Source: Corallococcus terminator (GTDB taxonomy: Bacteria > Myxococcota > Myxococcia > Myxococcales > Myxococcaceae). From it: a stretch of 33,079 nucleotides of DNA. Below, one piece after another: positions 1 through 33,079 of this stretch. The position numbers and the translations under genes are program-made. Below the pieces are notes generated by a model. It was not told the origin of the DNA. It ran no database searches and saw only the letters and a program-made list of their open reading frames with translations. Each line of letters begins with the position of its first letter. Positions within the stretch are counted from its first letter, which is position 1. The stretch spans positions 1-33,079 of the forward strand of contig NZ_RAVZ01000065.1 in assembly GCF_003611635.1 (NCBI RefSeq), in the 5' to 3' direction.

Positions 1-71
1 GCGGTGGGGGTGAGCGGGCGGGGATGGCAGGCGGCGAGCGTCAGGAGGAGCAGCAGGGCGGCGTGGCGCAT
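1..71 (-). CDS. Putative lipoprotein, N-terminal fragment
   Basis: The ATG at 71-69 opens a reading frame that runs off the left edge of the window. The visible 23 residues are a classic lipoprotein signal peptide: MRH, a run of alanine and leucine, then the lipobox LAAC with the lipidated cysteine at residue 15, followed by a proline-rich stretch (HPRPLTPT). The product should be exported by Sec, lipidated and anchored in the inner or outer membrane. Nothing of the mature domain is present, so no function can be given. The gene is divergent from the TPR gene, 62 bp away. The Shine-Dalgarno sequence is weak. Confidence 0.6.
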   Translation of the reverse strand, partial: MRHAALLLLLTLAACHPRPLTPT

Positions 72-91
72 GGGCAAGGGGAAACTCTACC

Positions 92-121
92 TTGCACCGG
101 TGATTGAGCGACGCGTAGATT
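92..121 (+). promoter_or_regulatory. Predicted sigma-70 type promoter of the TPR gene
   Basis: TTGCAC (92-97) and TAGATT (116-121) are separated by 18 bp. Transcription would begin near 128, only about 6 bases before the ATG at 134. This gives a near-leaderless mRNA and fits the absence of a clear Shine-Dalgarno sequence. This is inferred from the sequence alone. Confidence 0.4.
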
Positions 122-133
122 GCCGCGCGCTCC

Positions 134-949
134 ATGGCCCGGGAAAAGGACAACATTGCTCTGTCCGATGAGCACAACACCCGCGGCATCGAGCTGGCGG
201 ACCGGGGCTGGCTGGACGAGGCCATCAAGGAGTTCCGGAAGGCCATCGACCTGGACCCCACGTCGGCGCACGCGCACGACAACCTGGCCACGGTCTACGC
301 GGAGAAGAAGCAGTTCCGCGAGGCGCTGGGCGAGTACCTCACCGCGCTGAAGCTGGAGCCGGAGAGCGCCACCGCGCACTACAACCTGGCCTGCTTCCTC
401 TCCACCCACGCCAGCGAGATGGCCGTGGAGGAGTACAAGGAGGCCATCGAGCTGGATCCGGAGTACCCGGACGCCCACCTCAACCTGGGCCTCACGTACG
501 CGGATCAGGGCCGGGTGGAGGAGGCGATGCGCGAGCTCCAGTCCGCCATCGAACTGGATCCGCAGGACGCCTTCCCCCGGCACGAACTGGCGGCGCTGAT
601 GATGGACGAGGGCGACTACCGCTCCTCCATCACGCAGTTGAAGGAAGTGGTGCGGCTGGAGCCGGACAACTTCGAGGCGCAGTTGGACCTGGGCATCTGC
701 TACGCCCAGAAGGGCTTCTACGCCGAAGCGGAGCGCGCCTACGAGCGGGCCCGGGCGTTGAATGCGGAAGACCTGTTGCTCAACTACAACCTGGCGGCGC
801 TGTACGCGCTGTGGGGCCGTCCGAAGGACTCCATCCAGTACCTGCAGAAGGCGCTGGCGGCGGACCGACAGAAGGTCCTGGGGTGGCTGTCCGCCGACCC
901 CATGTTCGACGTGCTCAAGGGCGATCCGGACTTCGAAGCCCTCTTCTGA
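134..949 (+). CDS. Tetratricopeptide repeat protein
   Basis: The 271-residue protein is built almost entirely of TPR units of about 34 residues, with roughly six to seven repeats between residues 12 and 247. The typical pattern (small residue, AxxxY/F, then A..LDP or ALxLEP) is easy to see, for example AIDLDP, ALKLEP and AIELDP. No signal peptide or membrane segment is present, so it is probably a cytoplasmic scaffold for protein contacts. The C-terminus (DPMFDVLKGDPDFEALF) is the short motif that often closes such TPR arrays. The start at 134 is taken because the TPR frame begins soon after it and a promoter-like pair sits just upstream. The CNNM/CorC-like gene follows after 12 bp, so the two are probably co-transcribed. 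The partner is unknown. Confidence 0.88.
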   Translation: MAREKDNIALSDEHNTRGIELADRGWLDEAIKEFRKAIDLDPTSAHAHDNLATVYAEKKQFREALGEYLTALKLEPESATAHYNLACFLSTHASEMAVEEYKEAIELDPEYPDAHLNLGLTYADQGRVEEAMRELQSAIELDPQDAFPRHELAALMMDEGDYRSSITQLKEVVRLEPDNFEAQLDLGICYAQKGFYAEAERAYERARALNAEDLLLNYNLAALYALWGRPKDSIQYLQKALAADRQKVLGWLSADPMFDVLKGDPDFEALF

Positions 950-961
950 GGGAAGCACAAC

Positions 962-2338
962 ATGGAATGGGTTTTCCTGGGGCTGGCGCTGCTGCTGGTC
1001 GTCGCGAACGGTTTCTTCGTCGCGACGGAGTTCGCCATCGTGAAGATTCGCGCCACGCGCCTCCAGTCCCTGGTGGACGAAGGCACGCCCGGCGCAAGTC
1101 AGGCCCTGAAGATGGTCACCGAACTGGACGCGTACCTGTCCGCCACGCAGTTCGGCATCACGCTCGCGTCGCTGGGCCTGGGCTGGCTGGGTGAGCCCGC
1201 GTTCGCGCACCTGCTGGAGCCGGTGCTGACGCGCATCGTGCCGGAGGGCTCCGCGTCCACGCTCGCGCACAGCGCCTCGGTGGTCATCGCCTTCAGCATC
1301 ATCACGTTCCTGCACATCGTGCTGGGGGAGCTGGCGCCCAAGAGCCTCGCCATCCAGCGCGCGGAGCAGACGACGCTCGCGGTCGCGCTGCCCATGCGGG
1401 CGTTCTACTTCCTGTTCTACCCGGCCATCCGGCTGTTGAACTGGCTGGCGTCGCTGGTGCTCAAGGCCTTCGGTCTGCACTCGGCCGGCGAGTCGCACGA
1501 GGCCACGAGCGAGGAGGAGCTGCGCGTCATCCTGCACTCCTCCGCGCAGGCGGGCGCCATCACCACGGCGCGCGCGGAGCTCCTGGAGCGCGCGCTGGAG
1601 ATGGCGCAGAAGACGGCGCGGCAGGTGATGGTCCCCCGCAACCAGATGCGCTACCTGGATGTGGAGGAGCCGCTGGACAAGAACGTAGTGGACGCGCGCT
1701 CGTCCGGACACACGTGGCTGCCGGTGTGCCGGGGCAACCTCGACGACGTCGAGGGCGTGGTCAACGTGAAGGACCTGTTCTTCCTCCTGTCGCGAGGGGA
1801 GCTCAGGAGCCTGTCCCAGGTGCAGCGGCCGGTGCTCTTCATCCCGGAGAACGCGACGCTGGAGCAGCTCCTGGCGGAGTTCCGCCGCCGTCGCCGGCAG
1901 ATCGCCATGGTGGTGGACGAGCACGGCGGCACGTCCGGCCTCGTCACCATCGCGGACGTGGTGTCGGAGGTCGTGGGTGACGTGGCGGAGCTGGGCCGGC
2001 GCGTGGAGGAGGTCCGGGCGCTGCCGGGCGGCCGCTTCGAGCTGCCGGGCACCGCGCAACTGGACGACCTGGAAGCCCAACTGGACGTGGACTTCGACCT
2101 GAGCGACGAGGAGAAGGGCGAGGTGACGACCATCGCCGGCTACCTGATGACAAAGCTGGGCCGGGTACCGGAGAAGGGCGACCACCTCAAGCTCGACATG
2201 TGGCGCATCCTCGTGGAGGAGGTGGACGGGCCTCGCGTCGTGCGCGTGACGGTGGAGCCGCAGTCGCGCCCCGCCGCCAGCGCACCGGGTGGCAACCGTC
2301 CGCCGGAGCCGTCCACGCCGCCTGGCGAGACGGGGTAG
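962..2338 (+). CDS. CNNM/CorC (HlyC) family membrane protein with CBS pair
   Basis: This 458-residue protein has the full order of the CNNM/CorC family, which is linked to Mg2+/Co2+ export or ion homeostasis and was formerly annotated as hemolysin. An N-terminal CNNM (DUF21) membrane domain covers about residues 1-175, with hydrophobic segments near 1-22, 60-80, 98-122 and 135-165. It contains the conserved GELAPKSLAIQ motif near residue 121. A CBS pair follows at about 205-330, with VMVPR and the signature VVDEHGGTSGLVT. A CorC/HlyC C-terminal domain spans about 345-435. The last 25 residues are a Pro/Ser-rich tail. A GAGGGA-like ribosome site precedes the ATG. It is likely an inner-membrane protein; the transported ion cannot be read from sequence. 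Confidence 0.92.
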   Translation: MEWVFLGLALLLVVANGFFVATEFAIVKIRATRLQSLVDEGTPGASQALKMVTELDAYLSATQFGITLASLGLGWLGEPAFAHLLEPVLTRIVPEGSASTLAHSASVVIAFSIITFLHIVLGELAPKSLAIQRAEQTTLAVALPMRAFYFLFYPAIRLLNWLASLVLKAFGLHSAGESHEATSEEELRVILHSSAQAGAITTARAELLERALEMAQKTARQVMVPRNQMRYLDVEEPLDKNVVDARSSGHTWLPVCRGNLDDVEGVVNVKDLFFLLSRGELRSLSQVQRPVLFIPENATLEQLLAEFRRRRRQIAMVVDEHGGTSGLVTIADVVSEVVGDVAELGRRVEEVRALPGGRFELPGTAQLDDLEAQLDVDFDLSDEEKGEVTTIAGYLMTKLGRVPEKGDHLKLDMWRILVEEVDGPRVVRVTVEPQSRPAASAPGGNRPPEPSTPPGETG

Positions 2339-2368
2339 ACGCCTTCACGAGGCACCGGAGGAAAGGCC

Positions 2369-3193
2369 CTAGCCCTTGGTGGCCTTGGCCTTCTTCTTCG
2401 CGCCCTTGAGCGCGGCCGGCTGCACCTTGGCGTTGGGCCGGTCCACCTTGAGCAGCTCCAGGTTGGTTTCGCCGTCGGTCGTCAGCTTGATGATGCCGAC
2501 GTCGGGCGCGAACCACATCAGGCTCTCCATGGAGCGCCCTTCCGAACCGGGGCGGCTGGCGCGGGCCGTGGTGATGTTCTTGATCTTCAGCGCCTTGAAG
2601 GTGCCACCCTGGACGGTGATCTCCTCCTCGCCCAGCACCGTGGCCTCCTTGTCGAAGGTCGTGGCGATGGTGGGGCGCAGGCCGCCCTTCTTCGCGGGCG
2701 GCTGGAGCTTCACCGACAGGCTGTTCTTCCACGTCCCGCCCGGCACCATCACCGAGGGAGCAGGCACAGCGGCGCCTTCCGCGTTCACCACCTGCACGTC
2801 CATGCCGGACGCGGACAAAAGCGTGCCCTCCAGGCCGCCCAGGCCCGTGCGCACGCCTTCGGAGTCACAGGTGAGGTCCGTCTGGCCGCTGCGGCCCTTG
2901 AGGCTCACCGCGAGCGTGGCCTTCACGGTCCCATCCGGAGCCGGCACGACGTCCTTCGTCGTGAGCACGAGCTCCGAGGACCGGCCGGCGCGGTACGTCA
3001 GCGCCAGGCCCTCCTCCATGGGAAACCAGGGGTTCGGACAGGGGGCCGGCGTGGTCGCCACCACCATGTCAGACCGGGGTGCTACCTGGGACGTCGGGGA
3101 CGCGCCCACGAGGAGCGACAGGGCTAGCAAGGGCTGAAACGTAGGACGCCTCCAGAAAGATGGAATGAAAGGTAGGGTGGGTCGGCTGCTTTG
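2369..3193 (-). CDS. Secreted protein of unknown function
   Basis: I do not recognise a named family. The mature part begins near PCPNPWFPMEEGLALTYRAG and ends in a lysine-rich tail. It shows the pattern of many myxobacterial secreted proteins: an opening WFP..EG..LTY, then GTFKALKIKN and WFAPDVGIIKL near the C-terminus, resembling DUF3108-like beta-rich proteins. An export signal is suggested by FWRRPTFQPLLALSLLVGA, about 45 residues before the mature core. The start is uncertain. The coordinates use a TTG (3193-3191) that keeps the arginine pair before the hydrophobic stretch. Other choices are TTG at 3130, an ATG at 3067 that would remove the signal, or a long extension to ATG 3352. The best Shine-Dalgarno (GGAGG, 3153-3149) sits 6 bases before an ACG at 3142. 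The gene converges on the CNNM gene. Confidence 0.65.
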   Translation of the reverse strand, partial: QSSRPTLPFIPSFWRRPTFQPLLALSLLVGASPTSQVAPRSDMVVATTPAPCPNPWFPMEEGLALTYRAGRSSELVLTTKDVVPAPDGTVKATLAVSLKGRSGQTDLTCDSEGVRTGLGGLEGTLLSASGMDVQVVNAEGAAVPAPSVMVPGGTWKNSLSVKLQPPAKKGGLRPTIATTFDKEATVLGEEEITVQGGTFKALKIKNITTARASRPGSEGRSMESLMWFAPDVGIIKLTTDGETNLELLKVDRPNAKVQPAALKGAKKKAKATKG

Positions 3194-3378
3194 CAAGGGT
3201 GGTGCGAGGACGTCTGCCCACCAACCTGTAGCACTGGACGTAGGGTCACGCGGTGCAGTGTCACCCTTGATCACCGGTGGGGTGGCTGGTACTCCTGCCG
3301 ATCGCTGCGGAGCCGATTTTCCGGCCCCGCGCGTGTTTTCAATCCGCCTCACCGTCGCCTCGTAGGGAGCCCGCTGGC

Positions 3379-6300
3379 ATGCGAATCAAGCGCCTGGACA
3401 TCACCGGCTTCAAGTCGTTCATGGAGCGGAGCGTCTTCTCGTTCGACGAAGGCGTCACGGGCGTCGTCGGCCCCAACGGGTGTGGCAAATCCAACGTCGT
3501 GGACGCCATCCGCTGGGTGATGGGTGAGCAGAGCGCGAAGAACCTGCGCGGCCGGGGCATGGAAGACGTCATCTTCAACGGCTCGGAGAACAAGCCGCCC
3601 CTGTCCATGGCGGAGGTGTCGCTCACCTTCCTCGTGGACGACACGGACACGCTGTCGCCGCAGTACCAGGGCTACTCGGAGATCACCGTCACGCGGCGCC
3701 TGTTCCGCAACGGCGACTCCGAGTACCTCATCAACAAAACGGTCTGCCGCCTGCTGGACATCACGGAGCTGTTCCTCGGCACGGGCGTGGGCACCAAGGC
3801 CTACTCCATCATCGAGCAGGGCCGCGTGGGCCTCATCGTCTCCAGCAAGCCGGAGGACCGCCGGCACCTGTTGGAGGAGGCCGCGGGCGTCACCAAGTAC
3901 AAGGCCCGCCGCAAGGCCGCCGAGCGCAAGATGGAGGCCACCGAGGCCAACCTCCTGCGCGTCAACGACATCACGGGCGAGCTGGAGAAGCGGCTCGACA
4001 CGCTGTCGAAGCAGGCGAAGAAGGCGGAGAAGTACCGCAAGCTCAAGGCGCGCATGCGGGAGATTGATCTGCACTCCGCCAGCCACCGCTCGCTGGAGCT
4101 GATGGTGGAGAAGCGCATGCTCCAGTCGCGCCTGGAGAACCTGGGCGGCGAGGAGCGCGAGGGCCTGGACCGGGTGAAGGAGCTGGAGGAGGCCATCACC
4201 CGGCGCCGCGTGGAGCTGGACGCGGAAGGGGCGGCGCTCCAGCAGTTCGCGGGCGAAGTGCACGCGCTGGAGAGCGCCGCGCAGCGCGACGCGCAGGAGC
4301 TGGCGTACGGCCGGCGGGACTTCGAGGAGACCAGCACCCGCGTGGCGCAGGCGCAGGCGGAGCTGGACGGACTGCTCGCGCGGCAGGCGGAGATGGTGGC
4401 GACGATGACGGCCCGCGAGGCGGAGCTGTCGGGCATCGCCGGGTCGTACAAGGAAGACGAAGTGGCCATGGCGGTGGCCCTGGAGGAGCAGCGCCGCGTC
4501 TCCGTGCTCCAGACGGAAATCTCGCTGCGCCTGGAGCAGGAGCGGGCCGGGCTGGTCGCCGTGGCCACGCGCCTTGCGAACCACGAGAGCAACCTGACGA
4601 ACCTGGCGCGCCAGCGCACCGACCTGGAGGCCCGCCGCGCCAAGCTGTCCGGCGAGGTGGAGGCCCTTCGCGCCCAGGAGCAGGAGCTGGACGGCCTGCG
4701 CACGCAGGCGGCCCGCCACGTGGAGGACACCCGTCACCTGGCGTCCGAACTGGCGGAGCGCCGGGGCCAGGAGGAGGAGGCCCTCACCCGTACGCGCGAG
4801 GCCTTCACGGAGAACGAGGTCCAGGTCATCGCGCTGCGCGAGGAGCTGAGCGACAAGCGCAGCCGCCTGTCCTCCCTGGAGGACATCCAGAAGAACTACG
4901 ACGGCTTCGACCGGGGCGTGCGCGCCGTCATGGTGCGCGCGGCGGAAGCGGCCCGGGACCAGGGCATCTTCGGCCTGGTCGCGGACGTGCTCACGGTGAC
5001 GTCGCCGCGCTACGAGCGCGCCGTGGAGGCCGCCCTGGGCGAGCGGCTCCAGCACGTCATCGTCGACAGCCGCGACAAGGGCCTGGAACTGGTGGAGTAC
5101 CTGAAGGGCCACGCGGAAGGGCGGGGCACCTTCCTGCCCGTGCCCACCGGGGACGCGCTGCGCGCCGTGGTGGAGCCGGACCTGTCGCGCCCGGGCGTCC
5201 TCGCGCACGCGCTGCGCGAGGTGTCCTGCGAGCCCGCGCTGGAGCCGGTGATGCGGCTGCTCCTGGGCGACGTGGTCATCGTCCAGGACCTGCTCGCCGC
5301 GCGCGAGTACGCGGAGGCCACCCCCGTGCCCTGCACGCTGGTGACGCTGGAGGGCGAAGTCTTCCGCGCGGACGGCACCATCACCGGCGGTGAGCGCGAG
5401 GGCGCGGCGGTGGGCGCGCTCCAGAAGAAGCGCGAGATCGCGGAGCTGGCGTCCGAAGTGGCCCGGGTGGAGGAGCGCTACAACGAGATTTTGACCCGCC
5501 ACTACACGCTCCAGAAGCAGATGGGGCAGGCGGAGGCCGTCCTCAAGGGCCTGGGCAAGGAGCAGCACGCGGAGGAGGTCAACCTGGCAAGCCAGGAGAA
5601 GGACCTCCACAAGGCGAGCGAGGACCTGTCCAAGGTGCGCGAGCGGCTGCGCTCGCTGGAGGGCGAGGAGGGGCAGCTCGCCCAGAGCCACACCGCGCTC
5701 ACCAACGAAGAGGAGTCCAGCCGGGGCGAGGTGGCCCACGGACAGGCGGACCGCGAGTCGCGCGAGGAGCGCGTGCGCCAGTACGCCGGGGAGCTGGAGG
5801 GCCTGCGCCAGCGCGCGGACACGGCGTCCTCGGACCTGATGGGCCTGCGCGTGAAGGTGGCCGCCGGCAGCGAGCGCGGCGAATCCGCGCGCAAGGAGCT
5901 GGAGAGCCTGGTGTCGCAGCGCCGGGACATGGAGGCGCGCACCAGCCGCCTGCAGGGTTCGTCCACGGAAGGACGCACCAAGGTGGAGGCGCTGGAGCGC
6001 CGCCTGGCGGAGCTGGAAGCCACCCGGGAGCAGCGGGCGGAGGAGCACCGCGTGGCCGCGGAGACCCTGGAGACGCGCCGTACGGCGTACACCAGCGCCA
6101 CCGCTGAGGTGCGCGAGCAGGACACCTCCTTCCGCGAGCTGCGCGGCCGGCTGGATGAGCTGATGCAGGGCCTGTCCCAGATTTCGCTGCGCGAGCGCGA
6201 AATCGCCCTGGAGCTGGAGCACTTGGCCGCCGGCATCCGCGAGCGCTACCAGTTGGAGCTGGCGACGGAGCTGCACCAGTACCACCTGCTGCCCACGCTC

Positions 6301-6987
6301 TCCGCGGAGGTGGAAGGGGAGCTCAAGGACCTGCGCGCGCAGGTGGAGAAGATGGGGGAGATCAACCTCACCGCCATCGACGAGCACGCGGAGCTGTCCA
6401 AGCGCTTCGACTTCCTGTCCGCGCAGCGCCAGGACCTCCAGGCGTCCATCAGCCAGCTTCGCGAGGCCATCGTCCGCATCGACGCGACGAGCCGCGAGCG
6501 CTTCAAGCAGACCTTCGACGTGGTGAACGAGAAGTTCCAGGCCATCTTCCCGCGCCTGTTCGGCGGTGGCCGGGCCAGCCTCATCCTCACGCAGGAAGGC
6601 CCCAACGGAGAGCCGGGCGTGGAGATCGTCGCCCAGCCCCCGGGCAAGAAGCTCCAGAGCGTCAACCTGCTGTCCGGCGGCGAGAAGGCGCTCACCGCCG
6701 TGGCGCTCATCTTCGGCATCTTCCTCATCAAGCCGACGCCCTTCTGCCTCCTGGACGAAGTCGACGCCCCGTTGGATGAAGGCAACGTGGGCCGCTACAA
6801 CGACATGGTGAAGGAGATGAGCAGCCAGTCGCAGTTCATCCTCATCACCCACAACAAGCGCACCATGGAGATCGCCGACACGCTGTACGGCGTCACCATG
6901 GAGGAGCCCGGCATCTCCAAGCTCGTCAGCGTGAAGATGCGCGAGGCCTCCGCGCACAACGACGACAAGGTCCCCGCCGCCTCGTAG
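3379..6987 (+). CDS. smc: Chromosome segregation ATPase SMC
   Basis: The 1202-residue protein has the complete SMC layout. The N-terminal ATPase half carries FKSF and Walker A GPNGCGKS at residues 31-38. A long coiled coil covers about 170-505, a hinge about 509-670, and a return coiled coil about 680-1010. The C-terminal ATPase half has the signature LLSGGEK (Ser1099) and Walker B LLDEVDAPLD (Asp1126, Glu1127). SMC dimers with ScpA and ScpB form condensin, which compacts and segregates the chromosome. scpA and scpB are not in this window. The start is the ATG at 3379, preceded by GGGAG and giving the canonical MRIKRLDITGFKSF; the open frame upstream to 3277 is not used. A promoter-like pair TTGATC-N17-TACTCC (3267-3295) lies upstream but is weak. 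Confidence 0.97.
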   Translation: MRIKRLDITGFKSFMERSVFSFDEGVTGVVGPNGCGKSNVVDAIRWVMGEQSAKNLRGRGMEDVIFNGSENKPPLSMAEVSLTFLVDDTDTLSPQYQGYSEITVTRRLFRNGDSEYLINKTVCRLLDITELFLGTGVGTKAYSIIEQGRVGLIVSSKPEDRRHLLEEAAGVTKYKARRKAAERKMEATEANLLRVNDITGELEKRLDTLSKQAKKAEKYRKLKARMREIDLHSASHRSLELMVEKRMLQSRLENLGGEEREGLDRVKELEEAITRRRVELDAEGAALQQFAGEVHALESAAQRDAQELAYGRRDFEETSTRVAQAQAELDGLLARQAEMVATMTAREAELSGIAGSYKEDEVAMAVALEEQRRVSVLQTEISLRLEQERAGLVAVATRLANHESNLTNLARQRTDLEARRAKLSGEVEALRAQEQELDGLRTQAARHVEDTRHLASELAERRGQEEEALTRTREAFTENEVQVIALREELSDKRSRLSSLEDIQKNYDGFDRGVRAVMVRAAEAARDQGIFGLVADVLTVTSPRYERAVEAALGERLQHVIVDSRDKGLELVEYLKGHAEGRGTFLPVPTGDALRAVVEPDLSRPGVLAHALREVSCEPALEPVMRLLLGDVVIVQDLLAAREYAEATPVPCTLVTLEGEVFRADGTITGGEREGAAVGALQKKREIAELASEVARVEERYNEILTRHYTLQKQMGQAEAVLKGLGKEQHAEEVNLASQEKDLHKASEDLSKVRERLRSLEGEEGQLAQSHTALTNEEESSRGEVAHGQADRESREERVRQYAGELEGLRQRADTASSDLMGLRVKVAAGSERGESARKELESLVSQRRDMEARTSRLQGSSTEGRTKVEALERRLAELEATREQRAEEHRVAAETLETRRTAYTSATAEVREQDTSFRELRGRLDELMQGLSQISLREREIALELEHLAAGIRERYQLELATELHQYHLLPTLSAEVEGELKDLRAQVEKMGEINLTAIDEHAELSKRFDFLSAQRQDLQASISQLREAIVRIDATSRERFKQTFDVVNEKFQAIFPRLFGGGRASLILTQEGPNGEPGVEIVAQPPGKKLQSVNLLSGGEKALTAVALIFGIFLIKPTPFCLLDEVDAPLDEGNVGRYNDMVKEMSSQSQFILITHNKRTMEIADTLYGVTMEEPGISKLVSVKMREASAHNDDKVPAAS

Positions 6988-7021
6988 CGCGGGGCCGGGC
7001 CGGCCAAGGTGCGAAGAAGAC

Positions 7022-7060
7022 GGGCGCCCCGGGAAGTTCCCCGGAGCGCCCGTTTCATTT
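7022..7060 (+). terminator. Rho-independent terminator after smc, possibly bidirectional
   Basis: A 12-bp stem (7022-7033 with 7040-7051, one C-A mismatch) closes a 6-base loop and is followed by GTTTCATTT. It lies 35 bases after the smc stop. Read on the minus strand the same stem is followed by GTCTTCTTC, so it may also end the convergent lipoprotein gene. A second GC stem (7064-7072 with 7078-7086) lies next to it. Confidence 0.65.
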
Positions 7061-7101
7061 CCGGCCGCCCGCTTCACGCGGGCGGCGGCGTCTTGGCTCG
7101 C

Positions 7102-8319
7102 CTACTTCTTCTTGGCGGGGGCGTTGTAGCTCTTCTTCGGGCACGCGCCCTGGTCCGCGGCCAGACGCTGCTGGGCGGTCGCCAGGTCCTTCTGGGTGTT
7201 GGCGAGTGCCTCCTGGCTGGCGGTCTCCACCGGGGCCCAGCTCTCCTCCTTGGCCTTCAGCTCCTGCACCAGGGCGAGCGTCGTCTGGTCCACCGTCTCC
7301 TGCGTCTTGAGCGTCGTCACCCAGGCGGTGGCGGCGTCCACCAGCGCGGTGCACTTGGAGGACAGTTCGTCGAAGAGCCGGTAGTCCTTCGTCTTGGAGT
7401 ACTTCTGCACGACGGCGTCATACGTCTCCGCCGCGTTGGTGCGCGCGCCGAAGGAGATGGCGGACGCGGCGGCGGACTGGGTGCGCGCCAGCTCCAACTG
7501 GAAGAAGCGCAGCTCCGGCGGCAGGCTGGCGGCGGCCTCCACCGGGGCCTGGGAGTTGAAGAAGACGAAGCGGAAGGGGAACTTCAGCTCGTTGGCGGAC
7601 TTCGCGGGCGTCGCCGCGACCTTCGCCTGCAGGCAGGAGGCGAGCTGGTCGCCCTCGGTGCTGCCGGAGGGCTTGAACACCACCTCGGTGGGGTTGGGCT
7701 GGCCCGGCATGATGTGGATGTCGGCGGCCAGCACCGGCGGCGTGGAGGCCTTGAAGTTGGCGAAGCACTCGCACCAGCTCTTCTCCGCCAGGCGCACCGT
7801 GCCGGAGAAGTCCGAACCCTCGTTGATGCCCATCGTGACGGAGGGGTTGTTGGCGTTGGCGTGGTCGTAGGCGTACGTGGCCTCCACCGGCTTGGCGTCC
7901 GCCGCCAGCGCCGCGGGCTTCACGTGCGTGTCCAGCACCTGCTGGATGCACTGCTGGCCGGCAGGGGTGAGGTTCTCCCCGGTGATGGCGTGCGTGCCGC
8001 CCTGGGCGTTGACGGTCGTCTTCACCGTCACCTTGGTGGCCGCTGCGGGGCCGCGGTGGGCCGGGTCCACCAGACATTCCAGCACGTCCGGGCGGACGCT
8101 CAGGAGCGCGCCCACGAGGACGCCCTCGTTGGCGGGGGACGGCAGGGTCTGCTCCTTCGGGAAGCAGGACGCCAGGTCGAAGGGCGGCTGGTTGGTGATG
8201 CGCAGCCGCTCTTCCTTCGACAACTGCTTCTGACCTTCGGTGGAGGCGTCACCGGTCTTCTGCTGACCGGCACAGGCGGCGGTGAGGACGACGGAAGCAA
8301 CGGCGAGATGTCTCAGCAT
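7102..8319 (-). CDS. Lipoprotein with two AgmX/PglI-like repeats and coiled-coil tail
   Basis: The 405-residue protein begins with a lipoprotein signal (MLRHLAVASVVLTAACAG), with the lipidated cysteine at residue 16. The body appears to hold two diverged copies of a cysteine-bearing module: CLVDPAHRGP...CIQQVLDTHV (about residues 90-150) and CECFANFKA...CLQAKV...FPFRFVFFNS (about 180-265). The spacing of cysteines, the beta-strand pattern and the closing FPF recall the C-terminal domain of myxobacterial AgmX/PglI-type proteins; this is a resemblance, not an assignment. The last 130 residues are helical and rich in Ala, Gln and Lys (a coiled coil), ending in a lysine run. It is probably an envelope protein. 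A GGGAGA site precedes the ATG. The FHA regulator gene lies 55 bp upstream on the same strand. Confidence 0.75.
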   Translation of the reverse strand: MLRHLAVASVVLTAACAGQQKTGDASTEGQKQLSKEERLRITNQPPFDLASCFPKEQTLPSPANEGVLVGALLSVRPDVLECLVDPAHRGPAAATKVTVKTTVNAQGGTHAITGENLTPAGQQCIQQVLDTHVKPAALAADAKPVEATYAYDHANANNPSVTMGINEGSDFSGTVRLAEKSWCECFANFKASTPPVLAADIHIMPGQPNPTEVVFKPSGSTEGDQLASCLQAKVAATPAKSANELKFPFRFVFFNSQAPVEAAASLPPELRFFQLELARTQSAAASAISFGARTNAAETYDAVVQKYSKTKDYRLFDELSSKCTALVDAATAWVTTLKTQETVDQTTLALVQELKAKEESWAPVETASQEALANTQKDLATAQQRLAADQGACPKKSYNAPAKKK

Positions 8320-8374
8320 GGTGAGGGGTTCTCCCGGTTTTGAGTGTGGGGGACTGGGGACTGCGCAAGGGCAC

Positions 8375-9757
<1,383 letters not shown>

Positions 9758-9913
9758 GGTCCTTCACCCCTCATCGCACGGGTCGCGGGGGGCAAAAGCA
9801 CCCCTCCCCGCCCTCGTTCCGCCTGTTTAGGGGGGACTGGACACAGGGGGCAAGAGGAAGAAGTGGACTCGGAATCGTCCGTTGAAGTTGAAGACAGGAC
9901 GACGACAGAAGGA

Positions 9914-9945
9914 GGCACGGACGCCCCAACCAGGGACGTCGTGCC
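9914..9945 (-). terminator. Probable terminator of the small ESFPASDPPA-tail gene
   Basis: An imperfect hairpin (GGCACG with CGTGCC, extended by ACG/CGT and CCC/GGG with one bulge and one mismatch, loop AACC) lies 25 bases past the stop at 9970. On the minus strand it is followed by TCCTTCTGTCGTC. It is the clearest structure in the 212-bp gap 9758-9969. Confidence 0.45.
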
Positions 9946-9969
9946 TTCGGGCCTTCCTGCCCGTGCGCG

Positions 9970-10398
9970 TCAGTACTTCGCGGGTGGGTCGCTCGCGGGG
10001 AACGACTCCATGGACTCCTCGTCCACCAGGTCGTCGCCGGGCCCACCACCGGACTTCACGCTGGCGTTCGTCGGGCCCTTCACCTCGCGCGTGGGCACCT
10101 CCGTGTCCTTCGTGCCCTTCGCCTTGCCCTTGCCCTTCGCGGGCGCGGAAGCCGCGCGGCCGGTGCCGGCCTGCGCGTTCACCATGCGCGCACCCAGCAG
10201 GTTCTTGGCGCGCTCGGCCAGGTTGCGCTGTTCGTCCTGCCAGTCGCGGAACAACTGCGCCAGCTCCTGATCGCCCGCGGCCTCCGCGTCACGCAGGTAC
10301 TGCTCGCTCACCGACGCGCCCTTGAGCAGGTGGTAGAGCGTGCTGATGAGGTCGTGATGCTCGTCCCGGGTTCCCGTTACCGCCTGTCCGCCCGCCAT
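9970..10398 (-). CDS. Small helical protein with C-terminal ESFPASDPPA-type motif
   Basis: The protein has 142 residues from the ATG at 10398, chosen because GGAGG lies 6 bases upstream; the open frame continues to 10470 without support. Residues 10-70 form a helical, charged region (DEHHDLISTLYHLLKGA and LFRDWQDEQRNLAERAKNLL) that resembles one pair of a ferritin-like or DUF2383-type helical bundle. A low-complexity Lys/Gly/Ala linker follows. The C-terminus, DEESMESFPASDPPAKY, matches a short motif found at the end of many unrelated small bacterial proteins; its role is unknown to me. No signal peptide is present, so it is probably cytoplasmic. It lies upstream of the FHA regulator and downstream of grx on the same strand. 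Confidence 0.8.
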   Translation of the reverse strand: MAGGQAVTGTRDEHHDLISTLYHLLKGASVSEQYLRDAEAAGDQELAQLFRDWQDEQRNLAERAKNLLGARMVNAQAGTGRAASAPAKGKGKAKGTKDTEVPTREVKGPTNASVKSGGGPGDDLVDEESMESFPASDPPAKY

Positions 10399-10461
10399 GT
10401 GTTCCTCCCGTGAAAGGGGTGGATGCCAATGGGGGGAAGGTAGGCACGGCGGCAGGCGCGG

Positions 10462-10484
10462 GCGGGCCATAACCCGGGGCCCGC
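10462..10484 (-). terminator. GC-rich hairpin after glutaredoxin gene
   Basis: A 7-bp perfect stem (GCGGGCC with GGCCCGC, 10462-10468 and 10478-10484) with a 9-base loop begins 15 bases past the grx stop. There is no U-tract, so termination may be inefficient or Rho-assisted. Confidence 0.35.
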
Positions 10485-10498
10485 TCGCCCGGCTGCCC

Positions 10499-10756
10499 TC
10501 AGGCGCTCAGCATCGGATCCAGCTTCTTCTGCCGGTCCAATTCGGCCAGGTCGGAGTAGCCGCCCACGTGCGTCTCCCCGATGAAGATCTGCGGCACGGT
10601 GCGCTGGCCGCCGCTCATCTCCACCAGCTTCGCGCGCGCGTCGTCATCCCCGGTGACGTCCACCTCGGTGTAGTCCACGCCCTTGCGCTTGAGCAGGTCC
10701 TTCGCGCGCACGCAAAAGCCACAATAGGTCGTCGTGTAGATCTTCACGGGCTTCAC
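10499..10756 (-). CDS. grxC: Glutaredoxin 3-like protein
   Basis: The 85-residue protein has a complete glutaredoxin fold. The active site is C-G-F-C (Cys12 and Cys15) after KIYTTTY, where the family usually has CPYC. The glutathione-binding TVP motif (TVPQIFIG) and the GGYSDL motif follow in the right order. It should reduce protein disulfides or mixed disulfides in the cytoplasm using glutathione. The start is GTG at 10756, with AAGGAGG 6 bases upstream, a very strong ribosome site. It stands between groEL and the small ESFPASDPPA-tail gene, all on the minus strand, with its own upstream gap of 184 bp. The symbol is by similarity only; the C-G-F-C variant may change its redox preference. 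Confidence 0.92.
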   Translation of the reverse strand: MKPVKIYTTTYCGFCVRAKDLLKRKGVDYTEVDVTGDDDARAKLVEMSGGQRTVPQIFIGETHVGGYSDLAELDRQKKLDPMLSA

Positions 10757-10866
10757 GTTAAGCCTCCTTCAAGGGCTGTGTGGGTCCTGCGCCGGTAGAT
10801 GCCAAACCTAAGGGCCGGTTGCACGGCGTGCCACGGCCGCGCGCACCGGGTCCCTTGAAACACGAC

Positions 10867-10898
10867 GGCCCCCGGAACCCCGAAGGGTGCCGGAGGCC
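10867..10898 (-). terminator. Terminator of the groES-groEL operon
   Basis: A strong hairpin of GGCC/GGCC, CCGG/CCGG and ACCC/GGGT arms with a TTCG tetraloop lies 42 bases past the groEL stop on the minus strand. It is followed by GTCGTGTTTC. The UUCG loop on a long GC stem makes it a convincing intrinsic terminator although the U-run is short. Confidence 0.6.
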
Positions 10899-10940
10899 GC
10901 GAGTCCCATCCCCGTGGAATGAAGGGGAAGGGGAGGGCGA

Positions 10941-12608
<1,668 letters not shown>

Positions 12609-12643
12609 CTAGAAAGTGGGAGTGGAAAAGGGTGCGGCGGGCT

Positions 12644-12937
12644 TCACTTGTCGACGATGACGCCCAGCACATCCTCTTCGCGGAGGATCAGGTGATCCTC
12701 GCCGTCCAGCTTGATCTCCGTGCCCGCGTACTTGCTGAAGAGGATGGTGTCGCCGGCCTTGATGTCCATGGCGCGCACCTTGCCGTCCTCCAGCACCTTG
12801 CCGTTACCGACGGCGACGACCTTGCCCTCGAGGGGCTTCTCCTTGGCCGTGTCGGGGATGAAGAGACCGCCCTTGGTCTTGGTCTCCTCGGCGACGCGCT
12901 TGATGATGAGCCGATCCTGCAGGGGACGAATCTTCAT
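12644..12937 (-). CDS. groES: Co-chaperonin GroES (10 kDa)
   Basis: The 97-residue protein has the standard GroES length and motifs: [14 protein letters not shown] at the start, the mobile-loop region [15 protein letters not shown], and [18 protein letters not shown] with [14 protein letters not shown] at the end. It caps the GroEL ring. An AGGAG site 6 bases upstream supports the ATG at 12937. It is the first gene of the groES-groEL operon. A promoter (13075-13102) and a CIRCE operator (13032-13058) lie about 100-165 bp upstream, so HrcA repression and heat induction are expected. Confidence 0.98.
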
Positions 12938-13031
12938 GGCTTGCTCCTGTGAACCACGGCCTGGCGGCCCGGATTGCGGTCCGGACCGGGATGCCGTTGG
13001 GGTTGAGAAAAGGGCCTGTTGGCCGGTGGCG

Positions 13032-13058
13032 TTGGCACTCGCACCTCGTGAGTGCTAA
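13032..13058. promoter_or_regulatory. CIRCE operator 1 (HrcA-binding site) of groESL
   Basis: TTGGCACTC, nine bases, then GAGTGCTAA. This matches the CIRCE consensus TTAGCACTC-N9-GAGTGCTAA at all but one position. It begins 16 bp after the -10 element of the groES promoter, so it covers the transcription start and early leader, the usual place for HrcA repression. The hrcA gene is not in the window. Confidence 0.93.
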
Positions 13059-13074
13059 CGCCAGGTCGCGGCGG

Positions 13075-13102
13075 ATAATAACCAGGGACTTCACCTCGTC
13101 AA
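13075..13102 (-). promoter_or_regulatory. Sigma-70 type promoter of groES-groEL
   Basis: On the minus strand TTGACG (13102-13097) and TATTAT (13080-13075) are separated by 16 bp; each differs from consensus by one base. The expected start point is near 13068, just before CIRCE 1. The groESL leader would be about 130 bases long and carries the CIRCE inverted repeat. Confidence 0.75.
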
Positions 13103-13181
13103 GCGACGTTGGTCCTTGGGTCCGTGTGCGGCTAAACACCCGTCCTGCCTGTGGTTTTCCAGGAAGTTTCCCCACCCGCCA

Positions 13182-13198
13182 CGCCTGCCCGGCAGGCG
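13182..13198. repeat. Short perfect palindrome between the two CIRCE sites
   Basis: CGCCTGCC, one base, GGCAGGCG. The arms are perfect. It sits 19 bp from CIRCE 2 inside the 427-bp groES upstream gap. It could be a hairpin in a transcript, or a protein site; there is no U-run. Confidence 0.5.
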
Positions 13199-13216
13199 GG
13201 GGGCAGTGTCGCCGCG

Positions 13217-13243
13217 TTGGCACTCACCCGGCACGAGTGCCAA
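13217..13243. promoter_or_regulatory. CIRCE operator 2, perfect dyad
   Basis: TTGGCACTC, nine bases, then GAGTGCCAA. The arms are exactly complementary, and a further G/C pair extends the dyad to 13216-13244. The half-site TTGGCACTC is identical to that of CIRCE 1. The centre is 185 bp from the centre of CIRCE 1. It is 122 bp upstream of the divergent gene at 13365. It could act with CIRCE 1 on groESL, control the divergent operon, or both. Confidence 0.85.
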
Positions 13244-13273
13244 CGTAAGTCCTTGATAAGACTCAAGGGTGTT

Positions 13274-13302
13274 TTGCCGACGCCGTGCGACATGACTACG
13301 CT
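13274..13302 (+). promoter_or_regulatory. Possible promoter of the divergent cluster
   Basis: TTGCCG (13274-13279), 17 bp, TACGCT (13297-13302). The match is modest. It would start transcription near 13309, about 55 bases before the ATG at 13365, and CIRCE 2 would end 31 bp upstream of its -35 element. Confidence 0.3.
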
Positions 13303-13364
13303 TGCTCGTGGAGCCCCCTGGGAGTCGAGGCTGACTTCCAGCAAACCCTCGGGAGGTGTGGTCG

Positions 13365-13964
13365 ATGAGCGGACTGGTGACGTCCTCTTCCTCGCTGAAG
13401 GAGTTCTTCCGGGAACTGCTGCTGGAAGTCACGACGCGGCAGCGGGTGGCGCTGAACGAGTCCACCGAGTTCTACCTGGTGAACCTGCTGGCGGACTTCG
13501 CGGCGTCGGACAAGCTGTTCAGCCGGGATGCCGAAGGCCGGCGCGAGCACGAGCCCCTGGCGGAGCTGTACCACCGGGCGCTTCAGCAGGAGCGCGACGA
13601 GCGCATCCGCACGCTGCGGCGGCTGGGTGACGTGTCGCTCTACAAGGTCGGCTTCTTCTCCGGCGCGCTGCAGCAGGGGATGGTCGGCCCGGACTACTAC
13701 ATCCAGATGGGCGGTGCGGCGTACGGCCAGGTCGCGGAGCTGGTGCCCGCCAGCGGCTTCACCGGCGTGTACCGCGAGCTGTGCGACAAGTTCCGTTCGC
13801 TGGTGGAGGTGCTGGAGGAGATCAGCGCCCGGGGGCTGGTGAGCGCCGGTCCCGCCGGGGCGCTGCGCGTCTACGAGTCCTGGGTGCGCACCGGCAGCGA
13901 CAGGCTGGAGCGCGTGCTGGTGGACGCCGGATGGATGCCGCGCAAGGGGCCGCTTGCGAACTGA
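13365..13964 (+). CDS. Unrecognised protein, first of a divergent pair
   Basis: I do not recognise this 199-residue protein. It has no signal peptide or membrane segment and looks mostly helical: LKEFFRELLLEVTTRQRV, STEFYLVNLLADFAASDKLF and a charged segment ending HRALQQERDERIRTLRRLGDVSLYKVGFF. A glycine-rich part (GMVGPDYYIQMGGAAYGQVAEL) sits in the middle. The ATG at 13365 is preferred because GGGAGG lies 8 bases upstream; a GTG at 13356 is in frame. The next gene begins inside its last codons, so the two are translationally coupled and probably work together. The promoter side contains CIRCE 2. It is likely a lineage-specific cytoplasmic protein. Confidence 0.8.
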   Translation: MSGLVTSSSSLKEFFRELLLEVTTRQRVALNESTEFYLVNLLADFAASDKLFSRDAEGRREHEPLAELYHRALQQERDERIRTLRRLGDVSLYKVGFFSGALQQGMVGPDYYIQMGGAAYGQVAELVPASGFTGVYRELCDKFRSLVEVLEEISARGLVSAGPAGALRVYESWVRTGSDRLERVLVDAGWMPRKGPLAN

Positions 13965-14625
13965 CCCGGGGGAATCCCCGCTGCTGGTGGGACGGCTCCA
14001 GGCCCACCTGGAGGCCATCTACGGCTTCCGGTGCCAGGCGCGCGCGGAGGCCTTCGTGGTGGACCTGGAGACCGCCGCGCTCCTGGGCGGCACCGGCCGC
14101 GCGCCGGAGGAACTGCTGGTGCTGGAGGCCCGGGGCGGCCTGGAGCTGGCGCTCTACCTGTCCCCGGCGCTGCTGGCCCGCCTGGAGCGCTACGACGCAA
14201 GCCCCCTGGGCTCCGTGCTGGATGGCGACCTGGATGGCTACTGCCAGGTGACCGAAGGCGTCAGCCACTTCCTCTACGTCGCGCACACGGCGCACTACGA
14301 GCGCACGGTGTCGCTGCTGGAACTGGAGGCGCAGGCGGAGGTGGACAAGTTCGTGGTGTGCCTGCTGCACCGCTGGGGCGAGGGCGTCGTCGGCTGGGCC
14401 CGGGAACTGCTCCAGCGCCTCTTCGACCACGTGGCGTACCAACCCCGGCTGTCACTGGAGGAGCGCTGGCGCTACGAGGAGGCGAACCGGGTGTCGCGCC
14501 GCTTCTGCGCGCGGCTGATGGGGCACGTCGTGGCCCGGCGGTTGGACCGGCTCCTCGGCGACCTGCGTTATGCGTACCGGCTGGGGGCGGAGGCCAAGCT
14601 GCGCCACTTCGCGCACGGCGGTTGA
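13954..14625 (+). CDS. Unrecognised protein coupled to the preceding gene
   Basis: The product has 223 residues from a TTG start at 13954 that overlaps the previous stop by 11 bp, with AAGGGG just before it; a GTG at 13987 is an alternative. No family is recognised. The sequence is soluble, mixed alpha/beta in the first half (FVVDLETAALLGG, LVLEARGGLELALYLSPALLARLERYD, GYCQVTEGVSHFLYVAHTAHYER) and helical with many arginines in the second half. The GVSHFLYV.. stretch with nearby histidines could bind metal, but this is a guess. Its stop TGA shares its final A with an in-frame ATG of the Nudix gene, so the three genes form one cluster. Confidence 0.8.
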   Translation: MRTDPGESPLLVGRLQAHLEAIYGFRCQARAEAFVVDLETAALLGGTGRAPEELLVLEARGGLELALYLSPALLARLERYDASPLGSVLDGDLDGYCQVTEGVSHFLYVAHTAHYERTVSLLELEAQAEVDKFVVCLLHRWGEGVVGWARELLQRLFDHVAYQPRLSLEERWRYEEANRVSRRFCARLMGHVVARRLDRLLGDLRYAYRLGAEAKLRHFAHGG

Positions 14626-14663
14626 TGGCCCGGCCGGCGTCCGCTTCGGGTAGGGTGGAGGGC

Positions 14664-15170
14664 ATGCCGCGCGAGGCATCCTCAGGAGGCATCGTCATCC
14701 GGGCCAGCAGTGCCGGCACCTGGGAGGTGGCCGTCATCCGTCCGCACGGACGTCACCTGTGGGCGCTGCCCAAGGGGCACGTGGACCCGGGCGAAACGCC
14801 CGAACAGACCGCCCACCGCGAGGTGCGGGAGGAGACGGGGCTCTCCGTGGCGCTGCTCGCGCCGCTGGGGGAGATCCGCTACGTCTACCAGTTCCGGGGG
14901 CAGCGCATCTTCAAGCGCGTCCACTTCTTCCTCTTCCGCTACGAGGCGGGGGAATTGGGGCCGCTGCCGGGGCCACGCGTGGAAGTGGATGAGGTGCGCT
15001 GGCTGCCCCTGGAAGGGCTGATTCCCGCGCTGGGCTACAAGGGGGAGAAGGCCGTCGCCGGCCGGGCGCTGCGGTGGATGCGCGCCCAGGGCCTGGCGTC
15101 CGCGCCTTCCGCCTCGCCCGGAGCCCCTCCGGTGACGGAGGAGGGCGCCGGGCTGAAGAAGGAAGGCTGA
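14664..15170 (+). CDS. Nudix hydrolase
   Basis: The 168-residue protein contains a complete Nudix box, GHVDPGE-x7-REVREETGL (residues 38-60), with the glutamates that bind the divalent metal. It opens with SSGGIVIR, the usual first strand, and has the later VDEVRWLPL strand. Enzymes of this type cleave nucleoside diphosphates linked to another group, such as dinucleoside polyphosphates, ADP-ribose or oxidised nucleotides. The substrate cannot be told from sequence. The ATG at 14664 has GGAGG only 2-3 bases upstream. An in-frame ATG at 14625 overlaps the previous stop and would add 13 residues. The tail is Ala/Pro-rich. The stop is 3 bp from the convergent rpoZ stop. Confidence 0.9.
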   Translation: MPREASSGGIVIRASSAGTWEVAVIRPHGRHLWALPKGHVDPGETPEQTAHREVREETGLSVALLAPLGEIRYVYQFRGQRIFKRVHFFLFRYEAGELGPLPGPRVEVDEVRWLPLEGLIPALGYKGEKAVAGRALRWMRAQGLASAPSASPGAPPVTEEGAGLKKEG

Positions 15171-15173
15171 AGC

Positions 15174-15413
15174 CTACTTCTTGGCTTCTTCGGCGGTGTA
15201 CTTGCCGGAGAGCGCCTCGCGCACGTCGCGGTCGAACTTCACGCGCTGGGTGGCGACCTCGCGCAGGGCGAGCACGGGCGGCTTGTTCTTGGAGGTCTCC
15301 AGGATGGGCCGGGCGCCGGCCATCAACTGACGCGCGCGCTTGGCGCCCAGCAGCACCAGCGCGAACCGGTTGTCCACGTAGGGGAGGCAGTCTTCAACGG
15401 TAACGCGGGCCAT
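15174..15413 (-). CDS. rpoZ: RNA polymerase omega subunit
   Basis: The 79-residue protein is omega: [30 protein letters not shown] at the N-terminus, then [12 protein letters not shown], the characteristic core. Omega clamps the beta-prime subunit and helps RNA polymerase assembly; in many bacteria it forms a ppGpp site. The ATG at 15413 is chosen because AAGGAT precedes it and it gives the family N-terminus; the open frame runs on to 15551 without support. A promoter lies at 15454-15482. It stands alone, convergent with the Nudix gene. Confidence 0.95.
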
Positions 15414-15768
15414 GGGACATCCTTCTTGGCTTGGGAGCCGGTGGAAGCCTCTGAACCTAAAGAGCACCTCCGGGCGAGTCAAGGAAGGATGGTGGGCCCG
15501 CCCCGTGCCCACCGGCCGACGCTCCAGGGCCTTCCCTGTTCGCTGGCTCACGTCTGATTCTCAGGTTCCGGAATTTAAGACGCAATCGCGCAACGGATCG
15601 CCGGGGGTGCGTTTTTCGAAGAAGGAATGGGACGCCAGGCGTGGGTCCCCGTCACCCCGCCTCCTGGGATTCCCGGGTTGCGGTTCGCGAGAGGAGGTCC
15701 CGCATGAGCGCGGTGGAATCCTGCGGCGCTGTCCATCCCCGGTGCGTGTCGGGTGGGAGGGGGGAGTC
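15414..15768. other. 355-bp intergenic region between rpoZ and the NmrA-like gene
   Basis: The left part carries the rpoZ promoter (15454-15482, minus). The right end carries a possible leader ORF (from 15704) preceded by GAGGAGG. Between about 15540 and 15640 the sequence is noticeably less GC-rich (CCGGAATTTAAGACGCAATCGCG), suggesting regulatory DNA, but no convincing promoter was picked out there. No tRNA or structured RNA was seen. Confidence 0.5.
15454..15482 (-). promoter_or_regulatory. Predicted promoter of rpoZ
   Basis: On the minus strand TTGACT (15482-15477) and TAGGTT (15459-15454) are 17 bp apart. The -35 is strong and the -10 weak. The leader would be about 35 bases. Confidence 0.45.
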
Positions 15769-15787
15769 ATGGGAGGGGAAGCCGTGA
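15704..15787 (+). CDS. Possible 27-codon leader ORF
   Basis: An ATG at 15704 has GAGGAGG 6 bases upstream, one of the best ribosome sites in the window. It opens a 27-residue frame beginning MSAVESCGAV and ending in TGA at 15785-15787. The TGA overlaps the GTG at 15784, a possible start of the NmrA-like gene, as GTGA. It could be a translated leader coupling the downstream gene. The peptide has two cysteines and no recognisable attenuation pattern. It may be chance in GC-rich DNA. Confidence 0.3.
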   Translation: MSAVESCGAVHPRCVSGGRGESWEGKP

Positions 15788-16650
15788 ACGGGCCGGTGCT
15801 GGTGACGGGCCCGACGGGCAACGTGGGCCGGGCGGTGGTGCGGGCCCTTCTGTCGGAAGGGGTGCCGGTGCGCGCGGCGGTGAAGTCGCCGGAGCACACC
15901 GTGGCGCTCCTCAAGGAGATGGATGGGGACGTGACGCCGGTGCCGCTGGACTTCCTGCGCCCGGAGACGTTCCTGCCCGCGCTGGAGGGCGTGCGGGGCG
16001 TGTTCCTGATGCGGCCCCCGTCCCTGGCCAACGCGGAGGGCACGCTCAACGCCTTCGTGGACGCGGCCGTCGCTCAGGGCGTGAAGCAGGTGGTGTTCCT
16101 GTCCATGGCGGGCGCGGAGCGCAGCACGTGGGCGCCGCACCACGCGGTGGAGGAGCACCTGAAGCGCTCGTCGCTGGGGTGGACGCTGCTGCGCCCGGCC
16201 TTCTTCGCGCAGAACCTGGGGGACACGTACCGCGAGGACATCCGCCAGGACGGCCGGCTCTACATGCCCGCGGGGCTCGGCAAGGTGGCCTTCGTGGACG
16301 TGCGCGACGTGGGCGAGGTGGCGGCGCGGGCGATGCTGGACACGTCCCTGCGCGACCGCGCCTTCACCCTCACCGGCCTGGAGGCGGTGACGTTCGAGGA
16401 GGTGGCCTCCGTGCTGTCGGAGGTGCTCGGCCGGCCCATCCGCTACGTGCCCGCGTCGGTGCCCGGCTACGTGCGCCACCTGCACCAGCGGCGGTTGTCC
16501 TGGGGCCAGTTGGGCATGCAGACGCTGGTGCACGTGGGGCTGCGCTTCGGCCATGCGGAGCAGGTGGACCCCACGCTCACCAACCTGCTCGGGCGCCCCA
16601 CGCGCACGGTGCGCCAGTACATCGAGGACCATGCGCCGCTGTGGCGCTGA
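15769..16650 (+). CDS. NmrA-like NAD(P)-binding protein
   Basis: The 293-residue protein belongs to the atypical short-chain dehydrogenase (NmrA/SDR-a) group. A Rossmann motif GPTGNVGRAV lies near residues 13-22, followed by strands ending in LDFLRPETF, VFLMRPPS and VVFLSMAGAE. An HHAVEEHLKRSSLGWTLLRPAFFAQN segment stands where typical SDRs have the YxxxK motif. Members may be NAD(P)H quinone reductases or redox-sensing regulators without catalysis; the catalytic Tyr/Lys pair is not evident here. It is soluble and cytoplasmic. The ATG at 15769 has GGAGG 8 bases upstream. A GTG at 15784 with GGAGGGG 6 bases upstream is equally possible. It converges on the DoxX-like gene 6 bp away. Confidence 0.88.
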   Translation: MGGEAVNGPVLVTGPTGNVGRAVVRALLSEGVPVRAAVKSPEHTVALLKEMDGDVTPVPLDFLRPETFLPALEGVRGVFLMRPPSLANAEGTLNAFVDAAVAQGVKQVVFLSMAGAERSTWAPHHAVEEHLKRSSLGWTLLRPAFFAQNLGDTYREDIRQDGRLYMPAGLGKVAFVDVRDVGEVAARAMLDTSLRDRAFTLTGLEAVTFEEVASVLSEVLGRPIRYVPASVPGYVRHLHQRRLSWGQLGMQTLVHVGLRFGHAEQVDPTLTNLLGRPTRTVRQYIEDHAPLWR

Positions 16651-16656
16651 CGTATC

Positions 16657-17013
16657 TCAGGTGTACCAGAGCGCCCAGAGGATGAGGACGCCCTGCAGCG
16701 GCAGCCTCAGCCAGAGCAGGGCCTTGGGAATCGTCCGGAACTTCTCCGGGTGCCGGGCCATGTGCACGTTCGCGGGGAACACCGCCACGAACAGCGCGAC
16801 GAGTCCCCAGGCCGCAAGCCGCGTCGTCTGCGGCACCACCAGCAGCACGCCGAGCAGCACCTCCGCCACGCCGCTCAGGAGCACCAACTCCCGGGGGTAC
16901 GGGAGGTAGGGCGGCATGATGCTCATGAACATGCGCGGCTTGCGGAAGTGGGTCACCCCCGCGACGACCATGAACAGCGCGAGCACGAACTGGAGGATGA
17001 GCTTCACGGACAT
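16657..17013 (-). CDS. DoxX-like small membrane protein
   Basis: The 118-residue protein has four predicted membrane helices (about 4-22, 45-66, 71-90 and 98-117). It carries the family pattern HFRKPRMFMSIMPPYLP followed by LLSGVAEVLLGVLL. DoxX-like proteins are inner-membrane proteins of poorly defined, often redox-linked role. The ATG at 17013 is preferred; a second ATG at 17040 would place AAGGAG inside the coding sequence. The gene is 57 bp downstream of pgm on the same strand, and its ribosome site lies inside a hairpin (17021-17061). Confidence 0.85.
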   Translation of the reverse strand: MSVKLILQFVLALFMVVAGVTHFRKPRMFMSIMPPYLPYPRELVLLSGVAEVLLGVLLVVPQTTRLAAWGLVALFVAVFPANVHMARHPEKFRTIPKALLWLRLPLQGVLILWALWYT

Positions 17014-17020
17014 GGCGGGT

Positions 17021-17061
17021 GGGGCTCCTTGCGGCGGCATCGAAGCCCGCCCCGGAGCCCC
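17021..17061 (-). promoter_or_regulatory. Hairpin between pgm and the DoxX-like gene that buries the ribosome site
   Basis: GGGGCTCC (17061-17054 on the minus strand) is perfectly complementary to GGAGCCCC (17028-17021), with an inner GGCGG/CCGCC pairing. The AAGGAG of the DoxX-like gene overlaps the second arm. The structure could end pgm transcription or limit translation of the downstream gene. Confidence 0.4.
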
Positions 17062-17070
17062 CGTCCATGC

Positions 17071-18708
17071 CTACTTTCCGGCGAAGGCCTCCCCGACGAT
17101 GGCGCGCGCCTCCTGGACGATGGAGTCCAGGTGCGCCTGGTCGCGGAAGCTCTCCGCGTAGATTTTGTAGACGTCCTCGGTGCCGGAGGGCCGCGCGGCG
17201 AACCAGCCGTTCTCCGTCGTCACCTTGAGGCCGCCCAGGTCCGCGTTGTTGCCCGGCGCGCGCGTGAGGCGCTGCGTGATGGGCTCACCCGCGAGCGACG
17301 TGGCCTTCACCGCGTCGGGGGACAGCTTCTTGAGCAAGGCCTTCTGTTCGGGCGTGGCCGGCGCATCGATGCGCGTGTACAGCGGCGCGCCGAACTTCTT
17401 CGCCTGCTCCTGATAGTGCTCGCCGGGGTCCTTGCCGGTGTTCGCGAGAATCTCCGCCGCGAGCAGGTCCAGGATGATGCCGTCCTTGTCGGTGGTCCAC
17501 ACGGTGCCGTCGGTGCGCAGGAAGGACGCTCCCGCGCTCTCCTCGCCACCGAAGCCCAGAGAGCCGTCCAGGAGGCCGTCCACGAACCACTTGAAGCCCA
17601 CCGGCACCTCCACCACGCGGCGGCCCAGGTGCTTCGCCACGCGGTCGATGAGGCTGCTGCTCACCAGCGTCTTGCCCACCGCCGCGTCCTTCTTCCAGTG
17701 CGGGCGGTGGCCGAACAGGTAGCCGATGGAGACGGCCAGGTAGTGGTTGGGGTTCATCAGCCCCTGGCTGGGGGTGACGATGCCGTGGCGGTCGGAGTCC
17801 GTGTCGTTGCCGAAGGCGAGCGCGTACTTGTCCTTGAGCGCCACCAGGTTCGCCATCGCGTACGGCGACGAGCAGTCCATGCGGATCTTCCCGTCGTGGT
17901 CCGCGGGCATGAAGCCGAACGTGGGGTCCACCTTGCGGTTCACCACCGTGAGCTTCAGCTTGTAGCGCTCCGCGATGGGGTCCCAGTAGTCCAGGTTGGA
18001 GCCGCCCAGCGGATCCGCGCCCAGCTTCAGGTTGGCCCTGTGGATGACGTCCATGTCCACCACGTTGGCCAGGTCCGCGACATACGGCGTGATGAAGTCG
18101 TGGGGCTTCACCGTGTCGCTTCCGCGCGCCTTCTCGTAGGTGACGCGGCGGACGTCCTTGTTGCCAGCGGCCATCAACTCGTTGGCGCGGCGCTCCACCA
18201 GGGACGTGACGTTGGAGTCGGCGGGGCCGCCGTTGGGCGGGTTGTACTTGATGCCGCCGTCCTCCGGCGGGTTGTGGGACGGGGTGATGACGATGCCGTC
18301 CGCGAGCCCGCTCGTGCGGCCCCGGTTGTACGTGAGGATGGCGTGGGAGATGACCGGCGTGGGCGTGGCGCCTTCGGTGTAGCGGACCTCGACGCCGTGG
18401 GCGGCCAGCACCTCCAGCGTGGTGCGCTGGGCGGGCTCGGAGAGGGCGTGCGTGTCCTTGCCCAGGAACAGCGGGCCGTCGTAGCCCTGCTGCTTGCGGT
18501 ACTCGCACAGGGCCTGCGCCACCGCGAGGATGTGCGCTTCGTTGAAGCTCCGGCGCGCGGCGCTTCCCCGGTGACCGGAGGTGCCGAAGGCGACGCGCTG
18601 CTCGGCGATGGACGCGTCCGGTACGTCGGAGGCGTACTGCCTGCGCAGCTTCTCGGGGTTGATCAGCAGGTCGCGCGAAAGGGGCTTGCCAGCGGAAGGA
18701 TGGGCCAT
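17071..18708 (-). CDS. pgm: Phosphoglucomutase (alpha-D-glucose phosphate-specific)
   Basis: The 545-residue protein matches the length and motifs of Pgm. The catalytic phosphoserine loop [15 protein letters not shown] has Ser144. The Mg2+ loop [10 protein letters not shown] has Asp302, Asp304 and Asp306. The sugar-binding loop [10 protein letters not shown] lies near 387-396 and the phosphate-binding loop [15 protein letters not shown] near 506-520. It interconverts glucose 1-phosphate and glucose 6-phosphate in the cytoplasm, linking glycolysis with glycogen, trehalose and polysaccharide synthesis. The ATG has no clear Shine-Dalgarno. A TAGTGT hexamer on the minus strand ends 9 bases before it, so the leader may be very short. 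The DoxX-like gene follows. Confidence 0.97.
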
Positions 18709-18855
18709 GACACGGCCACACTAGCCGCGCGCGCCCTGGGATGGGGAGGCGAAGTCACGCCCCCCTGTCCATCCCGGCACCGGACCTGACGCGCTCCGTC
18801 CAGAAGCGGGCGGGAGCGCGTATCCCCCGGGGGGGTAACCGTTGTCCGGAAGCCG

Positions 18856-20151
18856 TCAGCGCGCCACGGCGACGGAGGACGTGGGCGCCGTGGGCGGCAT
18901 GGCCTCCGGCGCGGGGGGCTCGTCGTCCATGGGCTGGGCCGCGTGTTCGGGCAGGAACGTGAGCAGCACCAACGCGGGGATGGCCGCCGCGGCGGTGAAG
19001 GCGAAGAACGTGGGCCAGCCCATCCACGTGGCCAGGTAGCCGGACACGGAGCCGATGAGCCGGTTGGCGATGGTGCCCATCGTGGACAGCAGCGCGTACT
19101 GCGTGGCGCTGAAGCTCTTGTGGCACAGCGACATCACGAAGGCGGCGAACGCCGTCACGCCCAGGCCCGTGCACACGTTGTCCACGGCGATGGCGCCCGC
19201 GAGCATCAGGTCGTTCTTGCCCACCAGCGCCAGTGCCAGGAAGGCCAGGTTGGTGAGGCCCTGCGCGGCGCCGAAGATGAAGAGCGCACGGCGCATGCTG
19301 AGCTTCACCATCAGCACGCCGCCCAGCAGGCCACCGCCGATGGTGGCCAGCATGCCCAGCGTCTTGCTGAGCGCGCCAATCTCCGTGTTGGAGAACCCGA
19401 GCTCGATGTAGAACGGCGTCACCATGCTGGCGGCGATGGCGTCCCCTAGCTTGTAGAGCACCAGGAACGCGAGCACGCCCAGCGCGTACTCGCGCCGGAA
19501 GTAGTCCACGAAGGGCTTCACCACCGCGTCCAGCAGGTTGCGCGGAGGCCGCACGCTCTGGGGCTCCGGCGCGATCAGGGTGGCCACCACGCCCACGCTC
19601 ATGAGCAGGCCCATCACGTAGTACGTCCTCGACCAGCCGAGCTGATCCGACAGGATGAACGCGAGTCCGCCCGCGACGAGCATGCCCATCCGGTAGCCGG
19701 TGACGTACATGGAGTTGCCCAGCCCGCGCTCCTCCAGGGTGAGGATGTCCGTGCGCCACGCGTCCGCGACGATGTCCTGGCTGGCGGACAGGAACGTCAC
19801 CACCACCGCCAGGCACGCCATCGCGATGGGGGAGTCCTTCGGGTTGACGAGCCCCATGGCGGCGATGGCGCCCATGAGCAGCACCTGCGTCAAGAGCATC
19901 CAGCCGCGCCGCCGGCCCAGGAAGGGCAGGGTGTAGCGGTCCATCAGCGGCGCCCACAGCACCTTGAACGTGTAGGGCAGCGCCACGAGGCTGAAGATGC
20001 CGATGGTCTTGAGGTTCACCCCCTCGTTCTTCATCCACGCGGACAGCGTGACGCCGGTCAGCCACAGGGGGAGGCCGGACGCGAAGCCGACGGCCATCAG
20101 GAGCCAGATGCGCCGGCTCTTCAAGACGGTGAGAAGCGAGGGATTGGTCAT
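18856..20151 (-). CDS. AmpG-like muropeptide permease (MFS)
   Basis: The 431-residue protein is a 12-helix major facilitator. It has the AmpG signatures FASGLPLWLTG, IGIFSLVALPYTFKVLWAPLMDR, LGRRRGWMLLTQ, SASQDIVADAWRTDIL and GYRMGMLVAGGLAF in order. AmpG proteins import anhydro-muropeptides (GlcNAc-anhydroMurNAc peptides) across the inner membrane for peptidoglycan recycling. In some bacteria they feed the signal that induces beta-lactamase. The C-terminus is a Pro/Ala-rich cytoplasmic tail of about 35 residues. The gap to pgm is 147 bp. No ampD or ampR is in the window, so the link to recycling rests on family membership only. Confidence 0.9.
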   Translation of the reverse strand: MTNPSLLTVLKSRRIWLLMAVGFASGLPLWLTGVTLSAWMKNEGVNLKTIGIFSLVALPYTFKVLWAPLMDRYTLPFLGRRRGWMLLTQVLLMGAIAAMGLVNPKDSPIAMACLAVVVTFLSASQDIVADAWRTDILTLEERGLGNSMYVTGYRMGMLVAGGLAFILSDQLGWSRTYYVMGLLMSVGVVATLIAPEPQSVRPPRNLLDAVVKPFVDYFRREYALGVLAFLVLYKLGDAIAASMVTPFYIELGFSNTEIGALSKTLGMLATIGGGLLGGVLMVKLSMRRALFIFGAAQGLTNLAFLALALVGKNDLMLAGAIAVDNVCTGLGVTAFAAFVMSLCHKSFSATQYALLSTMGTIANRLIGSVSGYLATWMGWPTFFAFTAAAAIPALVLLTFLPEHAAQPMDDEPPAPEAMPPTAPTSSVAVAR

Positions 20152-20224
20152 GGAGGGCGCGGGAGAACAGCCGCCAGCATAGAGAATCCGCCCCGCGCGT
20201 CACCTGCCAACGGCCAGGGAATGT

Positions 20225-20259
20225 CCGCCCGGCTGCTGTCCGGGCACCAACCCGGGCGG
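20225..20259 (-). terminator. Hairpin at the end of the sigma-caspase operon
   Basis: CCGCCCGG (20259-20252 on the minus strand) pairs perfectly with CCGGGCGG (20232-20225); an inner GCCCGG/CCGGGC pairing is an alternative. It begins 6 bases past the stop of lipoprotein B. There is no U-run. Confidence 0.4.
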
Positions 20260-20265
20260 CTTTCG

Positions 20266-21240
20266 CTACGGCCCCAGCGCGGACACGTCCGGACAGGAGG
20301 ACGCGTTTCCCTCGGTGGGGTTGATGAAATCCCAGTTGCGCTGGAGGAAGGTGATTCGCGTCTGCGCGTCCCAGCACTCGGTGTATTTCAGGCCCTTCGC
20401 GTCGCCTTCCAGGATGGTCAGCACCAGCTTGCCCCGTCCCTCTGGTGTCCAGCGCGACACGATGTCCAGCGTCTCCAGGAGCCCGCCGGGCACCAGGTCC
20501 TGGCCGGGCAGCCGGAACGTCATCTCCCCCAGCCCCTCCGGCACCTGGCGCGACGCATAGCGCGTCAGGGGCAGCGTGGCCCCCGCGCCCGTGAAGAGCA
20601 GCTCCACGCTCGTGGGCAGCGCCTTCGTCTGGTAGCGGATGTCCAGCCGGTCCAACCCGTCCGCCTCGCGCGTGTCGAAGCCGTTCGCGCGGGCCTCCTT
20701 CAGGTCCAGCGCGAGCGCGCCCGTGCCCTTGCGGATGCCGCCGTCCGCCTTGAAGGTGCCGGGCAGGTACGTCCACCACCCGTCCTCGCCCGCGCCCCGG
20801 GGACGGAACTGGAGGCGGTAGGCGAAGTCGGCGCCCTGGCGCTCCATCACGAGGCGCAGCTCGTGCCCGGGATGGTCGTCCGCGGGGAAGGGGCCCCAGA
20901 TGCGGCGGTCGGTTTCGCGCGTGGTGGGCGCGACGCCGCGAAAAAGCTCCAGCAGGGTGAGCAGCGCGTCCACGCTGGCGTTGAACTGCGTGCCCACCTG
21001 ATAGGACTGGACCGCCAGCTCCGACGTGCCGCCCAGCACCTGAAGACCCAGCCGGTCCTCGCGGGTGCCGGTGCCCTGGCCGGAGCGTTTGGCGGAGTCC
21101 GGCAGCATGGCGGCCAGGTCCTCGCGTTGGGGCAGGGCGTTCTGGAACTCCAGGTCGTCGTTGGAGAAGTCGCCACCGCATGCGATCGCGAGGAGGCAGA
21201 GCAGGGCTGTGAGCAGGTTTCGCATCGCGTGCGCTCTCAT
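20266..21240 (-). CDS. Lipoprotein B of the sigma-caspase operon
   Basis: The 324-residue protein starts with a lipoprotein signal whose lipobox ends LAIAC (Cys21 from the ATG at 21240). The ATG overlaps the caspase stop as ATGA; an ATG at 21225 is the alternative. No named family is recognised. It is a paralogue of lipoprotein A (24263-25264): both share SGQG near the N-terminus, YQ then a hydrophobic segment, PTTxE..xxWGP, SRWT, and a C-terminal ECWD followed by one more Cys. The two mature cysteines (ECWD and SSCPD) could form a disulfide. The mature part looks beta-rich. It is the last gene of the operon and is followed by a hairpin. Confidence 0.85.
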   Translation of the reverse strand: MRAHAMRNLLTALLCLLAIACGGDFSNDDLEFQNALPQREDLAAMLPDSAKRSGQGTGTREDRLGLQVLGGTSELAVQSYQVGTQFNASVDALLTLLELFRGVAPTTRETDRRIWGPFPADDHPGHELRLVMERQGADFAYRLQFRPRGAGEDGWWTYLPGTFKADGGIRKGTGALALDLKEARANGFDTREADGLDRLDIRYQTKALPTSVELLFTGAGATLPLTRYASRQVPEGLGEMTFRLPGQDLVPGGLLETLDIVSRWTPEGRGKLVLTILEGDAKGLKYTECWDAQTRITFLQRNWDFINPTEGNASSCPDVSALGP

Positions 21241-22916
21241 GGCTCGTACGTGAGGAGCGCCGCCAGTTCCCAGTAGCCCAGGGACCGCTGCGCATCGACG
21301 GTGTATTGGAGGTACTGCGCCCGGCCCCGGGCGGTGAGGTGGAGGCGGCGCGTGAGCTGGAAGCGCGCGCCGGCCACCAGTCCCGGTGACACCATGGCGA
21401 AGCGCTGATCCGGGAACGCCGCGTCCTCGAACTGGCGGCCCAGGATGAGGTACGCCAGCCGAGCGCCCACGAACGGGGAGACGCGGCCCAGGGGCCACTC
21501 GGTGGTGAGGCTCGTTCCCAGGTTCACCACCGAGTACCGGTACGACGGCCCCGCGAGCGTGGGCAGCGCCAGCACACCCCGCGTGCCGCCCACGGAGGCA
21601 TCGAAGCCCCAGACCCAGTCGCGGCGGAAGTAGTCGTGCAGCTCGGCCTCCGCGCCGAACAGCGGCACGGAGAGGAAGAGCGACTGGCGCGTGGCCGCGT
21701 CGAAGAAGGACTGGTAGCCGCCCGTGAGGCCGAAGGCCCACCACGAATCCCGGCCCCGGCCCGCGCCCTTCACGGGGTCGTCGGAGAAGGGGGCGTCCTT
21801 GAGGCGCGGCTCCTCCAACACGGTGGTCCGGCCGCGAGCAATCTCCACGTCCCCGATGCGAAGCCGGTCGCTGAGCCGTCGCTTCACGCGGTAGGTGCCA
21901 GGGGCCAGGGCCACGCGGCGCTCCGTGTCCGCGCCCTTGTCCAGCTCCGCGACCACGAGGCCGCCTGGATCCACGAAGTAGTACGCACCCGCGGGCGCGC
22001 CGCCGGGCACCACGAGTCCCTCGGCGTTCGCGCGCAGGTCGGTGAGGACCAGGTCTCCGTTGCCCGCGAGGTCGTAGCTGAACGTGGGGTGCTGCGGGCC
22101 CGCGCTGCTGTCGGCGGTGTCCGCGACGGTGCGCGCGTAGGCGTGTGAATACGCTTCGAAGAGCGTCACGCGTCCGTCGCCGCTGCGGTCCGCGTCGCCC
22201 AGCAGGCCGCTCGTCAGGTGGTGGGAGAAGTAGCTGCCGCCCAGGGCATCCGACTCCTGCGAGTCCTCGTCCGCCGCGCTGGAGGTGAGGATGACGACGC
22301 CCCGGGCATCGCGCGCGGCGCCGGATTCCACGTCGAAGGCGGGGGCTTTACGAGCGCCCTTGGTCCGCGTGAGCGCGCCGGAGCGGCACGAGTCCAGGAT
22401 GGCGATGCGGATGTCGACGGGTGCCTCTGCCAGCCGGCGCTTGAGCGCGTCGAAGGCCAGCCGCGAGTCACCCAGTCGCAGGGCTCCGTCCTTCGCGTGA
22501 CCGGAGTAGTAGACGAACAGCGCGGTGCGCTCCCCGCGAGCCTGGGCCGCGCGTGCCCGTTGTTCCAGTTCCGACAGGGCGGAGAGGAAGTCCTTCGCGT
22601 CATCGTCGAGGAGGAGCTTCGCGTCGGACGCGGCCACGCCACCCAGTCGGGTGAGCAGGTCGTGCATCTTGCGCGCATCGTCGCGCGCGTAGCTCAGGGG
22701 GCGCGTGTCATTGCCCCCCGTGTCGTTGCCAGCGATGAGCGCGAAGCGGCGCAGCGTGTCCGCGTGCGCGGCGGTGGACAGCGATACGAACGCGAGCGCC
22801 AGTCCCAGGGCCCACGCGTGGGGCGGGGCGATGACGGTGCGCATCCGCGCCAGGACGCGAAGCCCCGCGAGCAGTGCCCGTTGCGGAGCGACACGCTTCA
22901 CGGGCAGGGTGCTCAT
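21237..22916 (-). CDS. Exported caspase-like protein with probable C-terminal outer-membrane barrel
   Basis: The protein has 559 residues from the ATG at 22916, which overlaps the anti-sigma stop as ATGA. A signal peptide ending AHA-DT (cleavage near residue 52) would export it; an ATG at 22844 would give a more standard 28-residue signal. Residues about 55-285 form a caspase (peptidase C14) domain with both catalytic residues: His140 in YYSGHAKDG and Cys177 in ILDSCRSG. A DADRSGDGRVTLFEA segment near 240 resembles a calcium loop. A PEGA-like beta domain follows at about 305-375. The last 165 residues alternate in the way of an outer-membrane barrel (GLTGGYQSF, VGARLAYLILG, VAGARFQLTRRLHLTARGRAQY). 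It should cleave after Arg, Lys or Asp in the periplasm if active; substrates are unknown. Confidence 0.88.
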   Translation of the reverse strand: MSTLPVKRVAPQRALLAGLRVLARMRTVIAPPHAWALGLALAFVSLSTAAHADTLRRFALIAGNDTGGNDTRPLSYARDDARKMHDLLTRLGGVAASDAKLLLDDDAKDFLSALSELEQRARAAQARGERTALFVYYSGHAKDGALRLGDSRLAFDALKRRLAEAPVDIRIAILDSCRSGALTRTKGARKAPAFDVESGAARDARGVVILTSSAADEDSQESDALGGSYFSHHLTSGLLGDADRSGDGRVTLFEAYSHAYARTVADTADSSAGPQHPTFSYDLAGNGDLVLTDLRANAEGLVVPGGAPAGAYYFVDPGGLVVAELDKGADTERRVALAPGTYRVKRRLSDRLRIGDVEIARGRTTVLEEPRLKDAPFSDDPVKGAGRGRDSWWAFGLTGGYQSFFDAATRQSLFLSVPLFGAEAELHDYFRRDWVWGFDASVGGTRGVLALPTLAGPSYRYSVVNLGTSLTTEWPLGRVSPFVGARLAYLILGRQFEDAAFPDQRFAMVSPGLVAGARFQLTRRLHLTARGRAQYLQYTVDAQRSLGYWELAALLTYEP

Positions 22917-23695
22917 GGCTTCAGCAGGATCCACTGCGTCTGCTCGCCCGCGACATCCAGCGGCGCCATGCGCGTGACATCCCGCCCCGCCGCCGCGAAG
23001 GACTTCCGCGCCGCAGCGCTCAGGGCATCCATCGACACGGGCGCCTCCGTCAGCAACAGCACCACACGCTCCGCCCCCGCTCCGGTGAACTCCACGCTCT
23101 CCGGCAACCAGTGCTGTCCCGCACCCGGCTCCACCGCGAGGCTGTCCCCCGACTCCGGATACAGCGGCGTCACCTCGCCCTGGGCATCCACCGACAGCGC
23201 GGCCACATAGCGGTGCGCCTCCGGCGTGTAACCCAGCCGCACGCGCTCACCGGGGCGCAGGGCTTCCGGTGCGTCCACGCTCGCCACCCGCTGCGGCTCC
23301 GCACCGCCACCGATGCGAAGCTCCGCGCTCGCGCCGCCCTTGAGCCGGTTGCCTGCCACGGGCCGGGACGCCCCGTCGTTCTCCAGCAGCGGACGCACCA
23401 GCACCAGCACGAACACGGAGGCCGCTACCAGCATCAGAGGTCTGGCCCACGCGGCGCGCGTCACGGGCTTCGCCGAAGCCTTGGACTGACGGGCCAGGGC
23501 CCGCTCCACGCCCGCCTCGAAGTGCTCGAAGGGCACCTCCGCCTCGAACGTGGTCTGCTGCTCCGACAAGGACCGGAGCACCGCGCCACATGCCTCGCAC
23601 GCCTCGGCATGCTCACGGGCGCGCAGGGCCTCCGGGGCAGGCAGGTCGCCGACGTGCAGGCGGCGCAATGTCCAGTTCGACTCGTGCGCGCTCAT
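22913..23695 (-). CDS. Zinc-finger anti-sigma factor with periplasmic DUF4384-like domain
   Basis: The 260-residue protein starts at 23695 with an ATGA overlap with the sigma stop. An N-terminal zinc-binding anti-sigma (zf-HC2/ZAS) motif is visible: His14, then His29-x3-Cys33-x2-Cys36. A single membrane helix lies at about 85-101. The periplasmic part (about 135-225) resembles DUF4384: LRPGERVRLGYTPEAHRYVAALSVD, GEVTPLYPESG, and HWLPESVEFTGAGAERVVLLL. DUF4384 often accompanies caspase-like proteins. The expected role is to hold the ECF sigma factor at the inner membrane and release it on a periplasmic signal. No site of regulated proteolysis can be assigned by eye. The open frame upstream to 24010 is not used. 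Confidence 0.88.
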   Translation of the reverse strand: MSAHESNWTLRRLHVGDLPAPEALRAREHAEACEACGAVLRSLSEQQTTFEAEVPFEHFEAGVERALARQSKASAKPVTRAAWARPLMLVAASVFVLVLVRPLLENDGASRPVAGNRLKGGASAELRIGGGAEPQRVASVDAPEALRPGERVRLGYTPEAHRYVAALSVDAQGEVTPLYPESGDSLAVEPGAGQHWLPESVEFTGAGAERVVLLLTEAPVSMDALSAAARKSFAAAGRDVTRMAPLDVAGEQTQWILLKP

Positions 23696-24234
23696 CGGAC
23701 GTTCAGCTCCTCTCCACCCAACTGTGCGAACTGTTCCAGCCGCTTGCGCACCGTGGGCACCGAGCGCCCCAGTACTGCGGCCACCTCTTCCAGCGTCATC
23801 CCGTCCACGTGGTAGTGGATGGCCGCCGCCTGCGTCTCCGCGTCCACCCGGGCCAGCAGCTTGCGCACCAGGTCGCGCGTCTCCATCGCCTCCGCCCCAC
23901 CGTGGCCCTCGGAGCGGGCCGCCTCGTCTCGGGCGAACCACCGCCGCCACGCCGCCCCTTCCGACCGGAGCTGGTTGAGGCAGTGGTGCGTGGCGATCTT
24001 CATCAACCACGTGAGCGGGGAGGCCTCCGCTCGGAACGAATCCCCGTGCACGAGCGCACGGGCGAAGACGTCCTGCATCGCGTCCTCGGCCCGGCTCGCA
24101 TCCTTCAGCAGGTAGCGGCAGCGCTCCCTCACGCTGCCGCCGTACTTCACATACAGGTCGCGCAGGACGGCCCGCCGGTCCTCGGAAGGACGGGGAGCTA
24201 CCACCTTCAGGGCCAGTGGGGTCGGTCCAGTCAC
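23692..24234 (-). CDS. ECF-family RNA polymerase sigma factor
   Basis: The 180-residue protein has the two ECF domains. Region 2 (about 25-92) contains DAMQDVFARAL (2.2, core binding) and TWLMKIATHHCLNQLR (2.3-2.4, -10 recognition). Region 4 (about 120-170) contains the helix-turn-helix MTLEEVAAVLGRSVPTVRKRLEQF (-35 recognition). The start is GTG at 24234 without a clear Shine-Dalgarno; it is 28 bp downstream of lipoprotein A. It is followed by its anti-sigma factor with an ATGA overlap. By analogy it should transcribe its own operon and a small regulon once released. The sigma subgroup cannot be assigned here. Confidence 0.93.
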   Translation of the reverse strand: MTGPTPLALKVVAPRPSEDRRAVLRDLYVKYGGSVRERCRYLLKDASRAEDAMQDVFARALVHGDSFRAEASPLTWLMKIATHHCLNQLRSEGAAWRRWFARDEAARSEGHGGAEAMETRDLVRKLLARVDAETQAAAIHYHVDGMTLEEVAAVLGRSVPTVRKRLEQFAQLGGEELNVR

Positions 24235-24262
24235 GCGCGGCTTGAGCCTACCGCGAGGAGGC

Positions 24263-25264
24263 TCAGAGCGACGAGTACACCGCCGCGTTGAATCCGCCGC
24301 AGGCCGCTTCCGCCTCGCCGTACCCCAGGCGCGGGTCCAGGCTGACGATGAAGTAGGTGCTCAGGAAGTTCGTGTCCCAGCACTCGCTCAGCGTGGCCTC
24401 GCCCTTCAGGTCGCCGCCCGTCACCTTGATGTCCGAGCGGCCCGCCCCCGTCGCAGTCCAGCGGCTCTTGATGCTCAGCTTCTCCAGCTTCGCGCGCAGC
24501 GGGTCCCCGTTGTCGATGTCCTTGGCCGACGCGAAATCGAACTCGCCGCCCGCCGTCGCGGACGCCTTGTAGCGGTAGTTCCCGTCCACGCGCTGTTGCG
24601 GGTCCTGCTCGTCGCGCACCTGGCGGAAGTCCGCTTCCACCGTGGCCTCCGCCGTGGCGCTCGGACGCGCGTAGCGAATCTCCACCGTGCCCACGTTCTC
24701 ATCGCCGTCCGGCAGGCTGTGCGACGCGTCCCAGTCGATGAACAGCTCGCCGGAGCCGAAGCCCTTCAGGCGCTCGCCGTTCGCGTCCACCGCCACCGTC
24801 TGCGTGCCGGACAGCACCGCCTTGAAGCCGCTGTCCGCGTCCGCCTTCGCCTTGCCCTCCAGCACCCAGGAGAACGACGCGTCCCCCGACTTCGTCACCG
24901 TCAGCCGCCACGTCGTGGGGCTCAGCGCGTCCGTGTGCGGACCCCACACCGCCTTGTTCTCCTCCAGCGTCGTCGGCGGATACTTGGCGATCTGCTCGAT
25001 GAGGTTGAGCACCCACAGCGTGCCGCCGTTGATGGACACCGTCGCGTTCACCGTCGCCTGGTAGTACTCGGCCTTCTGGCCCAGGCCGTACATCGCGGAC
25101 GGGCCGCTCGCCGTCAGGCCCTGGCCGCTCTCCTTCGGCGCCTTCACCTGCATCATCTCCTTGGAGGGCAGGCCGTCGCGGAACGTGTCCTCGTTCGTCT
25201 CGGCGTCGTTGCAACCGGCGGCGAACAGCAGGGAGGCGGCACACAGCAGGCTCTTGCGCAGCAT
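24263..25264 (-). CDS. Lipoprotein A of the sigma-caspase operon
   Basis: The 333-residue protein begins MLRKSLLCAASLLFAAGC, a lipoprotein signal with the lipidated cysteine at residue 18. It is a paralogue of lipoprotein B at the other end of the operon: they share FRDGLP/FQNALP, SGQG, YQ, PPTTLEENKAVWGP against APTTRETDRRIWGP, SRWT and SECWD with a last Cys near the C-terminus. This copy has a longer middle part. Family and function are unrecognised; a beta-rich extracytoplasmic fold is likely. AAAGGA lies about 10 bases before the ATG. It is the first gene of the operon, and the 208-bp gap upstream holds the presumed promoter. Confidence 0.87.
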   Translation of the reverse strand: MLRKSLLCAASLLFAAGCNDAETNEDTFRDGLPSKEMMQVKAPKESGQGLTASGPSAMYGLGQKAEYYQATVNATVSINGGTLWVLNLIEQIAKYPPTTLEENKAVWGPHTDALSPTTWRLTVTKSGDASFSWVLEGKAKADADSGFKAVLSGTQTVAVDANGERLKGFGSGELFIDWDASHSLPDGDENVGTVEIRYARPSATAEATVEADFRQVRDEQDPQQRVDGNYRYKASATAGGEFDFASAKDIDNGDPLRAKLEKLSIKSRWTATGAGRSDIKVTGGDLKGEATLSECWDTNFLSTYFIVSLDPRLGYGEAEAACGGFNAAVYSSL

Positions 25265-25372
25265 GGTGGGGTGTCCTTTCAGGGCCCGTCGTGCGGGCCG
25301 TGCGGCAGGGAATTCGCTCCTATGGACACAGGCCGGGCGAAAAACAGAAAAGGCGCTCGCTTGAGGCGAAAA

Positions 25373-25385
25373 GTTTCAATGAAAC
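25373..25385. repeat. Palindrome upstream of the sigma-caspase operon
   Basis: GTTTC-AAT-GAAAC lies about 110 bp upstream of the lipoprotein A start, in a short AT-richer patch. Each arm contains GAAAC, which resembles an ECF -35 element (GGAAC type) on both strands. It could be an operator or part of an ECF promoter, but no matching -10 element is clear. A GGCCCG/CGGGCC hairpin (25283-25299) lies in the leader downstream. Confidence 0.4.
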
Positions 25386-25472
25386 CGGCTGTTTGGAACC
25401 TGCCTGCCTGCCCTCCGGCCGCCCACGCCCGCCTGCCCGACCGTCGAAATGGGCCATCCCTAGATTTCGCCC

Positions 25473-26330
25473 ATGGAAAAACGACACCCGAACCATCCCG
25501 GGGACATGGGTACGGACGCCTCGCTGGCTGAGCGTGAGCGCGCGCCGGACGAAATCAACGCCCGCGCCAGAGCCGTCGGCCTGCTTCATGAGGCTGGGGT
25601 GCCCTTCGTGGTGGGCGGGGCCTATGCCTACGCGACCTATACCGGCATCTACCGGGACACCAAGGACCTGGACCTGTTTCCGCGCAAGGCGGACGCGGTC
25701 CGCGCGCTGGAGGTCCTGGAGAAGGACGGGTGGCGCACCGAGCACCACGACGAGGTGTGGATCTACAAGGCGTACAAGGGTGAGTACTTCGTCGACTTCA
25801 TCTTCTCCTCCGGCAACGGCGTGGCGACGGTGGACGACGAGTGGTTCACCCACGCCAAGAAGGCCAACATCTTCGGCTACGAGTGTCTCATCGCTCCCGC
25901 CGAGGAGATGATCTGGTCCAAGGCCTTCGTCACCGAGCGCGAACGCTATGACGGCGCGGACATCAACCACCTCATCCTCAAGGCGGGGCGGGAGATGGAC
26001 TGGGACCGCATCCTCCGGCGATTTGATCGCTACTGGGAGGTGCTGCTCAGCCACCTGATGATGTTCCGCTTCGCCTATCCCAGCGAGCGCGACATCGTGC
26101 CCAACTACGTCATGACGGAGCTGATGAGCCGCACGCTCCAGACGGTGCGCGACGGCAGTTGGGATGAGCGCCTGTGTCGCGGCAATCTGGTGTCCAAGGT
26201 GAACTACCACGTGGACATCCACCACTGGGGCTTTGGGGACGGCAGGGCCTGGGACGAACAAGAACGACCCGAGGGGGACGTGCGTGGCGCGAGATCCGAG
26301 CTCGAAAATACGGCTGGCGGCAGTCGGTGA
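25473..26330 (+). CDS. Nucleotidyltransferase-fold protein
   Basis: The 285-residue protein shows the nucleotidyltransferase signature. VVGGAYAYATYTGIYRDTKDLDL has Gly48-Gly49 and the metal-binding Asp65 and Asp67, and a third acidic residue, Asp108, follows in YFVDFIF. A later PAEEMIWSKAFVTERERYDGADINHLI is the helical segment found after the core in AbiEii/MNT-like proteins. The C-terminal 60 residues are not recognised. It would transfer a nucleotide to RNA, protein or a small molecule in the cytoplasm. The ATG at 25473 lacks a Shine-Dalgarno. TAGATT (25461-25466) ends 6 bases before it, so the mRNA may be leaderless; an ATG at 25506 is the alternative. The metallophosphoesterase gene starts inside its 3' end. 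Confidence 0.82.
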   Translation: MEKRHPNHPGDMGTDASLAERERAPDEINARARAVGLLHEAGVPFVVGGAYAYATYTGIYRDTKDLDLFPRKADAVRALEVLEKDGWRTEHHDEVWIYKAYKGEYFVDFIFSSGNGVATVDDEWFTHAKKANIFGYECLIAPAEEMIWSKAFVTERERYDGADINHLILKAGREMDWDRILRRFDRYWEVLLSHLMMFRFAYPSERDIVPNYVMTELMSRTLQTVRDGSWDERLCRGNLVSKVNYHVDIHHWGFGDGRAWDEQERPEGDVRGARSELENTAGGSR

Positions 26331-27018
26331 CCTCCACTGTCGGGACGACCAGCACGGTCGCTTCCGTCAGCTCGTCAAGCAGGTGAATGCTTCCGCGGAC
26401 CTGCTGCTCCTGTGTGGCGACCTGACGGATCGCGGCATGCTGGAAGAGGGGAAGGTGCTGGCCGAGGAGCTGTCGGCCCTGCGCGTTCCCTGTGCCGCGG
26501 TGCTGGGCAACCACGACTACGAGCACGGGCAGGTGAAGGACATCTGCTCGGAGCTGTCGAAGGTGGGCGTGCACATCCTCGACGGGGACCACTTCATCTT
26601 CGAGAAGGTGCTGGGCGTCGCCGGGGTGAAGGGCTTCGGCGGAGGCTTTGGTAACGCGACGTTGCAGGCCTTCGGTGAGGGGCAGACGAAGTCCTTCGTG
26701 CAGGAGGCCGTCACCGAGTCACTCAAGCTGGAGGCGGCGCTCAGCCACCTGGACACGGAGAAGAAGGTCGTGATCATGCACTACGCCCCCATCCCGGAGA
26801 CGCTGGAGGGGGAGAACATCGAGATCCGTCCCTTCCTCGGGACCAGCCGCCTGTCGATGCCCATCGACCATTACGGCGCGGCCTACGTCTTCCACGGGCA
26901 CGCGCACCATGGCGCGCGCGAGGGCAAGACGAAGAGCGGCATCCCGGTGTTCAACGTGGCCATGCCACTGCTCACCAAGTTCACGCCCGAGCAGCGCTTC
27001 GCCTTGATGGAGGTGTAG
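26284..27018 (+). CDS. Calcineurin-like metallophosphoesterase
   Basis: The 244-residue protein carries all five metallophosphoesterase motifs: GDLHC (Asp16, His18), GDLTDRG (Asp46), GNHDYE (Asn76, His77), a later histidine in VVIMHYAP, and GHAHHG near residue 208. Together they bind two metal ions. It should hydrolyse phosphate esters or diesters in the cytoplasm; the substrate is unknown. The GTG at 26284 is chosen because GAGGGGGA stands about 7 bases upstream and it places the first motif at the usual distance. It overlaps the nucleotidyltransferase gene by 47 bp, which argues for joint expression and function. The gene is convergent with the DUF4340 gene. Confidence 0.88.
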   Translation: MARDPSSKIRLAAVGDLHCRDDQHGRFRQLVKQVNASADLLLLCGDLTDRGMLEEGKVLAEELSALRVPCAAVLGNHDYEHGQVKDICSELSKVGVHILDGDHFIFEKVLGVAGVKGFGGGFGNATLQAFGEGQTKSFVQEAVTESLKLEAALSHLDTEKKVVIMHYAPIPETLEGENIEIRPFLGTSRLSMPIDHYGAAYVFHGHAHHGAREGKTKSGIPVFNVAMPLLTKFTPEQRFALMEV

Positions 27019-27042
27019 CGCTCCCTGGTGGAGGTACAGCTC

Positions 27043-28512
27043 TCAAGGTGCTCCGCCGTCCGGACCTCCGGGCGGCGGGTCCTTCAGGTCCGCGGTGCTC
27101 GTGGGCCAATCCGCCACGGCGCCCGCGGAGACCTCCACGAGGTCGGGGCCCGAGCCGCGTGCGTAGAGCCGCTCGTCCTGCTCCGGCACGGCGTTGCCCA
27201 ACCACAGCCGCGTCAGCTCGCGTCCGTCCGCGTCGCGCAGCACGACGCTCCGGGAGGCCTCGCCAATGCCGTAGCGCTCCCAGCGCTTCACGTTCGCTTC
27301 GCCGAACGCGGCGGCCTTCAACGACTCCAGCGAGCCCAGCAGCTTCACCACGCGGAAGTGCCGCGCGAGTCCACCGTCGGGACCTTCGATGCGCCACGCG
27401 TCGGAGCCACCATCCAGGGATGAGCCGCGCGCCACCACCACGGGAGCGGCCTTGCCTCCGGGATGGAACTCCAGCCGCCGCACGGCGTCGCGCGGGAACG
27501 CGAGCACGCGGCGATCCTTCAGCTCCGGCACGCCCACATCCAGCGTCGTCAGTGCCCGGGCATCCACCTCCGCGAGCGTGGCACGTGTCCCCTGCTCACG
27601 CAGAGCATGGACCACGGGAGTACCGTCGCGCGTCGCCTGGGACAGCCGCACGCGGATGGGGTCGCCCGAGACAGGCACGAAGCGCGCATCCACGAGGGGC
27701 GAGTCCAGGCCCAGGGCCTTCCGGGCGGCGGGGGTGTCCTCGGGGAAGGACAGGGCCTGCTGTCCCGCGAACGCGGTGAGCAGGTCCGCCACGCGGCTGG
27801 CGTTCGCGCGCGTCGGCTCCGGCTTCACCATCCGCCAGGTCTTGCCGTCGGCGTCGCGCGTCAGGAGGTATGCGTGGTCCTTCGCGGTCACCTCGATGGA
27901 CTGGAGCGTCGCCGCGTCCAGCGGCCCCAGGAACTCCTTGGCGCGCAATTCAAAGGGGCCCCTGTCGAGCGACCACCGCACGACACCCTCGGCCGCGTAG
28001 ACGGTCGCATCCCCGTCGCGGCGCACGTACACGGAGCCGTCGAAGGGGTTCTCCTCTCCACCCGACAGCGTCACCGTGCGCTGGCGTGACGGATCCTCCG
28101 CACCGCCGCCGTTCACATCCGGGACATAGGCGCGCGCCGTCACGGTGAAGTGAGGGGACGTGAGGCCGAACTTCTTCAGGTCCGCGTCGGATGGCGCCGC
28201 GTTCACCGTGGACTTGAACTTCGCCGTGGTGAGCTGCTGCACCATCGCCTCGACCGCATAGGGGTCCGCCTTCGCCTCCACGGGCGAGGTGATCCGCCAG
28301 CCTTCGGGCGTCCGCTCAAGCTCCGTGGTGGCGCCCCGGGCCTTCACCGTCAGATGGGTGAAGACGGGGGCCGCCGGGGCCGGGGCTCCGAGCTTCGGCT
28401 CCGCGGTCTCCGTGGCGAAGAGCTTGGGCGGAGCCGGCGGCTTCTCTTCACGCGAACACGCCCACGACCCCATCGCCGCGAGCCCGAGCACCACGAACGC
28501 CGAAGGCCTCAT
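27043..28512 (-). CDS. DUF4340 lipoprotein of the Gld-like ABC operon
   Basis: The 489-residue protein opens with a signal peptide and cysteine (MRPSAFVVLGLAAMGSWAC), a somewhat non-standard lipobox. Then come a Pro/Ala linker and DUF4340-type repeats: GWRITSPVEAKADPYAVEAMVQQLTTAKF with KKFGLTSPHFTV (about 70-125), a second, KTWRMVKPEPTRANASRVADLLTAF with KALGLDSP, and a third near DAWRIEGPDGGLARHFRVVKLLGSL. DUF4340 proteins typically follow GldG-like genes in ABC operons. It is probably held in the membrane facing the periplasm as a partner of the GldG-like subunit. Its ATG overlaps the GldG-like stop as ATGA. The C-terminus is Pro/Gly-rich. Confidence 0.87.
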   Translation of the reverse strand: MRPSAFVVLGLAAMGSWACSREEKPPAPPKLFATETAEPKLGAPAPAAPVFTHLTVKARGATTELERTPEGWRITSPVEAKADPYAVEAMVQQLTTAKFKSTVNAAPSDADLKKFGLTSPHFTVTARAYVPDVNGGGAEDPSRQRTVTLSGGEENPFDGSVYVRRDGDATVYAAEGVVRWSLDRGPFELRAKEFLGPLDAATLQSIEVTAKDHAYLLTRDADGKTWRMVKPEPTRANASRVADLLTAFAGQQALSFPEDTPAARKALGLDSPLVDARFVPVSGDPIRVRLSQATRDGTPVVHALREQGTRATLAEVDARALTTLDVGVPELKDRRVLAFPRDAVRRLEFHPGGKAAPVVVARGSSLDGGSDAWRIEGPDGGLARHFRVVKLLGSLESLKAAAFGEANVKRWERYGIGEASRSVVLRDADGRELTRLWLGNAVPEQDERLYARGSGPDLVEVSAGAVADWPTSTADLKDPPPGGPDGGAP

Positions 28513-30077
28513 CGGTTCCTCCTCGACAGCCAGACGGCCAGCCCCACGCCCAGGAGCGACAGCGGGAGCAGGTCCGTGGAGACGAAGCGCAGGGTCCGCA
28601 TCTGTCCAGCGCTCAATTCCAGCGTGGAGGTCTCCCGGTCCGCAGGGCGCCAGGTGACCTTTTTCACCTGATGCGACGCCCAGCCCAGGGCATTCATCGC
28701 CAGGTTGCGGTTGGCCTCATGGCCCCAGTTCGGATCCAGCAACAGCTCCGAATCCCCCATGACCACCAGCCGCGCCTCATCGAAGCGCTTGTGCTCCGCG
28801 CTACGCGTGTCCCGGGACGCGGCGGCGACGAGCGTGAGCTGTCCCATCTTCTCCCCATCCGACGGGGTGGCGTCCTCCTGGGGCCGCGTCTCCACCCAGG
28901 CATAGGGCGAGCTCAGCAGCACGGGCTCCACAGTGACGCCGGGAAGGAAGCCCTCGCGAAACAGCGTGAGGCTGCGCGCGGTGGGAAGCTGCACGTTGAA
29001 GGCGCGCTCCTGGAGGGGGCGGGTGATGACGTGCTTGCCGAAGAAGTTCGACACCAGGACGAACGGGTTGCCCGCGTTGAACTGCGAGTCGGCGGCCACG
29101 CCCTCATCCACCTGCACGCCGTAGTCCGCGAGGAACAGCCCCAGCCCGTCCACCGAGCCCACATCGGTGAAGTACAAGAGCCGCCCGCCCTCACCCAGAT
29201 AGGTGCGCAGGGCCGCCACTTCCGGAGCCGTGTAGTCCTCCTTGGCGCCCGCGATGATCAACAGCCCCGCGTCGCGAGGCACCTCCTGCCTGCCCAGCAG
29301 GTTGAGGGGTTCGGGGCGGTAGCCCTCGCGGACCAACTGACGTCGGAACTCCGACAGCCCATCGCCAGGACCCTGGGCGCCCTGCGGCGTCTCCAGCGGC
29401 CACTCCCCATGCCCTTCGAGGAAGTACACCTTCTGCGCGCCCGCCGCGCCCAACTGGAGCAGGGCGTTGGTCAGCTCCAACTCGGCGGGAACCGGTAGCA
29501 GGGTGTGGGGCGCGCTCTCGCCCTCGCCGCGCGACACGACCACGAGCGACTGGCCGTCCTTGAGCTGATACTTCGCGGCCAGCGCGGGCTCCCGGCGCGG
29601 ATCCACGAAGGCGGCGTCGAACACCTGGGGCGCCGCCTCGTGGTAGCGCCGGAACAGCTCTTCCAGGTCGCCATAGGCCGGGTGCGTGGGCGGAATGAGC
29701 GCCAGGACGTGCACCCGCTCCTTGAGGCCCGCGAGCGTTTCGAGCGTCTGCGGCGCGAGCGAGAAGATGCGCTCCCGCGTCAGGTCCCAGCGCTGGTTCT
29801 TCCGGAACGCGAGGACGTTGAGCGCCACCAGCGCGCCCAGCACGGCCAGCATGGTGAGCACGGTGGATGCGAGGAACCGTCCCGTGCGGCGAGAGCCCGC
29901 GCGCCCCAGCTCCTGACGGTGCGTGGCGACGTAGGCCGAAATCATCGCCGTGCCCAGCACCGCCTTGCCCAGGGCGAGCCCCACGCTGCCGGAGGAGAGG
30001 AACAGCGTGAAGGGACTGGACAGGAGGAGCAGCAGGCCAAAGGCCCCCAGCACCCGGGTGACGTGGGTCGCTCTCAT
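28509..30077 (-). CDS. GldG-like ABC transporter auxiliary protein
   Basis: The 522-residue protein has membrane helices near 10-30, 33-50 and 70-92, a large periplasmic domain (about 95-490), and a C-terminal helix (LLPLSLLGVGLAVWLSRRNR). The domain has the GldG/intraflagellar-transport-like (ABC_transp_aux) features: YFLEGHGEWPL, LLIIAGAKEDYTAPEVAALRTYLGEGGRLLYFTD and VMGDSELL. In Bacteroidetes GldG belongs to the gliding-linked GldAFG transporter; in other phyla the role is undefined. ATG 30077 is used. A GTG two codons upstream (30083) overlaps the permease stop as GTGA and is also possible. It lies between the permease and the DUF4340 gene. Confidence 0.88.
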   Translation of the reverse strand: MRATHVTRVLGAFGLLLLLSSPFTLFLSSGSVGLALGKAVLGTAMISAYVATHRQELGRAGSRRTGRFLASTVLTMLAVLGALVALNVLAFRKNQRWDLTRERIFSLAPQTLETLAGLKERVHVLALIPPTHPAYGDLEELFRRYHEAAPQVFDAAFVDPRREPALAAKYQLKDGQSLVVVSRGEGESAPHTLLPVPAELELTNALLQLGAAGAQKVYFLEGHGEWPLETPQGAQGPGDGLSEFRRQLVREGYRPEPLNLLGRQEVPRDAGLLIIAGAKEDYTAPEVAALRTYLGEGGRLLYFTDVGSVDGLGLFLADYGVQVDEGVAADSQFNAGNPFVLVSNFFGKHVITRPLQERAFNVQLPTARSLTLFREGFLPGVTVEPVLLSSPYAWVETRPQEDATPSDGEKMGQLTLVAAASRDTRSAEHKRFDEARLVVMGDSELLLDPNWGHEANRNLAMNALGWASHQVKKVTWRPADRETSTLELSAGQMRTLRFVSTDLLPLSLLGVGLAVWLSRRNR

Positions 30078-30079
30078 GG

Positions 30080-30883
30080 TCACGCGTAGCGCTGCGCTTC
30101 CACCGCGCGGTGGGTGAGCAGCAGCGAGAACAGGATGACGGACGCGAAGAACACCAGCGCCTGCACTTCCAGGACGCCCTGGATCATGCCCTGCAACTGG
30201 GTGTCGAAGGACAGGTAGTTCAGGAAGGAGCGCAGCGGCTCCGCCGTGGACAGGGCCACCCCGCGCAGCAGCATCCACGGCAGCAGCACGGTGAAGGTGA
30301 GGAAGGCCGCCAGCATCTGGCTCTCCGTCAGCGCGGAGATGAACAGGCCCACCGCCATGCAGGTCGCTCCCCACAGGAGCACCGCCCCGTAGCCCAGCAG
30401 CACCGTGGGCCACTCCAGCGCGGGCCCGTTCGTGCCCGAGCCCACCACCGACAGCAGCACCGGGAACACCAGCGTCAGTCCCAGCGTGACGAAGATGAGG
30501 CCCAGGCCGCCCAGGTACTTGCCCAGCACGATGTCCACTGGCCGCACCGGCGTCGTCAGCAGCAGCGCGAACGTCTTCTGGCGCTTCTCCTCCGCGAACA
30601 GCCGCATGGACAGGAAGGGCGCGACGAAGAGCGTGATGATCAGCACCACGCCCCACAACTGCACCACCACGCCGTCGGTGAGGTTGCGGTAGACGACCGA
30701 GTCGGGCGGCAGCCGGCTCCACCCGTGCTCACGGGCCAGCGCCTGCACCTGCTGGAACTGCTCCAGCAGGCTGACGAAGAAGAACGACGAGAGCGCCGCC
30801 ATCGCGGTGAACACGGCGTAGGCCCACGGGGTGGTGAAGGCGACGGCCAGCTCCTTGCGGGCGATGGCCAGGGCGGTGCGCAT
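30080..30883 (-). CDS. ABC-2 type permease, GldF-like
   Basis: The 267-residue inner-membrane protein has six hydrophobic segments (about 18-40, 73-95, 122-147, 160-183, 190-212 and 240-258). It shows the GldF/ABC-2 features [19 protein letters not shown] at the start and [37 protein letters not shown] in the middle. It forms the membrane channel for the ATPase encoded 40 bp upstream. The cargo is unknown. The following GldG-like gene is coupled to its stop. Confidence 0.9.
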
Positions 30884-30923
30884 GCGCGGGAGGTCCTCGA
30901 AGGGGGAAGGGGAGCCGCGCGCT

Positions 30924-31667
30924 TCAGGCGGCGGTCAGCTTGATGAAGACTTCTTCCAGCGAGGCGTTCTCCGCCTGGCCATGGGACTTCGCGAGCGTGT
31001 CGATGGCCTCATGGGCCACCACGCGGCCCTGGTGGAGGATGAGCACCGTCTGGCACGTCACGGTGACCTCCGGAAGGATGTGCGTGGACAGGAGCACCGT
31101 GTGCCTGCCCGCCAGGCTGCGAATCAACGCCCGCAGTTCGGCGCGCTGGGCCGGGTCCAGGCCTTCGGTGGGTTCGTCCAGGATGAGCACCGGCGGAGAG
31201 CCGAGCAGCGCCTGCGCGATGCCCACGCGCTGCTGAAAGCCCTTGGACAGGTTCTGGAGGACGCGGCCCAGCACGTCGCTCACGCCGGTGAGGCCCGCCA
31301 CGCGCTCCACCTCCGCACGCACGGCGCGGCCGGGCAACTGCTTGAGCGCCGCGACGAAAGTCAGGTAGCCATGCACCGTGAGCTCCGGATACAGCGGCGG
31401 CGTCTCCGGCAGGTACCCGATGCGCCGTTTGACCTCCATCGGGTGCGTGGACACGTCGAAGCCGGCCACCTTCGCGCTGCCCTCGGAAGGGGGCAGGAAG
31501 CCGGTGAGGATCTTCATCGTGGTGGACTTGCCCGCGCCATTGGGCCCGAGCAAGCCGAGGATCTCCCCCTCACCCACGGTGAAGGACAGGTCCTGGATGG
31601 CCACGCGATCGCGGTAGCGCCGGGTGAGGTTGCGCACCTCGATGATGGGATTCTCGGTGATTGGCAT
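30924..31667 (-). CDS. ABC transporter ATPase, GldA/NatA-like
   Basis: The 247-residue protein has Walker [10 protein letters not shown] (about 42-50), the Q-loop [15 protein letters not shown], the signature [15 protein letters not shown], Walker [14 protein letters not shown], and the H-loop STHIL. It powers the GldF/GldG-like membrane complex encoded downstream. The signature has SKG rather than SGG, common in this subgroup. The ATG at 31667 has no clear Shine-Dalgarno. Its first codons overlap the -35 element of the divergent aspartate kinase promoter, so the two transcription units share a 42-bp control region. Confidence 0.93.
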
Positions 31668-31689
31668 GCGCGGGGGCGGACTTTACACT
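31661..31689 (+). promoter_or_regulatory. Sigma-70 type promoter of the aspartate kinase gene
   Basis: TTGGCA (31661-31666) and TACACT (31684-31689) are 17 bp apart. The start point would be near 31696, 14 bases before the ATG. The -35 element includes the first codon of the divergent ABC ATPase gene. Confidence 0.6.
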
Positions 31690-31709
31690 GCCCGGGAAGC
31701 GAGGCGTGG

Positions 31710-32903
31710 ATGCCAATCGTGGTGCAGAAGTACGGCGGCTCATCGGTCGCCGACGCGGAGAAGCTCGGCAAGGTCGCCCGTCGCGTGAAGGAGAAGCGGG
31801 ACGCGGGGTATCAGGTCGTCGTGGTGGTCAGCGCCATGGGCGACACCACGGACGATCTGCTGGCGCTCGCCAAGGGCGTGTCGGCGGACCCGCCCCGGCG
31901 GGAGCTGGACATGCTCCTCACCTGTGGCGAGCGCATCTCCATGGCGCTGTTGTCCATGGCCCTCCAGGAGCAGGGCGTTCCGGCCATCAGCTTCACGGGC
32001 AGCCAGAGCGGCATCATCACCAACGACGCGCACGCGCAGGCGCGTATCGTGGAGGTGCGGCCCTACCGGATCCAGGACGAGCTGGCGAACGGCAAGGTCG
32101 TCATCGTCGCGGGCTACCAGGGGGTCTCCTACAAGAAGGAGGTCACGACGCTGGGACGCGGCGGCTCGGACACCACCGCGGTCGCGCTGGCGGCGGCGCT
32201 GGAGGCGGAGGCGTGTGAAATCTACTCGGACGTGGACGGCGTCTTCAGCGCGGATCCGCGCGTGGTGCCGGACGCCCGCAAGCTGGAGTCCTTGAGCTAC
32301 GACGAGATGCAGGAGCTGGCGAGCGCCGGAGCCAAGGTGCTCAACGCCCAGGCGGTGGAGTGGGCCAAGGCGCGCGGCATCACCATCCTCGCGCGCACCG
32401 CGCACGGCCAGGGCACCGGTACCGTCGTGCAGGAACTGGCCGTGCCCACCGACAGTCGCGTCAAGGGTGTGACGGCGGACGCGGAGATGGCCGTGCTCGT
32501 CGCCAACGCGAGCGTGCCCCTGCAGGAGCTGCTGGAGTTCCTGGACGCCCGCGCCGTGCGCGGCCGCACGCTCGCGCACGACGGGCTGCCGGGGGCCCCA
32601 GGACGCACGTTCCTGGCCATTCCGCTGGCGGACGTACACGGCCCGGAAGCGCTCCAGCGAGAGCTGACCACGCGCTTCGGGACGGCGGTGGAGTGGCGGG
32701 ACGGGTGGGGCACCGTGACGTGCGTGGGCGTGGGGCTCAACGCGGACTGGGTCCCGCTGCGAAAGGCCTTGTCGGCGGCCGAGGGCCTGTCCGCCCGTGT
32801 GCATGCTGTGAGCACGTCACCGCTCCAGGTGACGCTGTTGGTGGACAAGGCCCACCTCAAGCCGCTGACGGCGCGCCTGCATCGGGAACTGCTTGGTAGC
32901 TGA
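31710..32903 (+). CDS. lysC: Aspartate kinase
   Basis: The 397-residue protein has the aspartokinase domain: [15 protein letters not shown] at the N-terminus, [50 protein letters not shown] and [24 protein letters not shown]. It phosphorylates L-aspartate, the first step to lysine, threonine, methionine and diaminopimelate. The C-terminal 135 residues are two ACT domains. The second ([24 protein letters not shown]) is easy to see. The first is diverged and lacks the usual effector-side PG turn, so feedback control may differ. GAGG precedes the ATG at 31710; the open frame upstream to 30831 is not coding. It stands alone, divergent from the ABC operon. Confidence 0.95.
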
Positions 32904-32950
32904 CAGGGTTTCGAAGGCGGACCTGCGTTGATCCGGTGACTTGCACGACC

Positions 32951-32970
32951 CCCCTGGGTGCCGACAGGGG
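32951..32970 (+). terminator. Weak hairpin after aspartate kinase
   Basis: CCCCTG and CAGGGG close an 8-base loop, 48 bases past the stop; AACTTTTG follows 10 bases later. The stem is short. The rest of 32904-33036 shows no gene. Confidence 0.3.
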
Positions 32971-33036
32971 TGGAATGTCGAACTTTTGTTCCCATCCGGG
33001 GTAGGGCGCTTCCCTCCCTGGAGTCGATGCCTACCC

Positions 33037-33079
33037 CTGTCTCTTATACGCATCTGACGCTGCCGACGAAGCTAGAAGT
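33037..33079 (+). other. Illumina Nextera adapter and index at contig end (not genomic)
   Basis: From 33037 the sequence is the reverse complement of the Nextera read-1 transposase adapter. It starts with the Tn5 mosaic-end CTGTCTCTTATA and continues to GCTGCCGACGA at 33069, with one mismatch (G for A at 33050). Bases 33070-33077 (AGCTAGAA) are the reverse complement of TTCTAGCT, which I recall as Nextera index S515. GT at 33078 begins the P5 arm. These bases should be trimmed; they are not a mobile element. Confidence 0.97.

Follow-up and report, generated by a model that had tools for sequence, protein, structure and literature searches.

The role of bacterial caspases is an old question and has mostly been discussed in terms of cell death. 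In the DegS-RseP/RseA-sigma-E system of Escherichia coli, an ECF sigma factor is freed when a membrane anti-sigma factor is cleaved on the periplasmic side, close to the membrane; DegS is a serine protease of the inner membrane. Asplund-Samuelsson et al. (2012, PMC3501461) reported sigma-70 genes in the operons of four of the five metacaspases of Myxococcus xanthus DK1622 and the same sigma-70/metacaspase structure in Anaeromyxobacter, Haliangium, Sorangium, Ralstonia, and Fibrobacter, with OmpA domains among the neighbors in 14 metacaspase operons; the main text of that paper contains no occurrence of anti-sigma, DUF4384, or beta-barrel. In type III-E CRISPR, Csx29 was shown experimentally to cleave Csx30, relieving the inhibition of an ECF-like sigma factor (PMC10028731). 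Caspase-type (CHAT) proteins are also conserved near ECF54 sigma factors, in an arrangement proposed without an anti-sigma factor (PMC8999054), and the EACC1/EACC2-associated systems contain a caspase and, in many EACC2 neighborhoods, an ECF sigma gene (PMC8195603).

The locus described here lies in the window, that is, the whole stretch of 33,079 nucleotides of Corallococcus terminator DNA that was analysed. Genes for the lipoprotein lipoA, an ECF sigma factor, a zinc-motif membrane anti-sigma factor, an exported caspase, and the lipoprotein lipoB form a tight five-gene array, all on the reverse strand, with the following features.

25324..25351, reverse strand: bipartite promoter-like element TTTTCTGTTTT-N11-GTGTCC before lipoA, conserved in 24 aligned upstream regions
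24263..25264, reverse strand: lipoA lipoprotein, 333 aa, Cys18, without a known family
23692..24234, reverse strand: ECF sigma factor, 180 aa, GTG start; PF04542, PF08281, and TIGR02937 above cut-off
22913..23695, reverse strand: membrane anti-sigma factor, 260 aa; H-x3-C-x2-C at 29-36, transmembrane segment 87-104, DUF4384-like part 146-198
23336..23347, reverse strand: anti-sigma stalk motif R117-L-K119-G120, 15 residues past the transmembrane segment; proposed cleavage site
21237..22916, reverse strand: exported caspase with barrel tail, 559 aa; PF00656 at 49.1 bits, AlphaFold2 model
22029..22760, reverse strand: caspase domain, residues 53-296 (His140, Cys177), from profile, fold comparison, and dyad
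22353..22370, reverse strand: caspase loop T183-R-T-K186-G-A188, at Cys+9, with R-x-K-G conserved; proposed self-processing site
21240..21743, reverse strand: predicted eight-stranded OmpA-like outer-membrane barrel, residues 392-559, from AlphaFold2 and Foldseek
20266..21240, reverse strand: lipoB lipoprotein, 324 aa, Cys21, related to lipoA

A preliminary description of this DNA knew of no described system with this layout, a view that is not supported, because sigma-70/metacaspase operons were reported in 2012 (PMC3501461). Its account of five genes on one strand with three ATGA junctions is borne out by the coordinates and by recurring overlaps in relatives. The ATGA overlaps are real at the sigma/anti-sigma, anti-sigma/caspase, and caspase/lipoB junctions, lipoA being separated from the sigma gene by 28 nt, and at measurable junctions in relatives a 4-nt overlap is found in 47 of 53, 41 of 51, and 24 of 46 cases, respectively. 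The comparison of gene neighborhoods that it had proposed found all five genes in 44 of 59 related loci, so that the arrangement is not due to chance. Among the remaining 15 loci, 11 are interrupted by a contig end where a gene is missing, and in four with room for the gene it was not found (lipoA in L037, L039, and L047; lipoA, the anti-sigma gene, and lipoB in L059). Nor do most relatives lack the caspase or the lipoproteins, which would have spoken against the preliminary description: among loci collected from the sigma factor (30 of 52 sigma matches came with loci, the window itself being one of the 30), the caspase is present in 28 of 30 and lipoA in 26 of 30. The AmpG gene (18856-20151), which adjoins lipoB in Corallococcus and is inconstant in other genera, was considered as a further member and excluded because several Myxococcus loci have only a 36-37% match at this position and none was found beside lipoB in the Archangium loci L019 and L020.

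Profile searches, also proposed in the preliminary description, upheld part of its family assignments. Regions 2 and 4 of the 180-residue sigma factor (sigma r2, sigma r4_2) score above the Pfam cut-offs, as in ECF sigma factors, and Peptidase_C14 (PF00656) passes with 49.1 bits over a cut-off of 21.4. The anti-sigma factor stays under the Pfam cut-offs for both zf-HC2 (13.5 bits against 22.2) and DUF4384 (21.7 bits against 27), and the lipoproteins match no family in searches including Pfam. The anti-sigma factor has the layout of a ZAS protein, with H-x3-C-x2-C in the window protein and in 19 of 19 aligned orthologs, one transmembrane segment, and a gene adjoining that of the sigma factor; in the wider survey, 22 of the 52 anti-sigma factors have the strict motif and 48 have C-x2-C. 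Judging from its family, it would hold the ECF sigma factor in the cytoplasm.

The promoter-like element shows few changes across the 24 aligned upstream regions. A wider regulon was considered and rejected, as the 10.35-Mb genome contains one exact copy of the pattern and one further site with two mismatches. A search of 40 genomes for the exact pattern gave a match in the own genome only and tells little because the first T is too strict, several orthologs having CTTTCTG. Alignment upstream of the sigma gene in 16 modules of the A-x-C type of caspase yielded no nameable element.

The His-Cys dyad of the caspase is present in all 59 sequences that cover this part, the window protein among them, and the catalytic residues His140 and Cys177 are where the preliminary description had placed them. 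The predicted model has a caspase fold, matching caspase-7 (4hq0) with Z 19.2, rmsd 2.7, and 194 aligned residues and metacaspase 4 (6w8s) with Z 18.1. In the predicted model of the tail, eight long antiparallel strands resemble the solved barrels of OmpA (E 3.6e-8) and NspA (E 5.3e-8), and the tails of sigma-linked caspases are homologous between three groups (hhalign probability 99.1-99.9). A C-terminal aromatic residue is part of the insertion signal of outer-membrane barrels; the window caspase ends in TYEP, and F, Y, or W is the last residue in 39 of the 52 relatives linked to a sigma factor. The export signal was assigned by visual inspection and from hydropathy. As the caspase domain is followed by the OmpA-like barrel in the model, the protease should face the periplasm, hanging from the outer membrane; an exported caspase with this orientation had been suggested at the outset and is supported by the AlphaFold2 and Foldseek predictions.

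The sigma/anti-sigma/barrel-caspase core is wider than the five-gene set. Among the PF00656 matches listed, 118 caspases of the phylum were sampled, and for 83 of them an ECF sigma gene lies one gene upstream (52 of 80 in the first set and 31 of 38 in the second), counts that are not independent because the surveyed modules are related. One listed match overlapping another was left out of the survey, and 30 loci with short flanks, taken from the best-scoring matches (L064-L093), are in no count. In the first set, sigma linkage was found for 49 of 58 exported long-tailed caspases versus 3 of 22 others (Fisher p 5.8e-9); two of the nine long-tailed caspases for which no sigma gene was found are at contig starts. 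Caspases of the A-x-C type account for 26 of 52 sigma-linked caspases in the first set and 5 of 31 in the second. Sigma factor, anti-sigma factor, and caspase diverge together, with a sigma-caspase Mantel r of 0.963 (n=52) and of 0.784 in 22 divergent modules, where the highest of 999 permutations reached 0.504. The window's genome itself has five C14 genes and one caspase-like gene, and the core recurs elsewhere in it without members of the lipoA/lipoB family.

The two lipoproteins are therefore not part of the general module. They are related to each other, and a fold search with them found nothing in the PDB at an E of 0.001 or below; in a second look, the best match was the OspA mutant 6kk9 (Z 8.6, rmsd 4.4, 159 aligned), which is not decisive, followed by OspA mutants and porins with Z between 6 and 8. 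A hairpin reads R-L-K-G in lipoA and R-K-G in lipoB, with [K/R]-G-x-G in 18 of 49 lipoA and 35 of 44 lipoB sequences (partial and oddly long rows left out). The idea that they are further caspase substrates was dropped because only G-x-G is constant at this hairpin.

A short sequence is common to two proteins of the core, [K/R]-G in the loop of D-x-C-type caspases and K-G in the anti-sigma stalk, which is new here. The caspase loop, of low pLDDT in AlphaFold2, reads R-x-K-G in all 59 orthologs that cover it, which would put Lys at P1 of caspase cleavage. In the stalk, K-G stands just outside the membrane in 81 of 83 surveyed anti-sigma factors of both sets; in the first set, 50 of 52 have it, where the remaining sequence of these proteins would predict 2.6. 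It was found in none of 10 caspase-free anti-sigma factors of the same genome, controls that are not homologous in the periplasmic part. These were chosen by eye from 21 matches as having a sigma gene alongside and at least 40 residues past the transmembrane segment; L193, which adjoins a caspase-like gene, and the kinase-like L179 were left out and also have no K-G, and the other matches left out had no sigma gene alongside or too short a tail. Within the loop, [K/R]-G occurs at Cys+8 to +14 in 52 of 52 sigma-linked D-x-C-type caspases (48 at Cys+9) and, where no sigma gene was found, in 12 of 28 caspases of the first set and 7 of 7 of the second, and the loop motif marks this class of caspase, not sigma linkage. 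A-x-C-type loops are without K-G in 22 of 26 and 5 of 5 cases, yet 25 of 26 and 5 of 5 of the corresponding anti-sigma factors have it. The anti-sigma factor of the divergent L193 module has no K-G, and in one paralog from the window's own genome (C351), inspected by eye, R-G replaces K-G at both sites.

The residues flanking the two motifs appear to covary in part. The likeness of P3 in loop and stalk has a z of 4.09 over 25 of 26 D-x-C modules (L131, without the stalk K-G, was left out), as high as which only 0.035% of the 14,256 background column pairs score, and a z of 3.80 over all 51 modules; the second sample was weaker, its z of 1.54 falling short of the z>2 set beforehand. P3, and weakly P2, covary module by module within genomes holding several modules.

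Collectively, these results bear on an earlier guess that the anti-sigma factor is a caspase substrate, which gains support from the K-G common to loop and stalk: that the stalk resembles the caspase's activation loop in this short sequence suggests that the caspase cuts the anti-sigma factor. The reading that we prefer, and to which we give an even chance, is that the locus is an envelope-signalling module in which the caspase processes itself and then cuts its own anti-sigma factor, releasing the sigma factor. The anti-sigma factor would span the inner membrane and retain the sigma factor in the cytoplasm, and the caspase would be exported, the barrel inserted into the outer membrane and the protease domain hanging in the periplasm. 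A signal at the outer membrane or via the lipoproteins would activate the caspase, which would cut its own loop after K186 (R-T-K-G) and next the stalk after K119 (R-L-K-G), at a distance of 15 residues from the membrane. Such a cut would leave a short stub suited to intramembrane proteolysis, which would free the sigma factor to act at the element before lipoA and thereby renew expression of the operon. A broader view, with chances somewhat short of even, is that caspase-controlled sigma switches extend through the phylum: outer-membrane caspases would be dedicated site-1 proteases of their own ECF anti-sigma factors, x-R-x-K-G, cut between K and G, would be used twice (in cis for caspase maturation and in trans for sigma release), several modules would work side by side in a cell, and the window copy would add two related lipoproteins as the likely sensor or brake.

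Other arrangements of the same parts have to be weighed against this cleavage of the anti-sigma factor by its own caspase. The caspase could be the output, with the sigma factor freed by another protease and the outer-membrane caspase remodelling the envelope or promoting lysis, for example in development or predation; the loop K-G would then serve self-processing only, and the stalk K-G, which may be the structural start of the anti-sigma periplasmic domain, would be nothing more than that. The caspase gene follows that of the anti-sigma factor and would be expressed along with the regulon, the authors of 2012 inclined to cell death (PMC3501461), the loop motif occurs also without a sigma neighbor, and the anti-sigma factors of A-x-C-type caspases retain K-G despite the different caspase loops. 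We nevertheless consider this rather unlikely, since the stalk and loop P3 residues covary and K-G is absent from the stalks of the ten caspase-free anti-sigma factors, whose periplasmic part is not homologous.

The covariation bears equally on a third protease with a Lys/Arg preference that would cut both loop and stalk as a common activator. Such an enzyme would explain why two proteins each carry the motif, but a single shared protease would not require P3, and weakly P2, to covary by module within multi-module genomes, and the operon has no gene for it; we judge it highly improbable. Alternatively, the stalk could be a bait whose R-x-K-G fills the caspase active site, silencing the caspase and joining it from the outer membrane to the inner one, until altered envelope spacing or some other ligand severs this link, with a signal passing to the sigma factor. 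A pseudosubstrate would give the same motif match; in such a sequence, however, one would normally expect a changed scissile position, and stalk and loop both retain P1 K and P1' G, which makes this quite improbable.

If the anti-sigma factors are cut as proposed, a large class of caspases in bacteria would serve in signalling, as proteases that sit at the outer membrane and are wired to transcription; a defined substrate residue would be offered for testing, and the routes known to free an ECF sigma factor would come to include an outer-membrane protease. An anti-phage defence system was considered and rejected, PADLOC giving only a sigma-mad1 match of 14.2 bits over 23 residues. A literature search whose scope lay largely outside subscription papers found none pairing DUF4384 with an anti-sigma factor, none joining peptidase C14, ECF, and anti-sigma, and one that combines an ECF sigma factor, a metacaspase, and an operon.

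Compared to the EACC-associated systems, the window caspase scores 63.2 bits against NF047832 (caspase, EACC1-associated type), a resemblance below the cut-off of 140, and profile searches listed no EACC domain or DUF1822 for the operon's proteins. ECF54 with CHAT proteins was proposed to work without an anti-sigma factor (PMC8999054), whereas the window has one. In type III-E, a caspase-type protease cuts the inhibitor of an ECF-like sigma factor (Csx29, Csx30, and CASP-sigma; PMC10028731), as is proposed here; that protease is an RNA-activated TPR-CHAT protein with Cas7-11, in contrast to the exported barrel caspase and membrane anti-sigma factor of the window, for whose nine scanned proteins no Cas or CHAT family was listed. 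Compared to the sigma-70/metacaspase operons of 2012 (PMC3501461), the present analysis contributes the topology, the loop/stalk motif, and the proposed mechanism. Set beside an RseA-type site-1 cut, the K-G lies 15 residues past the transmembrane segment and is a sequence common to the caspase loop, and the candidate protease, unlike DegS, is predicted to be a cysteine protease of the outer membrane whose gene belongs to the same operon.

The operon comprises five genes, which lie on one strand as in the preliminary description:

25264-24263, minus strand, lipoprotein A (lipoA)
24234-23692, minus strand, ECF sigma factor
23695-22913, minus strand, anti-sigma factor
22916-21237, minus strand, exported barrel caspase
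21240-20266, minus strand, lipoprotein B (lipoB)

ATGA overlaps are present, as described, at the three junctions from sigma to lipoB, and a 28-nt gap separates lipoA from sigma. The proposed family assignments held in profile HMM searches for sigma (over the cut-offs of Pfam and NCBIfam) and the caspase (over that of Pfam), but the anti-sigma stayed below the Pfam cut-offs for both zf-HC2 and DUF4384. Neither lipoprotein matched a family in Pfam or NCBIfam. On the 3′ side are found an AmpG-type transporter and a phosphoglucomutase. The AmpG-type muropeptide transporter gene (18856-20151, minus strand) adjoins lipoB downstream on the same strand in Corallococcus; several Myxococcus relatives have only a distant match (36-37%) at that position. 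Upstream of lipoA, a divergent nucleotidyltransferase-like gene (PF14907/PF09970; 25473-26330, plus strand) and the gene next to it (to 27018) keep their position in the compared loci L001-L022. A conserved bipartite element precedes lipoA, and its exact match is unique in the genome; as a candidate promoter, this element is consistent with private, self-reinforcing control.

A scan seeded with the caspase yielded 59 loci, mainly from Myxococcaceae and Anaeromyxobacter, and tblastn found all five genes in 44 of them. Among the 15 incomplete loci, a contig end cuts at the missing gene in 11, and in four the gene was not found by tblastn despite room for it. The catalytic residues His140 and Cys177 are kept in all 59 sequences that contain the region, the window included; one partial sequence lacks it. 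A search seeded with sigma (E up to 1e-30) matched 46 of the 59 family genomes, with 52 matches in total. In 30 of these 52 loci, the window included, the anti-sigma was present in 30, the caspase in 28 and lipoA in 26; the absence of caspase or lipoproteins from most relatives, which the preliminary description had taken as telling against its proposal, was thus not seen. No caspase was detected in L224, where the contig ends inside the anti-sigma, or in L216, where the anti-sigma stop is followed, at the expected start of the caspase, by a tract of tandem repeats (from about 2820 on). A complete operon, with 57-76% identity, is also present in L010 (BNCN01000006.1, titled Comamonas sp. KCTC 72670); the organism label of this record looks wrong, and the source is probably a myxobacterium rather than Comamonas.

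An AlphaFold2 model of the caspase built from 36 orthologs (mean pLDDT 79) predicts a caspase domain, followed by a small beta domain and by eight long strands at residues 392-557, while residues 179-209, directly past the catalytic Cys, are poorly defined. In Foldseek, the whole chain matched OmpA (E 3.6e-8) and NspA (5.3e-8) best and also plant metacaspase 9 (E 2.4e-5). In a second structural comparison, residues 52-296 superposed on caspase-7 (Z 19.2) and plant metacaspase 4 (Z 18.1). The model thus supports the barrel-like C-terminus noted earlier. Given the even strand number and the export signal, which was assessed by eye, the caspase domain should face the periplasm.

The core of sigma, anti-sigma and caspase extends beyond this family. 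The caspase family C14 (PF00656) was found in at least 97 of 117 genomes of the phylum. In a first set of 80 flanked C14 matches, all with the catalytic dyad, a same-strand ECF sigma ends 746-1642 nt upstream in 52, and the linkage is concentrated in exported caspases with a tail of at least 200 aa (49/58 versus 3/22 for the others). By hhalign (99.1-99.9%), these sigma-linked caspases have homologous tails, whose last residue is aromatic in 39 of the 52. A second set gave a sigma in 31 of 38 matches. The search profile derives from the window family plus three paralogs and may therefore overlook distant sigmas; in the first set, it found no sigma for nine of the exported caspases with long tails, two of which lie at contig starts, one with an anti-sigma-like frame upstream. 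Pairwise distances of sigma, anti-sigma and caspase are strongly correlated, indicating that the three are inherited together.

The window's own genome has five C14 matches. Four of these genes, the window's included, follow a visible ECF sigma and membrane anti-sigma, and the sigmas of the three other modules exceed the Pfam region-2 cut-off; at a contig start, the fifth gene is preceded by the remnant of an anti-sigma. In this genome, the three top-scoring matches to DUF4384 are anti-sigmas encoded immediately before caspases (E 3.7e-4, 5.3e-4 and 0.027, all below the family cut-off). A sixth, caspase-like exported gene in locus L193 was recognised by eye only (GHGK, DACDS) and matched no Pfam family. 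It is divergent from a sigma region-4 gene and an anti-sigma-like gene that has no K-G (G000:C221, 1088-3, minus strand, and 886 onwards, plus strand).

A K-G motif recurs in two places, the anti-sigma stalk (R-L-K119-G in the window) and the caspase loop after the catalytic Cys (R-T-K186-G). In the first set, K-G falls within 40 residues of the transmembrane core in 50 of 52 anti-sigmas, whereas its frequency in the rest of these proteins would predict 2.6; the two sets combined give 81 of 83. The motif is absent from the stalks of ten zf-HC2 anti-sigma-like proteins of the same genome that stand beside other sigmas without a caspase, a loose control since their periplasmic parts are non-homologous. 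In the window family, R-x-K-G is found in the loop of all 59 caspases with the region and in 51 of 56 anti-sigmas, the others having G-x-K-G (2), R-I-K-S-G (1) or being fragments (2). All 52 sigma-linked caspases of the D-x-C type, named for the residues before the catalytic Cys, carry [K/R]-G at Cys+8 to +14 (both sets), 48 of them exactly at Cys+9.

Caspase and anti-sigma of one module also resemble each other before the lysine, as in TRMKGG/TRMKGS, TRLKGL/TRLKGG and IHSKGA/LHAKGS. Likeness at P3 and P2, the two positions before it, is greater in same-module than in shuffled pairs (p 1e-4, n=25; p 0.003 for 18 divergent modules). Against 14,256 other caspase/anti-sigma column pairs, a background that preserves relatedness, P3:P3 (z 4.09) is matched by 0.035% and the weaker P2:P2 (z 2.03) by 3.8%. 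The second set alone gave z 1.54 for P3 and 0.18 for P2, below the z>2 fixed in advance; all 51 modules pooled gave 3.80 for P3, and the table of basic and non-basic P3 residues in these modules (29, 10, 2, 10) gave p 6e-4 (p 0.08 in the second set alone). The sharing of K-G by loop and stalk is thus robust, and the covariation is of moderate strength.

That a single sequence marks both the cysteine protease's activation loop and its operon partner's stalk is most simply explained if this protease cleaves the two. Classical caspases are matured by cleavage in the loop that follows the catalytic Cys. The caspase would process itself there and then cut the stalk, freeing sigma, a course for and against which we see the balance as even; cleavage 15 residues beyond the membrane would leave a short stub of the kind that site-2 proteases accept. 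The loop motif is also present in caspases for which no sigma was found (12/28 and 7/7 in the two sets), many of the same barrel class, which slightly lowers our confidence. The barrel caspases include another large class, the A-x-C type (for example L113, L120, L163 and, in the window's genome, L061), with a different, longer loop (GIK-S/A-G), and the matching anti-sigmas have mostly G-x-K-G. In its sigma-linked modules (26 and 5), the loop K-G is missing from 22/26 and 5/5 caspases and the stalk K-G is kept in 25/26 and 5/5. A phylum-wide family of caspase-controlled sigma switches that use one recognition sequence twice is put forward only tentatively.

The two lipoproteins share one profile, and the predicted lipoB fold (pLDDT 86.6), a helical start followed by an all-beta part, has no clear relative among solved structures. 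A third, solitary member lies in L228 (G000:C402:4412-5359), where inspection of the 3-kb stretch by eye showed neither a sigma nor a caspase. Since the family is absent from the genome's other core modules yet present throughout the window family, the lipoproteins would appear to be an addition to a single branch, serving as sensor or brake.

The preliminary description knew of no system with this layout, a statement that is not supported: a 2012 paper had already described operons with sigma-70 genes for four of five M. xanthus metacaspases, and the same arrangement in five other genera (PMC3501461). That paper counted OmpA domains among the neighbours in 14 operons; its main text makes no mention of an anti-sigma or a beta-barrel. 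Within the accessible open-licence literature, neither the barrel/anti-sigma topology nor the loop/stalk motif was found described, and these two features appear to be new. The proposed switch resembles type III-E CRISPR systems in combining a caspase-type protease with an inhibitor of an ECF-like sigma, and there the cleavage of the inhibitor has been demonstrated experimentally (PMC10028731).
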